DNA of 64,000 nucleotides from Acidilobus saccharovorans 345-15 (GTDB lineage Archaea; Thermoproteota; Thermoprotei_A; Sulfolobales; Acidilobaceae): the NCBI RefSeq assembly GCF_000144915.1, contig NC_014374.1, forward strand, positions 992,001 to 1,056,000. Reading direction: 5' to 3'. Position numbers and translations under genes: made by a program. The notes below the pieces were generated by a model. That model saw nothing but the letters and a program-made list of their open reading frames with translations. It searched no databases and was not told the origin of the DNA. Each line of letters begins with the position of its first letter. Positions within the stretch are counted from its first letter, which is position 1. Shown here one piece after another: positions 1-64,000 of this stretch.

Positions 1-2
1 CC

Positions 3-827
3 AACATGACGGTCTACGATAACATAGCGTTTCCGCTCCGTAACGCCAAGGTGCCAAAGAGCGAGATAGATAAGAAGGTCAAGGAAATAGCAGAGGAGCT
101 GGGCCTCACCAAGGTCCTTAACCATTATCCAAGGGAGCTCTCGGGAGGGCAGATGCAGAGGACAGCCATAGCCAGGGCGCTGGTGAAGAACCCTAGGCTG
201 CTCCTAATGGATGAGCCCTTCAGCAACCTGGACGCGGCAGTGAGGGACAGCGCCAGGGCCCTTGTCAGGAAGATACAGAGGGAGAGGAAGTTGACCACTA
301 TAATAGTATCTCACGACCCGGCAGACATTTTCTCTATAGCCGAGGTCGCTGGCGTCATAATTAACGGCAAGTTCGCGCAGGTCTCGTCCCCTACTGACAT
401 CTATGACAACCCTGCCAACGAAGTGGTTGCTAAGCTTGGAGGCGACATAAACATAGTGAACGTCACGGTCTCCGGCGGCTTCATCTACTTATCCAGCTCG
501 GTCAAGGTACCCTCGCCCAACCCCAAGCTTGAAGGTAAGTATAGGCTCGGCGTAAGGCCTGAGGATGTGATGCTTAGCGACAGCACTGACGCGCCTGGGA
601 TGACGTTTGCTGGGAAGGTTAAGGTCAAAGTGTCAAGTTACGTGGCCGGCGTCTTCAGGACCGTGGTCTCGCCTATAGACGACGATTCCGTAGAACTCAT
701 GGTCAATATGGGCGGCTACGTAGAACCTGGATCCGAGAAGAACCTGCTCATAAGGACTCAGAAGATAAAGCTCTTTGACGAAAACGGCGAGAACGTGACC
801 TTAAGCGCCTTAAAGACCAATAGCTAA
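3..827 (+). CDS. ABC transporter ATP-binding protein, C-terminal part (cut by window edge)
   Basis: ATPase subunit of a solute importer, most like the CUT1-type sugar/maltose ABC ATPases. The Walker A region lies upstream of the window. What is visible is the signature LSGGQMQRTAIARAL, Walker B RLLLMDEPFSNLD, the switch histidine in IIVSHDP, and a C-terminal regulatory TOBE-like beta domain (LGVRPEDVML onward) as in GlcV/MalK. The frame is open from base 3, and the first visible Met (base 6) sits in the usual internal motif NMTVYDNIAFPL, so it is not the start. The protein acts on the cytoplasmic face of a permease whose genes must lie to the left. The substrate cannot be read from this fragment. 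Confidence 0.93.
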   Translation, partial: NMTVYDNIAFPLRNAKVPKSEIDKKVKEIAEELGLTKVLNHYPRELSGGQMQRTAIARALVKNPRLLLMDEPFSNLDAAVRDSARALVRKIQRERKLTTIIVSHDPADIFSIAEVAGVIINGKFAQVSSPTDIYDNPANEVVAKLGGDINIVNVTVSGGFIYLSSSVKVPSPNPKLEGKYRLGVRPEDVMLSDSTDAPGMTFAGKVKVKVSSYVAGVFRTVVSPIDDDSVELMVNMGGYVEPGSEKNLLIRTQKIKLFDENGENVTLSALKTNS

Positions 828-864
828 GTTTTAAGCTTATTAAACGCTTCCATTAAGGTAGAAC

Positions 865-937
865 GCGGAAACCGTGATGACACGACGGTAAGCTGAGCCT
901 CGGGCTGTGAAGACCGTTCACCCTTGCTGAGAACCGC
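865..937 (+). ncRNA. C/D-box small RNA (2'-O-methylation guide)
   Basis: Between two protein genes there is a compact dual-guide layout: C box GTGATGA at 874-880, D' box CTGA at 893-896, C' box GTGAAGA at 907-913 and D box CTGA at 927-930. The guide segments are 12 nt (881-892) and 13 nt (914-926), the usual archaeal size. The ends pair as a short terminal stem (GCGG 865-868 with CCGC 934-937), and a TATA-like stretch lies at about 830-842. In archaea such RNAs direct L7Ae/Nop5/fibrillarin to rRNA or tRNA, and the L7Ae gene is in this window. I could not assign the target nucleotides by eye. Confidence 0.8.
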
Positions 938-943
938 TTTTGT

Positions 944-1783
944 TTACTCCTCATACTCTTCCTTATTGCTTGCGCTCTCAGAGCTCTCGGAGAGGGACCT
1001 CCTCATCTCCTCGACCTCCTCCTTTGGGAGCTCGACTATAGATATTGAGTTAGGCGCGACCTTGAGGTACTTGTCCCACACGACTACTATGCCCTCATCC
1101 GTTATCTCCATAGGGTGCCTCACCATGGATATCTTAGAGTCCCTCATCTTCCAAACTATTATTGAACGGTAAAGCTTGCCCTCTATCTCATCCAAGTCCA
1201 GCCTTATTATACCGTCAACCGCGTGTTCAACGCCAGGGCCTCCGAAGCCCCTCTCACCTACAGAGACCTGGCTCACGAAGAATGCCGTGCAGCCTAGGCC
1301 GGAGACGACCCTCTTCAGTATCATTACTATGTTCCTGGCAACTGCGGGCTTAGAGAGGTACAGGGTGCTTACAGAGTCTATCACGACCCTCTTGGCCTTG
1401 ATGTCCTTAATGGCCTGTCTGACAACGTCCACAAGCTCTGAGACGTTGTCAAGGTCCTTTACTATGTACTTCTCCCTCTGGGCGGCCGACCCTATGCCCG
1501 TGGTGAAGGCATCTACTATGGCAAAGGTCCCCTTCCTCTCATATTCATCGATGTTCCAGTTGAAGTGCCTGAAGCTCCTCCTGACAGAGCTCGGGTGCTC
1601 CTCAAGGGCCACATAAACTCCAGGCTCCCCCCTGATAAGGCCGTTGTATATGAACTGCTGGGCCATTATGGACTTGCCAGTGCCGGGACCTCCAGACACC
1701 ATGACGACGTTCCTCTCGGGTATGCCCCCATAAAGTATCTCATCAAGGCCTGGTATGTACGTCCTGACCCTTGGCGTTACCAT
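944..1783 (-). CDS. KaiC/RadA-superfamily ATPase, single domain
   Basis: RecA-fold ATPase of the archaeal KaiC-like family. Walker A is GGPGTGKS at about residues 31-38, Walker B-like [12 protein letters not shown] lies mid-protein, and the family start [15 protein letters not shown] is intact. Only one KaiC domain is present (279 aa), unlike the double-domain cyanobacterial clock protein. The last 40 residues are charged (EEVEEMRR...KEEYEE) and probably flexible. A purine-rich GGTGGT lies just before the ATG. It is 21 nt downstream of the ASCH gene on the same strand, so the two are probably cotranscribed. Archaeal family members are ATPases of largely unknown, often regulatory role; no specific function is claimed. 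Confidence 0.85.
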
Positions 1784-1804
1784 CCAACACCACCTATTAC
1801 ATCT

Positions 1805-2227
1805 TTATCGCCTTTCGGCCCTTTTAATCTGACTTTGCAAGCTCGTCCTGTTTACATCAACGCCACGTGTAGATATCCTGCCCCTGGGAGCTCCGTGGTT
1901 CCCACCAGCTTCAGACCCCTCGATGGCCCTTACAAGGGAGAACCTTATGATAGTTATGTCATCCTCTAGCATGAAGTCTCCATATATCGACCTAAGCTCC
2001 CTAAAGAGCTCCGCCAGACCACTAAACCCGTCGAGCTCTGCGTCTTCATCGGTCAGGTCCTTTACCTTCTTATGTATGACCTCCTCCACTCGGACCACTG
2101 CAACAGGCCTGCCCGAGCTGACGACCTTAAGGTACCTGCCCCTCACCTGAAGGTTACCAAGCCTTATGGTACTGGTCTTCCTTCCACTAAGTATGAGCTT
2201 TAAGTACTTCTTTTTTACAGTAAGCAT
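1805..2227 (-). CDS. ASCH-domain protein
   Basis: Small protein with an N-terminal ASCH (PUA-like beta-barrel) domain, recognised from the opening VKKKYLKLILSGRKTSTIRL and the following short beta strands (GRYLKVVSSGRPVAVVRVEEV). ASCH domains bind RNA or modified nucleosides; the exact role is unknown. I chose the ATG at 2227 because GGAG lies 7 nt upstream; a TTG at 2245 would add six residues. The C-terminal 35 residues are basic and low in hydrophobics. It is the first gene of a two-gene unit with the KaiC-like ATPase. Confidence 0.72.
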   Translation of the reverse strand: MLTVKKKYLKLILSGRKTSTIRLGNLQVRGRYLKVVSSGRPVAVVRVEEVIHKKVKDLTDEDAELDGFSGLAELFRELRSIYGDFMLEDDITIIRFSLVRAIEGSEAGGNHGAPRGRISTRGVDVNRTSLQSQIKRAERR

Positions 2228-2431
2228 GCTTAAGCTCCTGGCCAACTTATACTCTCTCCCGCCGCTGTAGCGTGCCCAGCCCCTGCCAATAAATTCTAAC
2301 TGCGGAAACGTAAAAGGTGGCCCTGCATGATGCCTTGACAGCTCCCTAGGCGCCTCCGACAGAGCTTTCAGCGCGTTAACAATGAGCTACAGCAGTCTAT
2401 TTATTTCCAAGAAACACTATTTTAACATAAT

Positions 2432-2439
2432 CTTAAATA
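2432..2439 (+). promoter_or_regulatory. TATA box of the S53 peptidase gene
   Basis: CTTAAATA lies 47-54 nt before the ATG at 2486, predicting a transcript start near 2463 and a leader of about 20 nt with a purine-rich AAAGGGTG. The rest of 2228-2485 holds no gene I can support. Confidence 0.5.
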
Positions 2440-2485
2440 CTACGGTATGCATCTCTGATACCAGACACGTAAAGGGTGTGGCCTT

Positions 2486-5400
2486 ATGAAAGGAGGGAAG
2501 CTAGTTGGCTTAACTATACTCCTACTAATGCTAATCTCGTTTACATCAGCATTGTCCTGGACCCCTCCAGCTAGGGCCCTAGAGCCTAGCGCAAACTACT
2601 ATGGACCCCAGCTTAACGGCAGCGTGATAGGGCCGCTCAGCCCCAATTATTTAGTGAGCCTATCAGTGCTCATACCGCCGAGAAACCTCAACGAGCTGAT
2701 GTTAATAGCCCAGGAGGTTGCTGAGCATCAGGCCAAGCCGCTGTCGAGGAGCGAGGTGCTCCAGCTCTTTGCGCCCTCGCAGCAGGAGTTTAACAGCATC
2801 GAAAACTTCCTTGAAGAGAGCGGTTTCGTAGTGACCTACGTAAGTCCTGACAGGCTCTCTCTGATGGTCCAGGCGCCTGCCTCCGTAGTTGAAAAGGTGT
2901 TCGGAGTTCAACTTGACCTTTACCAGGGGCCTAACGGGGAGGTTTACTATGCGCCTGCGGGCATGCCCAGGATACCAGAGGCACTTCAGGGAACCCTGAT
3001 ACTGGGCCTCACTAACAGGACCGCCTTCAAGCCGCAATACGTTGTCGCCGGCAGGATAAGTCACTACACATTTATACCTGCCAACTCAAGCCTGCCAGCG
3101 CCTCTGCAGGTAGCGTCGTCACACACCTACTATACGCCAGCCGACTTCGAGGGCGCGTACAACGTGACGAATTTAATCCCCTATAGCCAGAACGCGTCAA
3201 TCGCCATAATAGACGCCTACGGCGACCCCCTGATTTACCAGGACGTGGCAGAGTTCGACCAAAAGTTTAACCTGCCACCGGCCAACCTGACGGTTATACC
3301 CATAGGCCCCTACCACCCGTCGCTTGGCCTGTCAACAGGCTGGTACATAGAGACCGCTTTAGATGTTGAGGCAGCGCAGAGCATGGCTCCCTTCGCCCAC
3401 ATATATCTGGTCATCGCATCTAACAATGGAAACGCGCTCTTTGAGGCCATAGATTATGTCGTAAGCACCGACCTAGCTGACGCGGTCTCCATGAGCTGGG
3501 GGGCGCCTGAGAGCCTCTTCGCAGAGTCAGGAGTTTATACCACCTACCCAGCCTTCATATTGAACTACCCGTTCGCCGACTACTACTTCGCCCTTGGCGC
3601 TGCCGAGGGCATAAGCTTCTTCGCCTCCTCAGGCGACGAGGGCGCCTTCGACACCACCCCGACAACCTATGGGGCCGTGCTGTTCCCATCCTCATCACCG
3701 TTTGTAACTGCGGTGGGGGGCACCACACTCTACGTTAACGTCACATCGGGCTCCATAGAGTTCCTTAACTCTACTGGCACCTACGGCTACGAGACAGCAT
3801 GGTCTGTGAGCCCGCTCTACGGCTCCAGCGAGGTGGCCTCAACCGGAGGGTTCTCAAGCCTGTTCCCCAAGCCCTGGTATCAGTACGGCGTCGTTAACGG
3901 CACGTTCAGGACGACGCCTGACGTGGCCACTGACGCTAACCCATACACGGGCTTCGTGGAGATAGCAACTGGACAGATGATAGTTATCGGAGGCACTAGC
4001 CTTGCCTCACCCCTCTGGGCCGGCATAACTGCTGATATAGACGGCTACCTAGGAATGAAGCTGGGCCTCATTAACCCGCTGCTTTACACCATTTACAAGA
4101 ATAAGACGCTGTATAATATGGCTTTCCACCAGATAACCTTCGGCTACAACGGCAAATACCTGGCGCACGCCGGCTACAACCTGGTCACAGGGCTTGGCTC
4201 TCCAAACGCTGGCCTCCTGGCTTACGCCATTAAATATGAGCTGACGCACTTCCCGTCGCTCAAGGTGGCAGTGACAACCTACGAGCCTGGGGCTGAGTAC
4301 TCATGGTACTTCTATAACTCCACGTTCGAGGTGGTGGCAGCAATATACTACCCTAACGGGACGCCTGCGACAAGCGGCAAGTTCAACGTGTATGTCTTCA
4401 CTACTGAGGGACTTGGTGAGGAGGTTCCGCTTCAGTTTAACGGCACCTACTGGGTAGGGGAAGTTTATGTCAAGCCCGGGCTGCCGCCCAACGTGTGGAC
4501 TGTGCTCGTTAATGGCACCTCTGCGGGCATTAGCGGCAGTGGCGCCACCGACGTCTACGTAGGCACCGGCATAACAATCATAGAGCCCGTCCCCTACCCA
4601 TACGCGCCTGCTATACCGGTTAATGAGCCGTTCCAGGTTGAGGTCTACGCAACTTATCCCAACGGGACTCCAGTCACTTCACCCTCAATTACAGCTGTCT
4701 TCTACCACAACGGTATCAATTACTTCAACGCTACCCTGCTGCCGGTTAATGTGACTGAGTACCCAGGACTCTATGAGGGCACGGCCTTACTGCCCTACCC
4801 GGAGCCGCAGGGCGCTTACATAATGTATATTTACACCACGGCCGCTAATGGAGCCGTGGACGGCGACGCATATGAGTATGTTTACTTCGGAGAGCAGATC
4901 ATAAATGCGTATGTCATTACTCCTCTCAACGACGGCACCCCAAGCGTCTCGCCGGGCCAGACACTATTATTCCTAGCCATGGTCTCTGACCCGTTCGGGT
5001 TTGGTTACTTCACCAGCAGTGTGTTTGTAGACATCTATAACCTCAATGGAACCCTCGTCGCCCAGGTACCCCTGCAGCCGGCGCCTTCGCCACTGCTCTA
5101 CTACCAGATAGGGTACTTCGTTGTACCGAGCAACATGCCCCCAGGATGGTATAACGCCGTCTTTGTCAGCGAGGAGAACACGAGCACCGGGCCGCTCTTT
5201 GGCTACTTCAACCAGTCCTTCTACGTGGCCCCCACGCAGCTTAGCGGAGATATAATTACGGCGGCATATTCTATAGAGGGCGTGTGGCTGAACATCTACG
5301 CCTCCATAGACTACCCCAACGGAACACCAGTGACCCAGGGGACCTTCCTTGCCACCCTTGTGCCCACCCAGGACCTCTATAACGTAATGCTACTAGGGTT

Positions 5401-5938
5401 TGAAGTCGGCATACCGCTGCAGTACAACAGCTCCTTGGGAATGTGGGTCGGGAAGGTGTATGTTCCGTCGGTCTACACCTCATACCTCTTGTCACCCTAC
5501 GTAGGCGAAGGACTTTACAGCCTGGCAGGTCCATGGACCCTGGTGATCAGCGGCGAGGACGCCAATGCGGTGAACCTGTATCCCATCAGCTATAACATAA
5601 CTGTTGCGCCGTTTGCCGCACCTATAGACGGTGAAGGCCTGTTAGCCTACGTGGAGTCGCACTCGACTGAAGAAATCTCGGCACTGTCAACAATGGCGAG
5701 TAATACGGAGAGCGTCAAAGGGGCGAAGTCCTCGACAACTGCTCTACTATCTGGCTCGGCAAACGTGCAGGAGGCCGCTGAGATCAACATGCTTAACCTC
5801 ATCAATGCACTCAAGGTGGCCCAGACAACCACAACAAAGGCTACAGCCTCCTCTGCGCCGGCAGAATACTATGTAATAGCAAGCGTTGTTGTGGCAGCGC
5901 TGCTGGCAGGTATATTGATAGGAAGGAAGTCAGTATGA
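2486..5938 (+). CDS. Surface-anchored S53 (sedolisin/kumamolisin-type) acid peptidase
   Basis: Secreted serine-carboxyl endopeptidase of family S53, active at low pH. It has a signal peptide (about residues 1-24), then a pro-kumamolisin activation region (about 50-200) and the catalytic domain (about 210-590). The expected catalytic residues are present: Glu289 and Asp293 in WYIETALDVE, the oxyanion Asp384 in SSGDEG, and nucleophile Ser505 in GGTSLASP. About 540 further residues form beta-rich Ig-like modules, each opening with a YPNGTP-type motif (three clear copies). A C-terminal transmembrane helix (YYVIASVVVAALLAGILIG) followed by RKSV anchors it. At 1150 aa it is far longer than typical kumamolisins. 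It probably digests external protein in an acidic habitat. Confidence 0.93.
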   Translation: MKGGKLVGLTILLLMLISFTSALSWTPPARALEPSANYYGPQLNGSVIGPLSPNYLVSLSVLIPPRNLNELMLIAQEVAEHQAKPLSRSEVLQLFAPSQQEFNSIENFLEESGFVVTYVSPDRLSLMVQAPASVVEKVFGVQLDLYQGPNGEVYYAPAGMPRIPEALQGTLILGLTNRTAFKPQYVVAGRISHYTFIPANSSLPAPLQVASSHTYYTPADFEGAYNVTNLIPYSQNASIAIIDAYGDPLIYQDVAEFDQKFNLPPANLTVIPIGPYHPSLGLSTGWYIETALDVEAAQSMAPFAHIYLVIASNNGNALFEAIDYVVSTDLADAVSMSWGAPESLFAESGVYTTYPAFILNYPFADYYFALGAAEGISFFASSGDEGAFDTTPTTYGAVLFPSSSPFVTAVGGTTLYVNVTSGSIEFLNSTGTYGYETAWSVSPLYGSSEVASTGGFSSLFPKPWYQYGVVNGTFRTTPDVATDANPYTGFVEIATGQMIVIGGTSLASPLWAGITADIDGYLGMKLGLINPLLYTIYKNKTLYNMAFHQITFGYNGKYLAHAGYNLVTGLGSPNAGLLAYAIKYELTHFPSLKVAVTTYEPGAEYSWYFYNSTFEVVAAIYYPNGTPATSGKFNVYVFTTEGLGEEVPLQFNGTYWVGEVYVKPGLPPNVWTVLVNGTSAGISGSGATDVYVGTGITIIEPVPYPYAPAIPVNEPFQVEVYATYPNGTPVTSPSITAVFYHNGINYFNATLLPVNVTEYPGLYEGTALLPYPEPQGAYIMYIYTTAANGAVDGDAYEYVYFGEQIINAYVITPLNDGTPSVSPGQTLLFLAMVSDPFGFGYFTSSVFVDIYNLNGTLVAQVPLQPAPSPLLYYQIGYFVVPSNMPPGWYNAVFVSEENTSTGPLFGYFNQSFYVAPTQLSGDIITAAYSIEGVWLNIYASIDYPNGTPVTQGTFLATLVPTQDLYNVMLLGFEVGIPLQYNSSLGMWVGKVYVPSVYTSYLLSPYVGEGLYSLAGPWTLVISGEDANAVNLYPISYNITVAPFAAPIDGEGLLAYVESHSTEEISALSTMASNTESVKGAKSSTTALLSGSANVQEAAEINMLNLINALKVAQTTTTKATASSAPAEYYVIASVVVAALLAGILIGRKSV

Positions 5939-5942
5939 ACTA

Positions 5943-5988
5943 GGACTTTTGACTAAAAGTCCCTTTATCTTTTTTATCTTTTCTTTTT
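5943..5988 (+). terminator. Hairpin plus T-rich terminator after the peptidase
   Basis: An 8-bp perfect stem GGACTTTT/AAAAGTCC (5943-5950 with 5955-5962, 4-nt loop) is followed by a long T-rich run to about 5988. It begins 5 nt after the peptidase stop codon. T-runs are the usual archaeal termination signal; the hairpin is an extra. Confidence 0.65.
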
Positions 5989-5996
5989 ATTGGCTG

Positions 5997-6641
5997 CTAA
6001 AAATACGAGGCCGAGCCCTTAACCATAGACCTGAATACCTGACCTATTTCCCACAGCTTTACCGTCTCATGCTCGTTAGGCCTTGGCCTGCTGGCAAGGT
6101 AAACGCCGTATGGATCATACCCCTCCTGGGACTTAGGGCCATAGGGAGAGAACAGTATGAACTCGTCAGCCTCAAGCACGACCTTCCTTACTGCCGCGTC
6201 TATGGCGGCATATAGTGAGCACACGTCTGACTCGGAGATCCTCTCCAAGGCTGTTACAGCAGCTATTACTGGGCCTGACTCCAAGGCCTCCAGTATTGCG
6301 TCGCGCACGGCATTTATCTCCTCCTCAGCGCTCACTGTAACGTCCATTGGAAAGCTAGGCTTACCGTAGGTAGGGTTTGTTAAAGGTATGTTGATTACCG
6401 TCGCGCTGGTCTCGGTAAGCAGGGGCACCTCTGGCACAGAGGTAAGGAAGCCCTGCACGCGAGTCTCTTTACCAGTGAGGACCGTCAGCCACGCTGATGG
6501 AGGGTTCTGAACGGTAGTGTTCTCCGTGACGCCCCTAAAGGTCGTGTCCAGCAGCGTCAGGAGGTTCCTGGCGTTGCACTTCATGAAGTACTTATATGTG
6601 AGCGAGTCAATCCCTAGCATCAGAGCTTTGACTCTAGCCAT
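5997..6641 (-). CDS. Degenerate alkaline-phosphatase-superfamily protein
   Basis: The first 70 residues follow the type I phosphodiesterase/AP-superfamily opening: MLGIDSLTYKYF, a leucine-rich helix, then NPPSAWLTVLTGK matching the usual nucleophile region before '(T)PAW..TG'. No Thr/Ser sits at the expected nucleophile position. The C-terminal strand that normally ends in SDHG reads FILFSPYG, so the metal-binding Asp-His pair is absent. At 214 aa it is also much shorter than active family members. It is therefore probably a non-catalytic relative; a distant binding or scaffold role is only a guess. Its start overlaps the thioredoxin stop by 22 nt, so the two are translated from one message. 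Confidence 0.6.
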   Translation of the reverse strand: MARVKALMLGIDSLTYKYFMKCNARNLLTLLDTTFRGVTENTTVQNPPSAWLTVLTGKETRVQGFLTSVPEVPLLTETSATVINIPLTNPTYGKPSFPMDVTVSAEEEINAVRDAILEALESGPVIAAVTALERISESDVCSLYAAIDAAVRKVVLEADEFILFSPYGPKSQEGYDPYGVYLASRPRPNEHETVKLWEIGQVFRSMVKGSASYF

Positions 6642-7069
6642 TGTACCCTCTCCTCCAACACCTCCTCTGGGACTGCGCCAACAACTCTATCAACCTCCTG
6701 GCCATCTAGGAAGAACATTATTGTTGGCAGACTCATCACGTAGTACTTAGAGGCAGTCTCAGGGCTTGCATCGGCGTTAACCCTGGCAAAAGCTATCCTC
6801 TTATGCTGAAGAGCTAGGTCATCTATTATAGGCGCCACGAGAAAGCATGGCGCACACCACGGAGCCCAGAAGTCAACCACCACTGCCCTGTGGGAAGCTA
6901 TGAACTCGTCAAATGATGAGTCATTAAGTTCCGCTACAGGGGGTTCCTGGCTGCCGTTGCCGCTGCTAGAATCTCCCTCGGTGCTCTGAGAGGAAAGCTT
7001 AGCGAGGAGCTCCTCTTTCTTTTTCTGGAGAATTCTCCTGAGCTCCTCATCATCATTTTCTGCTGACAT
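6620..7069 (-). CDS. Thioredoxin-fold protein with charged N-terminal extension
   Basis: Thiol-disulfide oxidoreductase. Residues about 48-149 form a thioredoxin domain with the active site WAPWCAPC (Cys-Ala-Pro-Cys, the WCxPC layout), the cis-Pro strand SLPTIMFF, and the final helix. Residues 1-45 are an extra arm: a strongly charged helix (DDEELRRILQKKKEELLAKL) then a Ser/Gly-rich linker. The arm resembles the first helix of PDCD5-type DNA-binding proteins, which may be chance. No signal peptide is seen, so it is cytosolic. It is first in a pair with the AP-like gene and reads away from an AT-rich promoter region. Confidence 0.88.
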   Translation of the reverse strand: MSAENDDEELRRILQKKKEELLAKLSSQSTEGDSSSGNGSQEPPVAELNDSSFDEFIASHRAVVVDFWAPWCAPCFLVAPIIDDLALQHKRIAFARVNADASPETASKYYVMSLPTIMFFLDGQEVDRVVGAVPEEVLEERVQWLESKL

Positions 7070-7299
7070 GCTTCAAGCCCAAAAAGCTTATAAGGTTAAG
7101 CTGGAATTAAAAAGGGTTACTTAATATATTATATGAAAGGTTTTTTAATTTCTAAAATGACAAAAAATTATATGTAAAAACAAGAATGGTATTTTTAATA
7201 GCCTAAATCCACGTTTGTTATCCTTCTCCTCCCGCAGAATAGCTTATTAAGCACACTTGATTAAAAGTACCAGGCCCTAAGGAGGGCATGAACTGAAAA
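7070..7299. promoter_or_regulatory. AT-rich divergent promoter region
   Basis: This is the gap between the divergent thioredoxin and decarboxylase genes. About 7105-7205 is extremely AT-rich (runs such as TTAATATATTATATG and GGTTTTTTAATTTC), in contrast to the GC-leaning surroundings. TATA-like AGCTTATTAAG at 7241-7251 could serve the plus-strand gene. No ORF or RNA is recognised. Confidence 0.4.
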
Positions 7300-7749
7300 G
7301 TGTCAAGTAGTCCCAGTACGGAGGTCTCAAGGGATTATATAGTAGGTAAACATGTTTTTGGAAGCCTATACGGTATACCACCAGAGATAGCAGAGGACGA
7401 AAATCTAGTACGTCAGGCAGTGCTTGACGCAGTCAAGGCCGCCAACGCCACCCTAATAGAGATAATGAGCTGGAAGATAGGCGGCCACAAGGGAGGAGTC
7501 TCTGTAATAGCGCTGGTGAACGAAAGCCACATTGTGGTGCACACCTGGACAGAGTACCGTTATGCAACTGTTGATGCCTACACATGCGGCGAGCACACAA
7601 AGCCTGAGAAGGCATTTGAAGTTATAGTTGAAAGGCTAAAGCCTGAGTACTATACCTATAACTATGCTGACAGGACTCAGTTCCCAGCCTCGAGTCCCGT
7701 GACCATCGTACGTAAAAGGGAGAGCAAGAGCATCGCTATCACGCCCTAA
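7300..7749 (+). CDS. Pyruvoyl decarboxylase proenzyme, SpeD family (probably arginine decarboxylase)
   Basis: The proenzyme self-cleaves before the serine of NESHIVVHTW to give a pyruvoyl-dependent decarboxylase. The catalytic Cys is in VDAYTCGEHT, and the end YYTYNYADRTQFP is typical. Crenarchaea usually carry two SpeD-family paralogs: true S-adenosylmethionine decarboxylase, and an arginine decarboxylase that evolved from it (shown for Sulfolobus). This copy has the insert GGHKGGVSVIALV and a Tyr-rich C-terminus that look ArgDC-like to me, and the copy at 16.8-17.1 kb looks AdoMetDC-like, but this assignment is inference. It starts at a GTG with GGAGGG 12 nt upstream; a three-codon ATG AAC TGA sits between. 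Confidence 0.85.
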   Translation: MSSSPSTEVSRDYIVGKHVFGSLYGIPPEIAEDENLVRQAVLDAVKAANATLIEIMSWKIGGHKGGVSVIALVNESHIVVHTWTEYRYATVDAYTCGEHTKPEKAFEVIVERLKPEYYTYNYADRTQFPASSPVTIVRKRESKSIAITP

Positions 7750-7824
7750 TCGATTCTGCGGTAGATTTGAAGTCAAAGGCTGAAGGAATTTTTGTCTATA
7801 CGGTCAGCCTTAGCTGCTCACAAG

Positions 7825-8559
7825 TTATAGGTCTAGAGGCAAGACTACCTTGTCGCCAACAGATGCCTGTAGCACCTTCATGCCCAGCCTTGAGGATTCC
7901 AACTTCACTGGATCGCCGCTGCAATGAAGTGGGACGATAACTTTAACCCCCAGCATCTTCAATGCCTCGGCCTCCAGCCTTACCTTATCTGGAGTTGCCC
8001 AGGCCAGGTGAAGGCCCCCTACCACGGCGTAGGGGGTCAAAGAGAGGTCGTACAGGACCTTGCTTACCATACGTGATGGCCCAGGATGAGAGCACCCCAA
8101 GAGGCTCACTGCCCTGTTACCGTCAAGATTTATTATGAGGGACTGCTCATAAGGAGGACCATATTGCTGCGACGTTATAAAGGCAGCCTTGGCCGCTCGG
8201 GTTCCAGTCATCAGCCTCTTTACATTGAGTCCTAGGTCCTCAGCGCTCTTAAGTAGTCTCCAGTTGACGCCGGCCGGCATGTATACTGGGGCGTCGTCTT
8301 TAAGCAGCTGTTTAAGTGCCGAAAGCCCTCCCACATGATCCATGTGTTCATGAGATATGACCGCGAAGTCTAAAGACTTATTCCCTATGCCTACGAGCTC
8401 GGAGTTCCTGCGAAGCGTCTGAGGGCTCTGCCCGGCGTCGAAGACCCCTCTCCACTCCTCAGTCTCAAGAAGCAGGGAGAGCCCATACTCGGCGACAAAG
8501 GGCGGCCTTGCCTGTTGGTCTACAAGCAAAGTTATCCTAAGCCAGGGGACAGATTCCAC
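7825..8559 (-). CDS. Metallo-beta-lactamase-fold hydrolase
   Basis: Binuclear metal hydrolase of the MBL fold with metal motif SHEHMDHVGG near residue 90 and later metal His at GCSHPG and LHCSG. The general layout (LLVDQQARPPFVAEYGLSLLLETE) matches the archaeal group annotated as related to 7,8-dihydropterin-6-methyl-4-(beta-D-ribofuranosyl)-aminobenzene 5'-phosphate synthase. The substrate is unknown here. It lies just downstream of, and on the same strand as, the Pth2/MTAP group but is separated by about 60 nt including TATA-like sequence, so it may be its own unit. Confidence 0.82.
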   Translation of the reverse strand: MESVPWLRITLLVDQQARPPFVAEYGLSLLLETEEWRGVFDAGQSPQTLRRNSELVGIGNKSLDFAVISHEHMDHVGGLSALKQLLKDDAPVYMPAGVNWRLLKSAEDLGLNVKRLMTGTRAAKAAFITSQQYGPPYEQSLIINLDGNRAVSLLGCSHPGPSRMVSKVLYDLSLTPYAVVGGLHLAWATPDKVRLEAEALKMLGVKVIVPLHCSGDPVKLESSRLGMKVLQASVGDKVVLPLDL

Positions 8560-8617
8560 TTTACCCCCGTATTTTTACGAAAGCCTTCAAGCCGTTTATG
8601 CCTATGTGGCATTAGCG

Positions 8618-8989
8618 TCAGTACAGCTTAAGCTTCCCCGTTATTTTGTCAACCAGCTCAGCCGGCGCGGGACCTACGGCCACGGCGGTTTTAGTTCCAG
8701 GGGGCAGTTGAGTAAGGCCAGCGTCCTCTATCATGGACGCCGGTAGGCCGGCCGCCCTAGCCTCCTCATAGACTCTGTTCAGCTCGCCTTCACTTTCAAC
8801 CCTAAGCACCACCTTCTTCTGCCCCTGCGACAGCCAGGAGTCTAGCCAACGCGACCACTCAGAATTGTTGCTCCTTATTATTGAGAGCACCGCCTCGCAG
8901 GCGGCGTGAGCCGCCTGGGCCGCCGCCTTGCCCTTTCCCATCTGGAGGTCTCTTCTAAGCACTATGGCCTGTTTCATGTCCTGAGTCAA
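8618..8989 (-). CDS. pth2: Peptidyl-tRNA hydrolase, archaeal type (Pth2)
   Basis: Frees tRNA from stalled peptidyl-tRNA. The full-length (123 aa) Pth2 fold is seen: KQAIVLRRDLQMGKGKAAAQ, AAHAACEA, the KVVLRVESEGEL strand, and the C-terminal TQLPPGTKTAVAVGPAP with the conserved substrate-loop residues. The start overlaps the stop of the upstream SIS-like gene by 4 nt (ATGA), showing translational coupling. Confidence 0.96.
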   Translation of the reverse strand: MTQDMKQAIVLRRDLQMGKGKAAAQAAHAACEAVLSIIRSNNSEWSRWLDSWLSQGQKKVVLRVESEGELNRVYEEARAAGLPASMIEDAGLTQLPPGTKTAVAVGPAPAELVDKITGKLKLY

Positions 8990-9837
8990 ATGACCTTACC
9001 TCCTATCAGTGCCGCCGCAATTGAGGCGTAAAGGTTGGCCGTGACCGGGTCCACATTAAATAAGAGCTTGACTATCTTTAGGTTAGCTAGCTTCATGGAA
9101 AGCTCCACATCCTTATAATCATGCTCTTCCACGCTGCTTACAATCTCAACTACAGGGCCGGTAATTCTGCTAAACGAGGTAGCCTCGTCTAACAGCAGCA
9201 TTGCCTCGCATCTTTCAGCCGCTACACTACAGAGGTACCTGGCGCTAGGCTCCATGATGGGTCCATAAACAGTCGCGAACTTCTGGAACTTCGAGGCCTC
9301 CTCAGCCTGCTGCCCGTATTTTTCACTTATCCATGAGAAGGAGGAGTCAACATCAGCAACCTCGGCCTTTAACCTGTCACCCCTTGGTCCCTTCATCTCT
9401 GAGGACCAGAGAGCTGAGGCGACTATCATAGTCAACAACGGCGCCTGAGAGGGCAGCAGTATCCTGCTGATCTCCTCATGCCTAGACAACATGGCCTCCA
9501 ACACGTCATCTAACTGAGGGGCTATAAAGTAGGTAGTTATGCCCATGAGGGCTGCTTCCTCGGCGGCCCTCACGGCCCTGCTGTCCTTAGGCCCCAAGGA
9601 AAACACTAAGACCTCGTTTACGTCCCTGTACGGCATTATGAGCGTCGAGGCCTCTGTTGGGCCCGCTAAAGTTACGTCAAAGCCTGATGATAGCATGGAA
9701 ATATATAGGGACTTTGCTGCAGAGATCGCACTATGTGAGGATATCAGAAGAGTCCCATCTACAATCTTGGGCTTCAAAAGCCTCTTAGCGGCCTCTATAG
9801 AGCTCCTCACCTGGGGCTCAAGTTCACTGTATCGCAT
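8986..9837 (-). CDS. Uncharacterised protein, possibly SIS-like fold
   Basis: I do not recognise a named family. The middle segment ([22 protein letters not shown] then GITTYFIAP) resembles the strand-loop-helix of sugar isomerase (SIS) domains, but the usual Ser/Thr-Gly phosphate loop is altered to LGPKD. A conserved-looking STLIMPYRD precedes it, and a helical C-terminal half follows. No membrane segments or signal peptide are seen. It sits between pth2 (4-nt overlap) and MTA phosphorylase (14-nt overlap) in a tight operon, so it is probably expressed with both. Confidence 0.55.
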
Positions 9838-10648
9838 TTTGAAGCGCCCTGCAGCAGCTGCAGCGCGACTCGTCAGGTGAGCCCGCGAGGCGGGGTATTA
9901 CGTCATACAGGACCTTTCTGGCCTTCTCCGTGTTCTCCTCCATGACCCTCGCCACCTCCGCGGCCGTCACAGGGTGCTCCGCCCAAACATCATAATCTGT
10001 TACGGTGGCAAGGGTAGCGTAGCATAGCTCCGCCTCGCAGGCCAAGTTAACCTCAGGCACCAGGGTCATGCCTATGATGTCCGCCTTGAACACGTCCCTC
10101 CAGACCCTGCTCTCCGCCCTAGTCGAGAAGCGCGGGCCCTCTATGCACACATAGGTGGCCCCCCTGTGCACCCTGTAGCCCAGCTTGACCGCGCTGTTGT
10201 AAAGCTCATCAACCAGGTGCTTGCAGAAGGGGTCTGCCATGCTGACGTGAACCGTCACGGGCCCATCGAAGAAGGTATATTTCCTGCCCTTGGTCATATC
10301 TATGAACTGTTCTGGCAGCACTATGTCTCCAGGCTTCATCTCCTCCCTTAGGCTGCCCACTGCCGAGACGCTTATGACCCACTTGACCCCAAGGGCCTTC
10401 AGGGCCCATATGTTTGCCCTGTAGTTAACCATGTGAGGCGGATACCTGTGTCCCTTTCCGTGCCTCGGCAGGAAGGCCACCTTGACGCCGGCCACCTCTC
10501 CTACAGTTATATAATCGCTTGGCTCGCCGTATGGCGTGTTAACCTTGACCTCAACAGGGTTGCTTAGTATCCCAGCCTCGTAGAGGCCCGAGCCGCCTAT
10601 GACGCCGACCTGCGCCCTTATCCCTGGAGGCGAGATTATTTCCATCAT
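9824..10648 (-). CDS. mtnP: 5'-methylthioadenosine phosphorylase
   Basis: Phosphorolysis of methylthioadenosine to adenine and 5-methylthioribose-1-phosphate, recycling the by-product of polyamine synthesis. PNP/MTAP motifs are in order: [12 protein letters not shown] (phosphate loop), [45 protein letters not shown], then [20 protein letters not shown] and TDYDVW. The C-terminus carries a CSCC cluster, as in disulfide-stabilised hyperthermophilic MTAPII. I chose the ATG at 10648, which has GGGGGC about 7 nt upstream; an upstream ATG at 10672 would add eight residues. It is the first gene of the MTAP-SIS-pth2 operon; the two SpeD-family genes lie on either side. Confidence 0.95.
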
Positions 10649-10721
10649 TTCAAAGCCCCCTTGTAAGTGCATGGATTAACATTTTAAGTTTAACAAAGGA
10701 CCCCTAGGCTGGGAGGCCGTC

Positions 10722-11198
10722 ATGGTGAACTTTAGCCTTGTGGTAACAAGCGATCATGTATATAGGGGCGAGAAGGCTGACGAGGTGACGCCGCTAGTTA
10801 AGGAGAGGCTTGCGAAAGAGGGACATCAGCTAATCTATAGCGTAGTGGTGCCAAATAACCCTGACATCATCAAATCTGCAGTCCTTGACGCGGCATCGCG
10901 AGCGGACGTTGTTCTAGTTAGCGGCGGCACAGGGCCCTCGCCCAGGGATATATCCTATGACGTGGTTAAGGAACTAGCGTCCAAGGAGCTCCCAGGCTTT
11001 GGCGAGCTGTTCAGGTTCAAGAGCCTCGAGAGCGTGGGCTCTGGAGTCATACTTACCAGGGCGTCCGCCTTCGTTTTAGGGCGCTCCCTTGTGGTGGTCG
11101 TGCCTGGAAGCCCCTCGGCTATGGGCATAGCCCTTGAGATACTTATGCCAATAGTCAATCACGCAGTGGAGCAGATACATGGGGAGCCTCACCATTAG
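10722..11198 (+). CDS. moaB: MoaB/MogA-type molybdopterin adenylyltransferase
   Basis: Adenylylates molybdopterin in molybdenum/tungsten cofactor synthesis. The MoCF fold is intact in 158 aa: LVVTSDHVYRGEKAD, the DVVLVSGGTGPSPRD phosphate/MPT loop and VVVPGSPSAMGIALE. It is monocistronic, with a TATA-like element upstream. The pathway partner MoaA is at 29.7-30.8 kb. Confidence 0.93.
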   Translation: MVNFSLVVTSDHVYRGEKADEVTPLVKERLAKEGHQLIYSVVVPNNPDIIKSAVLDAASRADVVLVSGGTGPSPRDISYDVVKELASKELPGFGELFRFKSLESVGSGVILTRASAFVLGRSLVVVVPGSPSAMGIALEILMPIVNHAVEQIHGEPHH

Positions 11199-11273
11199 AT
11201 GTTCACTTATAAGTTGGCCAGACTTCCCGAAGGTTTTTGCCTAAAGGTTTAGCAATAGCCTTTAAGGCATTAG

Positions 11274-12404
11274 ATGAGAGTAAAGATCTGGGAAGGCTCG
11301 GAGATGCAGTATCAGAAGCTCGTAAGGGCCCTACAGGCTAGTTCAAGGGCGTTGATATATATTATGATAGCCGGCCTCTTGGTGTCGCTATACATAGTCA
11401 CGGTGGGTTTGAAGATATTGCACGGAGTTATAATGTTTAGCTTAGTCGTGCCGCTTCTCATAACGGCCGTCGCCGGTCCGTATGTAGTCTCAGGCCTAAG
11501 AGCGTCGGCCAAAGCAGAGGCCTGGCTGTTATTCTCTATAGCAGCGGAGTGGCTAATTTTGGTTGCATCTATCATGACCCTACAGCTTAAGTCTTACCTT
11601 TACCTTGGGCTCTCTCTGGTAATCTTCTCCATATCTCCCATCTGGGGCGCGGCATTAACAGGCCTAAAAAGTGACGTGAAGCTCTCATACCTTATTTTGG
11701 GAACCGCGTTTCTTATCAGTGGGCTTACGCTTATGCTGCTAAAGTCGTCAGTTTTCCATGCGGCGCTCGCATTGCTCACTCTCCTAGGCCTTGGCGCTAT
11801 TTATGCCGTAACATACCACTCGCTGCCTGCTACCTTTGAAGAGAGACAGGGCCTCGCGTGGGGACTGCTGCTGGAGCTGCTGTTAATAGCAGAGGCGTTG
11901 AGCCTCCTCGCGGTAGGTTATAAGCCCTTCCTCTTAATATCAGGTGCGACGGATGTCATCTCGCTGCCCGCGTTGGGGCTAACTAAGCTGCGAAAGTTCG
12001 TAGCTGTTGCCAAGGCATCCAAGAACCCTATGGCCCGGGCTGGAGAGCTGTACTTCGTCGACGGTCATATTTTCTCTGCTGTGTTTCTGATCATCACAGG
12101 CTTAGTAACTCTCCTGGGAGGTCTAGGCCTCGACGTGCCCACGCTCGTACTCATACACCTGTTAGCACTCGGTGTACTGGTTATGTTCGTCCTTATACAC
12201 GCGCCTCTCATGTTGCCAGTTATATTGAGGTGGCCCTCGGCAAGGAGATATAACTTAACACCATATGTTCTTGAGTCAGTGGCCGCTGTCGTATGGCCTG
12301 TTAACCCTCACGTGGCGTTCTTCTTCCTTGGGCTTTCCATAGTGTTCCTAGTGTTAATAGTTAAACCGACAAAGGAGCCCCTGCCGCTGAGCCTTATAAA
12401 ATGA
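11274..12404 (+). CDS. Polytopic membrane protein of unknown function
   Basis: It is almost entirely hydrophobic, with about 10-12 predicted transmembrane helices. The later helices carry spaced histidines (YFVDGHIFSAVF, LVLIHLLALGVLV, VLIHAPLMLPVILRW), a pattern that recalls NnrS or other heme/metal-binding membrane proteins, but I cannot assign the family. A loop before them is basic (LTKLRKFVAVAKASKNP). The ATG at 11274 is used; an ATG at 11304 is also possible. No neighbour gives a functional hint beyond moaB 75 nt upstream. Confidence 0.72.
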   Translation: MRVKIWEGSEMQYQKLVRALQASSRALIYIMIAGLLVSLYIVTVGLKILHGVIMFSLVVPLLITAVAGPYVVSGLRASAKAEAWLLFSIAAEWLILVASIMTLQLKSYLYLGLSLVIFSISPIWGAALTGLKSDVKLSYLILGTAFLISGLTLMLLKSSVFHAALALLTLLGLGAIYAVTYHSLPATFEERQGLAWGLLLELLLIAEALSLLAVGYKPFLLISGATDVISLPALGLTKLRKFVAVAKASKNPMARAGELYFVDGHIFSAVFLIITGLVTLLGGLGLDVPTLVLIHLLALGVLVMFVLIHAPLMLPVILRWPSARRYNLTPYVLESVAAVVWPVNPHVAFFFLGLSIVFLVLIVKPTKEPLPLSLIK

Positions 12405-12425
12405 GGGCTAAGCGCTAAAAGGTCG

Positions 12426-14402
12426 TTAGCTGCTCTCCTTCATAGCCGCCCTGAACTGCTCTATGGCCCTTCTTATCTCTTCAACCTCGCTCTCGTCCTC
12501 AAGGGTTGAAAGGTCTCCAAGGGGCTCATTAAGGTAAACGGCCCTTATAACCCTCCTCATTATCTTTCCGCTCCTAGTCTTAGGAAGAGCCTTCACTATC
12601 TCTATGGTCTTGAAGACAGCTATAGGACCATAAACCTTCTTCACGTGATCCATTAGCTCCTTCTTCAGCTCCTCGCTTGGCTTGTAGCCCTCCTTAAGCA
12701 CCACGAAGCCCACGGCCACCTGGCCCCTAGTGGGATCAGGTACCCCTATCACGGCAGCCTCTGCCACGGCCGGGTGAGAGACCAGCGCGCTCTCAAGCTC
12801 AAAGGTCCCTATGCGGTGCGCGGATATCTTGATCACGTCATCGGCTCTCCCGAGGAACCATATGTAGCCGTCCTCATCGACCATGGCAGCGTCGCCTGAG
12901 TAGATGAGGCCCTTAAGCTGGGGTCTTGCCTCCCAGTAGGACTTAAGGTACCACTGGTAGTCCTGCCACAGCTCAGACGTGTAACCGGGGAATGGGTACT
13001 TCATTACAAAGACTCCCTTCTCGCCAGGCTTGGCAGGCTGCCCCGTCTCCTCGTTAGCCACATATCCTACAATTCCAGGCAGCGGTATGCCAGCGCTGCC
13101 AGGCTTTATAGGTATCATTTGGATCCCATATGGGTTGCCAACCACTGGGCCTCCAGTCTCGGTCTGCCAGTAATGGTCTATAACTGGGACCCTGCCCTCA
13201 AGCACGTCATACATGAGCCAGCGAAGCGGCTCGGGGTTCAGCGGCTCGCCCGCGCTGAAGACCACCTTTAAGCTTGACAGGTCGTGCTTCTTTGCGTACT
13301 CGGCACCATACTTGCTGAGCAGCCTAATTCCAGTCGGTGATATCCAGAGCTTGGTGACACCATTGCGCTCTATGACGTCCCACCACATGTCCGGCCTCGG
13401 ATAATCGGGCGTACCATCATATACTATGCTGGTTGCGCCGAATATGGGCACGCCCCAAACCATGTAGCTAACCCCTGCCTGCCAACCCACGTCACTTGTT
13501 ATGAACCACGTGTCCTCGGACCTGAGGTCATAAATCCACCTGCCCATGGTAACCACATGCACCTGGAACGGCCCATGCTTGTGGACCACTGGCTTGGGCT
13601 TAGCTGTGGTGCCCGACGTAGGGGTTATTAGCAGTGGTTCGTTGGACTCAAGCCACTCGACGTCAGAGGAGCCTTGCTTGCTCATCTCAAGGAACTCGTC
13701 AAAGTAAAGGTCGCGGCCCTTAGCCATAGGCGCCTCCTTCTCCGTGTACTCTGACCTGAAAACTACGACCTTCTCCACGGGCGACTTTTCAACAGACTTT
13801 ATGGCGTCGTCTACAACGCTCTTTAATTCTATCAGCTTACCCCTCCTCATGTTGAAGTCCTGGGTAAAGACCACCTTTGCGCCGGTCAGCATTATACGAT
13901 CCCTCAGGCTGCCTGCAGAGAAGCCTGCATATACTGAAGACGCTATAGCGCCTATCCTAGCCGCAGCGTGCAACACGGCTATGGCTTCAACCCTTGTAGG
14001 CATGTAGAGGAGCACCCTGTCGCCTTTTCTAATGCCAAGGGCCCTCATGGCAGCGGCATACTTTAGCACCATAGACCTGTACTGAGCAAACGTGTAGGCC
14101 TTCGTTATGCCTAGTTCTGCGTTTTCGTATATGTATATGGCTTTGTTGCCAAAGCCCTTCTCCACAGGAAAATCTATGTGACTGTACTCTGCATTAGTCA
14201 CACCGCCCACGAACCACCTGTAGGGCCTTCCCGGCTCCCACTCAAACGTCTTGTCCCACAGCCTCTTCCAATAAATTAGGTTTGTCTCCTCCCTCGCAAC
14301 AGAGTCCCAGAAGCTAACCGGGTCCTTCTCCGCGAGCGATTTAAGGTAAGAGACTTGGGGAGGTATGAGTATAGGCTTGCCTCCAAAGCCTTCCGCAGAC
14401 AT
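12426..14402 (-). CDS. acs: Acetyl-CoA synthetase (AMP-forming)
   Basis: Activates acetate, or a related short acid, with ATP and CoA to the acyl-CoA. It is full length at 658 aa. The adenylate-forming motif reads TPTSGTTAKPKPVVH, followed by HYWQTETGGP, the hinge YSGDAAMVDEDGYIWFLGRADD and the C-terminal catalytic/acylation lysine in KTRSGKIMRR. The N-terminus (FWDSVAREETNLIYWKRLWD) matches the ACAS N-domain. The promoter is probably the palindromic TATA-like GCTTAAAAATAAGC at 14434-14447. In a crenarchaeon, propionate or 3-hydroxypropionate are alternative substrates. Confidence 0.93.
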   Translation of the reverse strand: MSAEGFGGKPILIPPQVSYLKSLAEKDPVSFWDSVAREETNLIYWKRLWDKTFEWEPGRPYRWFVGGVTNAEYSHIDFPVEKGFGNKAIYIYENAELGITKAYTFAQYRSMVLKYAAAMRALGIRKGDRVLLYMPTRVEAIAVLHAAARIGAIASSVYAGFSAGSLRDRIMLTGAKVVFTQDFNMRRGKLIELKSVVDDAIKSVEKSPVEKVVVFRSEYTEKEAPMAKGRDLYFDEFLEMSKQGSSDVEWLESNEPLLITPTSGTTAKPKPVVHKHGPFQVHVVTMGRWIYDLRSEDTWFITSDVGWQAGVSYMVWGVPIFGATSIVYDGTPDYPRPDMWWDVIERNGVTKLWISPTGIRLLSKYGAEYAKKHDLSSLKVVFSAGEPLNPEPLRWLMYDVLEGRVPVIDHYWQTETGGPVVGNPYGIQMIPIKPGSAGIPLPGIVGYVANEETGQPAKPGEKGVFVMKYPFPGYTSELWQDYQWYLKSYWEARPQLKGLIYSGDAAMVDEDGYIWFLGRADDVIKISAHRIGTFELESALVSHPAVAEAAVIGVPDPTRGQVAVGFVVLKEGYKPSEELKKELMDHVKKVYGPIAVFKTIEIVKALPKTRSGKIMRRVIRAVYLNEPLGDLSTLEDESEVEEIRRAIEQFRAAMKESS

Positions 14403-14534
14403 GTTCTTACCTATTCCCTTAATTGTGGGATTAGCTTAAAAATAAGCACACATCACTGTATATAATTTGAGACTACATTAACCTCTATCAGAACTCTCTT
14501 TTTATTTCGCCAGAAGTAGCTATAGGGGTCTGCC

Positions 14535-15641
14535 TTGAAATGCGAGTCTTATTGCCCACGCTGTGGGTTCGCCAGTGATGACATGTCACTGATGACCTGC
14601 CCACGCTGTGGGTTCGCCATGGTTTATAGGTGCCACGACGTGAAGTTCAAGATAAGGCCTAACTATGCAAACATGTGGAGGTACTCAGAAATGCTGGCGA
14701 CAAGGCCTCCTCAGGTAGTAAGCTATGGCGAGGGCCTCACCCCCATAGTTAAAGTTAACGGTGTCCTGTGCAAGCTGGAGAACAGAAACCCCACTGGGAC
14801 CTATGCAGATAGAGCTTCGTCCGTTATAGTAAGTGGTATGCGCCGCAAAACCTACAGAGTGAAGTACGAAAGCGACTTTGCCTACTCGCTTGCGTTTTAT
14901 GCAAAACTTGCGGGCTCCGAGGTATCAGTCATAGCTGAGCCCAAGGAGCTCGATCCACAGGATATCATCGGAATAGCGTCCCTTGGAGGCTCCCTGGAGT
15001 TCAGGGGAAAGCCAGAGCTACAGTACGAGAACCCTCTAAGCGTTGAAGGTCTGAAGACTATAGCTTTTGAGCTCGTCGAGAGCTCGCCAAATGCTGAGAG
15101 AGTTTATGTGCCATCATCGTCTGGCCTCTTAGCGTTCTCCATAGCTGAGGGCTTAAATGAGCTCGAAGGGGCCCCGCCTATGGAGGTTACAGCTGTTGTG
15201 GTGAAGGGTAGCCCCCTGCCGTCATTTCTGGGATTCTCGAGGACCATTAAGATCGTTGAGATAGAGCCTGAAGAGGTTATAAATGGCCTGGTAAGGTTAG
15301 CTAGAAGAGGTTTTTACATCAAGTTCCTGGCAGCCTCTGCTTATGCCTACGCGTCTACCGAGGAAAGGGGCGTGGCGCTGATAAGTGGAGGGATTAGAAA
15401 ACCTCAGCTAAAGAGACCGAAGTCCCTCGAGGGGGCCTCGCTCAAGAGAAGAATACTTGACGTGCTATCGCGCGGCGGGGACTTAAGCGCCTACGAAATA
15501 TGGAAAGAGATGCCACAGTTCACATTGAGGGGCGTGTACTCAGCTCTCAAGTCACTTGAGGCTGAGGGAAGTATATGCGCACGTTATAAGATGAGAGGAA
15601 GAAGAAAGATAAGGATCTATGAGCTTTGCGGGCCAGACTAA
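14535..15641 (+). CDS. Threonine-synthase-like pseudoenzyme with zinc ribbon and winged helix
   Basis: Residues 1-32 carry two CPRCGF knuckles plus a further Cys (YRCHD). Residues about 60-280 follow the PLP fold-type II threonine synthase pattern: YGEGLTPIVKV, then ENRNPTGTYADRAS where active enzymes have NPTGSFKDRG. The PLP-binding lysine is thus replaced by Ala91, so PLP catalysis is not expected. Residues about 300-368 form a winged helix (LKRRILDVLSRGGDLSAYEIW, YSALKSLEAEGSICARY). The simplest reading is a DNA-binding regulator whose sensor domain derives from threonine synthase, but this is inference. It starts at a TTG with GGGGTC upstream and is followed by the coiled-coil protein gene on the same strand. 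Confidence 0.75.
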   Translation: MKCESYCPRCGFASDDMSLMTCPRCGFAMVYRCHDVKFKIRPNYANMWRYSEMLATRPPQVVSYGEGLTPIVKVNGVLCKLENRNPTGTYADRASSVIVSGMRRKTYRVKYESDFAYSLAFYAKLAGSEVSVIAEPKELDPQDIIGIASLGGSLEFRGKPELQYENPLSVEGLKTIAFELVESSPNAERVYVPSSSGLLAFSIAEGLNELEGAPPMEVTAVVVKGSPLPSFLGFSRTIKIVEIEPEEVINGLVRLARRGFYIKFLAASAYAYASTEERGVALISGGIRKPQLKRPKSLEGASLKRRILDVLSRGGDLSAYEIWKEMPQFTLRGVYSALKSLEAEGSICARYKMRGRRKIRIYELCGPD

Positions 15642-15705
15642 CCTGGTGCAGCTTTATCAAGAAACTCTGCTAAAATTTAAGAGTTCTTAGCGTATTAATA
15701 AAATA

Positions 15706-16218
15706 GTGGTGAGCCCCGTGAGCGCCCAGAACCCTTCCTCGGACGAGAGCGTCTCCAGAGATCTCGAGAGAGCTGAAGAGTATGAGGTGACCGTGGCCGG
15801 GGGCTCTGTGCTAGGCGCCAACAGGTATCAAATAAGCACTGGCGTCATAATAGCCGCTAGGTATGCTGACAAGCTTAGAAGGGTAGCGCTTGTGGCCCTC
15901 GGAAAATATATACCAAAGGACGTCATCATAAGGGACATAGCCCAGCTTAACAAGGACCTTTACCACGAGATCGTAGAGAAGAGGAAGCTCGGGAAGCTCG
16001 ACCTAGTAAGAATAACCGTAACGCTTCATTATGACGAGAATGAGAAGAGGCTGGTATTTGACGACATAAAGATATCGGCCTTCGTCAATGAGGACGAGTG
16101 CAAGCAAGCCTATGAAAAGGAGCTCGAGGACCTCAGAAGACAGGTCCAAGAGTTGTCCGAAGAGAATAACAAGCTTAAGGAAAGTCTCAATAAGATTAAG
16201 GAAATAATACAGGCCTAG
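15706..16218 (+). CDS. Conserved archaeal protein with C-terminal coiled coil (DUF2258-like)
   Basis: I recognise it only as a crenarchaeal conserved type, probably DUF2258. An alpha/beta core (about residues 25-130) includes ISTGVIIAARYADKLRRVALVAL and LDLRITVTLHYDE-like strands; the last 45 residues are a classic coiled coil (LEDLRRQVQELSEENNKLKE), suggesting oligomers. The two GTG codons at 15706/15709 lie about 25 nt after AAAATTTAAG, consistent with a leaderless start. No catalytic motif is visible. Confidence 0.7.
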   Translation: MVSPVSAQNPSSDESVSRDLERAEEYEVTVAGGSVLGANRYQISTGVIIAARYADKLRRVALVALGKYIPKDVIIRDIAQLNKDLYHEIVEKRKLGKLDLVRITVTLHYDENEKRLVFDDIKISAFVNEDECKQAYEKELEDLRRQVQELSEENNKLKESLNKIKEIIQA

Positions 16219-16340
16219 GCGTCTATCAAGGATCTCTGAATTTTTCCGCAGAACAGACACGGGCTGCTGCACTCGCAGGACCTTATATTAAGTACAACGC
16301 TTTTAAACCCATATCGCTTATCCGAAATAGGTGAAGTCCC

Positions 16341-16715
16341 TTGAAGGTAGCTGTACCGACGGACGACTGCAAGAGCATGTCGTTCCATGGGCCCAGGTCA
16401 GGCCTCTTCCTAGTTGTTTATATTAATAAGGATGGTAAGACAGAGGATGTCGAATGCCGCAAGGTTAATGCAGAGCACCCTCATAACGAGAGCGATAATC
16501 ACCATGAAGAGCACGAGACAGGCCCCGAGCATGCCAGGTGGCACCTGGCCGTTTTGGAGACCTTAAAGGATGTTGACGTTGTAATAGCGATGCATATGGG
16601 CCCCACATTAGTTCAGGCGCTGAGGTCCCTAGGCAAGACCGTGGTGCTCGGGGTCAGGATTAATAATATTGACGACCTAGGCACCATTTTACGAGACAAG
16701 GGACTATTATCGTAA
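16341..16715 (+). CDS. NifX/NifB-type dinitrogenase iron-molybdenum cofactor domain protein
   Basis: Small cluster-binding fold (PF02579 type): MKVAVPTDDCKSMSFHGPRSGLF at the start, VDVVIAMHMGPTLVQAL in the middle and VVLGVRINNIDDLG near the end. A His/Glu-rich loop (PHNESDNHHEEHE) could bind metal. Stand-alone members are common in archaea that do not fix nitrogen, and no nif genes are near, so the role is uncertain. It starts at a TTG preceded by AGGTGA. Confidence 0.85.
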   Translation: MKVAVPTDDCKSMSFHGPRSGLFLVVYINKDGKTEDVECRKVNAEHPHNESDNHHEEHETGPEHARWHLAVLETLKDVDVVIAMHMGPTLVQALRSLGKTVVLGVRINNIDDLGTILRDKGLLS

Positions 16716-16755
16716 TCAGAGATCAAATAAAAGGTCTCTTGCGAATCCAGAGCCC

Positions 16756-17148
16756 CTATTCCAGACTTCTGTCCGCGGAGCCCATAATTATATCCTCGGG
16801 CTCCAGCGCTTTAACTATATAATTGAATGCCTTGAGAGGATCGCTGTGAGGCCCACAGCTGTAGACGTCAACTGTGGCGAACCTGTATTCAGGCCAAGTA
16901 TGTATGGTTATATGGCTCTCGAGCACTATTGCAACAGCGCTCACGCCCTCGCCTATCTTCCACGACTTAACGTCCAATATTGTCATCCTGCCGACCCTGC
17001 CTGCCTCGCGCAACAGCTCCTCAATAGCCTGAGGATCCCTTAGAATTTCATCGTTGCGGCATCCCTTTAGGTTCCCATAAACGTGGCGGCCGATGACCTT
17101 AGGCGTATTCTCAAGCAGCTCCTCTTCTATGTTCTGCACACCCCCCAC
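16756..17148 (-). CDS. speD: S-adenosylmethionine decarboxylase proenzyme (probable)
   Basis: Second SpeD-family pyruvoyl enzyme in the window. Cleavage is expected before Ser in [15 protein letters not shown]; the catalytic Cys is in [12 protein letters not shown], and the C-terminus ends IIMGSADRS, as in crenarchaeal AdoMetDC. It makes the aminopropyl donor for spermidine-type polyamines. I use the GTG at 17148 because a TATA box (minus-strand TATATTAA at 17172-17179) places the transcript start exactly there; a GTG at 17139, with a G-tract before it, is the alternative. Confidence 0.87.
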
Positions 17149-17212
17149 CCCCTATTTAAGGGTCCATACGCTATATTAACCCCCCTATCCTTTTAAGCGT
17201 TACCCCCACCCC
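17141..17212. promoter_or_regulatory. Divergent promoter with C/G tracts
   Basis: A TATA box for the minus gene lies at 17172-17179 and one for the plus gene (CTTTTAAG) at 17190-17197, each about 25-35 nt from its GTG. Between and around them lie C-tracts on the plus strand at 17141-17152, 17180-17185 and 17202-17212, i.e. G-tracts on the minus strand. They may be regulatory or form a G-quadruplex. Confidence 0.5.
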
Positions 17213-17229
17213 TCTCACTGGTTCAAAAG

Positions 17230-17427
17230 GTGCCCACTTTGGAGGATCTACATTCAAGGACCCCTCATGAGCTCATAGACCTTGTGCTAATAAGGCTTGA
17301 ACTCATAGAGAAGACCGCCAGTGAAATGGCCAAGGACGAGAAAAGCGCAGGCAAGCTCCTGGCTATAGTTCAGGAGACAGAGAGTATAAGGGAACTCCTG
17401 GCGGTGTTAAGGGATAAGTGCCGATAA
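17230..17427 (+). CDS. Small helical protein, unknown
   Basis: This 65-aa protein is predicted to be all-helical and acidic (ELIDLVLIRLELIEKTASEMAKDEK) with a single Cys near the end. A TATA box at 17190-17197 gives a leaderless GTG start, which supports it as a real gene. It ends 24 nt from the convergent rps2. No family is recognised. Confidence 0.6.
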   Translation: MPTLEDLHSRTPHELIDLVLIRLELIEKTASEMAKDEKSAGKLLAIVQETESIRELLAVLRDKCR

Positions 17428-17451
17428 GAAAAACGCGCAGATGCGCAGGGA

Positions 17452-18171
17452 CTAAGCCGTGCCAGAGCCCTCAGCCACTTTACCTGCCATGAAGTCTTCA
17501 TAAGTGAAGGAGGGCTCCTGGCCTGGCTGGAGTAGGCCCCTGTTCCTCATTATTTCCCTCGTGAGGAGCCAATAGACAAGGGCCAAGCTCCTCCTGCCCT
17601 TGTTATTGGCAGGTATGATTAAGTCTACATCTTCTACCCTGCTGTCCGTGTCTGCAAGCGCCACCACGGGTACTCCTATCTTCGAGGCCTCCACCACTGC
17701 CTGCCTGTCAGTCCTGGTGTCGGTAACTACAACGACCTCAGGCTCCACGTATATGTCCAGCTTCGGGTTAGTGAATATGCCTGGCACTATCCTGCCAACC
17801 ACAGGCTTGCAGCCTATCTTTTCACACATGGCAGTGACGGGCCTCTGGCCATAGATTCTAGTGGCCACCACGGCTATCTTTGACGGGTCAAAGCTTGCCA
17901 GGAAGCGGCCCGCTATCCTTATCCTCTCATCTATCTTCTTCACGTCAAGCAGGTAGAAGCCATCAGGCAGCACCTTATAAACGAACTGCCTCATGTACTT
18001 TGTGCATATTTGGGTCCCATAAACGACGCCAGCCTTCTTGTAGAGGTCGGAGGAGACCAGCAGGCCCTGCTCCTCAGCCTCACTTATCTGTTGCCCCTCA
18101 ACTGACCTCTCCTCGGCCTCCTCCCTCTCAGCCTCAGGGTTAGGCTCTTCCTGCTTCTGTTCATCACTCAC
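17452..18171 (-). CDS. rps2: 30S ribosomal protein S2
   Basis: Archaeal S2/SA. A core of about 200 residues carries [16 protein letters not shown], the [22 protein letters not shown] region, [10 protein letters not shown] and [20 protein letters not shown]. There is an acidic N-terminal extension of about 38 residues ([15 protein letters not shown]). Its start overlaps the rpoN stop by 4 nt; it is the last gene of the ribosomal/RNAP operon. Confidence 0.97.
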
Positions 18172-18407
18172 TGGAGGTCACCCCTTCCCTCAACCCTTAG
18201 TCTATTCACCCTCACAGCGCTGTAGCTGGCCACCTGCTCTATATAAACAACGCTGGTGTAGAGGGTCCTTCTGCAGCAATACCTATAGACTCCCAGGTCG
18301 TCAAGCACCTTGCTTGGGTCCTCTCCAGCCTCAACCCTCCTACGGAACTCCTCCCAAAGGTGACCTAAGGGCGCACCGCAGGTCATGCACCTGACAGGGG
18401 GAAGCAA
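18168..18407 (-). CDS. rpoN: RNA polymerase subunit N (Rpb10)
   Basis: Zinc-bundle subunit of archaeal RNA polymerase. [20 protein letters not shown] with the CxxC knuckle and the paired YRYCCRRT supply four zinc cysteines. At 79 aa it is slightly longer than usual, with a C-terminal basic tail. It lies between rps9 and rps2 in the normal archaeal order. Confidence 0.97.
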
Positions 18408-18414
18408 GCTCGGG

Positions 18415-18918
18415 TCACCTGTACGATGTCTGCCATCCCCTCCTCGCGCTGTACCTCATGTACTTCTCGGGCTCCGTCCTCCTCTGGTCGCCGGCCAGCA
18501 TAGTCCTGTCGTACTCCGTGAAGAGGTTCCTGAGCTTCTGCGCTATCGCCTTGCTCTGCTCGCAGTTGTCCTTACTGACAACGCACTTGTCGAAGAAGTC
18601 AACGAGCCCCCTAGCTATTGCCATCCTTACGGCGTCTGCCTGGCCCATAAAGCCTCCTCCGCGTACGCTGACATCTATATCTACTAGCCTAACTACTGCA
18701 TCACCGGCTATGATGAGGGGCTCCATCATCTTAAGTCTTGCCACCTCAACAGGCCACGTCTCTACAGGGACTCCATTGACCTTCACGCGTCCCTGGCCGG
18801 GCCTTATGTAGGCCCTGGCTATGGCGGTCTTTCTCTTGCCCACGGATATTATAACGTTGTTCTCGGCCTGAGCCTGCTTGGGCTGCGCGGTACCCTGCTC
18901 AGACATGGGCTCACTCAC
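18415..18918 (-). CDS. rps9: 30S ribosomal protein S9
   Basis: Family landmarks: [45 protein letters not shown], and the C-terminal basic tail [16 protein letters not shown] that reaches the P-site. The N-terminal 22 residues are Gln-rich. The start overlaps rpl13 by 4 nt. Confidence 0.97.
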
Positions 18919-19385
18919 CTGCTCCAGCCGAGTTGCCTGGCTATATCTGCTAGTGTGGCATACTTTGACTTTGTGAGCTTCTCCACAGTCATATTGCTTG
19001 GGAGCTTTGTTGTATTCTTACCGGCAAGCTCCTTAGGCACTCCCACATAGACCCTCAGCCTAGAGTACGCCTCCTTGCCTTTGTCGTTCTTCGGCAGCAT
19101 GCCCCTTACCGCCTTCCTAACTAGCATCTGAGGGCTCCTGGCCCTCTTGGGCCTCCACTTCTCGGAGAGGTGCACCTTGACCCCAAGTATTGTCCTTCTA
19201 TAGAAGTAGACGAGCCTGACGGGGTCACCGCTCACAGCGACCTTGTCTGCATTTACTATAGTTACCCTTTTGCCGCTGAGGAGCTGCTTGGCCACATAGG
19301 TGGCAAGCCTGCCTAGTATGGCGCCGCTTCCGTCAATTATTAGCTCCTCCCGAGCCGCCTGCTGGCTCAACCATGAACACCTCAC
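18915..19385 (-). CDS. rpl13: 50S ribosomal protein L13
   Basis: L13 core: [49 protein letters not shown] and YVGVPKEL. It overlaps both neighbours by 4 nt. The first dozen residues could be an artefact of an early start; an internal start is possible. Confidence 0.96.
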
Positions 19386-19738
19386 ACCAGTACCTTAACC
19401 TTGGTGTAGTCCTGCACCTCATTCACGGCGTCCCTGAGGGTTAAAATTCTTCCTCCCGCAGATGTTATTTGCTGCGCGGCCTTAGCCGAGAACGTGAAAG
19501 CTGCGACCGTGACCTTTTTATTTAACTTCCCCGTGCCTAACACCTTGCCGGGCACTATTATAAAGTCCCCATCTGACGCGTACCTGTTTATCTTGCTTAG
19601 GTTTACCTGAGGGCGCCTCCTGGCTGGTCTGCTCAGGAGCTCGGCAACTCTTCCCCAGACGGGCTTCTCCCTAGCCTTGGACCTAAGCAGCCTGAGAGTT
19701 TCAATCATAGTCTCATTTGTAGTCACTACCCTCCTCAT
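19382..19738 (-). CDS. rpl18e: 50S ribosomal protein L18e
   Basis: Archaeal/eukaryal L18e (L15 superfamily): SRPARRRPQVNLSKINRYA, VVPGKVLGTGKLNKKVTVAAF and GGRILTLRDAV. It is 118 aa, with 4-nt overlaps to rpoD upstream and rpl13 downstream. Confidence 0.96.
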   Translation of the reverse strand: MRRVVTTNETMIETLRLLRSKAREKPVWGRVAELLSRPARRRPQVNLSKINRYASDGDFIIVPGKVLGTGKLNKKVTVAAFTFSAKAAQQITSAGGRILTLRDAVNEVQDYTKVKVLV

Positions 19739-20613
19739 TTGGGTCCTACCTCCTCCACAACCTGCGCCTCCTCAAGCTCCTTTAACAGCTTATCTGCCTT
19801 CCTTGCGAGACAGTTTGTGGCCTCCCATATAATCCTTGCGGGTTCAAGGGCTCCAGTGGACTCCACCGTTAAGTAAAGCTTTGAGGGATCGTAGACGACC
19901 TTTATGGCGCCCTTACAGCTCTCCTCCTCACAGTACCTTAAGGCGCTGGTGTTGACTTTATAGTTCAGCTCCAGCCGGCCAGCGCTACCGCCCTTAATGG
20001 CTCCAACAAGGTCCTGGTAGGCCGAGATGCACTCCAGGCATTCAGATGTTACTTTTGATGGGTCATACTCGACGTGCACTGAGTACCTGAGGACCGCTAC
20101 TGAGGCCGGGCTCCACTTGCCGTGTTCGTAGCCCCTGCCTAGCCTTGCGTATCCGACTAAATGAATTCTTTGCCCGGGCGCCAGGTACACTATGGGCGTC
20201 TCAGGATAGATAGGCCTTATGTCAGGGTCTGAGAACTTTAGGTCTGATGCCTTTACATAGACGCCGCTGGCGGCGTCCTGAGGGACCTCATACTCCAGGT
20301 ACACCTGGGCAAAACAGTGAGAGTCGTTCTCGCTAGCGTTAGAGCACTCCTCAGGTGAGCCATACTTCCTGAGGGCTTCGTCAGACCTAAGGACCAAGAG
20401 TCCAAGCCTGTGAGCTATTATTTCGTCGTAGACGCTACTCTCATTGTCATAAAAGTACACGAAATCGACCGCCATGGTAGGGACTTCTGAGAGCGCAAGC
20501 CTCCTGAGAGCGTTGCCATAGGCCACAGGGAAGCCCTCCATAGACACGGTTATCCTGCTGTTGCCGAGCTCCACTATGCTAACCTTCTGGTCCTGCATCA
20601 GCTGTTCCCACAA
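19735..20613 (-). CDS. rpoD: RNA polymerase subunit D (Rpb3/alpha-like)
   Basis: Assembly-platform subunit of archaeal RNA polymerase. The alpha motif is at the N-terminus (SMEGFPVAYGNALRRLALSEVPTMAVDFV), with the dimerisation region near the C-terminus. The middle insert carries several cysteines (CSNASENDSHCF, CLECISAYQ, CEEESCKG), of the kind that hold Fe-S clusters in some archaeal subunits. It is separated from rps11 by an unusual 194-nt structured gap. Confidence 0.96.
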   Translation of the reverse strand: MWEQLMQDQKVSIVELGNSRITVSMEGFPVAYGNALRRLALSEVPTMAVDFVYFYDNESSVYDEIIAHRLGLLVLRSDEALRKYGSPEECSNASENDSHCFAQVYLEYEVPQDAASGVYVKASDLKFSDPDIRPIYPETPIVYLAPGQRIHLVGYARLGRGYEHGKWSPASVAVLRYSVHVEYDPSKVTSECLECISAYQDLVGAIKGGSAGRLELNYKVNTSALRYCEEESCKGAIKVVYDPSKLYLTVESTGALEPARIIWEATNCLARKADKLLKELEEAQVVEEVGPK

Positions 20614-20807
20614 CGGCTAGGATAGGTTTCAGTTATAAGTTGTAGGTAGTTCCGATGCAATTGAGACCAAACCGCCGTAGCGCAGCCCGAGGGCTAAACT
20701 CCCTGGGCTTTTAGTGCGGCCTCTCGTGACAGAGGGGCTAACGCAGCCCTGATAAAAGAGGCAAAAGTGCAAAGGTGTAAGGCCATGTAAAAATGCGAGT
20801 AATTGGT
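20614..20807. other. Structured noncoding gap between rps11 and rpoD
   Basis: A 194-nt interval inside an otherwise tightly overlapping operon. About 20690-20760 can form three consecutive hairpins: a long one with AGCCC/GGGCT plus AGGG/CCCT, then CCTCT(CGTGAC)AGAGG, then GGGCT(AACGC)AGCCC. There is no long ORF and no match to tRNA. It may be a leader/attenuator for rpoD or an independent RNA; the strand is unknown. Confidence 0.45.
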
Positions 20808-21215
20808 TCAGACCCTCCTTCCCCTTCTTCCTCCAGGCCTCCTTGTGGTGTCGTGAGGTATAGGGGTCACGTCCTCTATCCTTCCTACAACAAAGCCCGC
20901 CCTAGCGAGCGCCCTTATGGCGGCCTGGGCTCCAGGTCCTGGGGTCTTGGGACCGTGGCCCCCTGGGGCTCTGACCTTGATGTGTATGGCTGTTATTCCT
21001 CTGTCCATGGCCGTCTGCGCGGCCCTGGCGGCTCCAAGCATGGCTGCATACGGGGATGGCTTCTCGCGGTCAGCTTTAACTACCATACCGCCCGATATCC
21101 TTGCTGCCGTCTCAGCGCCGCTCATGTCAGTTATGTGAATAATTGTGTTGTTAAAGCTACTGTATATGTGAGCTACTCCCCACTTAAGCTCCCTGAGCGA
21201 CATCCTGCTCACCAC
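20808..21215 (-). CDS. rps11: 30S ribosomal protein S11
   Basis: [21 protein letters not shown], the [19 protein letters not shown] region and the C-terminal [21 protein letters not shown] are diagnostic. The start as given overlaps the rps4 end by 32 nt; a Met a few codons in (MSLRELKWG) would shorten the overlap. Confidence 0.97.
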
Positions 21216-21717
21216 CGGACTGCTGCGCGCTCGCCCTTAGCGGGCTTCCTGGGGCTATTTCTATTCTATCCTCCTCATCACGTGGGACGATGTAGCCTGG
21301 GCTCGTGACTCTCCTGCCGTTGATAGCTATATGCCCATGAGTTACCAGCTGCCTTGCCTGATAAATAGTCTTTGCTAGCCCCTTCCTGTAAACCAGCGTC
21401 TGAAGCCTCCTCTCAAGCACGTTCTCCGCTGTAAGCCCAAGCACGTCGTCCAGCACCGCGTCCTTGCCCACGAGTCCCATCCTGTACAGCGTGTCCAGTA
21501 AGTTCTTAGCTGCTATAGACCTCTCCTGCTCTGGCAGGGCCAGGAGGGACCTTGCCCTCAGCCTGAAGTTCCTCACTATAGACTCAGCTATCCAGACCTC
21601 CCTCTTGTTCCTAAGCCCATACTTACCTATCAGCTCTAGCTCGTGCTGAAGCCTGTCCTTTATCCAGGGGTGACCTGGGGTCAACCACTTATGTCTACTT
21701 TTCTTGGGATCCCCCAC
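21184..21717 (-). CDS. rps4: 30S ribosomal protein S4
   Basis: Archaeal S4: [20 protein letters not shown] start, an S4 RNA-binding domain ([40 protein letters not shown]) and the tail after [11 protein letters not shown]. Its start overlaps the rps13 end by 23 nt. Confidence 0.97.
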
Positions 21718-22216
21718 TGCTGCTCACCTTACCCCCTTCACCACCAGCTCCTGGGACGGCCGCGGCCCTCTTAACGCCTACAGTCATTCCGGTCCTTCCA
21801 GTGGTGTGGGTCTTCTGGCCCCTGACTTTATATCCTAACTTGTGCCTAACCCCGCGCCAGGATCCTATCTTTATCTCCCTGTCTATGTCACGCCTTGCAA
21901 CGAATATCAGTTCAGCGCCTACTAAGTGTTTGTCCTGGCCGCTCTCATAATCCTTCCTTCTGTTATAAAGCCAGGAAGGCAGGCTGAGGCGCGTTAGGTC
22001 GTTAACCGCGTCCTCCAGCCTCTTTATGACGTCAGGCTGAAGGTAGCCTATGCGGGCCGTGGGGTCTATTCCGAGCTTTCTAGCTATGGCAAGGGCGGTA
22101 GCGTAGCCTATGCCCTTTATTCTAGAGAGTCCGTAGATTACAGTGTCTTCCCCTGGTATGTCCGTGTTTGCAATCCTTACAACCTGTGTAAAGGACGTTG
22201 ACTCCCTCTTGGACAT
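21695..22216 (-). CDS. rps13: 30S ribosomal protein S13
   Basis: Helix-two-turn-helix S13: [56 protein letters not shown] and [12 protein letters not shown]. The C-terminal Gly/Ser-rich tail is longer than usual. It follows rpl7ae by 12 nt. Confidence 0.97.
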
Positions 22217-22228
22217 GCCCTAGTTACC

Positions 22229-22612
22229 TCACTTACCTGACTTAGACCTGAGCTCCTTTACCCTGTCTATTACTTTCTTTAGATCCTCGCCCGCTTCACC
22301 GGGATCTACTATCGCCACGCTGGCGGCCGCCACGTCTATCTTGACTGCCTCACCAAGCCTCTTCTTGCTGGGGACGTAGACGAAGGGTATCTTCTTGCTG
22401 TCACATAGAAGCGGCAGGTGCTCGACTATCTCAGGTGGATCAACATCAGTAGCTATCACCACTAGCTTTGCCGTACCACGCTCTACCGCCTTGGTGGTCT
22501 CGTTAGTGCCCTTCTTTACCTTGCCAGTTTCCCTTGCCTTAGTTACAAGCTTATACACGTCCTCCGCTAGATCGTCCGGCACCTCAAACAGCACGTAGCT
22601 GGGCTTAGACAT
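22229..22612 (-). CDS. rpl7ae: 50S ribosomal protein L7Ae (kink-turn binder)
   Basis: Multifunctional RNA-binding protein of the ribosome and of C/D, H/ACA and RNase P complexes. The core [40 protein letters not shown] and [15 protein letters not shown] is intact. It is the first gene of the operon, preceded by GGAGGAGGAT at about 22619-22628 and a TATA box at 22662-22670. Confidence 0.97.
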
Positions 22613-22661
22613 AGACCCTCATCCTCCTCCTAGCGTCGCTACGAATTCACCGCTGAGACGG

Positions 22662-22670
22662 GTTTAAAAG
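22662..22670 (-). promoter_or_regulatory. Promoter of the ribosomal/RNAP operon
   Basis: Minus-strand CTTTTAAAC is centred about 53 nt before the rpl7ae ATG at 22612, giving a leader of about 25-30 nt that includes a strong GGAGGAGG site. Confidence 0.55.
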
Positions 22671-22813
22671 AATAACTAGCCTTTAATAAGTCGAAAGTAA
22701 CCCATGGCCCTTAACTTGCGGGAGGTCTTCAAAGGAAGGCCTCTAGTCATTAAAAGGAAGGAGAACATGTTCGTTTTGATTATATTAATTAACTTCAAGA
22801 TAGCTTAGATCTA

Positions 22814-25036
22814 TTACAACGCAAGGAGTCCATGCACTAACATCCATACACCTAGGCTTGCGTTGGCGGCAACTATCATGGGCGCGAAGACCACCGAGAG
22901 AGTGTTAAGAACCTTTATTAATGGGTTCATCGATGGACCTGTGGTGTCCTTGAAGGGATCTCCCACGGTGTCACCAACCACTGCGGCTTTATGCGCATCG
23001 CTGCCCTTGCCTCCAAGCTTTGGATCAAGCCCGGCCTCTATGTATTTCTTAGCATTGTCCCAGGCGCCCCCAGCGTTAGCCATTAGCAAAGCCCTTGGAA
23101 CGCCAACCAATATAGCGCCCATGATAAGCCCTGCTATGGCCTGCCATCCAAGCAGGAGGCCGGCGGCAACAGGCGCTATTATGGCCACCAGCACTGGCAT
23201 CATGAACTCCTGTAAGGCCCTTCTTGTAGCTATGTCTACAACCCTGGCGTAGTCGGGCTTCTCCTTCCACTCCATTATGCCTGGCCTCTCTCTGAACTGC
23301 CTCCTTATCTCCTCGACTATCTCCATCGCGGTCTTTCCTACAGCTCCAAGGGTTCTGCTGGCAAGCACATAAACTACTACGGCACCTATCAGTGCGCCGA
23401 TGAGCACGTTAGGATTAATCACGCTTATGCCATTTAACAGGTCAACGGGGTCCGCTACATACTTCCCTGCAACGCTTATAACTTCAAATATGAAGCCTAT
23501 GAACAGGACCAGCGCTGCCATAGCGGCGCTGCTTATGGCGTATCCCTTGGTTGTCGCCTTAGTGGTGTTTCCCACGGCATCAAGAACGTCAAGCCTGTCC
23601 CTCACCTCCTCCGGCAGGCTCGCCATCTCGGCCACGCCAGCAGCGTTGTCGCTGACCGGTCCGAAGGAGTCAGCAGTTATTATTATGCCGGCCACCGACA
23701 GCAGGCCTACGGAGGCAAGGGCCGTCCCATATATGCCGGCGAGGAAGCCTGAGTATCCGCTGAGGACGCTGCTAGACACCAGCGAGCTGAAGGCGAAGTA
23801 CCCGAGGGCGTAGGTCAGGCCCAGCACGAACGCTATTAGTAGAATTACAGGTATGGCGCTTATTAGGCCATAAGCGTAGCCTGTAACTATTACGGTAGCG
23901 GGGCTTATTAGGGCCTGATTGGCTATATCCTTGACTGGTTTGTATGTGTAGTGCGTGTAGTAGCCGGTAAGCGCAAGCACCAGGGGGGCCACCACCGCCC
24001 CCAGGGAGGCCGCCAGCGGGGCTACCAGGGCCACCTTAAGGCCTAGGTTACCGAGCAGCGCCACACTGACTATGAAGAAGAGCGCTATGGATATCGCTAT
24101 GGTCTCATATATGTCGATCGATATCGCAGTGAGGGGGTGCTGGGATCCCTTCAGCCTCAGTATCGAGATCCCGACGAAGGTCGCTATCAGGGCCAGGGCG
24201 CCGTAAAGCAATGGCAGCACGACGAGCTGTGGGTATGTGGCTGACCAACCCATTATCCATGAAAGGAATATGGCACCTGTCACTATGACTATGTATGACT
24301 CGAAGACGTCGGCGGCCATGCCAGCCACATCGCCTACGTTATCGCCCACGTTGTCGGCTATAACTCCGGGGTTCCTTGGGTCGTCCTCAGGTATGCCCTT
24401 CTCCACCTTGCCTACAAGGTCAGCGCCGAGGTCCGCAGCCTTGGTGTAAATGCCCCCACCTACCCTCATGAAGAGGGTGACGAGGCTGGCGCCGAAGGCC
24501 ATAGATACTAGGGCCAGAGCCCATGAGCTTGGTATTATTGAAGTGAAGCCCATGTAGAGGGCGCTTATAAGGAACAGCGCAATACCTGCAAGTGAAAGCC
24601 CCATTACAGCGCCGGCACGCCAGGCCACCCTGAGCGAGGCGAAGGCGCTGTTCCTGGCGGCCATTGCGGCCCTTGAGGCAGACCTAGTAGTCACGTACAT
24701 GCCTATGTAGCCTGCGGCCATAGAGCCTAAAGCGCCAACTATGAACGCTGCAGCGGACGACCCTCCTAACGTGTAGCTGTGATTAACTGCCGAGATGCCT
24801 ATACCTATTATTATTGCCAGCGCCACCAGCACTATGGAGAGAGTCCTATACTGTCGGAACAAGTAGGCCTTGGCGCCGCTCGCAATAGCATCAGATATGA
24901 ACTTGATGTTCTCAGGCCCTGGGTCTTGGGAGAGCACCCACCTGGCAAGCCAAATAGCTATAACTATGCTTACGAAGCCCACCACTGCGCTAACAGAGGC
25001 TATCAATAAGTCTATTTTCATGCATGACGACACCAT
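22814..25036 (-). CDS. hppA: Membrane proton-pumping pyrophosphatase, K+-independent type
   Basis: Couples PPi hydrolysis to H+ export. There are about 16 transmembrane helices in 740 aa. The substrate loops are intact: DLGADLVGKVEKGIPEDDPRN and VIADNVGDNVGDVAGMAADV, with the matching loop near the C-terminus (GSDAHKAAVVGDTVGDPFKD). The motif GNTTKATTKG has Lys (about 493) where K+-dependent enzymes have Ala, which marks the K+-independent class. Two ATGs (25036 and 25021) lie in a repeated ATGCATG; MKIDLL at 25021 may be the true start. It helps hold internal pH in acid. Confidence 0.96.
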   Translation of the reverse strand: MVSSCMKIDLLIASVSAVVGFVSIVIAIWLARWVLSQDPGPENIKFISDAIASGAKAYLFRQYRTLSIVLVALAIIIGIGISAVNHSYTLGGSSAAAFIVGALGSMAAGYIGMYVTTRSASRAAMAARNSAFASLRVAWRAGAVMGLSLAGIALFLISALYMGFTSIIPSSWALALVSMAFGASLVTLFMRVGGGIYTKAADLGADLVGKVEKGIPEDDPRNPGVIADNVGDNVGDVAGMAADVFESYIVIVTGAIFLSWIMGWSATYPQLVVLPLLYGALALIATFVGISILRLKGSQHPLTAISIDIYETIAISIALFFIVSVALLGNLGLKVALVAPLAASLGAVVAPLVLALTGYYTHYTYKPVKDIANQALISPATVIVTGYAYGLISAIPVILLIAFVLGLTYALGYFAFSSLVSSSVLSGYSGFLAGIYGTALASVGLLSVAGIIITADSFGPVSDNAAGVAEMASLPEEVRDRLDVLDAVGNTTKATTKGYAISSAAMAALVLFIGFIFEVISVAGKYVADPVDLLNGISVINPNVLIGALIGAVVVYVLASRTLGAVGKTAMEIVEEIRRQFRERPGIMEWKEKPDYARVVDIATRRALQEFMMPVLVAIIAPVAAGLLLGWQAIAGLIMGAILVGVPRALLMANAGGAWDNAKKYIEAGLDPKLGGKGSDAHKAAVVGDTVGDPFKDTTGPSMNPLIKVLNTLSVVFAPMIVAANASLGVWMLVHGLLAL

Positions 25037-25261
25037 GCATATTAAGAAAATGAAAGTAGGGGGTTAAAAACTTTCTTAACTCACCATTAATACACACATT
25101 CTCTTATACAGTTTCTAGGATTCGCGTCTCCAGTTGCTTGCTCGCCTTTATCTTTTTCTCGGCAAGCTGTAACTACGAGGCGGCATCAGGTAAGGCCTGC
25201 AGCCTCAGAGCCACTGTCAGAGGGCAGAATGTAATATTTTCCTGGGGCCTACAGCATAAGG

Positions 25262-26092
25262 GTGAGAGGGCTGCTCTCCACGGTCAAAAGGTCTTTAATG
25301 CTTACGCTATCAGCTCCCATTAAGCCTGGGGCCGTCCACAGGCTTATGCCTGATAGCGACTTTGAGAGGAGGCTATACGAGGTCGTGGAGGTGGTTCCAT
25401 ACATAGATGAGGCCTACAAAAGGTCCCAGCTTGTTGCCGAAGGGAGGCTCTCCTCAAAGGACCTAGGGCTAGGCGCAATAATTGGCAAAGCGCTAAGATC
25501 GGCCTTTGACGCAAGCGGCGAGCTTCCCCTTGTGGGCCTTTGGAGCGCCGCCGTGGTAGCTGGGGCCGTGGAAGGCTACTCGGAGTCCGCCAACCTGAAA
25601 ATGCCTGATAACCTTAAAGTTGTAACCACCAGGCTGCTCTATGGCAGCTCTCTGTATGACGTTGAAGCGTTCATAGAATCTCTGAGCGATGTAGGCGACT
25701 CTGACCTGCTTCAGTTCCTTGAGAATAATGGAATATCCCCGAGCAACGTGCAGCTTAGGGCCCCTACCCTTGGCGATCTCTTCGAAATAGCTCAGGGGCT
25801 CGACAGGGGATTTATGATAAACGCTAAAGGCGTTGAACAGCTTATAGGACTAGTTAAGCTCTTTGACGAAGTAAAAGGCGTCATAGCCGGTATTGTTAAG
25901 GTTTATATGCAGCTCGCCAGTGAAGTCGTCAAAGGCTCGGGCATTGCTTTAACCTCCAGGTCCCTGGACCCTGGCCTCCTTCTTAAACTTGATAAAGCCC
26001 TAGTCCAAGACAGGGCTACGCTTAATAGAGTTCTTGGCGGCGTGTTCCTTACTTCATATATCTATGGCACTACCAAAGGGTTAGCAATCTAA
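25262..26092 (+). CDS. CitG/MdcB-like triphosphoribosyl-dephospho-CoA synthase family protein
   Basis: The N-terminal LSAPIKPGAVHRLMPDSDF matches the family signature 'sAPgKPGnVhr..d..', followed by an all-helical body with GLGAIIGKAL and PLVGLWSAA. Bacterial CitG makes the prosthetic group of citrate lyase from dephospho-CoA and ATP. No citrate lyase or malonate decarboxylase gene is visible, so an archaeal substrate difference is likely. It has a GTG start with TATA-like TAATATTTT about 30 nt upstream (leaderless). The remainder of 25037-25261 shows nothing else. Confidence 0.8.
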   Translation: MRGLLSTVKRSLMLTLSAPIKPGAVHRLMPDSDFERRLYEVVEVVPYIDEAYKRSQLVAEGRLSSKDLGLGAIIGKALRSAFDASGELPLVGLWSAAVVAGAVEGYSESANLKMPDNLKVVTTRLLYGSSLYDVEAFIESLSDVGDSDLLQFLENNGISPSNVQLRAPTLGDLFEIAQGLDRGFMINAKGVEQLIGLVKLFDEVKGVIAGIVKVYMQLASEVVKGSGIALTSRSLDPGLLLKLDKALVQDRATLNRVLGGVFLTSYIYGTTKGLAI

Positions 26093-26158
26093 GAGCTCAC
26101 CGTCGCGTAAGTACAAGAAATTAATGCCGCGCCCTGAGACGGCCCTTAATGACGATCC

Positions 26159-27130
26159 ATGAACTATAGGAGGCTCCCGAACGGCCTAGAGGTTTCCGAG
26201 CTGGGCGTCGGCGTTTGGTCACTTGTCACTGACGAGTGGGGCGCCGATACCAGCATAGCAGAGGATATCATTAAGGAGGCCCTAAACCTAGGCATAAACT
26301 TTTTTGACACGGCGGATGTTTATGGCAGAGGCAGAGGGGAGGAGATCCTTCACAGATCTCTAGGTCCAAAGATAAGTAACGTCGTTATTTTAACAAAGAT
26401 AGGCCTTGACTTTTACGGATGTGGCGGCGTAAAACCCAACTTCAACGTAGATTACCTTAGAGTGGCGCTATCCAGGTCCCTCGAAAGGCTCGGAGTTGGA
26501 TACGTTGACATACTTATGCTACATAACCCTGTCATGAATGTAATTAAGAGCCGTGATGTCTTCGAGTTTTTGAGGGAAGTCAAGAGGAGCGGTGAGGCAA
26601 AGATGGTAGGTGTCGCGCTGGGGCCCACGCTAGGCTGGGGCGAGGAGGGCAAGGCCGCCGTTTACATGGGTTACGAGGCGCTTGAGCACATATTCAACGC
26701 AATTGAGCAGCTTCCAGGGCTTGAGCTGCTCAAATTTGACGGCGTTGCTCAGTTCATCAGGGTGCCACACGCCTCAGACGTGCTCGACGAGGAGAGGTGG
26801 CCCCTGAAGCAAAGTCCAAGCCTTCACAGAAGCCTTAAGAGCTACTCATGGATTCAGCGCGCTTTGGCTGAATCGAAGGGTCTAGAAGATATTGCTAACA
26901 GAGCGGGGCTTAAGCTTTATGAGCTAGCCCTAAAGTATGTCCTTGCATATGAAAACGTGAGCTCTGTTCTGCCTAACATAACTTCAAGGCATGACCTTCA
27001 AAGGTTTGTAAACGCCGTGGAAAAGCCGCCTCTGGATAAGAGCGCAGTTGAGGAGGTGCTCTCCTATTGGAAGTCGCACCTTCTTGACTTAAACTATGAA
27101 AGTATTAACGAGACCGACAGGTTTAAACGG

Positions 27131-27139
<9 letters not shown>
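26159..27139 (+). CDS. Aldo/keto reductase
   Basis: NAD(P)H-dependent oxidoreductase with an (alpha/beta)8 barrel. Catalytic residues are recognisable: Asp and Tyr in FFDTADVYGRG, Lys in VILTKIG and His in ILMLHNP. The C-terminal NADP-binding part is less typical (YVLAYENVSSVLPNITS). The substrate is unknown. The stop codon is a single base away from the convergent tRNA-Ala gene. Confidence 0.88.
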
Positions 27140-27240
<101 letters not shown>

Positions 27241-27390
27241 ATTAGGACATCTTATAAACGTTAGCGCACCAAAATCAAACTATATCGTGATGAAGCCCTG
27301 CGCTCTCGAAGGTCTCAACTTACTACGCTCGACCTCGAGCTCTTTCGTCAGTTGTGTCCATTTACCGGCATTGCATTAGGTTGCGTAGGC

Positions 27391-27867
27391 CTAACTGCTG
27401 TGGTAAAGGAAGTATTCCGCAAACGGCAATATTGCAAGGGGAAGCGAAATAGCCAGGAGAAACGCAAGTATCAGGGGGTAAATGCCTATAGATACGTACA
27501 CCGTTTCATAGGCGGTTAGCTCAAGGGATATCCTTATGTAGCCTCCAGGCATAATGTAGTTAACAAGATACACTATTACTAATACCCCCAAGAGGGAGTC
27601 CAAGGACTTTAGGAAGGGACTTATTACTTCATCTTTAAATATTCTGCTGGCCACCGCCAGGGCTTCAAAGATGGCTACGTATGTTATTACTATGCCCTCC
27701 GGATACGCACTAGTTAGGTAGCTTAGGTAGCCTTCCACGCCGGCTTGATGAATTATAAAACCCAAGATAAAGGGAACCAAGAACATATAAAGTATCACGT
27801 AAAGGAGTCCATCAATGACGCCTTTAAGCGCCTCTATCGTCGCCTCCCTTAAGTTCATTGACGTCAC
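27391..27867 (-). CDS. Small membrane protein, third gene of unknown operon
   Basis: 158 aa with four to five predicted transmembrane helices (GLLYVILYMFLVPFILGFII, LLGVLVIVYLVNYIM, YPLILAFLLAISLPLAILPF) and an acidic, potentially amphipathic loop (FKDEVISPFLKSLD). No family is recognised. The start overlaps the previous gene's stop by 4 nt, so it is coupled to it. It may be the channel-like or scaffold part of a complex with its two partners. Confidence 0.7.
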   Translation of the reverse strand: MTSMNLREATIEALKGVIDGLLYVILYMFLVPFILGFIIHQAGVEGYLSYLTSAYPEGIVITYVAIFEALAVASRIFKDEVISPFLKSLDSLLGVLVIVYLVNYIMPGGYIRISLELTAYETVYVSIGIYPLILAFLLAISLPLAILPFAEYFLYHSS

Positions 27868-28283
27868 CCTCCGTTGAGCTTTGCCTTGAGGCTTAGAGTG
27901 ATGGGATATATACCATAAATATTTCCGCTAAGTACAAACGTTACGGAGGAGGCGTTCTCCAGGTAACCCAAAGGTATGCACGCGTAGAAGCTTTCTCCTT
28001 GTGATAAAGCGGCCTTGGCCACAGTTATGTTAATCTCGTCGCCGTTGGCCAGGGCAAGAGATAGTCTAAAGTATGCCGGATAAAGAGGCGCGGCTCCATT
28101 ATATGTAACCGTAAGCTTCTCTGAGCTCTTATTGCAGGGAGGCGCCCCTGTCATAGGCGATGCCGTTATGTTCAACAGGCCTTTTTGTGACGTGGCAGAG
28201 TATACGAAATCTACTAAGGGATAGGCCATCACAAAGACTATTACAAGACCTGTTATTATAAACATAGCCCTAAGGCTAACCAT
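27864..28283 (-). CDS. Membrane-anchored extracytoplasmic protein, second gene of unknown operon
   Basis: An N-terminal helix (MFIITGLVIVFVMAYPLVDF) anchors a 110-residue outer domain rich in beta strands with two cysteines (PPCNKSS and YACIPLG) that could pair, and several N-glycosylation sequons (NIT, NKS, NAS). The ATG begins one base after the stop of the 28284-28610 gene. The layout resembles a small pseudopilin- or archaellum-like anchored protein, but no diagnostic motif was found. Confidence 0.7.
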   Translation of the reverse strand: MVSLRAMFIITGLVIVFVMAYPLVDFVYSATSQKGLLNITASPMTGAPPCNKSSEKLTVTYNGAAPLYPAYFRLSLALANGDEINITVAKAALSQGESFYACIPLGYLENASSVTFVLSGNIYGIYPITLSLKAKLNGG

Positions 28284-28610
28284 TTACTTGCTTCCCCTCA
28301 GGAGTTCGACGCCCTTACCAAGTATTATTGAGCCTGCAGCTAATGCTATGCTAAGGAAGACGACCATTATTAGAATGACTATTATCAAGTCTGCATATGC
28401 GCCCAGAGCCCCAAGGGTAGAGTTAGCCGAGGCGCTGGTCTGAAGATAGCTCAAAGCGCCACCAAATGTAGACTTGAACTTTTCTACGTTTTGCACAGAA
28501 AGGTAGGCCGCCACTGCGAAGTAAAACACTGTGAGCATCAAGGCCAGACCCACGCCTACAAGACCCAGGCCTAGTCCTTTATTTTGACTGCCTTCAGTTG
28601 ATGATCCCAT
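28284..28610 (-). CDS. Two-helix membrane protein, first gene of unknown operon
   Basis: 108 aa: a short soluble N-terminus, helix GLVGVGLALMLTVFYFAVAA, an external loop with LQTSASANSTLG, helix YADLIIVILIMVVFLSIALAA, and a short basic tail. A TATA box (TATTTAAAAAGG about 30-40 nt upstream on the minus strand) drives the three genes. No family is recognised. Confidence 0.68.
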   Translation of the reverse strand: MGSSTEGSQNKGLGLGLVGVGLALMLTVFYFAVAAYLSVQNVEKFKSTFGGALSYLQTSASANSTLGALGAYADLIIVILIMVVFLSIALAAGSIILGKGVELLRGSK

Positions 28611-28863
28611 TTAAATTCCCCGAGTAGCTTTGTTAGCATTATTTAAAAAGGTTTATTTATCTGCAAGGCCGCTGACGTGAAGCTAAAGGACTTCATAACG
28701 TTTTAAGAGACATAGCCCTAGGAGGTCACTAAAACTTAAGCTAACGATCCACGTCTTTAGTGTTAACGCACCCCCAGCTCCTACTGCAACTCTTAGGCGC
28801 AAATACAGGTATTGACAGACATTATTTAATATGTACCGTAACATCAGTTCTCAAGGGCCAAGC

Positions 28864-29766
28864 ATGAGCATCTTATCAAAAACAAGGTATGTAATTGAGA
28901 TGATGAAGCCTCCTCAGCTAGGGCTACTGACATTTACAGCCTACAGCGCTTACTTTGCGGCTGGGGGCTCCCTCGATGCCATCAAGCTGCTATTACTTGC
29001 CATAACATCACTTGGCTCCATAGGCGGCATAACAGCCCTTAACATGGTCCTGGAAGCTGATATAGACTCTGTAATGGATAGAACCAGAAAGAGGCCCATA
29101 CCGTCTGGTAAGCTCAGCCACCGCGAAGGTCTTGCGGCGTCACTGGCCATGATAGCGATAGGGGCGGCCGCCGCCCTGGCCCTTAACTTCTACGTGCTAC
29201 TAGCAGTTCTGCTGGCGTTCCTCTTCGATATACCAGTTTACACTATACTACTGAAGAGAAGGAGCCCCCTGAACATAATCTTTGGTGGCATCGCTGGCGT
29301 CATGCAAGTATTAGGGGGGTGGGCCGCCGCCGCCGGCAGCTATAGCTTAGCCGCCCTTTTCCTTGCCCTGGCAGTCTTAGCATGGATACCAATGCACATA
29401 TGGTTCATAGTGTACTATTATTATGACGACTACAGAAGGGCAAGGATACCCATGTACCCTGTCGTCGCGTCGCCCAGGAAGGTTTCAGCAGTTGTAATAG
29501 GGTTCTTAGCCGTGATGTTAGCCAGCATGTGGCTCTACTGGGCTGTAACCTCCAAGGGGCTGCTGGGCGACATTCTGCTCACGCCGTTAACTGGCATGGC
29601 CGCCTACAAGATCTACAGGTTTTCCAGCTCGCCTAGTAAAGAGGCCGCTAAATCTATATTCATACTTGCCAATCCAACTCTCATAGTTGCTTTCCTGTTT
29701 GCTCCCCTAGCGGTACCTCACGCGGCAGCGCCGTTGGCCCAGCTGGGGTCGTTGCCATTGACATAA
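28864..29766 (+). CDS. ctaB: Heme O synthase (protoheme IX farnesyltransferase)
   Basis: UbiA-superfamily integral membrane prenyltransferase with about 8-9 helices. The first Asp-rich motif reads NMVLEADIDSVMDRTRKRP and the second is YYYYDDYRRARIPMYPV. It makes heme O for terminal oxidases. An upstream ATG at 28831 lies inside the TATA box (ATTTAATATG), so I chose the ATG at 28864 (MSILSKTRYVIEMMKP), the usual family beginning. The last 86 nt overlap the convergent moaA gene. Confidence 0.92.
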   Translation: MSILSKTRYVIEMMKPPQLGLLTFTAYSAYFAAGGSLDAIKLLLLAITSLGSIGGITALNMVLEADIDSVMDRTRKRPIPSGKLSHREGLAASLAMIAIGAAAALALNFYVLLAVLLAFLFDIPVYTILLKRRSPLNIIFGGIAGVMQVLGGWAAAAGSYSLAALFLALAVLAWIPMHIWFIVYYYYDDYRRARIPMYPVVASPRKVSAVVIGFLAVMLASMWLYWAVTSKGLLGDILLTPLTGMAAYKIYRFSSSPSKEAAKSIFILANPTLIVAFLFAPLAVPHAAAPLAQLGSLPLT

Positions 29767-30841
29767 CCTTCTTAGGCAATGCAAGCCTACCGGCGACATT
29801 ATAGGAAGTTAGGGTGTGGCCATCGCCGCCAAGAGGCCACATGTAGAAGGGCTTCCTTAACTGATTGACCTTAATTAGGGCCTTTACCACGCCATCTATG
29901 GCCTCCTCTTTAGTCCTCGCCTCCCTGAGCACTCTAAGTATGTTGACGCCTGGGCCCATGTAATTTATGCAGGGAGTCAGACGGCCGTCCGAGAGCAGCC
30001 TAACTCTCCGGCAACCGGCGCAGAAGAGTGGATTATTGAACGGCTTTACAACCTCCACCGTGACGCCGTTCTTAAGAATATAGATGGGTCTATTATGAAG
30101 GGGCCTCAGCACCACCTTGCTGCTGTACTCCTTAAGCTTGGACTCCAGATAGGATAAGTCAACGTGCATATCTTTGAAGACTCTAAGGCCTTCGTTTACA
30201 GGCTGAAGCTCTATCAGCTGAACTGCTACTCCCCTGCTAGAGGCGAAATCTATAATGTCCCACACGTCGTTAACGTTAACTTTGGTTACCGTGACGTTCA
30301 CTTTTACCTTAAGTCCTACATCCAAGGCTCTCTCTATGCCATCAATTACGCGATCAAGGCCGTCAACCCCAGTTATTATCTTATAATGTTCCCTGTCAAG
30401 CGAGTGAAGAGATACGTTAACCCTTCTCAGACCTGAATCGTAGAGGGCCTTAGCGTAGGCGGAGAGGAGGTAACCGTTAGTCGTCATCGATATGTCCGCA
30501 TCAGGACCTGACGCATCCCTTATGTTAGATATTATGGAAGCTATGTCGCTCCTCACCAGCGGTTCCCCGCCAGTTATTTTGAATGCCCTTATACCGAGTC
30601 TGCCGGCCGCAGCGGCCACTACATAGTAATCATCTGACTTGAGCTGAGGCGGGCTGGTTCCTATTCTGGCGGGACCACCAGAGGGGTCACCCTCTATGTG
30701 GCAGAAGAAGCACCTGTAGTTGCACTCCCTCGTCACGGCTATTCTAAGGTTGTCAAGCGGCCTGCCATAGGCATCGCTGACATGCGCACCCAAGGCTAGT
30801 CCCATTAATCTTAAATCATTGGAGGTTAAATTCAGGAACAC
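29681..30841 (-). CDS. moaA: GTP 3',8-cyclase MoaA (radical SAM)
   Basis: First step of molybdopterin synthesis. The N-terminal radical-SAM motif is RECNYRCFFCHIEGD (CxxxCxxC), SAM-binding FKITGGEPL follows, and the second Fe-S site is CAGCRRVRLLSDGRLTPC in the C-terminal half. The usual Gly-Gly C-terminus is replaced by a tail of about 35 residues that is antisense to ctaB, so the true end may be functionally upstream. It works with the MoaB at 10.7 kb. Confidence 0.93.
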   Translation of the reverse strand: MFLNLTSNDLRLMGLALGAHVSDAYGRPLDNLRIAVTRECNYRCFFCHIEGDPSGGPARIGTSPPQLKSDDYYVVAAAAGRLGIRAFKITGGEPLVRSDIASIISNIRDASGPDADISMTTNGYLLSAYAKALYDSGLRRVNVSLHSLDREHYKIITGVDGLDRVIDGIERALDVGLKVKVNVTVTKVNVNDVWDIIDFASSRGVAVQLIELQPVNEGLRVFKDMHVDLSYLESKLKEYSSKVVLRPLHNRPIYILKNGVTVEVVKPFNNPLFCAGCRRVRLLSDGRLTPCINYMGPGVNILRVLREARTKEEAIDGVVKALIKVNQLRKPFYMWPLGGDGHTLTSYNVAGRLALPKKVMSMATTPAGPTALPREVPLGEQTGKQL

Positions 30842-30896
30842 GAGCGAGCTCCATCAGGGCACCAAAACTGTTACAGTGTATTAAAGTCCCGGCGCT

Positions 30897-31847
30897 GTGA
30901 GCACTCTTAGGGCTAGGGCCTTGTTAACCGGAGTGATAGCCTCCCTTGTGTCAGCTGACATGAACAGGGCGCAAGAGTTAGCCGGTTCCATAGCAAAACT
31001 TAATGATAAGGGGCATCTTCTCATGTACTACAAGAGGCTCTCTGAGGAAAAACTCTTATCCATAATAGTGCCCACAGAATACCCAGCCACGATCATCAAT
31101 GCGGCTATATCCATGTCCCTAGCCGATATAGGCGTTGTGGTTACAGGGTATGAAATGGATTGGAGGGATGGAGAGCTTCTAACGCTTGTTGATGCCTCAT
31201 CTTCGCAGCTTGGATTGGCGGCGGCTGACTCTAAAGAGAGTATAGAGAAGTTGGTAAATAGCAGCGGCCTGAGGCTTAGCACGCTGAGCACATCAGACTT
31301 TGCTGTATCCCTATTAACACATGGAGAGAAACTGTCGTCTCATGATGAAGGCTATGTATTCATAGACCGGGCGTTCCTAGTCAAGGGTGTCGGGCCTGTC
31401 ATCCTTGGCTACACTAAAATGAACGTCTATGTACATGATAAGCTTTATGCAGTGCCCATAAACAAACAGATTGAAATAAAAAGCATAGAGGTGCTTGATG
31501 AGGAAATGGACTCTGTGGGGCCTGGCGTCAGAATAGGTTTTGCCGTCAAAGGAGCCGAAGTTGACGAACTTAAGGAAGTCTATGCTCTGGTGCCCGACCT
31601 GTCTAAAACTGTCAATAAACTAACCCTAAGAGTAAAGGCGTATCCTTGGACTGAGGTGCCGAGTTCCGGGACATTACATGTAGTGGGCGGAGGGACGGCC
31701 GTGATGGCAAACATAGATAGGTACGATAATGGTTCTATAGAGCTCTCTCTATCCAAACCCCTTCCATTACTTGACAAGTACCTGTTGGTCAACGTGAATG
31801 CAAAACAAAAGCGCTCAAGGGTGCTTGGCTATCTATTCCCTGGATGA
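30897..31847 (+). CDS. SelB/EF-Tu-like protein lacking GTPase motifs
   Basis: Residues about 165-235 match elongation-factor domain II as in SelB/EF-1A (VKGVGPVILGYTKMNVYVHD, IKSIEVLDEE, GPGVRIGFAVKGAEVDEL), followed by a domain III-like segment. The N-terminal 130 residues align by pattern to a G domain (AAISMSLADIGVVVTGYEMD in place of the 'GADAVLLVVDA' strand), but there is no P-loop GxxxxGK(S/T), DxxG or NKxD. It is therefore not expected to bind GTP. It sits 6 nt before the glycerate kinase in an operon with RNA-modification genes. The GTG start is preceded by TATTAAAG. Confidence 0.72.
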   Translation: MSTLRARALLTGVIASLVSADMNRAQELAGSIAKLNDKGHLLMYYKRLSEEKLLSIIVPTEYPATIINAAISMSLADIGVVVTGYEMDWRDGELLTLVDASSSQLGLAAADSKESIEKLVNSSGLRLSTLSTSDFAVSLLTHGEKLSSHDEGYVFIDRAFLVKGVGPVILGYTKMNVYVHDKLYAVPINKQIEIKSIEVLDEEMDSVGPGVRIGFAVKGAEVDELKEVYALVPDLSKTVNKLTLRVKAYPWTEVPSSGTLHVVGGGTAVMANIDRYDNGSIELSLSKPLPLLDKYLLVNVNAKQKRSRVLGYLFPG

Positions 31848-31853
31848 TATACT

Positions 31854-33173
31854 ATGAGGCCTGCGCAGCTCAAGGAGAAAATTATAAACGTTTCATTAAA
31901 TTCCTCTTCACTTTACAGCAAGGTCAAGTCTAAGGCCCGTGAACTTGCAGAGTTCCTAAAAGAAGGCTACTTAGTCATATCCATGGGCAAAGCGTCCATG
32001 ACCATGTTCAAGGGCTTCATTGACGGCAGCGGCCTAGAGCCTATTGAAGGCCTTATAGTAAAGCCTAGGGGCCTTGGCTATGACGTCGCCCTCGATAAAA
32101 TAGATGTCATTGAGGCGGGCCACCCGTTGCCTGATGAGGGTAGCCTGAGGGCCGGGGAGAAGGCCCTAACGATAGCCAGGAGGGCCGGGGAGCTCGGGAG
32201 GCCTTTAGTGGTCCTAGTGTCAGGCGGAGGCTCAGCAATGGTCGAAAGCCCCATTGAAGGCGTTAGCCTCGGAGACTTGGTAACTATTAACAGGCTCCTC
32301 CTAAACTCTGGGGCCTCTATATCGGAGATAAATGTAGTAAGAAGGCACCTCTCAAGGGTCAAGGGGGGAGGCCTGGTCAAGGCATCTGGCAACGTTGAAG
32401 TCTATGGCCTCTACGCCAGCGATGTTCCAGGGGATTTCCTAGAGGACATAGCCTCGGGGCCTACGGCGCCTGACCCTACGACGTTTCACGACGCACTAGA
32501 AGTCCTGAAAAGATATGAGCTATTAGATCGGGCCCCAGAGGGCGTTGTCAAAGTTCTTCGAAAAGGCGAGGAGGGAGCCCTTGAGGAGACCTTAAAGCCT
32601 GGAGATCCGCGACTTAGAAGGGTAACTAACGTAATAGTTGCCAGCGCCTTTGATGTAGTAAATGGCGTGGCTAAAGCTCTCTCTGAGGAGGGCTACAATA
32701 CCATTATATTGACGACGACGGCCCAGGGAGAGTCAAGGGAAGTAGGTAAGTTCCTGGCATCAATAACATTTGATATCATTAGGAAAGGTGTGCCGTTGAG
32801 GCCGCCGGCAGCCATAGTAGTCGGCGGCGAAACGAGCGTCAGCGTTAAAGGTCACGGCCTTGGAGGAAGGAACCAGGAGCTTGCGCTCTCTTGGGCTCTT
32901 GAGCTGAGGAGGCTTGGCATACGCGGGGATGATGCCTTAATGATAGCGCTGGCAACAGACGGAATAGATGGTCCTACGGACGCCGCTGGCGCAGCCATAA
33001 CTCCTGGCTCTATAGACCTAATGTATAGGTCTGGCGTAAACCCTGTAAAGGCGCTGATTGAGAACGACAGTTACCACGCCCTGGCCAGTGTGGACGCGCT
33101 TATAAAGACAGGGCCCACTGGGTCTAACCTTAATAACGTCATCGTGATCCTAGTGAGCGGCCATGAGCATTGA
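31854..33173 (+). CDS. gck: Glycerate 2-kinase (MOFRL family)
   Basis: Phosphorylates D-glycerate to 2-phosphoglycerate, a key step of the branched/non-phosphorylative Entner-Doudoroff pathway in archaea. It shows VISMGKASMTMFKGF, LVVLVSGGGSAMVESP, RRHLSRVKGGGL, the DVPGDFLEDIASGPTAPDP motif and the C-terminal MOFRL signature (GLGGRNQELALSWAL, ATDGIDGPTDAAGA). It is 439 aa, full length. The stop overlaps the next gene by 11 nt. Confidence 0.95.
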   Translation: MRPAQLKEKIINVSLNSSSLYSKVKSKARELAEFLKEGYLVISMGKASMTMFKGFIDGSGLEPIEGLIVKPRGLGYDVALDKIDVIEAGHPLPDEGSLRAGEKALTIARRAGELGRPLVVLVSGGGSAMVESPIEGVSLGDLVTINRLLLNSGASISEINVVRRHLSRVKGGGLVKASGNVEVYGLYASDVPGDFLEDIASGPTAPDPTTFHDALEVLKRYELLDRAPEGVVKVLRKGEEGALEETLKPGDPRLRRVTNVIVASAFDVVNGVAKALSEEGYNTIILTTTAQGESREVGKFLASITFDIIRKGVPLRPPAAIVVGGETSVSVKGHGLGGRNQELALSWALELRRLGIRGDDALMIALATDGIDGPTDAAGAAITPGSIDLMYRSGVNPVKALIENDSYHALASVDALIKTGPTGSNLNNVIVILVSGHEH

Positions 33174-34311
33174 GAGTTTAATCTATGATCAAGGTTTACT
33201 TGAATCGTTAGGTGCCATCTCAAGGAGAGGCGTAAGAAGTCTCCTCGAGTCTCTTCTAAGACCTCCCAGGAGGTTTTACCTGAGGGTCAACACGCTCAAA
33301 GCTGACACCACGACGATGTTAGATCTGCTTTCCGCCAGCGGCACTAGGTTCTACGTTGATGAGCAGCTCCCTTACGCCATCTGGATAGACGTGAAGGGTC
33401 CGTTTAAGGTGGACCTTCACGATAAGGTAGTGGTCGCTGATAAGAAGTCCGCCGAGTCGGTCTACGTAGGCAGCGACCTATATGGACCTGGCGTACTTAG
33501 GGCTGAGAGGGTCAAGGCAGGTGATGAGGTCACTATAGTCACTGTCGACGGCAGGCCTGTGGCGGAGGGCGTAGCCATAATGGACGGCAAAGAAATGGCC
33601 GAGCACAAGAAAGGCGTCGCAGTTAAAGTTACAAAGTCCGTCTACGCCACCCCTAAGGTCAGGGAGCTCCCGGGCTTCAACGAAGGCCTCATCTACAGCC
33701 AGAGCCTGCCAAGCATGTGGGCCGTTGCCATAGCATCGCCATCGCCGGGGGAGACGATTATTGACTTTAACGCCGCTCCTGGGGGCAAAACTAGCCTGGC
33801 AGCACAACTTGCCGGCAGAAAGTCAAGAATTATAGCAATAGATCGCGCAAGCAAGGCAGAGAAGCTCAGGGATAACCTCATCAGGCTTGGCGCTGACTGG
33901 GTCAATGTAGTAGGTGGTGACTCCAGGAGGGCCTCGTCGCTGCTTAATATTGAAGGCAAGGCCGACTTAGTGCTCATAGACCCTCCATGTACAAACCTGG
34001 GCGTAATCCCTAAGCTATATGATACCAAGAGGCTCGCCGATGCGGTAGTCCTTTCGAGGTATCAAAGGCAGTTCATAAGCGAGGCTTGGAAGGCGCTCAA
34101 ACCTGGGGGGAGGCTTGTATATTCAACTTGCACCCTCACGGACGTTGAAAACGAGGCCAATGTCCTCTTTGCTATGGAGCTGGGCTTTGAGGTAACCAAG
34201 CCTTATCCAATGCCGAGAGAAGCTAGCTACAACGGGTTAGGCCTGAGGTTTTCGCCTGAGGACGGCCATCCAGGCTTCTTCATTTCGCTGATGGTGAAAC
34301 CCTATGCCTGA
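33163..34311 (+). CDS. RNA m5C methyltransferase (NSUN family) with PUA domain
   Basis: SAM-dependent cytosine-5 RNA methyltransferase. Residues about 85-165 are a PUA domain (GSDLYGPGVLRAERVKAGDEV). The catalytic part has motif I IDFNAAPGGKTSLAAQLAG, the motif IV cysteine in LIDPPCTNLG (usual form DPPCSGxG) and the motif VI cysteine in VYSTCTLTDVENE. The target may be tRNA or rRNA. It overlaps gck by 11 nt and the following Trm5-type gene by 8 nt. Confidence 0.92.
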   Translation: MSIESLIYDQGLLESLGAISRRGVRSLLESLLRPPRRFYLRVNTLKADTTTMLDLLSASGTRFYVDEQLPYAIWIDVKGPFKVDLHDKVVVADKKSAESVYVGSDLYGPGVLRAERVKAGDEVTIVTVDGRPVAEGVAIMDGKEMAEHKKGVAVKVTKSVYATPKVRELPGFNEGLIYSQSLPSMWAVAIASPSPGETIIDFNAAPGGKTSLAAQLAGRKSRIIAIDRASKAEKLRDNLIRLGADWVNVVGGDSRRASSLLNIEGKADLVLIDPPCTNLGVIPKLYDTKRLADAVVLSRYQRQFISEAWKALKPGGRLVYSTCTLTDVENEANVLFAMELGFEVTKPYPMPREASYNGLGLRFSPEDGHPGFFISLMVKPYA

Positions 34312-35122
34312 TGAAAACGTCAGGTTTAAAGTCGAGGTGATCGGTGACATAGCTATTATCAAGCCACCTCACGGAGCGAAGCCTGACCTAGAGCTAGCCA
34401 GAAGATATGGTGAGGAGCTCTTAAAGAGCCCAAGCATTAAGTCTGCGTGGCTTGCTGAAGGGCCGGTCGAAGGGCCCTACAAGGTGAGGAGCAACCTCGT
34501 GTATCTGGCTGGGGAGAGGAGGACGGAGACCATTTACAGAGAGCATGGATGCAGCTTCAAGGTAGACATAGCTAAGGACTTCATAACTCCTAGGCTAAGC
34601 TACGAACACCTGAGGGTCGCCAAACTTGTAAGGAGCGGAGAGATCATAGTGAACATGTTCGCTGGCGTCGGGATATTTTCGATAATAATAGCCAGGCACT
34701 CTGACGCAAAGCTTGTTCACAGCATAGATATTAATCCAGACGCCTTTGAAAAAATGGTAGAGAACGTCAGGCTCAACAAGGTTGAGGGGAGAGTTTTACC
34801 CTACCTTGGGGACGCTGCAAATGTTGTAGAGGAGAGGCTCAGAGGCGTCGCCAACAGAGTTCTTATGCCACTGCCCGATCTGGCCATACCTTACTTCAAG
34901 TATGCCGTAGATGCTATAGATCATGAAGGCTACGTCCACGTTTACCTTCATGTGCATGCAAGTAAAGGTGAAGACCCGGAAGAAAACGCAAGGAAGCTCT
35001 TTGCTGAGCATATAAGAAACGCCGAAAAAATCAGCTGGAGCTTTGAGGCCTCACGCATAGTAAGGATGGTAGGACCCCGCTTTTATCAGGTGGTGCTGGA
35101 TGTCTATGTCAAAAAACTATGA
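34304..35122 (+). CDS. tRNA methyltransferase/aminocarboxypropyltransferase, Trm5/Taw2 family
   Basis: SAM-binding Rossmann domain with VNMFAGVGIFSIIIARHS, SIDINPDAFEKMVENVRLN and VLMPLPDLAIPYF. It belongs to the family that forms m1G37 (Trm5) or transfers the aminocarboxypropyl group in wyosine synthesis (Taw2). The immediate neighbour Taw3 suggests a wyosine role, but the sequence alone does not separate the two. The 272-aa length lacks the long N-terminal D1/D2 of some Trm5 forms. It overlaps taw3 by 23 nt. Confidence 0.88.
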   Translation: MPDENVRFKVEVIGDIAIIKPPHGAKPDLELARRYGEELLKSPSIKSAWLAEGPVEGPYKVRSNLVYLAGERRTETIYREHGCSFKVDIAKDFITPRLSYEHLRVAKLVRSGEIIVNMFAGVGIFSIIIARHSDAKLVHSIDINPDAFEKMVENVRLNKVEGRVLPYLGDAANVVEERLRGVANRVLMPLPDLAIPYFKYAVDAIDHEGYVHVYLHVHASKGEDPEENARKLFAEHIRNAEKISWSFEASRIVRMVGPRFYQVVLDVYVKKL

Positions 35123-35759
35123 GCTTCGTAGGACGCTCCTTGAGGAGAGGCTGATAGGATACCTAGACCCCTGCGCTGAGAGCTATCTGATGAAGTTAAA
35201 CGGTCCTTTTATCAGGACTACCAGTAGTTGCACAGGCCGGATAACCATTGTTGAGGGCGAGTGGCACTGGCTCAGGGACTCAGCCAGGATCGTGTTTAAG
35301 ACTCACTCAAAGATAAGCGTGTATCAGTTGGCCTCCGCGCTTGCTAAGCCCTTTGACAACCTTTGGCTTAAGGTAACGGGTCCCATAATACACGCCAGAG
35401 TTTATGGCGTTGAGACCGTGAGACAGCTTATGCTGGCGGCCAGAGAGGCCGGCTTCAAGCACAGCGGCATAATGTACATAGATGCTGATGGAAAGGAGTT
35501 CGTTGTAGAGATGCTCAGCGCCGTGCAGCTCTCCATGCCGCTTAGGTCTCAGGGCCTCTGGATAGTTAGGCCTGACTCGCTGAGCTCTATAGTTGACATG
35601 GCCAACAGCGCGCTGGAGGAGGGCTGGAGGAGGCTTGCCAGGCTATCTGAGCTGGCTATGAAGGTACAGGCTTCTTTAGTTTCGCAAGGTTCCTCCTATA
35701 TGCAAGGAGAGGATGAGAAGCGCCGCAATCCGTCGGACAAAGGCCCTTGCTCTTCATAA
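35100..35759 (+). CDS. taw3: Wyosine biosynthesis methyltransferase Taw3 (TYW3)
   Basis: N-4 methylation step in wyosine/wybutosine formation at tRNA-Phe G37. Landmarks are the TTSSCTGRITIVEG motif, FKTHSKISVYQLA, LWLKVTGPIIHARV and AAREAGFKHSGIMY. The last 34 codons are antisense to the end of priL, and that tail (EKRRNPSDKGPCSS) looks unstructured. It ends the gck-NSUN-Trm5-Taw3 operon. Confidence 0.9.
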   Translation: MSMSKNYELRRTLLEERLIGYLDPCAESYLMKLNGPFIRTTSSCTGRITIVEGEWHWLRDSARIVFKTHSKISVYQLASALAKPFDNLWLKVTGPIIHARVYGVETVRQLMLAAREAGFKHSGIMYIDADGKEFVVEMLSAVQLSMPLRSQGLWIVRPDSLSSIVDMANSALEEGWRRLARLSELAMKVQASLVSQGSSYMQGEDEKRRNPSDKGPCSS

Positions 35760-36681
35760 ACTTACAGCTGTAGGTCTTGTACGTGGACCCGAGGCCCGCC
35801 TCTATTAAGCTCCTGGCCAAAGCTTCTCCAGCTCCAGGGCTCAGCTTAAGTAACCTGGCCAGCTCATCCCCTATCGTCTTATAATCAACCCCAAGGGACG
35901 CTAAGAATGAGATATAGGCGTATATTTCCTCGTCAGTCTCTGCTTTCTCCTTAAGCTTTAACATACACGGCGGAAAGGCCTCAACGTTAGGCCCCTCCTG
36001 GCTAACAGACACCTTAGAGTCCTTTGCATTTAATGCGATGAGCGCCTCCTGGGTCAGCAGCAGCGGCTTGTAGTCCTCAGAGCGCACGGCATCTATTACT
36101 TTATAGATGGCCTTCTCAGATGCAAGCGATAAGAATTCCCTCAGGGTCTCCTCATCTATAAAGACGAGGCCGCCCTTCACCATTGAGTTTACCAGGGACC
36201 ACCTTTCGTGGGGTACAGGGACTACAATCTTAAGGTAATCTGATATAGGGACTGCGTATCTTAGAAGTTTATAGTTTATCTTGCCATTCCTTAGCTGTGA
36301 CCACGGTATCTTTACGTGGGCAAGGGTCACGTTGACTCCAAGCCTTTTTGCTAGCATGAGAAGCGTTTCCTCATCCTCCCCTTTGAGGAACTCCATGGCC
36401 CTCCTAGCCTCGGACCTTGAGAACATCTCCTCAAGCCTCTTTGAGTTGGCCGCTGCGGCCGCCGCGGCCGCTAGATAAAAGGACGCCACCTCTTCCTCAG
36501 TATTGACCCCACGGAAAACCCTTACCTTGCCCTCCCTTACTGCATCAAGGAGCCTTGTCTTGGCTAGCTCAAAGACCTTTTGATCCTCAGCCAGGTCCTT
36601 GAGTGAGACCTGGTAGCCGTAGGCCTCTGACAGGTACCTTTTGGCATCCACTATGAAGGGGTACTTTGAGTACGTGAGCAA
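35656..36681 (-). CDS. priL: DNA primase large subunit PriL
   Basis: Regulatory Fe-S subunit of archaeal/eukaryal primase. The C-terminal [4Fe-4S] domain cysteines are visible: Cys239 in FPPCMLKL, then Cys306, Cys315 and Cys319 in SCKFMKSKGLCPTDCG. The helical N-terminus holds an Ala run of eight (about 71-78), a GC-rich GCC/GCG tract. It is 341 aa, typical. The 104-nt overlap with taw3 covers the cluster-binding end. Confidence 0.93.
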   Translation of the reverse strand: MLTYSKYPFIVDAKRYLSEAYGYQVSLKDLAEDQKVFELAKTRLLDAVREGKVRVFRGVNTEEEVASFYLAAAAAAAANSKRLEEMFSRSEARRAMEFLKGEDEETLLMLAKRLGVNVTLAHVKIPWSQLRNGKINYKLLRYAVPISDYLKIVVPVPHERWSLVNSMVKGGLVFIDEETLREFLSLASEKAIYKVIDAVRSEDYKPLLLTQEALIALNAKDSKVSVSQEGPNVEAFPPCMLKLKEKAETDEEIYAYISFLASLGVDYKTIGDELARLLKLSPGAGEALARSLIEAGLGSTYKTYSCKFMKSKGLCPTDCGASHPLLAYRRNLAKLKKPVPS

Positions 36682-36752
36682 GGCGGCTCTTCGTAACAGG
36701 TGTCTTCGTCAGACATTAATAAGGGTAAAGAGCCCTCACCTGTGGTGGTAAC

Positions 36753-38141
36753 GTGAAGGACTTAGCCTCTCGCATAGCGAAGTGGGCCGTTGACCTTAAC
36801 TTTAACAGGCTTCCAACTGAGGTTATAGAGGAGGCTAAGAAGAGAATAGCGGATACCTTAGGCGTCGCCCTTGGTGCCTTCAATGAGACCCCGCCCAGCA
36901 TAGCTAGGTGGATCGCGCAGTCATCAGCTAGCTCTAGGCTGCCTGCCACAATATGGGGAACAAAGTTCATGGGGCCCGCGGACCATGTTACCTTTGCCAA
37001 CGGCTGCGCTGCCAGATACTTCGATTTCAACGACACCTACCTCTCTCGCGAGGCCCTTCACCCGAGCGACAACATAGCCCCAGTTATGGCAGCCGCCGAA
37101 ATTGCGGAGGCTGACGGACGTAAGGTTATAGAGGGAATAGTAGCAGCATATGAGGTCACGGCCAGGCTGGCGGATGCATATAGCGTCAGGAACAGGGGCT
37201 GGGACCACGTGCTCTACATAGCGATAGCCTCAGCCGTAGGCGCGGGCAAGGTGCTTGACCTTGACGAGGACAAGATGACCCAAGCAATAAACTTGGCCAC
37301 GGTTAACGCCGCCGCCCTTAGGCAGACGAGGGCTGGGGAGCTGAGCATGTGGAAGGGGTGCGCTGCTGCTAACGCGGCGCGTAACGGCCTCTTTGCGGCT
37401 CTCCTGGCCTGGCGCGGCATGACAGGTCCCTCGCCAATATTCAGCGGTGAGTTTGGCCTCTTCAAGGTGGCCCTGGGTGGCGACACCTTCGACATACCAA
37501 AGATGGGGGGAGAGGGCAACGAGAGCTACAAGCTCCTTCAAACGAGCATAAAGTACTGGCCTGTAGAGTACCACGCCATGAGCGCTGTTGAAGCTGCTCT
37601 TAAGATAAGGCAGGAGGCAGGCTCTATAGGCCCAGACGATGTGGAATCCGTTAACGTTGAAACCTTCACTGTCGGATATAACATAATAGTTAAGGACCCT
37701 GAAAAGTGGGACCCAAGGACCAGGGAGACTGCAGATCACAGCATGCCTTATATAATAGCTGCCGCGCTGCTGGATGGCAAGGTTTGGCTGGACACCTTTA
37801 GGCCTGAGAGGTACTTAGCTGATGACGTAAGGAAGGTGCTTAAGGTAATGAAGGTCTCCATAAGTCCAGAGAGCGACAAGCTGTATCCTGAGGGCATAAG
37901 GAACTCTATAACAGTGAAGTTAAAGGACGGCCGCACCTTCACAGGGACCTCAATATATCCGCCAGGCCACTATAAGAACCCGCTGAGCAAGGAGGGCGTT
38001 GAGTCTAAGTTTAAGTCTCTAGTGGGAAGCTCCGTGCCAAACAGTAACATGGATGTTGGCCTAAGGACCATCTGGAGCTTTGAGAGGTGCTCAAATGTAA
38101 GCCTAGCCTTAAGACTCCTTTCTCGTGCTGACCAGATGTGA
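36753..38141 (+). CDS. MmgE/PrpD family dehydratase
   Basis: The family includes 2-methylcitrate dehydratase and cis-aconitate decarboxylase. Recognisable landmarks: RIADTLGVALGAF near the start, FANGCAARYFDFNDTYL with the conserved Asp pair, HPSDNIAPVMAAAEIAEADG, LRQTRAGELSMWKGCAAANAARNG and YWPVEYHAMSAVEAAL. It is 462 aa, full length. A GTG start follows GTGGTGG. No methylcitrate synthase is next to it, so the substrate is uncertain. Confidence 0.92.
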   Translation: MKDLASRIAKWAVDLNFNRLPTEVIEEAKKRIADTLGVALGAFNETPPSIARWIAQSSASSRLPATIWGTKFMGPADHVTFANGCAARYFDFNDTYLSREALHPSDNIAPVMAAAEIAEADGRKVIEGIVAAYEVTARLADAYSVRNRGWDHVLYIAIASAVGAGKVLDLDEDKMTQAINLATVNAAALRQTRAGELSMWKGCAAANAARNGLFAALLAWRGMTGPSPIFSGEFGLFKVALGGDTFDIPKMGGEGNESYKLLQTSIKYWPVEYHAMSAVEAALKIRQEAGSIGPDDVESVNVETFTVGYNIIVKDPEKWDPRTRETADHSMPYIIAAALLDGKVWLDTFRPERYLADDVRKVLKVMKVSISPESDKLYPEGIRNSITVKLKDGRTFTGTSIYPPGHYKNPLSKEGVESKFKSLVGSSVPNSNMDVGLRTIWSFERCSNVSLALRLLSRADQM

Positions 38142-38194
38142 GCAGTACTGGCTTTAAAAATACATACTTTTCTTAATCAACGTGAAGGGGATCC

Positions 38195-39436
38195 TCACTT
38201 TCTCTTAACTTGCCTTCTTCCAATACCGCCGGGGCTCAGAAGATATGCGCCTCCAAGAACACCTATGACAACCCCAACGACAAACATGCCACCCGCCAAT
38301 ATGCCTCCCCTTCTAGCCAAATGAGCGTAATAGCCCTCTGCGTTCTCTGCTATGGAGAGCTGCTTCCCATAATAATACAACTTAGCGCTAAGGTTATTGA
38401 CCTCTTGCGTAAGGTTTCTGACGCTGTTATTCAGAAGCGAGAGCTCCGTGTTAAGCGAGGAAACCACCCCATCTACGTTCATTGACTGAGGTACCTTGCC
38501 CTCTATTCCTGGATATAGGGCCTCGGCAGCCTCCAGGGAGCCTACGGAGGCCAGCTCGAACGGATTAAAACCCACAGCAAATAAATTAAGGCTTACGTTA
38601 AAGTTGTCGCCCGGCTCCAGGACAGGCGTTCTTATGAAAGTGATAATATATGCCTGCGACTCATTTATTCCGAATAACTTGCCCTCAAGGAATTCCACTG
38701 AGGATGGATGGTCTACAGAGCTTATGCCTAAAGCCGCTGTTGGCGACGAGTTGCTAGAATATGCTGCTAACGCCGTTAATACAAGACCTGAGACCTCCGA
38801 GTTATTGGAGAGAGTTAAAACTTCGAAGCTCCCGTTTGACGCGTTTTCAAGCTGCGCTGCTGCAGTCCAGGTACCTGTCAGGCCGGCAGCACCTGCGCCG
38901 TAAGCTAAGTAGGCAAATGCAGGCTTGCCCCCCATGTTGGTGACTGATATAAGGACTCTCATATAGGGTTCAAGCCTGCTAAACGTCATATAAACTACTA
39001 TATTGAATGGATATGTAATGTCACTTGCAGGGACCAGCTTTAAAGTCTCGGAGTTGTTGGTGCTTTGCACCACAGTGGCCAGCCACGTAGTTGACGTCAG
39101 GTTACCTGGAAGTGGGACTTCCGTTGAGTTTGGACTAGATATCGATATCAAGGGGCTTGGTACTTGCGTATTGCCTGTGGGAATTATTGGAAGTAATGAA
39201 GAGGAGGTAATATTTACAAGCCATGAAGAAGCCCTCAAGCCGTTGTGCAGATTAAGCTCTATATAATAAAACAGGTTACTCGCAGTAAGAGTTCCATTAG
39301 CGGCGCTCAAGGAGGACACGCTAAAAGGTAGCTGCGCAAAGGCGTGAGGCTGCAAAGAGATTATGAAGATGCCAGCAACAAACAGCATAATTATCAAGGG
39401 AGCCATAATTTTCGCAGCAAGCCTCCTCGCATTCAA
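38195..39436 (-). CDS. Secreted, C-terminally anchored surface protein, unknown
   Basis: It has a signal peptide (APLIIMLFVAGIFIISLQP), then about 320 residues of Ser/Asn-rich beta-type sequence with many N-x-S/T sequons, a short coiled coil (SLNTELSLLNNSVRNLTQEV) and a C-terminal transmembrane helix (GGMFVVGVVIGVLGGAYLL) before a basic RRQVKRK stop. The architecture suggests an S-layer-associated or receptor-like protein; no catalytic motif. It starts 25 bp from the divergent ribK. Confidence 0.72.
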   Translation of the reverse strand: MNARRLAAKIMAPLIIMLFVAGIFIISLQPHAFAQLPFSVSSLSAANGTLTASNLFYYIELNLHNGLRASSWLVNITSSSLLPIIPTGNTQVPSPLISISSPNSTEVPLPGNLTSTTWLATVVQSTNNSETLKLVPASDITYPFNIVVYMTFSRLEPYMRVLISVTNMGGKPAFAYLAYGAGAAGLTGTWTAAAQLENASNGSFEVLTLSNNSEVSGLVLTALAAYSSNSSPTAALGISSVDHPSSVEFLEGKLFGINESQAYIITFIRTPVLEPGDNFNVSLNLFAVGFNPFELASVGSLEAAEALYPGIEGKVPQSMNVDGVVSSLNTELSLLNNSVRNLTQEVNNLSAKLYYYGKQLSIAENAEGYYAHLARRGGILAGGMFVVGVVIGVLGGAYLLSPGGIGRRQVKRK

Positions 39437-39461
39437 TGCCTAATGGCACCTTAGGTGAAGC

Positions 39462-39920
39462 ATGTTCCAAGGGACTTTAAAAATTATTGAGACCTTCCCT
39501 CTTTACTGTGATGAGAAGTTGAAGGTAGACATTAAAGCTAAAGTGTTCAGCGGCCTAGGCGAAGGCGAGTTCTTCGTCAACCTATATGCAAAGAACATAA
39601 GGAAGGCTTTGGGTTTTTCTCCCTTTCCGGGGACCCTTAACCTTAAAGTGGAGGAGCCTTACGTAAGCGCGCTCGCTACCGCATTAAACAGGGCAGACCC
39701 CATAATGATAGATCCTCCTCTGGTCCCTGGCATGAGACTTGGAAGAGTACTAGCTTATCCTGCGCTCCTAAACTACACGATTAAAGTGTTCATAGTGAGA
39801 CCTGAAATAACTGTGTATAAGAATGATGTTATAGAACTCGTAGCAGAGATTAAACTTAGAGATCTCCTAAACCTAACGGATGGTTCAGAGGTGACAGTAA
39901 CCATAGAAGTGCCCGAGTAA
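39462..39920 (+). CDS. ribK: CTP-dependent riboflavin kinase
   Basis: Archaeal RibK makes FMN using CTP. The cradle-loop barrel signature is present: KVFSGLGEGEFFVNLYAKN, ALGFSPFPGTLNLKV and DPPLVPGMRLGRVLAYPALL. It is 152 aa, without the extra N-terminal HTH found in some euryarchaeal homologs. Confidence 0.92.
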   Translation: MFQGTLKIIETFPLYCDEKLKVDIKAKVFSGLGEGEFFVNLYAKNIRKALGFSPFPGTLNLKVEEPYVSALATALNRADPIMIDPPLVPGMRLGRVLAYPALLNYTIKVFIVRPEITVYKNDVIELVAEIKLRDLLNLTDGSEVTVTIEVPE

Positions 39921-40196
39921 TAGATCCAAATTCACTTTATGATCAGTGCCTTATTAAGATCACGAGTTAACGTTAACTGCCGTGCGTGGATCTTCGCCGT
40001 ACGGACATGGTTCCTTATATCGCCTAAGACTTACACTGAATGCGCCATTAGTCCTTTTTATCATAAATTCTTAGACCAATGCCTTTTAATATGGCATTTA
40101 GAAAAGAACAGCATTAGAAGCTACAGCAGACAATGGCAGTAAAGGCTTCTGTTAAGTCTACTGCCAGCCAAGGAATATCTTAACCTACGCAATGCT
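39921..40196. other. Intergenic region with palindrome and hairpin
   Basis: No gene seen. It contains a perfect 14-bp palindrome AGTTAACGTTAACT at 39965-39978 and 8-bp inverted arms TGGCAGTA/TACTGCCA at 40134-40141 and 40159-40166. The second lies just past the end of the minus-strand oxidoreductase and may help terminate it. Confidence 0.5.
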
Positions 40197-41582
40197 TTAC
40201 CATGGCCTCTCACCAAAGGTCCTCATGAGAAGTCTGGCCGCTATTACCAAGGGATCCCACACGGGCGATAGCAGAGGCTGATAACCATAATCTGCGTTGA
40301 ACAGATCCCACACGGTGCCTCCCCTAGTCAGCAGCGAGGCCACTACATTTATCCTCCAGAAGGCGGTCTCGTCAAAGCCCACTGCCTGTGCGCCAAGCAG
40401 TCTCCCAGTCTTTTCGTCAGCCACCACTTTAAGTGATATCTTGCTACCCCCTGGTATGTAGTGGGCCTTTGTGCCGGCCTCCAGGGACACCTCCACTGGC
40501 TTAAAGCCGACCTTAGAGGCTTCGGACGCGCTTAAGCCCGTCCTCGCCGCTACGACGTCAAATACCTTAAAAGCAGAGGTACCAACGCTTCCAAGGAATA
40601 CCGAGTCCACGCCTCCCAGGTTACTGCCAGTGACGTGCCCCATCTTGTTAGCTATCTGAGCAAAAGGCCTCCAGACCAGCTGTCCAGTTACAAGGTCCTT
40701 ATGCTCAGTTACGTCACCAGCTGCGTAGACGTCAGGATTGCTGGTAAGGGTTCTCTCATCAATTATGATGCCGCCGCTCTGGCCGAGTTTAAGGCCTAGC
40801 TGCTTGGCTAGCTCGTTGTTAGGCTCTATGCCGACACCAACAACAAACATATCGCCCTGATAAGTGCCCTTACTTGTGACGACCTCGGTGGCCGTGTTAT
40901 TTATTATATTGAATCTTTCAACGGCCGCGCCAGTTACCACCTCCACGCCCTTAGACCTTATGTTGTCCTCTACAATCTTAGCCAGCTCAGGGTCGAGCAT
41001 CCTTGGGGCCACCTGTCCCAGGGCCTCTATTATTGTGACTTTAAGCCCCAGCTTGGCCAAGTTGTCGGCCATCTCTAGGCCTAGATAGCCAGCACCTATG
41101 ACTACAGCCCTCTTGCCCGGTCCCAGGGACCTTGCGTAGTCCCTTATCTGTTGGCCTGACTCCATGTGCACTATATAGAACACGTTCCTGGCCCCCCTTA
41201 TCTCAGGCCAAAGCTTAGGCGCCTTGGACCTAGCGCCTGTGGCTAGAACAAGCTTGTCCCACTCAAGGCTTTCCTTAGTTCCAGTGCTGTTATCCACATA
41301 TATAAGCTTCTTAGAGTCAGGGTCAACCTCAATAACTGTCTTGTTGAGCCTAAGATCTATCCCCCTCTTAGTAAACTCGCTTGGAGGATAATATAGTAGC
41401 TCATCGAGATCCTTAACCTCACCGCCAACTAGGTAAGGCAGCCCGCAGAACGCAAAACTTACCCACCTGCTAGAGTCTATAACTATCACGTCATTCGAAG
41501 GCTTAAGCCTTTTAGCCCTCGAAGCCGCCGACATTCCGGCGGCCCCAGAACCTATAATCACTATTCTACTCAAAGCGTTCAC
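40197..41582 (-). CDS. CoA-disulfide reductase/NADH oxidase-like flavoprotein
   Basis: FAD- and NAD(P)H-dependent oxidoreductase of the pyridine nucleotide-disulfide family. The N-terminal FAD motif is VIIGSGAAGMSAASRAKR. A single active-site Cys in SFAFCGLPYLVGG is the CoADR/Nox layout rather than the CxxxxC pair. The NAD motif is VVIGAGYLGLEMADNLAKLG, the FAD motif NPDVYAAGDVTE, and the C-terminal dimer domain follows. It probably reduces CoA disulfide or handles oxygen/sulfur. Confidence 0.92.
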   Translation of the reverse strand: MNALSRIVIIGSGAAGMSAASRAKRLKPSNDVIVIDSSRWVSFAFCGLPYLVGGEVKDLDELLYYPPSEFTKRGIDLRLNKTVIEVDPDSKKLIYVDNSTGTKESLEWDKLVLATGARSKAPKLWPEIRGARNVFYIVHMESGQQIRDYARSLGPGKRAVVIGAGYLGLEMADNLAKLGLKVTIIEALGQVAPRMLDPELAKIVEDNIRSKGVEVVTGAAVERFNIINNTATEVVTSKGTYQGDMFVVGVGIEPNNELAKQLGLKLGQSGGIIIDERTLTSNPDVYAAGDVTEHKDLVTGQLVWRPFAQIANKMGHVTGSNLGGVDSVFLGSVGTSAFKVFDVVAARTGLSASEASKVGFKPVEVSLEAGTKAHYIPGGSKISLKVVADEKTGRLLGAQAVGFDETAFWRINVVASLLTRGGTVWDLFNADYGYQPLLSPVWDPLVIAARLLMRTFGERPW

Positions 41583-41666
41583 CGAACAATCTATATTAAG
41601 GGCTAGGATTTAAAGCGGTGTACTTAGGAACCACTTCACCCCCGTGAGGACCTCCTTAAAGGTTTA

Positions 41667-42053
41667 TTATTCCTGAGAGAGCAGGACGCCGCCACCTGTT
41701 GACTTGCCTATCTCAAGAATCAACCCAGAGATCGCGACTAACTCGCCAGGCTCACCTTCTACAGTCACCGTTATGGAGCTATGAGACCTCAAAGGTTCCC
41801 CTATGCCCTCAGGAAGGAGTGCAAGGACTTTAACAAAGGTACCCCTGCATGAGGCCACAATCCATGAGGGGCCAACCGTCATTATGCAGTTGGCTCTCTC
41901 TAAGCCCCTCCTTATGGCCTCAAGCCCTCTAATGATTAGACTTGGTTCTTCATATATTATGTTAAAAGTGACCTTTGACGCGCTCATTAGCAGTTCCGCC
42001 CAACGTAGTAGACTATGGGAAAACCTTATTTTTATGCTGTACAATTCCCTCAT
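41667..42053 (-). CDS. Small conserved-looking protein, unknown
   Basis: 128 aa with mixed alpha/beta pattern (IRGLEAIRRGLERANCIMTV, SITVTVEGEPGELVAISGLIL); no motif I recognise. TATA-like TTTAATGA at about 42092-42099 lies inside the divergent dtdA gene, 17 bp of spacer between the two start codons. The pairing of promoters supports it being a real gene. Confidence 0.58.
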   Translation of the reverse strand: MRELYSIKIRFSHSLLRWAELLMSASKVTFNIIYEEPSLIIRGLEAIRRGLERANCIMTVGPSWIVASCRGTFVKVLALLPEGIGEPLRSHSSITVTVEGEPGELVAISGLILEIGKSTGGGVLLSQE

Positions 42054-42070
42054 CTAAGAAGGCGCCGCGC

Positions 42071-42901
42071 ATGCTCTCAGTTGTGTTCTCATTAAAGGAC
42101 CCTGTAGGCGTCAGGGCATCGGAAATTTTGATAAACCTCATCAATGCCAAGCCCGCAGCGTGCCCTGCAGCTTCCATTTGTTATAAGGCTGAGAACGCGG
42201 TGATAGCGGGCTTTGATGTCGATCAGACGGAGTTCGAGTTCCTTGACAAGACGCCTGAGCCCAGCGCAGACGCTGCAATAGTTCTATCAAGGCATGAGTC
42301 TGAGAGCGGTAAGAAGTCGCTCACGGTGCATTTCACGGGAAACCCGACAGCTAAGGCCCTGTTTGGGGGCAGGCCGGCCGAGCTTTCCTTCGCGCCGGCC
42401 CACCTGGCTAAGCCTCTTCTACAGAGGTACTACTACCATGCCAGGGAGCTGGGCCTGCTGGAGGCTTACGCCATATCTCTTGAGGCAACTCACCACGGCC
42501 CTACCACTAACAGGAAGCCGCTTGCCTTTATAGAAATTGGCAGCACGGCTAAAGAGTGGAACGACGAGCTGGCCCTAAAGGCCATGGCTAACGCTGTGGC
42601 AGACGTTTTACAGTCCTCTAACGCTATTCAGGGATGTAGCCCAGTCCTAGGGCTTGGTTCCACCCACTACCCAGCAAGGTTCACGGAGCTTGAGCTCTCG
42701 TCAGAGGTGTGCATGGGCCACATACTTTCAAAGCACGTCCTAGGCGAGCTGGCCCCTGGAGCCCTGAGACAGGCAGTAGAGAAATCGCTTCCTAACGGCG
42801 CCCGCTCTGCTTTGATAGAAAAGAAGGGAGCTAGCTCATCCGTAAGAAAAGCATTAATAGATGAGCTCAACTCCATGAACGTCAAGGTACAGCTTATATG
42901 A
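42071..42901 (+). CDS. dtdA: D-aminoacyl-tRNA deacylase, archaeal type
   Basis: Removes D-amino acids from tRNA. The DtdA/GEK1 pattern is seen: LSRHESESGKKSLTVHFTGN, the AISLEATHHGPTTNRKPLAF catalytic region, and GLGSTHYPARFTELELSS. I use the ATG at 42071, since the frame upstream overlaps the divergent gene and does not match the family. The TATA element CTTATTTTTATG at about 42024-42035 falls in the neighbour's coding sequence. Confidence 0.92.
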   Translation: MLSVVFSLKDPVGVRASEILINLINAKPAACPAASICYKAENAVIAGFDVDQTEFEFLDKTPEPSADAAIVLSRHESESGKKSLTVHFTGNPTAKALFGGRPAELSFAPAHLAKPLLQRYYYHARELGLLEAYAISLEATHHGPTTNRKPLAFIEIGSTAKEWNDELALKAMANAVADVLQSSNAIQGCSPVLGLGSTHYPARFTELELSSEVCMGHILSKHVLGELAPGALRQAVEKSLPNGARSALIEKKGASSSVRKALIDELNSMNVKVQLI

Positions 42902-42909
42902 AAAGTTGG

Positions 42910-42998
42910 TAGCCGGGCGGGGATTCGAACCCCGGTCACGGGGGGTCCTCCCTTTGAGGTCCAAGGCCCCGCATCCTGGGCCGCTAGACGACCCGGCT
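42910..42998 (-). tRNA. tRNA-Gln (anticodon TTG) with 16-nt intron
   Basis: Acceptor AGCCGGG/CCCGGCT, discriminator A, encoded CCA (42907-42909), T stem CGGGG/CCCCG. The anticodon loop is interrupted at the canonical 37/38 site by 42945-42960. A perfect bulge-helix-bulge forms: central helix CCTT/GAGG, 3-nt bulges GGA and ACC, inner stem CCT/AGG with loop CAA. After splicing the loop is CCTTGGC, so position 33 is C rather than U. The isotype rests on TTG at 34-36 and the A1 acceptor. A TATA box lies at 43034-43042. Confidence 0.88.
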
Positions 42999-43111
42999 GC
43001 CTCACCCGGCCATCTAAATAGATGCGCGGCCTCCTTTTAAACGAAATGCTGGCCCAGTATCAAGGCGTGACCACTAAAAGGAGAGTTAGGCTTTGTCTCA
43101 AGTCAGCAACG

Positions 43112-43148
43112 CCATTAAAATATAGTTTTTATGTCATAGTTTTAATGG
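43112..43148 (-). terminator. Inverted repeat after the HAD/ECH gene
   Basis: 9-bp perfect arms CCATTAAAA (43112-43120) and TTTTAATGG (43140-43148) with a T-rich 19-nt centre lie just past the minus-strand stop at 43155. It is a plausible terminator. Confidence 0.4.
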
Positions 43149-43154
43149 AAAGGC

Positions 43155-45176
43155 TCACTCCCCTTTAAATAATGGCTTCCTCTTTTCCAGAAACGCCGAA
43201 ACCCCCTCAACGACGTCTTTAGTGCTGAAAAGCAGGCCGAAGAGCTGGGACTCAAGGGCCAGGCCAGCCCATATGTTGGACTCAAGGCCCATTTCTACGG
43301 CTAGCTTAGCGGCCAGCAGAGCTAACGGGGGCTTCTCCGCAAGCTTAAGCGCGAGGCTCCTGGCCTCCTGTTCAAGTCTTTCTGGTGGCACCACGTAGTC
43401 AACTAATCCCAGTTCCTTGGCATCCTTGGCGGACACCATGTCGCCGGTGAATATCAGCAGTTTTGCTGAGCTCCTTCCAACCAGCCTGGGAAGCCTCTGG
43501 GTTCCGCCCGCGCCAGGTATGAAGCCTAAGTTTATCTCAGGCTGGCCAAGCATTGCGGTCTCCGCGGCTATCCTTATGTCCCCGCTCATTGCTATCTCAA
43601 GGCCGCCTCCCAGGGTGTAACCGTTTATGGCTACAATGATGGGCTTCGTGTAGTATTCCATCTTAAGCGTGAGCTCCTGGAACTTCCTTGAAAATATGGC
43701 GGCCTGTATGGGAGTTATTCCTGCAAAGCCGGTTATGTCGGCCCCGGCGCTGAACGCTCTGCCTGAACCTGTTAATATGACCACTCTGACGTCTGGGTTC
43801 TGCTCTATTTCATCGAGCGTCTGGGACAGCTCGTTAATCATGTCAACATTAATTGCGTTCAGCTTGTTTGGCCTGTTGAGTATTATCCACGCTATGGGCT
43901 TCTCGTACCTTACTATAAGGGTGCTCTTGGCCACCTCCTCGTAGTGGCCATACTCGTAGAAGCCCTTGCCGGTCTTGACTCCCAGGGTCCCCTGGGAGAC
44001 CATCTGCGTGAGCAGGGGCTCGGGAGAGTACTCGGGGCCTATGTCCTGCTTCAGCTGGTTAAGCGTGGCAACTATGGAATCTATGCCGTACTGGTCCGCC
44101 AGCTCAAAGACACCTTTAGGCCACCCAAGCCCCAGCTTGACAGCCTTATCTATGTCTTCTTTTGTAGCTATGCCGTTCTCAAGCAGCCAGGCGGCCTCAT
44201 TCACAGCGCTGGCTATGAGCGTCACTGGATCCACCTTGCCTGCTAGGTCCTTAGGTATCTGGGGCCTCACGTAGGCTCCAGGCTTGGGGTACTCGTAGAA
44301 GCCCTTGCCGGTCTTCATGCCAAGGGTGTTAGCCTTATACATCTGTTCGAAGAGCGGGCATGGAGTCTGCTTGAACCCCCTCTGGGTCATAGCTACAGCT
44401 ATCAGGTAGAAGACGTCTATGCCACTGTAGTCCGCCAGCTCGAAGGCCCCCATTGGGAATCCCAGGGAGAACCTGACCGTTGAGTCGACCTCCAGCACCG
44501 AGGCCCTGCCCTTGGCCACTAGCCAGCAGGCGGTGTTGAGGAACCTTGCCAGTATCCTATTAACTATAAAGCCCGGCACGTCCTTATTGACGACCACCGG
44601 CTGCTTCCCTATCCTCTTAGCAAGGTCCACGACGCTCTGGACTACGTCATCAGAGGTCCTCTCCCCCTTTATGATCTCTATTAATGGCATCAATGGTGGC
44701 GGGTTGAAGAAGTGCATACCCACCACCAGCTCCGGCGACGATGTAGCTGACGCTATCTCAGTTATGGGCAGGCTGCTGGTATTGGTGGCCATTATAATCT
44801 TGCCCTTCCTGTGTTGATCTACAAACCTGAATAACGCCTGCTTCGCGTCAAGCTTCTCGGTTATAGCCTCTATCATCATGTCTGCCTGCGAGGCGACGGC
44901 AGCCAAGTCATTACTGAAACTCCCGTCAGGGTTGACGCTTATAACAGCTGTTATTCTTGACATCACGGAGTCTACGCTTTCCTTCAGCTGCCCCTTCTCG
45001 GCCAGTTTCGAGAGGCTCCACCTAATTTTGTCCATTGCCGAGTCAAGTATCTGCCTATTTACATCCGCTAAGAAAACATTATAACCCGCTATGGCAAAGA
45101 CTTCAGCTATTCCATGACCCATCGTGCCAGCTCCAACAACCAGAACTTGCTTCACGTCATTCGCTGAGACCATCAA
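43155..45176 (-). CDS. Fused 3-hydroxyacyl-CoA dehydrogenase / enoyl-CoA hydratase
   Basis: Bifunctional enzyme interconverting enoyl-CoA, 3-hydroxyacyl-CoA and 3-ketoacyl-CoA. The N-terminal NAD domain has VVGAGTMGHGIAEVFAIAG. Two C-terminal dehydrogenase repeats follow (GFPMGAFELADYSGIDVF and GWPKGVFELADQYGIDSI). The crotonase domain (about 425-673) has FSAGADITGF, GYTLGGGLEIAMSGDIRIA and LGFIPGAGGTQRLPRL. In Metallosphaera the same fusion serves as crotonyl-CoA hydratase/(S)-3-hydroxybutyryl-CoA dehydrogenase; here beta-oxidation or C4 metabolism are both possible. Confidence 0.95.
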   Translation of the reverse strand: MMVSANDVKQVLVVGAGTMGHGIAEVFAIAGYNVFLADVNRQILDSAMDKIRWSLSKLAEKGQLKESVDSVMSRITAVISVNPDGSFSNDLAAVASQADMMIEAITEKLDAKQALFRFVDQHRKGKIIMATNTSSLPITEIASATSSPELVVGMHFFNPPPLMPLIEIIKGERTSDDVVQSVVDLAKRIGKQPVVVNKDVPGFIVNRILARFLNTACWLVAKGRASVLEVDSTVRFSLGFPMGAFELADYSGIDVFYLIAVAMTQRGFKQTPCPLFEQMYKANTLGMKTGKGFYEYPKPGAYVRPQIPKDLAGKVDPVTLIASAVNEAAWLLENGIATKEDIDKAVKLGLGWPKGVFELADQYGIDSIVATLNQLKQDIGPEYSPEPLLTQMVSQGTLGVKTGKGFYEYGHYEEVAKSTLIVRYEKPIAWIILNRPNKLNAINVDMINELSQTLDEIEQNPDVRVVILTGSGRAFSAGADITGFAGITPIQAAIFSRKFQELTLKMEYYTKPIIVAINGYTLGGGLEIAMSGDIRIAAETAMLGQPEINLGFIPGAGGTQRLPRLVGRSSAKLLIFTGDMVSAKDAKELGLVDYVVPPERLEQEARSLALKLAEKPPLALLAAKLAVEMGLESNIWAGLALESQLFGLLFSTKDVVEGVSAFLEKRKPLFKGE

Positions 45177-45286
45177 GTGTCCCTGATAGATAGTTTAAAC
45201 CCTAATATTAAATGAGTTAAATTTAGGGACACATATAACAAAAAGGTTATAAGGCTGCTTAAATCTGAGCCCCTAGGTGAACCTAA

Positions 45287-45553
45287 ATGAGCGAGTACCT
45301 CTCTCAGGTCAGAGAGATGCTCTCTAAGGACGCCGGCAAGTACAACATAAAGGTCGAGAACAAGGGTAAGAACGCCCTCTCGATAACTCGCGAGGGCTCT
45401 GAGCTCATGAGCATCCGTGACGCCGACGACAACGTGGAGCTGACGTTCAGGGGACAGAAGTACACTTATGATAAGTGGTATACAAAGCCACAACACCTTG
45501 TTCAGGTAATAATAAATGTTCTAAATGCCAACACGCAGCAGAACGACGCTTAA
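45287..45553 (+). CDS. Small conserved-looking protein, unknown
   Basis: 88 aa, charged, alpha-beta-alpha pattern (YLSQVREMLSKDAGKYNI, MSIRDADDNVELTFRGQKYTYDKW, LVQVIINVLNANTQQ). A TATA box (GCTTAAAT about 30 nt upstream) and AGGTGA before the ATG support expression. No family is recognised. It is convergent with cren7, separated by 67 nt with T/A-runs. Confidence 0.7.
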   Translation: MSEYLSQVREMLSKDAGKYNIKVENKGKNALSITREGSELMSIRDADDNVELTFRGQKYTYDKWYTKPQHLVQVIINVLNANTQQNDA

Positions 45554-45620
45554 CGAACAGAGTCAAAAACAAAAGAAAACGTTTTATTAACTTCTGCATT
45601 TGTCCCTAACGTCCAGCCAG

Positions 45621-45806
45621 TTACTTAGCTGGGTAGTCGTCAGGGACCTTAGCCCTGAAGAACTTGCCGCTCTCAGGGCTCTTGAAGAGGCCTATCTTGA
45701 CGCCCTTCCTAGTCTTAGGCGCCAGAGTCCAGACCTTTATGGGCGAGAGCTCTACCTCCTTGCCCGTAGTTGGATCCTTTACCTTTACAGCCGGGAGCTT
45801 GGACAT
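45621..45806 (-). CDS. cren7: Chromatin protein Cren7
   Basis: Crenarchaeal double-stranded DNA-binding, bending protein of 61 aa with an SH3-like barrel. The sequence [18 protein letters not shown] then [13 protein letters not shown] is diagnostic, including the DNA-intercalating Leu and flanking basic residues. It has a strong site GGGAGGTG upstream of the ATG. Confidence 0.96.
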
Positions 45807-46002
45807 CTACCACACACCTCCCTTGGTCTCGTGCTGTATTGTTTTCAACCTAAGCTATTAAGTGTTATTGGAGCAACTTAAAATAAATTAAGGAGCTATG
45901 CTAAAGAACTTTAAAAGTATTATTAAAGGTTTCCTTTAATAGTAGTGGGACCATCTGTCGTGATGCGCCCGTTAGTCGCCTGAGCTCCAGAGCGGTAAAC
46001 CA
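45807..46002. other. Intergenic region with perfect hairpin
   Basis: TATTAAAGG (45921-45929) and CCTTTAATA (45933-45941) form a perfect 9-bp stem with a TTT loop, extendable to about 12 pairs. It may end the minus-strand transporter transcript or be an operator for cren7. A TATA-like ACTTAATAGC for cren7 lies at about 45850-45859. Confidence 0.5.
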
Positions 46003-46620
46003 CTAGAAAATCTTAATGAGAAGCGCTAAAAAGAACAACAGAGTTGCAACGCCCAACAATGAATCTAAGATCTTGGCTAGATTTGCGGGCACCTTAGAAG
46101 CCAGCGTTCCTATGGCTGGCATGACTAGCGAGGACGCGGCGGAGAACGCTAACAGGATGAACGCGCCTTCATAAGTTCCTGAAGCTATTGCCATAACTAG
46201 CACCAGCAGCTTCGATGGAGTTATCGCTAATGCTCCCTGAGCCAGACCGCTTCCACTAGCTGATATCTCCATTTCTTTGCCCATCAATGATGAGTAGAGC
46301 AACATCACCGCAAATATCATACCAACCATATACCCTATTATCTCGATAACGCTTATGAAGCCCAGCCTCAGGCCAGCCTCTATAACAGCAAGAGCTAAGG
46401 GAACCGAGAGCAGAAGAAACCCGATCCCGTGAAGCGCACCAAAGTAGAGCACGTCTCTACGAGATCTCATCAACCTCATAGCAACTATGTGATCTGGCTC
46501 CGCGGCGTGCTCCGCTCCCATAGCTGCCGCTATTGCCATCTCCTCCCAGTAGCTGTACACTAAGCCCTCCCCTCTGCTATGAACTCTCTTAAAAAGCGCC
46601 TGCCCTTGTGAGAATTTCAT
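46003..46620 (-). CDS. Nickel/cobalt transporter-like membrane protein
   Basis: About six transmembrane helices in 205 aa. The motif MGAEHAAEPDHIVAMR matches the Hx(4)DH-type signature of HoxN/NicO/UreH metal transporters, and LYFGALHGIGFLL matches their second His region. It probably moves Ni2+ or Co2+ across the membrane. The N-terminal 25 residues before the helix may be overcalled; MAIAAAMGAE is an alternative start. No urease or hydrogenase genes are near. Confidence 0.72.
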   Translation of the reverse strand: MKFSQGQALFKRVHSRGEGLVYSYWEEMAIAAAMGAEHAAEPDHIVAMRLMRSRRDVLYFGALHGIGFLLLSVPLALAVIEAGLRLGFISVIEIIGYMVGMIFAVMLLYSSLMGKEMEISASGSGLAQGALAITPSKLLVLVMAIASGTYEGAFILLAFSAASSLVMPAIGTLASKVPANLAKILDSLLGVATLLFFLALLIKIF

Positions 46621-46695
46621 TACTCCAAAGCGTTTTGAAACGCTGCAGGCCGAGGCCTAAAGTAGATGTTGCGAAGTCAAGGAGCCCTTCAGGGC

Positions 46696-46801
<106 letters not shown>

Positions 46802-46900
46802 CAGCCAGGAGGCATAGAGCAAGGAGACCCGCTTAAGAATCTTTATGAGAAAGCCTGTTTAGACAGCTGTCTATAGAGCTACGGTCAAGTGTCTATATGC

Positions 46901-46908
46901 TTTTTAAC
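46901..46908 (+). promoter_or_regulatory. TATA box of the mevalonate operon
   Basis: TTTTTAAC is centred about 26 nt before the GTG start at 46930, so the first gene is probably leaderless. Confidence 0.55.
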
Positions 46909-46929
46909 CCGTAGGGCAAGGGTCCCACG

Positions 46930-47994
46930 GTGCTATTCGTGTCAGGACCTAGAGCGGGCATACATGGCTGGGGGGCTTACATCCCAGCCTATAGGCTTCC
47001 CATGAGTGAGATAGCGAGGATCTGGGGCTGGCACCCAGAGCAGTATAAGGGGCTGGCCGTGGAGGAGAAGGCTGTTGCTGGCCCCGACGAGGACTCCACT
47101 ACAATGGGTTATGAGGCGGCCAGGAACGCCATAGCCAGGGCTCAAATAAAGCCCAGCGAAATACAGTCAGTGTTCTTTGGAACGGAGTCCAAACCATACG
47201 CTGTCAAGCCCAGCGCCACCATAATTGCCGAGGCCCTTGGTATAACTCCATATACTATGGCAAGCGACCTTGAGTTCGCCTGCAGGGCCGCGAGCGAGGG
47301 CATGAGAGCCCTGCAAGGGATGGTCGCCTCAGGCCTCATAAAGTATGGCCTTGTGATTGGCAGCGACACAGCGCAGGCAAATCCAGGCGACGTGTTGGAG
47401 TTCACAGCTGCAAGCGGCGCCGCGGCCTTTGTTATAGGCCCCGAGAGGGGCTCAGCGGCCATAATTGAGGACTCCGTTACCTTTGTGACGGACACCCCTG
47501 ACTTCTGGAGGAGGGCTCAGGAGCCCTACCCCCTTCACGGCGAGGGTTTCACAGGCGAACCGGCCTACTTCTATCATATAGAGAATGCCGTTAAGGCCCT
47601 CTTCGAGAGGACCGGCCTGAGGCCCAACGACTTCAAATATGCCATATTCCATCAGCCCAACGGCAAGTTCCCAGTTAAGGTTGGCACAGACCTGGGCTTT
47701 ACTATGGATCAGCTCAAGGAAGGCCTGGTGACGCCTATGATAGGGAACACTTACAATGCCAGCGCGCTTCTAGGCCTTGCGAAGGTACTCGATAAAGCTA
47801 AGCCAGGGGACAGGATACTCCTGGCGCCCTTTGGCAGCGGCGCCGGCAGCGACGCGTATTCTATAGTGGTCACGGACTCCATCGAGGAGAGGAAGGCCCT
47901 GGCACCCACCGTTGAACAGTATCTTGCACGCAAGGTGGTGATCGACTACGGCTTCTACTCAAAGAGCAGGGGCATCATCTTTACAATTAAGTAG
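46930..47994 (+). CDS. Hydroxymethylglutaryl-CoA synthase
   Basis: Condenses acetyl-CoA with acetoacetyl-CoA. The catalytic Cys118 lies in SDLEFACRAASEGM; other landmarks are IHGWGAYIPAYRLP, EKAVAGPDEDSTTMG and YAIFHQPNGKFP with the catalytic His. It is 354 aa, archaeal size. It is first of HMGS-thiolase-DUF35-HMGR; in archaea the first three products form a substrate-channelling complex. The GTG start is leaderless. Confidence 0.95.
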   Translation: MLFVSGPRAGIHGWGAYIPAYRLPMSEIARIWGWHPEQYKGLAVEEKAVAGPDEDSTTMGYEAARNAIARAQIKPSEIQSVFFGTESKPYAVKPSATIIAEALGITPYTMASDLEFACRAASEGMRALQGMVASGLIKYGLVIGSDTAQANPGDVLEFTAASGAAAFVIGPERGSAAIIEDSVTFVTDTPDFWRRAQEPYPLHGEGFTGEPAYFYHIENAVKALFERTGLRPNDFKYAIFHQPNGKFPVKVGTDLGFTMDQLKEGLVTPMIGNTYNASALLGLAKVLDKAKPGDRILLAPFGSGAGSDAYSIVVTDSIEERKALAPTVEQYLARKVVIDYGFYSKSRGIIFTIK

Positions 47995-48005
47995 GGGGTG
48001 AGACT

Positions 48006-49151
48006 ATGGCCTCGTACATAGAAGGCGTTGGAATGGTAAAGGTTGAGAGGCATTATGAGAAGGACCTCTATCAGCTGGCTGCGGAGGCGGCCTTCAACGC
48101 AATTGACCAGGCTGGAGGCGCCTCGGGAATAGACTACATAGTTGTGTCTAACGCGCTCAGCAGTGTGCAGGACGAGCAGCTCGACCTTGGGGGCTACATC
48201 GCCCTAAGTTTAGGGCTCAGGGGCGTCAGAGCCCTGAAGGTGGAGGCTGGCGAAGCCTCAGGTTTAGCTGCAGTTGCCGTGGCGCACTCTCTAATAGAGT
48301 CCAACGTAGCTGACAAAGTTTTAGTCGTGGGCGTTGAAAAGGTTACGGAGTTCCAGAGCTCAAAGACTTACAGACATCTGCAAATGGTATTTGACGCCAA
48401 CAGTAGGTCCTTCTATAACGTGGGCTTCGCTGCTGACGCTGCCATGCTTACTAGAATTTACATGGACACATACAACGTCGACCGCGACCTGTTATCCTAC
48501 TGGCCCGCACTAATGCATAACAACGCCAAGGAGAACCCCTATGCAATGCTTAACTTCGCCATAAAGCCGGATAGGGTGTCCAAGTCGCAGGTTATGGCAG
48601 ACCCCATAACTCTGCTCGACAGCTACCCCTTAGGCGACGGCGCAGCGGCCCTGCTGCTCTCCAGCAAGGACTCGTCCAAGAGCCCAATGGCCAAAATAAC
48701 CGCCGTTGAGTCAGCCTCAGGCCTTGGATCCCTGGAGCTGGCGGACGACCCACTCATAATAGACAGCCTGGCCGAGGCCTACAGGAGGCTTCAGAACATC
48801 GCATCAACTGATGGCGTTGACGTTATAGAGCTCCACGACTCGTTTACTATAATGGGGCTGCTCACCCTCGAAACCATAGGATTAGCGCCCCGCGGCAAGG
48901 CTGCAGAGCTAGTTGCCAATGGCAGGTTCTCCGCGGGTGGTGAGGGGCCAGTGGTGAACCCCAGCGGAGGCCTCAAGGCTAGGGGGCACCCCATAGGGGC
49001 CACCGGCGTCTACCAGGTGGCCGAGGTAGCCCTGCAGGTCGCCGGCAAGTTCCCAGGACTGCAGGTGAGGGGGGCAAGGAAGGGACTGGCTGTCTCAATC
49101 AACGGCGTGGGCTCCAACTCTTATGTTGCGCTTGTGGAGGGGGTGGAGTGA
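48006..49151 (+). CDS. Thiolase-family protein, probable acetoacetyl-CoA thiolase partner of HMGS
   Basis: SCP2-type archaeal thiolase fold, 381 aa. The C-terminal catalytic region is normal: NPSGGLKARGHPIGATG with the His, and the HDSFTIMGLL segment. At the position where I expect the nucleophilic Cys (pattern 'VEAACASG') the sequence reads VEAGEASG, giving Glu83. Either the nucleophile has been lost or my alignment by eye is shifted. It lies 11 nt after HMGS and is followed by DUF35 2 nt on. A GGGGGTGAG ribosome site precedes the ATG. Confidence 0.88.
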   Translation: MASYIEGVGMVKVERHYEKDLYQLAAEAAFNAIDQAGGASGIDYIVVSNALSSVQDEQLDLGGYIALSLGLRGVRALKVEAGEASGLAAVAVAHSLIESNVADKVLVVGVEKVTEFQSSKTYRHLQMVFDANSRSFYNVGFAADAAMLTRIYMDTYNVDRDLLSYWPALMHNNAKENPYAMLNFAIKPDRVSKSQVMADPITLLDSYPLGDGAAALLLSSKDSSKSPMAKITAVESASGLGSLELADDPLIIDSLAEAYRRLQNIASTDGVDVIELHDSFTIMGLLTLETIGLAPRGKAAELVANGRFSAGGEGPVVNPSGGLKARGHPIGATGVYQVAEVALQVAGKFPGLQVRGARKGLAVSINGVGSNSYVALVEGVE

Positions 49152-49152
49152 G

Positions 49153-49572
49153 ATGTCCATGGATCTCTCGGTTCCTAGGTACTGGAGGATGAAGCTCTCC
49201 CTTTACAGGCTCCAGGGGGCCAAGTGCAAGGCCTGCGGCCGCGTGCACTTCCCTCCAAGGCAGGCATGCCCATACTGCGGCAGCCGCGACCTAGAGCTCG
49301 TGGACCTGCCAAAGAGGGGCAGGCTAATTTCATACACTGCAGTCTATGCTATTCCTGAGGGCGCCAAAGAGTACTCGCCGGTGTACGTGGGGCTAATAGA
49401 CCTTGGAGCCGCTAAGGTCGTGGCTGAGCTAACCGACGTCACTGACCCTTCAAAGCTCAAGAAAGGCCTAGAGGTTGAGGCCGTGTTGAGGAGGACCAGG
49501 GTAGACAGGGAAGCAGGACTAATATACTATGCACTGAAGTTCAGGCCCTCCATGGGTGTACCTGATGTCTAA
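49153..49572 (+). CDS. DUF35 OB-fold zinc-ribbon protein
   Basis: CoA-binding scaffold of the archaeal thiolase/HMGS complex. The N-terminal rubredoxin-like zinc ribbon has CKACGRVHFPPRQACPYCG, followed by an OB fold (GRLISYTAVYAIPEGAKEYS). I use the ATG at 49153, two bases after the thiolase stop; an upstream frame would run into thiolase. The stop overlaps HMG-CoA reductase by 8 nt. Confidence 0.93.
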   Translation: MSMDLSVPRYWRMKLSLYRLQGAKCKACGRVHFPPRQACPYCGSRDLELVDLPKRGRLISYTAVYAIPEGAKEYSPVYVGLIDLGAAKVVAELTDVTDPSKLKKGLEVEAVLRRTRVDREAGLIYYALKFRPSMGVPDV

Positions 49573-50815
49573 CGAGGAGCTGAGCTCCAAAGTTGAAGAG
49601 GCCCTTTCCAAGCTCGAGTCCGGGGAGCTCAGCTTCAGCAAGCTTGACTCCTTTCTTGGTAACCCTAACTTAGCGGCCCTCGTCAGAAGGCTGTTCCTTG
49701 AAAGAAAGTACAACGTGAGGCTGACCTCCATAGCGTCAACAGTCATAGACTTCGTTGGGGTTGTTGGGCATAATATAGAGAACCCCATAGGCGCGGCACA
49801 GATACCTCTTGGCGTTGTTGGGCCCCTCAAAGTGCAGGGAGACTATGCAAGAGGGGAATTCTATGTACCTATGGCCACTACTGAGGGGGCGCTTGTAGCT
49901 GGAGTTAATAGAGGTGTCAAGGCAGTAACTATGAGCGGAGGCGCCAGGTCGAAGGTTTTATATGATGGCATGACAAGGGCGCCAATAATATGGACTCCGA
50001 GCGTAGTCGAAGCCCAGTCCCTGGCGTCCTGGATAAAGGGTAACATAGGCGCCTTAAGGGAGGAGGTTAAGAAGGTCACCCGCCATGGCGAGCTCGTTGA
50101 TGTGCAGACTTACATCGTAGGTAACATCCTGTGGCCGAGGTTCGTGTTCAGGACGGGTGACGCCATGGGTATGAACATCGCAACCATAGCATCCGATTTG
50201 CTCTGTAGCTATATAGATGAGCACTACAAGGGTGAGCATCGCTGTCTCAGCGTCAGTGGCAACCTGTGCAGTGATAAGAAGCCAAGCAGCATAAACAGGC
50301 TTTTGGGAAGAGGCAAGTACGTGGTCTCAGAGGCCATAGTCAAGGGCGACGTGCTAAGGGACCTCATGAGGACTACGCCGGAGAGCGTGGACTTCATAAA
50401 CAAATCAAAGAACCTTCTTGGCAACGCGGTGGCTGGAAGCCCCAGCTTTAATGGCCATGTTGCCAACATAATAGCGGCGATATTCATAGCCACAGGCCAA
50501 GATGTGGCGCAAGTCGTTGAAAGCAGCATGGCCTACACTTGGACCGAGGTCAGGGGCAACGACCTCTACATATCGGTTACCCTTCCCAGCCTTGAGGTAG
50601 GCACCGTCGGCGGCGGCACCTGGCTTCCAACACAGCGGGAGGCCCTGGAGCTCCTGGGAGTGGCCGGCGGCGGGAACCCCCCAGGAGTTAACGCACTTAA
50701 GCTGGCAGAAATAGTCGCGGCCGTCGCCTTGGCCGGCGAGCTCAACCTCCTGGCTTCCCAGGTTACTGGGGAGCTCGCAAAGGCACATGAAAGGCTAGGA
50801 AGGGGCCGCGGCTAA
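49565..50815 (+). CDS. hmgA: HMG-CoA reductase, class I
   Basis: NADPH-dependent synthesis of mevalonate, the committed step to archaeal isoprenoid lipids. Class I landmarks: ENPIGAAQIPLGVVGPL, the catalytic Glu in PMATTEGALVAGVNRG, GDAMGMNIAT with the Asp, and LEVGTVGGGTWLPTQ. It is about 416 aa, soluble with no membrane domain. The ATG at 49565 is preferred over a GTG three codons earlier. It ends 4 nt into the convergent dehydrogenase. Confidence 0.96.
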   Translation: MSNEELSSKVEEALSKLESGELSFSKLDSFLGNPNLAALVRRLFLERKYNVRLTSIASTVIDFVGVVGHNIENPIGAAQIPLGVVGPLKVQGDYARGEFYVPMATTEGALVAGVNRGVKAVTMSGGARSKVLYDGMTRAPIIWTPSVVEAQSLASWIKGNIGALREEVKKVTRHGELVDVQTYIVGNILWPRFVFRTGDAMGMNIATIASDLLCSYIDEHYKGEHRCLSVSGNLCSDKKPSSINRLLGRGKYVVSEAIVKGDVLRDLMRTTPESVDFINKSKNLLGNAVAGSPSFNGHVANIIAAIFIATGQDVAQVVESSMAYTWTEVRGNDLYISVTLPSLEVGTVGGGTWLPTQREALELLGVAGGGNPPGVNALKLAEIVAAVALAGELNLLASQVTGELAKAHERLGRGRG

Positions 50816-51690
50816 CGTTGTTGGGAGAGCTTTCTGTAGAACTCGGCTATCGCTGAGACGTCAAAGTCCCCTAGTCCTAGCCCCTCGGACATCCTAAACA
50901 TATTGGATGCTAGGGATGTCAGGGGCACCGGCACTCCCAGCTTCTGCGCCTCCCTGATCATAATCTCTGTGTCCTTCCTCATGTGCTTAAGGGCGAACTG
51001 CACGCTGTAATCAGAGTTCAGCATTTTAGGCACCTTAAGCGAGCTGCTGGGCGACCTGGTGCCGCTGATGTTAAGAAATAGATCTATTATCTGGTCTGGC
51101 GAGAGCCCTGCCCTCAAGGCGAAGTTTATCGCCTCCGCGAGGCCGTTCATAAATATGGCAAATATCATGTTTCCGGCCAACTTCATGTAAAGCCCCATGC
51201 CGTTAGGCCCCACGTAAACTACCCTGCCGCTGGTGGCGCTCAGTATAGGCTCGACCTCCGCATAGCGATCCTTCGGCCCTCCTACAAGAACGGTGATCCT
51301 CTTCTGCTCGACGTCTACAGACGTGCCCATCATGGGCGCATCAAACATCACCCCTCCGACGTTACTAACCTCTTTAGCCAACGAGACGCTGGTGGTGGGG
51401 GATATGGTTGACATATCTATGAGCACCTTGCCTCTGAGGTGGGGCAGCAGGTTGCCGACCACGGCACTTACAGCATTATCGTCAGAGAGCACGGTAATTA
51501 TGTAGTCTACCCTATCTGCGAGATCTGATGGCGTCGCGAATACCTCGACCTGGGGATACGACCTGCGAAAGTCCTCGGCCCTGGCCCTTGTCCTGTTGTA
51601 AACTCCGGCGAGGAGGCCAGCCTTGGCCAGGTTAGCCGCTACCCTATAACCCATAACACCTAGGCCTATGACGCCTACCCTAGCCATCAT
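50812..51690 (-). CDS. Beta-hydroxyacid dehydrogenase (3-hydroxyisobutyrate dehydrogenase-like)
   Basis: NAD(P)-dependent reductase/dehydrogenase. VGVIGLGVMGYRVAANLAKAG is the dinucleotide fold, FDAPMMGTSVDVEQ stands at the substrate loop (usual DAPVSGG, here altered), and the catalytic Lys lies in GLYMKLAGNM. Glyoxylate or semialdehyde reduction are alternatives. A TATA box (CTTTTATTA about 51718-51726) favours the ATG at 51690 over one at 51714. Confidence 0.9.
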   Translation of the reverse strand: MMARVGVIGLGVMGYRVAANLAKAGLLAGVYNRTRARAEDFRRSYPQVEVFATPSDLADRVDYIITVLSDDNAVSAVVGNLLPHLRGKVLIDMSTISPTTSVSLAKEVSNVGGVMFDAPMMGTSVDVEQKRITVLVGGPKDRYAEVEPILSATSGRVVYVGPNGMGLYMKLAGNMIFAIFMNGLAEAINFALRAGLSPDQIIDLFLNISGTRSPSSSLKVPKMLNSDYSVQFALKHMRKDTEIMIREAQKLGVPVPLTSLASNMFRMSEGLGLGDFDVSAIAEFYRKLSQQR

Positions 51691-51750
51691 TAACCCGGTG
51701 CATCCTCGGCCCATAGTAATAAAAGGCTTATCTTAGTAAAGCCTCAAGGT

Positions 51751-52260
51751 CTAGCACTTAATACCCTGGGAACGGGCGCATTGACTTAGGGAACCCGCTA
51801 AGGTCTTCACCTTTGGCAGAAGCTTCCTTATGGCCTGGAGGATTAACTGGGAGTCCTTAGCGAGCTGCTCCTGGGTGAGCTGACCGCTTATTGTAGAGCT
51901 CCAGAGCCTGGCCCTGTAGGAAGTCTGATCTATTTGGACGCTGAAGTTCTTTGTGCTCACAAGGAAGGTGTCGGATCCCCTAACTATTGATAGAGCGTTG
52001 CTGCCCACCTTCCATATCTTAAGCAGGCCAGCGTCGTTCATGTAGAAGGTCTCGCCACAGCTGGCGGAGCAGAGAGAGGCCTCGTTGAGCTGAGTGCAGC
52101 CTCCTTTGGCCGATGCCAGGCACTCCACATATCTTGCTACCTGGTCCACAGCGCTGTTAAGCTCCATGATTTCAGATATCATGGAAGACACTTGCAGTGA
52201 CGCGGCCCCTTTCCTGGACGTCCTTGATATCTCTTCAAGTTTGCTGAGCGGGGAGCTCAA
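51751..52260 (-). CDS. Uncharacterised protein with paired cysteines
   Basis: 169 aa, no transmembrane helix. The N-terminal and C-terminal parts are helical, with a central beta region (GLLKIWKVGSNALSIVRGSD). Cysteines cluster (YVECLASAKGGCTQL, LCSASCGE, and CARSQGIKC at the end), suggesting disulfides or metal binding. No family is recognised. It is 37 nt upstream of the dehydrogenase gene on the same strand. Confidence 0.62.
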   Translation of the reverse strand: MSSPLSKLEEISRTSRKGAASLQVSSMISEIMELNSAVDQVARYVECLASAKGGCTQLNEASLCSASCGETFYMNDAGLLKIWKVGSNALSIVRGSDTFLVSTKNFSVQIDQTSYRARLWSSTISGQLTQEQLAKDSQLILQAIRKLLPKVKTLAGSLSQCARSQGIKC

Positions 52261-52330
52261 TATTTACACCTTGCACTGGGTAGTGCTGACTCACTTTTAA
52301 AGTCTACCAGGGAAGCTCTGACTTGGATAA

Positions 52331-52696
52331 ATGATGAGCTGCCGCTGCCACGGTAAAGAGGGCCTTGAGCTCATACTATGTCTAGCGCCTCCCCCAGGGG
52401 ATCACGAGGTATCAATTGATATAGGTAAGGGACGTGAAGTCATCATTAACTCTACAGGCATCTATGTTAGGGCGATAGTCAGCGATGATTACCTTCCTTT
52501 CATAAGGACTACATCCTTGGCAGTGAGCGAGATCACGCTGAAAAAGTTTGGCCTTAAATATGAGGACCTTCTCTGCAAGACCGTTAGGGGTCTCCTTGAA
52601 GCCTCCAATCATGGATCGGAGACTGCCGCAGCGCTGGTAAAGGAATGCAACGACATGATAACCTCGATACTTTCTAACTGCGGTGAAGGTGACTAG
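52331..52696 (+). CDS. Uncharacterised small protein
   Basis: 121 aa with an alternating strand/helix pattern (VSIDIGKGREVIINSTGIYV, SLAVSEITLKKFGLKYEDLL) and Cys at both ends (CRCHG, ILSNCGEGD). TATA-like CTTTTAAAG lies about 35 nt upstream. No family is assigned. It is followed directly by a structured noncoding stretch. Confidence 0.6.
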   Translation: MMSCRCHGKEGLELILCLAPPPGDHEVSIDIGKGREVIINSTGIYVRAIVSDDYLPFIRTTSLAVSEITLKKFGLKYEDLLCKTVRGLLEASNHGSETAAALVKECNDMITSILSNCGEGD

Positions 52697-53052
52697 GGTT
52701 CGGCCTTCGTCGTGACTAACGGTCACCTTTAATGACTGTTAGTCGCTCGGCCTCGTCACTCCTGTCCTGCTCCCCGCGCAGTCTACGGGAGCGGCTCACC
52801 TGCCACTCCCCTCGAGGACATGGGGGCTTCACTGGGCGCCTTCCTCCACCTCGCGACTGCTCGTAGACTTCACGGCGGCGCCCCCTTCTACATCATTAGA
52901 GGCAACAGCAGAGCACGTAAAATTCACGGTTTATCAGAAGCCGCTGACGACGGCACACGGCACCGGCCTACTTGATTGCATTAAGGGGATTAGAGGTAGT
53001 TAAAATAACGGGCAGTTACGTAGATGTGTTACAGGCAGCCAACTTGGCAACA
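52697..53052. ncRNA. GC-rich, highly structured noncoding region (candidate RNA)
   Basis: No ORF is supported. Inverted repeats are dense: a 12-position stem GACTAACGGTCA/TGACTGTTAGTC (52714-52744), GGGAGcGGC/GCCaCTCCC (52787-52810), a long-range AGTCTACG/CGTAGACT (52780-52787 with 52862-52869), and GGGGGC/GCCCCC (52822-52827 with 52880-52885). On the minus strand a TATA-like TTATTTTAACTA precedes it, and GGAGGAAGG is weakly reminiscent of RNase P CR-I, but I cannot confirm any known family. Strand evidence is mixed. Confidence 0.4.
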
Positions 53053-53060
53053 CTTAATAT
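53053..53060 (+). promoter_or_regulatory. TATA box of acyl-CoA dehydrogenase gene
   Basis: CTTAATAT is centred about 26 nt before the GTG at 53083, implying a leaderless message. Confidence 0.55.
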
Positions 53061-53082
53061 TTTCCTCTCCTAGGCTACCCCG

Positions 53083-54321
53083 GTGAATGCGTTGGACTTC
53101 GAGCTATCTCAGGATGAGAAGCTGTTTAAGCAGTCGGTCCACGAGTTCCTCTCCAAGGAACTGGCACCTATATGGAGCGACATGGACGCCAAGAAAATGA
53201 TACCTACGGACCTTATCCATAGAATGGGTGAGCAGGGCCTCTTTGCAATCCCGGTGCCGGAGCAGTACGGGGGGCAGGGAGGCAGCTTCCTGCTGGCAGC
53301 GTTGGCTGTTGAGGAGGTGGCTTACAATGACCCTGCCGTGGCCACGGCTGTCTTTACACTGCTTAACAATGCGTGGCCATACATACTTTACCTTTACGGT
53401 AACGAGGAGGTGAAACAGGAGATACTGCCCCTAGTGGGCAGAGGCAGGGCGTTCTTTGGCATAGCCTCCACGGAACCGACCGGCGGCAGCGACGTTGCAG
53501 GGGAGCGAACGTCAGCTGTTAAGGACGCCAATGGCATCTACAGGGTTTCAGGGGAGAAAGTTTACATAAGCGGCGTCAGGGAAGCCATAGAACAGCTAGA
53601 CCTGGGCTCCTGGTACCTGATAGCCCGCACCTCGCCCGAGCCTGGCCACAGGGCCCTCACAGGATTTGCCTTCATAGGCAACTACAGAGGTAAGAGGCCA
53701 GAAGGCTTTGAGTACTCGATACTCAATACCATAGGAAGGCACGCCATATCAACGGGTACTCTCAAGTTCAACGGAACCCCTGTGGAGAGCAGATACGTGA
53801 TCGGCCAGGAGGGAAGGGGGTTCTACATAGCCATGGAGGGCTTCTCGCTGGCCAGGGTTCTCGTCAGCGCGGCTAACATAGGTGCTGCCCAGTGGGCCTT
53901 GGAGACCGCAATCAGCTATGCCAGGGAGCGTAAACTCTTTGGTGACAAGCCCATAGCCTCCTACCAGGGCGTCAGCTTCCCAATAGCTGAGGTGGCCTCA
54001 AAGCTGGAGGCTGCCAGGCTACTCGTCTACAAGGCCGCACAGGTGGCTGACAGAATTTACATAAAGAAGGAGGCGGGCCTAAGACCTCATGACCTTGACT
54101 ACTGGGCCTCCGCCGCCAAGATAGAGGCCGTTGAGACTGCCCTAAATGCTGCTGAGGTCCTAATGAAGACCTACGGCGCGCTGGCCTACACTGAGGAGGC
54201 TAACGTGTTCAGGAACCTCCTGGGCGTGCTGTCGTACTTCGTGGGAGCTGAGGGGACGCAGAACATAATGAGGTACATAGTGGCGAGGGAGCTCATAGGA
54301 AAGGACTACGTTAAAGGCTAA
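53083..54321 (+). CDS. Acyl-CoA dehydrogenase
   Basis: FAD-dependent alpha,beta-dehydrogenation of acyl-CoA. Family motifs run in order: FLSKELAPIWSDMD start, PVPEQYGGQGGSFL, FFGIASTEPTGGSDV (signature 1), GFYIAMEGFSLARVLVSAANIG, RKLFGDKPIASYQGVSFPIAEVA (two halves) and LMKTYGALAYTEEANVFR. It is 412 aa. It probably works with the HAD/ECH fusion at 43-45 kb in short-chain acyl-CoA degradation. The stop overlaps the convergent alcohol dehydrogenase by 4 nt. Confidence 0.94.
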   Translation: MNALDFELSQDEKLFKQSVHEFLSKELAPIWSDMDAKKMIPTDLIHRMGEQGLFAIPVPEQYGGQGGSFLLAALAVEEVAYNDPAVATAVFTLLNNAWPYILYLYGNEEVKQEILPLVGRGRAFFGIASTEPTGGSDVAGERTSAVKDANGIYRVSGEKVYISGVREAIEQLDLGSWYLIARTSPEPGHRALTGFAFIGNYRGKRPEGFEYSILNTIGRHAISTGTLKFNGTPVESRYVIGQEGRGFYIAMEGFSLARVLVSAANIGAAQWALETAISYARERKLFGDKPIASYQGVSFPIAEVASKLEAARLLVYKAAQVADRIYIKKEAGLRPHDLDYWASAAKIEAVETALNAAEVLMKTYGALAYTEEANVFRNLLGVLSYFVGAEGTQNIMRYIVARELIGKDYVKG

Positions 54322-55484
54322 ATCATAGACGTTAGGAGCTCCGTCAACTTTTGCTCGTCAAGGTTTACCCTTCCAAGCCTAGTCCTAAGCCTCTCAGCTA
54401 CTATTGGATTACTGAAGGCCCTCCTTACGGCCTCCCTCACTATGTCCCTACCTATGCCATAGTAGCCTAGCCTCCTGTTAAACCCGACGGACTCCGCGAA
54501 CTTTTCAAGTATATTGCCGGCGGTTTCCGCCGTTATGTTCCCAGAGGGCTCCAGTATTCTCAGAAGCCTTGTAGATATATCAGGGGAGGCGGAATGTATT
54601 ATCGGCGCCAAGGCGGGCCCTATTATCGCCAGGCCGCACCCGTGGGGCAGCGATGGCACTAGGCCACTCAATATGTTCTCTATCTGGTGTACTATGTTTG
54701 TCGGGCTGAGGTCTATAGCGACGCCCGATATCATTGATGAGTACATGAGCCAGTACCTGGGCGACTCATCCTTAGGGTTAGCCACTGCCAGGGGCAAGTT
54801 CTCAACAATCCTCCTTATAGACTCCTCGGCCAAAGCCCAGACCAGCGGCGAGCTTCCGACTGTTGTGGCAGCCTCATAAGCGTGGTAGAGCGCGTCGAAA
54901 GTAGTACAAAGCACCTGCTCCATGGGCATAGAGATGGTGTACCTTGGATCGTCAAAGGCCGCCTTAGGGTAGCAGACCTCGTTGCCAAGCTTGTCGCCCC
55001 TGGTGACGTCAGTCATATTGGCGTAGCGGTTTACCTCGGACCCAGTTCCGTGAGTTAGGTTCACCGCGTAAACTGGTAAACATGTCTGGGCGCGCCGCTT
55101 GCCGTAAAGGTAATCCAAGGCCGTGCCGCCATTAGCAACTATGGCCGAGGCTACCTTAGCGGTGTCTATTGTACTTCCTCCGCCTATCGCTATTAGGGCC
55201 TCAGCCCCGAAGTCCTTAACGTACTTCGCCAGCTCATCTGCAAGTGATGAAGGTGGGTTGGCCACAACCCTGTCAAATATAGAATATTCTACTCCGTTAT
55301 CCCTCAATATGGCAATGACGTCATCGAGCGCTCCGCTGGCCTTGGCCGCAATCCTACCTGTTACTATAATGACCTTCCTGACGCCTTTAACGTAGCTTCT
55401 CAGCGACTCCTCGGAGCTGGGTCCGAAGTGCACCTTTGTGCAGCTGTAAGTCCATTCGAAAGGCTTTAGGGGCAATACTCTCAC
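54318..55484 (-). CDS. Iron-containing alcohol dehydrogenase
   Basis: Group III ADH. The NAD(P) region is GVRKVIIVTGRIAAKASGAL and ALIAIGGGSTIDTAKVAS; GTGSEVNRYANMTD and the metal ligands D/H in FDALYHAYEA and HQIENILSGLVPSLPHGCG are present. It is 388 aa, full length. The substrate is unknown; butanol or semialdehyde reduction would fit the acyl-CoA context. Confidence 0.92.
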   Translation of the reverse strand: MRVLPLKPFEWTYSCTKVHFGPSSEESLRSYVKGVRKVIIVTGRIAAKASGALDDVIAILRDNGVEYSIFDRVVANPPSSLADELAKYVKDFGAEALIAIGGGSTIDTAKVASAIVANGGTALDYLYGKRRAQTCLPVYAVNLTHGTGSEVNRYANMTDVTRGDKLGNEVCYPKAAFDDPRYTISMPMEQVLCTTFDALYHAYEAATTVGSSPLVWALAEESIRRIVENLPLAVANPKDESPRYWLMYSSMISGVAIDLSPTNIVHQIENILSGLVPSLPHGCGLAIIGPALAPIIHSASPDISTRLLRILEPSGNITAETAGNILEKFAESVGFNRRLGYYGIGRDIVREAVRRAFSNPIVAERLRTRLGRVNLDEQKLTELLTSMI

Positions 55485-55541
55485 CGCGCACTAAGATAGA
55501 AGCTAGCTTAAAAAAGGGGAGCTATAGGTTACTCAACTGGT

Positions 55542-55617
55542 GCGGCGGTAGTCTAGCTTGGACTAGGACGCCGGCCTGCCACGCCGGAGGTCCCGGGTTC
55601 GAGTCCCGGCCGCCGCA
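55542..55617 (+). tRNA. tRNA-Gly (anticodon GCC)
   Basis: 76-nt cloverleaf with no intron: acceptor GCGGCGG/CCGCCGC, anticodon stem CCGGC/GCCGG with loop CTGCCAC, T stem CCGGG/CCCGG, discriminator A, CCA encoded at 55618-55620. TATA box GCTTAAAAAA at 55506-55515. Confidence 0.96.
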
Positions 55618-55745
55618 CCATTTGTTTTAGCCAGGAGAACCACCCCGTTTACGCCAGGTCGTTGAAGCCCAGAAGGGATCCACTACCTTATGGGGTTCAA
55701 CTATCTTACATGTGAAGAGGTTTAGCTTCAGCGAGCTATTTAACT

Positions 55746-56108
55746 TTGTCAAAGAGCAAGGCTAGGCGGGTGGCTAGGGTGGCGAGGAGGAGGAAGAGAA
55801 GAATTAAACAAGTCAAAAGAGTGAGGAAGCCTTCAAGGTACTTCCAGTGCCCTCGCTGCGGCGCTATGACGCTGACTGTGGACTTCAAAAAGTTGGACTC
55901 AGCTAATGAGAAGCTAGCGATAGCTAGATGTGGTACATGCCACCTGTACTGCGAGCTCAGGGTCCCGATAACTCTTGACAAGGTTGACGTGTATAACAAA
56001 ATATCTGACCTAGCCTATGAAAACCGCCTAGACGAATGCTCGCGTCCAACATCTGAGGAGGATAGCGAAGGCGAGGAGGAGGGTAGCGAGGAGGGAGAGG
56101 AGGAATAA
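55746..56108 (+). CDS. elf1: Elf1-like transcription elongation factor (zinc ribbon)
   Basis: Very basic N-terminus (residues 1-30), a four-Cys zinc ribbon (FQCPRCGAMTLTVDF and ARCGTCHLYCEL), then VPITLDKVDVYNKISDLAYE as in Elf1, and an acidic tail of about 25 Glu/Ser residues. It binds RNA polymerase during elongation. The TTG at 55746 is 2 nt after TATA-like TATTTAAC (55737-55744); if that box is used, the start may be GTG 55770. Confidence 0.88.
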   Translation: MSKSKARRVARVARRRKRRIKQVKRVRKPSRYFQCPRCGAMTLTVDFKKLDSANEKLAIARCGTCHLYCELRVPITLDKVDVYNKISDLAYENRLDECSRPTSEEDSEGEEEGSEEGEEE

Positions 56109-56163
56109 CATTTAAAATTTAGGAACTACTTAATCTCTCAAGCCGACTCAGAGGAAGGGAGCT

Positions 56164-56931
56164 TTGAAGATAGGAAAGGTCCTAAGGATGCTGCTCTCAG
56201 AGAGGGATGAGAAGGGTAAGATACACCTGACCCTCATAGACCCTGAGAAGACCTCGCCCGAGGAGGCCGAAAGAATAGCGATGACAGCGGCGGACGCGGG
56301 CTCCACGGCGATTCTAATAGGGGGCTCCTTAGGTATCTTTGAGCCTCTACTCTCGGAGGTGGTCAGGGCTGTCAAGAAGTCAGGGCTTCCTGTAATACTG
56401 TTCCCTGGAAACATCAACGGTTTAACGCCACACGCTGACGCCGTACTGTTCATGACTCTCATGAACAGCGATGACCCATATTATGTTACGGGGGTTCAGG
56501 CCCAGGCGGCCCCCATAGTGTTAAGGATGGGCATAGAGCCCATCCCAACCGCTTACATAATAGTTGGCTATGGCGGCGCCGCAGGCTACATAGGCAGGGC
56601 TAGACCTATACCCTACGAGAGGAGCGACATACTGGCCGCCTACGCTCTGGCTAGTGCTATGATGGGGGCCTCGCTAATCTACCTCGAGGCTGGCAGCGGC
56701 GCCCCGCGGCCTATACCGCCCAGCTCTGTTAGGGTTGTTAAGTCCGTGCTTAACTCGGCTGGCTTTGATGGTCTCCTGATAGTTGGCGGCGGCATTAACT
56801 CGCCCGAGGTCGCTGCAGCTATAGCCGAGGCTGGAGCTGATGGCATAGTTAATGGTACCCTTGTTGAGAAGGATCCGCGCTCGCTGTATGACATGGTTAA
56901 CTCTTTACGCCTTCGCAACAGCCGGCCTTAG
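56164..56931 (+). CDS. Geranylgeranylglyceryl phosphate synthase
   Basis: TIM-barrel prenyltransferase joining GGPP to glycerol-1-phosphate, the first ether bond of archaeal lipids. Landmarks: LTLIDPEKTSPEEAERIAMT, ILIGGSLGI, PGNINGLTPHADAVLFMTL, AYIIVGYGGAAGYIGRARP, YLEAGSGAPRPIP and VGGGINSPEVAA. It has a TTG start after GGGAG. It uses the isoprenoids made from the mevalonate operon. Confidence 0.95.
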   Translation: MKIGKVLRMLLSERDEKGKIHLTLIDPEKTSPEEAERIAMTAADAGSTAILIGGSLGIFEPLLSEVVRAVKKSGLPVILFPGNINGLTPHADAVLFMTLMNSDDPYYVTGVQAQAAPIVLRMGIEPIPTAYIIVGYGGAAGYIGRARPIPYERSDILAAYALASAMMGASLIYLEAGSGAPRPIPPSSVRVVKSVLNSAGFDGLLIVGGGINSPEVAAAIAEAGADGIVNGTLVEKDPRSLYDMVNSLRLRNSRP

Positions 56932-57181
56932 CAAGCTCTTGCCCATATTTGCCCCGCAGCGCCTCCTCGACATCTATGTCAAGTAGATTAGCTATGCTTA
57001 TGGCCCACGCTATGACATCTGCAAGCTCCTCCGAGATGCCTGACTTATCCCTCTTCAACAGGGCCTCGCCAAGCTCCCCAACCTCTTCTACAAACCACGC
57101 AAAAGTTGGAAAGAGGCCCCTCTCGCTGTCCCTGTTGAAATACTCGTCCTTCATGGCCCTCTGAACACACCTAAGCTCCAA
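56897..57181 (-). CDS. MazG-family nucleotide pyrophosphohydrolase
   Basis: Single MazG helical domain of 94 aa. The Mg2+-binding motif is EEVGELGEALL followed after a gap by EELADVIAW (ExxE...ExxD). It hydrolyses non-canonical or excess NTPs. It ends inside the convergent GGGP synthase (35-nt overlap). Confidence 0.9.
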   Translation of the reverse strand: MELRCVQRAMKDEYFNRDSERGLFPTFAWFVEEVGELGEALLKRDKSGISEELADVIAWAISIANLLDIDVEEALRGKYGQELAKAGCCEGVKS

Positions 57182-57238
57182 GGGCTCGCCCCAAGTTAGG
57201 TTAAATAACGCTGGCTAACATTAAGGGCGCGAGGCCCT

Positions 57239-57427
57239 ATGCCTGATAAGAAAAAGAGCGCCTCAAGCAGCAAGAAGAGGAAGGAATCAGGACCACTGGC
57301 CGCGGCTGGCCTCGTGGCCTTCTACGAGAACTATAAGTCTAAGATTGAGATCTCGCCTACCTCACTCGTTATCATATCTGCCGTAATAGCGGCAGCCGTC
57401 ATCATAGCCAGGATGGTAGTTCACTAA
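57239..57427 (+). CDS. secG: Sec61-beta / SecG preprotein translocase subunit
   Basis: 62-aa protein: basic cytosolic N-terminus, GPLAAAGLVAFYENYKSK then ISPTSLVIISAVIAAAVIIARMVV as the single transmembrane helix, the Sec61-beta pattern. It ends 2 nt from the convergent SWIM gene. Confidence 0.93.
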   Translation: MPDKKKSASSSKKRKESGPLAAAGLVAFYENYKSKIEISPTSLVIISAVIAAAVIIARMVVH

Positions 57428-57429
57428 CC

Positions 57430-57918
57430 TCAGGAAGTGCTTTTTTGAACATTGCTATATAAAATCCTCCTTAAGGTGACGCTCTGCCCTAAGGTCAGCA
57501 CCTCATTCACTATTTTAAGCATATCATCTATAGGCAGGCCTTCTAAGCTATGAGGCTTACCGCCCCTCCTCAAAGCCTTACTGAACGCTATTACATGTGT
57601 ACACCCAAACTCATCCTCGCTGAGCAACCTCCTCTGAAATCCCTCACAGCTGCAGTATATCGGCTTCACATCAGCGCTTCTGGACGTGCGCTCCCTGGGG
57701 GCTGCCGGAACTATGAGGTGGTCACCGTGAGCACCCATGTAAACCCACAGCTCAAGTCTTCCGGATCTAATTTTAACGTACCTTTGTGAAGTCTCCTCCT
57801 CGGTTATGCTGGACTCCCATGACTTAGGATAACTCCTAAGCAGCGCCATAGACTCTATGGCTTGCTCAGCGTCGTAGAGCGGAGGCCTTGGTCTTCCTTG
57901 TAACCCTGAGAACTTCAT
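57430..57918 (-). CDS. SWIM zinc-finger protein
   Basis: The SWIM motif CxCx(n)CxH reads CSCEGFQRRLLSEDEFGCTH, with flanking hydrophobic FSKALRR. Archaeal SWIM proteins resemble Sws1, a partner of RadA paralogs in recombination; that link is only by family. The start is uncertain: ATG at 57918 has GGAGGG upstream and overlaps rpiA by 53 nt, ATG at 57849 would avoid overlap. Confidence 0.8.
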   Translation of the reverse strand: MKFSGLQGRPRPPLYDAEQAIESMALLRSYPKSWESSITEEETSQRYVKIRSGRLELWVYMGAHGDHLIVPAAPRERTSRSADVKPIYCSCEGFQRRLLSEDEFGCTHVIAFSKALRRGGKPHSLEGLPIDDMLKIVNEVLTLGQSVTLRRILYSNVQKSTS

Positions 57919-58588
57919 ACCTGCAGTCCCTCCTGCCCACCACCACATAGTCTGCCATTCCAAGGAAGAGCCCTGTGTCGACTATGCCAGGTATATTATG
58001 CAGCTTCATGTCAAAGTCTCCTGGGTCCTCTATGGGCCCTGTGTATAAGTCAACTATCATGCCCCTCCAGTCACTTATTAGTGGACCCACCTTACCGCTG
58101 CCCTCCCTGGGGACCACCTTAAATCCCATTGACCTGAGCTCGCTGGCAACCATAGGGTAAGCCTCTGGGACCACCTCTAACGGCAGGGGTCCCCTGGAGC
58201 CCAGCTTTTCAACAAGCTTGTCCTCGCCCACAACAAATATGCTGATCCTGCTGAAGAATGCCAGCATTTTCTCTCCCAACAGCGCCCCTCCCCGGCCCTT
58301 TATCATATCGCCGCTTAACGTGACCTCGTCGGCTCCGTCTATGTAAACGTCTATTAAGGCGTCGCCGGCTGGGTAATATATGACGTCCACGCCTTCGCCG
58401 CTGAGGGAGAGGGCCGTTGATAAGCTGGAGCTCACCACCCTCTTGCCCCTAAGCAGGCCGGAGGCTCTCACGAGAAACTCCTTAACAGTGGTTCCTGTGC
58501 CAATGCCTACTAAGGAAGCACGCGCAATGAACTCTTTAGCAACCTCGACGGCACCGGCCGCCGCGGCTTCCTTTGGGTCGCAGCTCAC
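57866..58588 (-). CDS. rpiA: Ribose-5-phosphate isomerase A
   Basis: Converts ribose-5-phosphate to ribulose-5-phosphate. Landmarks: SLVGIGTGTTVKEFLVRA, DVYIDGADEVTLSGDMIKGRGGAL, VVGEDKLVEKLGSRGPLPLEV and FDMKLHNIPGIVDTGLFLG. It is 240 aa, complete. Its end overlaps the SWIM gene start. Confidence 0.95.
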   Translation of the reverse strand: MSCDPKEAAAAGAVEVAKEFIARASLVGIGTGTTVKEFLVRASGLLRGKRVVSSSLSTALSLSGEGVDVIYYPAGDALIDVYIDGADEVTLSGDMIKGRGGALLGEKMLAFFSRISIFVVGEDKLVEKLGSRGPLPLEVVPEAYPMVASELRSMGFKVVPREGSGKVGPLISDWRGMIVDLYTGPIEDPGDFDMKLHNIPGIVDTGLFLGMADYVVVGRRDCRYEVLRVTRKTKASALRR

Positions 58589-58709
58589 TTAAGTTCACCC
58601 AAAGATTTTCAGAGCTAGCTGTTAATGTAAGGTTAAAGCCACGCTAAAAGTTTACACCGGGCAGGCTATTAAACATAATACTTCAGGAGCAGCACCTAGT
58701 TTAGGTACC

Positions 58710-59591
58710 TTGAATATGAGTGCCAACGAGAGCTCCAAGGTACCCATAGCTGACGCTCACTCACACATCAATGCTGTCAGGGGCCTCAGCGCAAATGAGT
58801 TTGCAGAGGCTTTCCGTAAAGCTAATGGATGGTTCGTGGCCCTTGTTGGAGTATCGCCTTGGGACTATGGCGCTATGCCCCCCAGCCTGAGGGACGCCTA
58901 TCTAAAGTCCGTGGATATACACGTCAAAACTTGCTCAGAAATGCGCTCTAAGGGAGTTTCCGTAGCCTGCATAGACGGCTTCTACCCTGGCGACGTTGAT
59001 AAGCTTCTATCCATGGGGCTAAAGCCGTCTGAAGTCCTGAATCTTGGCAGAGAAGTCCTGCAGTACGAGTTGACGCTATGTAGGAATGGTCTCCTTGATG
59101 GAATAGGAGAGGTGGGGAGACAGCATTATAAAGCGATGCCCCTCAGCCTTTTGGTGTCAGAGCTGTTAATGGAGGAGGCCATTAAGGCTGGCTCTGAGGA
59201 GGACTGCGTAATTCACCTTCACTTGGAGGATATAGGCCCTGACACCGTACTCCTGACACATGAGGTGATAAAGAGGCTCAACGTGAAACCGTCGAGCAAG
59301 ATAATATTCCATCATGCCCGTCCCGATATGATTCCCGCGGCCTCCTCCCTTGGGTACTCTGCCACCGTTTTCGGAAGGAAGGAGGTACTGAGGGCTGCCG
59401 TCGCCTTGAAAGCCTGGGGCTTTATGGTAGAAAGCGACTTTCCGGGAGTTATGTTAAACGGTGCTGTCACTCCATGGTCGCTTGCAGAGGTTGAAGTAGG
59501 GTTGCTAAGGGACTCCCTGGCCACGGAGGAGTTCCTATATAAGGTCAACATAGACAATATTGTAAAAAGCTATGGCGTTTCCCCACCTTAG
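58710..59591 (+). CDS. TatD-like metal-dependent hydrolase
   Basis: TIM-barrel amidohydrolase. The N-terminal metal motif is PIADAHSHINAV (HxH type), a central GLLDGIGEVGRQHY supplies the Glu, and IHLHLED, KIIFHHARPDM and VESDFPGV provide further ligands. It is probably a nuclease or small-ester hydrolase of the TatD-related group. It has a TTG start; ATG two codons on is possible. Confidence 0.82.
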   Translation: MNMSANESSKVPIADAHSHINAVRGLSANEFAEAFRKANGWFVALVGVSPWDYGAMPPSLRDAYLKSVDIHVKTCSEMRSKGVSVACIDGFYPGDVDKLLSMGLKPSEVLNLGREVLQYELTLCRNGLLDGIGEVGRQHYKAMPLSLLVSELLMEEAIKAGSEEDCVIHLHLEDIGPDTVLLTHEVIKRLNVKPSSKIIFHHARPDMIPAASSLGYSATVFGRKEVLRAAVALKAWGFMVESDFPGVMLNGAVTPWSLAEVEVGLLRDSLATEEFLYKVNIDNIVKSYGVSPP

Positions 59592-60958
59592 CTGAAGTCT
59601 ATAACTTCTAGGGCTTCCTTACGCTCGAGTTTGCGCACCGTCAGATACCTGTACGAGACCTGCTGTAGGAAAGTGTTGTGCCCCTGTATCATGACTGAGT
59701 GGAGGTGTGCATTGACCTTCTTTAACATGCGCTGGAGGACCTCAGGGCTAAGCCGGTCCTCGCCGTCAGTAATCAATATTATGTCGCTTGGCCTGTCCTT
59801 GCCCCCCAACTTCATCTTGTCAATGTCATCAACCGCTGATGAGACGGCCCTAGTTATGTCGGTTCCTCCGCCGGCCTTCACCCTTGCAAGATAAGAGAGC
59901 AGCCTTAACACGTCGTTGGGCTTTGAGTTACTTCTCACTACCATCGAGCTATAGGGTATGGAATCGAAGAACCTAACTATAAACGTCCTACCCTCGTCCA
60001 TGGATTTCTTGAAGAGGGCCACGGCAACTGCCCTGGCCCAGTCTATCTTAGAGCCTACCATGCTGCCGCTCTTATCAAGGAGCACGTAGATGGGCCCCCT
60101 GGAGGCTGGCAGCTCCTTCTCGTAAAGTAGCAGCTTGCCGTTGGCCAGGTCCGCATAAAAGAGGTCAGCGGGGAGCGCGAGCTGGCTGTAGTGAATTCTC
60201 TCTACGTCGCCCCCGTACTCAAGCCCTGAGACCCAGCCCTTAGAGAACTTGGTGGTGTTCCTGCCCTTTACTGAGGGCAGCTTGAAGCCCTCAATTTTCT
60301 CAAGTATCCTAGCGACGTCCGTCTCCCTTGCAAGCCTTAACACCAGCTCGGCGGAGCTCTCAAGGGAGAAGACGCTCCCCTTGCCCGCGCCTAGCCTCTC
60401 GGCCGTCATCTTTATTTTCTTTGCCATCTCGGAGTCCTTCATCGCGGCCTCGGCAGCCTTCTGAACCGCCTCCTGGATGTTAGGGGGTCCTGACTCAGGC
60501 CCCTCCTGCTCCTGCTGTTCCTGCTGCTCCTGCGACTTGTTGCCTCCGCCTGAGCCCTCAGGAGGCGGAAGGAGCCTGTTCAGCCTCTCTATGAATGACG
60601 CAGAGGCTACTATGCTAGTTAGGGTGTCCGCCGTAGTGTAGATCTTGGACTTCCAAAGGCTCTCACTCTTCACCATAGATGAGACTATAGATCTCCTGAA
60701 GCTCATGTCCTTATCATCGGTCTCGCTCTGCTCTGGTATCAGAGGCACAGGCAAGTAGTACGTGTAAAAGACGTCGACGGCCAGAGCCGCTGATATCCTC
60801 TGATCGAGGTCCTTCTCTGCTATTTTCTTAGCTACAGAGAGGACCTTCTCCCCACGGTAAAGTTTTATCTCATCTATTAAGCCTACCTCTGGGTGGACGC
60901 TCATTGGGGGCCGTTTCTCACGATCTTTCCTCTCCTTGTCCTCGCTCATCATCCTCAC
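59588..60958 (-). CDS. VWA-domain protein (ViaA/CoxE-like), partner of MoxR ATPase
   Basis: The C-terminal von Willebrand A domain has a complete MIDAS site: YVLLDKSGSMVGSK, GGGTDITRAV and ILITDGED. The N-terminal part is helical, with a Gln/Glu-rich linker (QEQQEQQEQEGPESG) near residues 140-160. It starts 3 nt after the MoxR stop, a standard MoxR-VWA chaperone pair for metal-dependent protein complex assembly; the client is unknown. Confidence 0.9.
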   Translation of the reverse strand: MRMMSEDKERKDREKRPPMSVHPEVGLIDEIKLYRGEKVLSVAKKIAEKDLDQRISAALAVDVFYTYYLPVPLIPEQSETDDKDMSFRRSIVSSMVKSESLWKSKIYTTADTLTSIVASASFIERLNRLLPPPEGSGGGNKSQEQQEQQEQEGPESGPPNIQEAVQKAAEAAMKDSEMAKKIKMTAERLGAGKGSVFSLESSAELVLRLARETDVARILEKIEGFKLPSVKGRNTTKFSKGWVSGLEYGGDVERIHYSQLALPADLFYADLANGKLLLYEKELPASRGPIYVLLDKSGSMVGSKIDWARAVAVALFKKSMDEGRTFIVRFFDSIPYSSMVVRSNSKPNDVLRLLSYLARVKAGGGTDITRAVSSAVDDIDKMKLGGKDRPSDIILITDGEDRLSPEVLQRMLKKVNAHLHSVMIQGHNTFLQQVSYRYLTVRKLERKEALEVIDFS

Positions 60959-60961
60959 TCT

Positions 60962-62113
60962 TCACATGTTTAACTTTATCATGATTTCCTGCGTCAGATT
61001 CTCTATCATCTCGTCAACCTCCTCAGCCTTCTTCCTGACCTCCTCATCTTCGACGTCCTGTACGAGGCTTTGTATCTTGCCTTTTGCTACCTTTAAGTTC
61101 TTGTATATGTCCAGGAGCCTTGGGTCGAATGCCTCAAGCTCCTTTATTGACTTCTCGGCGTTCTTAACGTTGTTAGCTATCTCGTCAAGCTCGCGCAGTA
61201 TCCTCTCCTTGGTCTTGAGCTCCTCCACCAATATGGTGTTCACCTTGTCAAAATCGTCTATGTCCTTGGGCACGGTATACCTGAGCACTATGAGGTCCGA
61301 CTCTGTGGCCTGCATTCTGCCCTCGAGCATCGCGTGGGCCGCTATGGCCTTCAATATCTTGCCCTTTCTCCTGTCGCTTATGTGAAGCTCCTTCTCATTC
61401 ATAATCATGAAGAGCCTTATCAGCTTGCTCTTTACGGGACTTAGGTCAACCTTAAACATGAGGTTGTTGATGGCCCTGAGGTCATCCATTGTCATAACTT
61501 TAGGGGCTGACTGCGAGATCCCCATTTCGAGCTTCCACGCGGCATCAAGGAGGCTGTCCCATGACTCCTCATCCAGCGGCCTGACGCTCTGCCTGAAGAG
61601 GAACCTGTCGTACAGGGCCTCGAGTTCGGGCTCCTCGGGAACCCTGTTGGACGCTCCTACGAGGGTCCAAAGCGGTACCTTTATCTCGGTATAGCCGTCA
61701 TATAGGACTCTTTCCTGCATTATGCTGAGTATGCTGTTGAGCACGGCGCTGTTGGCATTAAATATCTCGTCCAGGAACGCTATCTCAGCCTCCGGCAGCT
61801 TTCCAGCCGTTATCCTCCTATAAACTCCCTGCCTGAGCGACTTTATGTCAAGTGGTCCGAAGAGCTCACTGGGCTCTGTAAACTTTGTCAGGAGGTACTT
61901 GAAGAACCTGGCATTAAGAAGGTCAGCGGACCTCCTTGCTATGGCGCTCTTAGCCGTGCCTGGCTCCCCTATGAGCACCACGTGCTCGCCCGTCATGAGG
62001 GCCAGCGTTATTACTAGCGACTCCTCGTGCCTGCCCACGAATGGTGCCTCAAGCTCGGTAAGAAACTGCGAGGCCAGCTTCATTAACTCCTCAGGCTGCC
62101 GTTGGGTTGACAC
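60962..62113 (-). CDS. MoxR-type AAA+ ATPase (RavA-like)
   Basis: Walker A GEPGTAKSAIARR, Walker B AEIAFLDEIFNANSAVL, sensor LVGASNRVPEEPEL; the last 90 residues are a coiled coil (LRELDEIANNVKNAEKSIKEL). It is 383 aa. It is first of the pair with the VWA protein. Upstream 62114-62268 holds its promoter (GCTCAGCTAC...) and no gene. Confidence 0.92.
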   Translation of the reverse strand: MSTQRQPEELMKLASQFLTELEAPFVGRHEESLVITLALMTGEHVVLIGEPGTAKSAIARRSADLLNARFFKYLLTKFTEPSELFGPLDIKSLRQGVYRRITAGKLPEAEIAFLDEIFNANSAVLNSILSIMQERVLYDGYTEIKVPLWTLVGASNRVPEEPELEALYDRFLFRQSVRPLDEESWDSLLDAAWKLEMGISQSAPKVMTMDDLRAINNLMFKVDLSPVKSKLIRLFMIMNEKELHISDRRKGKILKAIAAHAMLEGRMQATESDLIVLRYTVPKDIDDFDKVNTILVEELKTKERILRELDEIANNVKNAEKSIKELEAFDPRLLDIYKNLKVAKGKIQSLVQDVEDEEVRKKAEEVDEMIENLTQEIMIKLNM

Positions 62114-62268
62114 CCACGTAACACCTATGCTCAGCTACCTAGATAGTAATTGGAGGTGAAAAACCTGCACTCCTAGCAGGCTTCTGAATACCAAAATTTT
62201 CTAACTAGGCGCTGACCGTTAATAAAAACGTGGAGTGGCATAAAGGGGTTAAAACAAAGGTGGAGGCC

Positions 62269-63186
62269 TCACTTCAGCGCCTGAGGGCCGTACTTCTCCA
62301 GCATCTCTATCCAGCGCCACATGGCGTCAATCTCTTCCTGCAGGCCCTTGAGCTTCTCCGGGTCCTTAAGCACGGGCTGGAACCTGCCCTGAAGCTTTAG
62401 GTACTCTGCAAGGGGCGCCCTCTTCTGTGGGTTCCTATACATGCCGCTGTAGGAGCTCAGCCTGAACTTGCCGTTCTCATACTCGAACAGGGGGAAGACC
62501 CCTGTCTGAACCGCCAGCTGGGCTATCTTAGCGGTAAGCCCTGGGTCGAACCTCCACCCTATCGGGCATGGCGCGTGTAGGTGTATGTACTTGAAGCCCT
62601 TTATCGAGGCTGCCTTCCTAAGCTTCTCTATAAAGTCCTGCGGGTAGCCGACGCTGGCGGTGGCCACGTAAGGCACGTTGTGGGCTATCATTATGAAGGG
62701 CAGGGGCTTCTTCTTCTCAGTCTTTCCTGCGTAGGTTGTGGTAGTCCATGCACCATATGGCGTTAGACCGCTCCTCTGAATGCCGGTGTTCATATAAGCC
62801 TCGTTGTCTACGCATATGTAAATTATGTTGTCATTGCGCTCGGCGGCCCCGCTCATGGATTGGAATCCTATGTCGGCGGTTCCACCGTCGCCGGCCCAGA
62901 CAACTACGTTATAGTTCTTGCCCATCATCTCGAAAGCAGCTTCCATGCCAGCTGCAGAGCTCGCCGCTGAGGCGAAGACTATGTTGAGCACTGGGAAGTT
63001 TATGCCGCTCTTAGGCACTATTCCCTGGATGACGCTGCTACAGCCAGCGGGTATCACTAGCACCACGTTGTCCCCAAGCGCCATCTTAACATATCTTAGC
63101 CCCATGGTCTCGGGGCAGCCAGGGCACGCGGCGTTCCCTGGCATCCCGTACCTTCTCCTGGGAAGGTCGGCCAGCCTTATGGGCAT
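62269..63186 (-). CDS. porB: Pyruvate:ferredoxin oxidoreductase beta subunit
   Basis: TPP-binding subunit that converts pyruvate and CoA to acetyl-CoA. GNAACPGCPETMGLRYV gives two of the cluster cysteines, VVVWAGDGGTADIGFQSM the TPP motif, ICVDNEAYMNTGIQRSG the binding loop, and HAPCPIGWRFDP a further Cys. It is 305 aa. The ATG shares a base with the porA stop (TGATG). Confidence 0.94.
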   Translation of the reverse strand: MPIRLADLPRRRYGMPGNAACPGCPETMGLRYVKMALGDNVVLVIPAGCSSVIQGIVPKSGINFPVLNIVFASAASSAAGMEAAFEMMGKNYNVVVWAGDGGTADIGFQSMSGAAERNDNIIYICVDNEAYMNTGIQRSGLTPYGAWTTTTYAGKTEKKKPLPFIMIAHNVPYVATASVGYPQDFIEKLRKAASIKGFKYIHLHAPCPIGWRFDPGLTAKIAQLAVQTGVFPLFEYENGKFRLSSYSGMYRNPQKRAPLAEYLKLQGRFQPVLKDPEKLKGLQEEIDAMWRWIEMLEKYGPQALK

Positions 63187-64000
63187 CAGAGGCCCACCTC
63201 CTTACCTACCTGGGCATACTTCTTAGGCAGCATCCACCTCTGCGGTTCATACACGAGGCCCACCTCCTCAACCCTGCCTACGAAATCCATAACCTCAGAC
63301 ATTATGTCATCAGGCCTCACGTCGACGCCTCCAAGTCCCGCTATGACGCCTCTCATGGACACCTTGGTTCCGTACAGCGTTGCCGCCGTGTCGCTGAAGA
63401 GCTGCCCATAGCTTCCAAATGAGACGCTCCTGTCAAACACTATTACCCCCTTCTTGTTGGATAGCTTATCCCTGAGGTCCTCCTCAGGCCATGGCCTGAC
63501 AAACCTGATCCTCGCGACGCCCGCCCTAACTCCCTTGTCCCTCAACATATCAGCGGCCTTCTTAGCGTCGCCGGCCCAGCTGCCCGTTATTACTATCACG
63601 TAATCCGCGTCGTCGCAGCGGTAGCACTCCACCAGTCCGCCGTAAGACCTTCCAAAGGCCTTTCCATACTCAAGGTCAACCTCACTTATAACCTGCTTGG
63701 CCGCCTTCATGGCCGCCTGTATGGAGTACCTCATCATGAAGTAGTCCTCGTCCGACGCTATGTTGCCCATTACCACGTTGCTCTCAGGCGTGATCACGTA
63801 GGGCTGCCTCCTCGGCGGCAACCAGTTGTCGACCTCCTCCTGTGAAGGTATGTCTACGGGGGCCACTGTGTGGGATAATATGAAGCCGTCAAGTGTGACG
63901 ATCATGGGAAGGTATACCCTGGGGTCCTCGCTTATCCTGAAGGCCTGCAGCGTCAGGTCAAACGCCTCCTGGTTCTCCTGGGCCACAGATATTATCCACC
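63186..64000 (-). CDS. porA: Pyruvate:ferredoxin oxidoreductase alpha subunit, C-terminal part (cut by window edge)
   Basis: About 270 C-terminal residues of PorA. The reading frame is open to the window edge; the apparent GTG at 63986 is inside the conserved IISVAQENQEAFD stretch, so the true start lies beyond 64000. Landmarks: LPMIVTLDGFILSHTVAPVDIP, ADYVIVITGSWAGDAKKAAD and FDRSVSFGSYGQLF. Alternative 2-oxoacid substrates cannot be excluded. Confidence 0.93.
   Translation of the reverse strand, partial: WIISVAQENQEAFDLTLQAFRISEDPRVYLPMIVTLDGFILSHTVAPVDIPSQEEVDNWLPPRRQPYVITPESNVVMGNIASDEDYFMMRYSIQAAMKAAKQVISEVDLEYGKAFGRSYGGLVECYRCDDADYVIVITGSWAGDAKKAADMLRDKGVRAGVARIRFVRPWPEEDLRDKLSNKKGVIVFDRSVSFGSYGQLFSDTAATLYGTKVSMRGVIAGLGGVDVRPDDIMSEVMDFVGRVEEVGLVYEPQRWMLPKKYAQVGKEVGL

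Follow-up and report, generated by a model that had tools for sequence, protein, structure and literature searches.

P0001, a lysine-less protein of 368 amino acids derived from threonine synthase (ThrC), is probably an archaeal analogue of PdxR, a transcription factor which governs the supply of vitamin B6 and senses PLP or some other form of B6 without a Schiff base. Its gene (positions 14535..15641, plus strand, TTG start) lies in a window of 64 kb, meaning the whole stretch of DNA that was analysed, which is part of a single-contig Acidilobus genome of 1,496,453 bases (G000). Orthologs within the same genus show 63, 49 and 44% identity to P0001, and the reading frame evidently is a real, conserved gene.

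Architecture and family of P0001

The protein begins with a zinc ribbon (C7-C10 and C22-C25; 14553..14609, plus strand), the cysteines of which are invariant or nearly so in the alignment. The initial annotation had described a duplicated zinc knuckle at this place, and two CxxC knuckles are indeed present, but instead of a special duplication C7xxC10...C22xxC25 forms one ordinary zinc ribbon as it is found in true archaeal ThrC. It is followed by the proposed threonine-synthase-like fold-type-II PLP domain (about residues 62-290; 14718..15404, plus strand), which matches Pfam PALP (PF00291) with E=4.6e-18 and thus has the PALP fold of ThrC. A full-length AlphaFold2 model also found fold-type-II PLP enzymes as top Foldseek matches; being predicted from the single sequence (pLDDT 49), it is too poor for judging the ligand pocket. 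What P0001 lacks is the PLP-binding lysine in the SFKDRG motif of ThrC. Alignment with active-type ThrC places Ala91 (codon 14805..14807, plus strand) in the catalytic-lysine column (NPTGTYADRA against NPTGSFKDRG), and no lysine stands next to Ala91 that could be aligned with the PLP site in its stead. The replacement noted before is therefore real, and it is general, as the lysine is replaced in 41/41 aligned family members and kept in all 17 ThrC compared.

The C-terminal winged helix also withstood structure prediction and fold search. Residues 300-364 (15432..15626, plus strand) form a PadR-like domain according to AlphaFold2 and Foldseek: modelled alone, residues 293-368 show the order H-E-H-H-E-E with a pLDDT of 85.9 and a pTM of 0.74, and Foldseek relates this model to LmrR/PadR (TM about 0.8), including DNA-bound PadR from B. 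subtilis with 37% identity over 71 columns. The fold is that of a PadR-type winged helix, whereas Pfam PadR (PF03551) gives only 16.3 bits for the isolated domain, under its gathering cut-off of 27, and P0001 differs from PadR and LmrR by the attached PLP-enzyme domain. The idea of a lysine-less sensor made from threonine synthase and fused to a DNA-binding domain is supported by these comparisons of sequences and models. With archaeal ThrC the protein has the zinc ribbon and the PALP fold in common; it differs in the missing PLP lysine, an altered phosphate loop, the added winged helix and its links to B6 genes.

The motif NPTGxY[A/S/T/G/I]DR marks orthologs of P0001 in three genera of its family (g1, g3 and g5). 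Relatives of greater length that share the architecture of zinc ribbon, ThrC-like domain and C-terminal winged helix are collected in the NCBIfam model NF004170 (PRK05638, 442 positions), which is named 'threonine synthase' and matches P0001 with E=6.7e-30 and 104 bits, below the curated cut-off of 421. The two types further differ in their operators and at the lysine position, with Ala in P0001 and mostly Arg in the relatives (20/22 aligned sequences, the other two having Tyr and Phe). The regulator type had been suspected to be undescribed; we found no literature on such ThrC-winged helix proteins as regulators, although few subscription journals were covered, but the fusion itself is on record under the enzyme name in NCBIfam, which is probably wrong for both NF004170 and P0001.

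In an IQ-TREE phylogeny one branch with a support of 100/99 separates the 41 lysine-less fusion proteins from the 17 lysine-bearing ThrC. The tree, rebuilt without the group of G045 as its long branch had spoiled the first one, is unrooted and favours a single origin of the fusion family. A search of genome contigs for related loci gave bacterial ThrC-like genes only and no relatives of the fusion. With a profile, P0001-type members were detected in 29 of the 300 genomes sampled from the phylum and in 13/126 genera, these genome counts being inflated by relatedness and the genera being few, and full-length orthologs (start codons taken as the first available codon) occur in at least five families. 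Together with the NF004170 relatives P0001 evidently belongs to a widespread crenarchaeal family. Ile-type fusion members from family f8 (L145, L146, L149 and L157) adjoin PF07155 genes. Profile matches from families f25 and f34 (L300, L302, L303, L308, L311 and L312) have Met or Tyr at the lysine position, and in the stretches read neither pdxST nor an operator was found beside these members.

Two putative operators and their predicted target genes

The upstream regions of genes linked to the family contain two palindromes, one for each regulator type. That of the P0001 type reads TATTGAACGTTCAATA, and its search pattern RYTGAACGTTCARY has 1-3 sites in 14/15 genomes of family f1 with a P0001-type regulator known at that stage and none in ten f1 control genomes without one (Fisher p=3e-6, relatedness of the genomes ignored), while the reversed pattern gave 0. 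Five control genomes (G005, G015, G030, G037 and G039) were re-checked by profile; G044 and G045 carry a divergent Arg-type member. No RYTGAACGTTCARY operator was found in G024, an f1 genome with a P0001-type regulator, and none of this type in the parts of G065 and G094 that were read. Several matches with three mismatches were dropped, being no commoner than with the reversed control. The sites lie 27-51 nt before the start codon throughout, except for one MFS site in G001 with an uncertain annotated start.

PLP synthase consists of two subunits, encoded by pdxS and pdxT. Both genes stand next to the P0001 ortholog in each of the six g5 genomes, in two gene orders, and RYTGAACGTTCARY precedes pdxS in five of them as well as in G010 and G013, where the palindrome is still present although regulator and pdxS are on different contigs. 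In other genomes the pattern is found before an MFS gene (G000, G001, G003, G011, G012 and G014), an APC permease gene (G002, G003, G012 and G014, with a degenerate site in G011) or both; one G001 site, on C11, has no clear target. The palindrome precedes pdxST in genomes that possess pdxST and transporters in genomes that do not.

The palindrome was also found before pdxS in f2 genomes that had no NF004170 match and were supposed to be regulator-free, and P0001-type regulators were therefore predicted there. A profile search then found them in G074, G075, G049, G104, G111, G088, G078 and G065 and, split over broken contigs, in G117. None of these f2 regulators has the PLP lysine and in seven cases they are near pdxS. 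Six of the genomes (G074, G065, G104, G075, G117 and G088) had been chosen by NF004170 as regulator-free controls and were discarded as such. Since in G049, G074 and G075 a partly degenerate palindrome precedes the ECF S gene too, the sites indicate that the P0001 type controls pdxST and ECF S targets alike, so that operators stand before pdxST and pdxU-type genes as they do in PdxR/MocR. G087 possesses both types, the P0001-type beside pdxST and the Arg-type beside ECF genes.

The usual neighbour of Arg-type members is an ECF cassette with a T-like membrane protein, a double ATPase in fused form and an S component of PF07155. PdxU and PdxU2/HmpT belong to this family (PMC9997740), and the sole significant PDB match for the S-component profile is HmpT (4hzu), whose substrate was identified as pyridoxamine (PMC4860826). 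As Pfam names PF07155 'riboflavin', membership in the family does not settle the substrate by itself, and an operator shared with pdxS says more about it. The Arg-type operator TAAAG-N5-ACTTWA is located 23-59 nt before 17 ECF S genes, and it is still present in six genomes with the S gene away from the regulator (G051, G056, G059, G109, G133 and G158). With a stricter pattern only two sites remain in the genome of G082, the first upstream of the ECF S gene and the second, at a distance of about 400 kb, upstream of pdxS, which makes this the one genome where pdxS is unlinked to the regulator and has an Arg-type site upstream. Further matches to the Arg-type pattern that fell within coding sequence were regarded as chance hits. 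From these sites before ECF S genes and pdxS it appears that B6 genes are the common target of two family groups which use different operators. The right half-site of the Arg-type operator runs into a TATA-like stretch (CTTTATAT), an overlap that favours repression as the putative mode of control. In G037, which is without this regulator, another palindrome (AGAAACAATTGTTTCT) is present upstream of the PF07155 gene L142 and is maybe the site of a different B6 or vitamin regulator.

The Acidilobus genome

Both pdxS and PF07155 are absent from the Acidilobus genome, and for this reason the B6 link would rest here on the shared palindrome and a transporter of predicted substrate. The only exact RYTGAACGTTCARY site (C1:1440092-1440105) is found 37 nt before the gene of an MFS transporter (PF07690). 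The upstream neighbour of this target gene (locus L224, C1:1437000-1444000) encodes a class V aminotransferase with pyridoxamine-pyruvate transaminase as best match (241 bits, below the cut-off of 600), and it is a candidate B6 salvage enzyme. Its counterpart gene in G001 has its own palindrome. Acidilobus presumably relies on B6 from outside, the uptake of which P0001 would control. No P0001-type palindrome was found within the 64-kb window and autoregulation by this motif is therefore not indicated.

Next to the regulator gene a member of the ThermoDBP-RP family (PF10015; 15706..16218, plus strand) has no evident link to B6; both genus g1 and G013 keep it beside the regulator. Upstream, at 11274..12404 (plus strand), a protein with multiple membrane spans and no Pfam match is encoded, which in two congeners is directly coupled to the regulator gene (4-nt overlap in L071 of G001, 4-nt gap in L072 of G002) and could be B6-related. 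The only ThrC found in the genome is a short one (357 aa frame, with SFKDRG), and the long form seems to be absent. The window also contains a strong match to the Sulfolobus sRNA family Sso133 (Rfam; 52770-52842, minus strand).

Signal, mechanism and relation to known regulators

According to our model the ThrC-like domain of P0001, unable to form a Schiff base with PLP, would serve as ligand sensor and most likely bind PLP or another B6 vitamer non-covalently. The ligand would alter the grip of the C-terminal winged helices, which presumably bind as a dimer, on the palindrome just upstream of the target genes. The predicted targets are pdxST if PLP is made de novo, an ECF transporter of the HmpT/PdxU type in part of the genomes and, where pdxST is missing as in Acidilobus, an MFS and/or APC transporter as putative B6 importer. 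Repression when PLP is plentiful is the likelier sense of control, its sign being less settled for the P0001 type than for the Arg type.

The pocket residues differ between the two types. Arg-type proteins retain the ring-contact Asn, the Thr/Gly of LTGHG and a Gly-rich loop. In the P0001 type this Asn is replaced by Asp and the phosphate loop is a different one. Because of these changes PLP binding by P0001 is not obvious from its sequence, and the ligand could be PLP bound in another way, a non-phosphorylated vitamer or a related molecule. The much altered pocket, together with the retained zinc ribbon, would also suit a regulator of B6 genes that responds to another signal, namely a metal at the ribbon, the redox state or a partner protein. 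We regard this as unlikely, as the ribbon is common to ThrC in general and the Arg-type pocket is largely preserved.

As an alternative, the pocket inherited from ThrC might recognise threonine, homoserine phosphate or some other amino acid, and the protein would then control amino acid uptake, with pdxST as a secondary target; this would agree with the ThrC ancestry and the APC permease targets. Moreover, the surroundings of both transporter targets in genus g3 (aspartate kinase and aspartate-semialdehyde dehydrogenase genes beside the APC gene, a short ThrC near the MFS gene) would suit an amino-acid regulon as well. This explanation is nevertheless quite unlikely, since under two different operators the targets met most often are pdxST and ECF genes of the HmpT type, and the swap between pdxST and transporter targets tracks the loss of pdxST. 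With vitamin B6 genes as predicted targets, PLP or a B6 vitamer is more likely as ligand of P0001 than the threonine or homoserine considered in the initial annotation. That P0001 is still an active threonine synthase to which the DNA-binding tail is accessory, as the overall fold and the name of the NF004170 relatives might suggest, is very improbable given the loss of the PLP lysine in all aligned members and a separate ThrC with SFKDRG in the same genomes. A decaying ThrC pseudogene would explain the lost catalytic residues and is negligible in view of the open frame, the full-length orthologs in several families, the invariant motifs and the matched operators.

The closest known analogues are the bacterial PdxR/MocR regulators, in which a winged helix is likewise joined to a sensor derived from a PLP enzyme. 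Their regulons include pdxST, pdxK and pdxU, and Archaea are stated to lack MocR (PMC5320631). PdxR/MocR combine an N-terminal GntR-type winged helix with a fold-type-I aminotransferase-like domain; P0001, in contrast, is archaeal, has a fold-type-II domain from ThrC without the PLP lysine and carries a PadR-like winged helix at the C-terminus. A described archaeal regulator of vitamin B6 genes was not found in the literature. On balance we lean towards archaeal B6-responsive factors that arose from fold-type-II ThrC independently of MocR/PdxR, sense PLP without a Schiff base and point to two unrecognised families of B6 transporters (MFS and APC) where PLP is not made.

If true, Archaea would have invented independently the MocR/PdxR trick of turning a PLP enzyme into a switch for the PLP level, using another fold and after losing the very lysine that MocR-type regulators use. 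The database name 'threonine synthase' of NF004170 would be corrected, and the P0001 family would be a first candidate for the control of archaeal B6 metabolism. B6 transporters are still mysterious in most species (PMC9997740), and the MFS and APC targets would be concrete candidates for them. With a 16-bp operator, named targets and B6 vitamers as ligands, the predictions made here might be tested cheaply.
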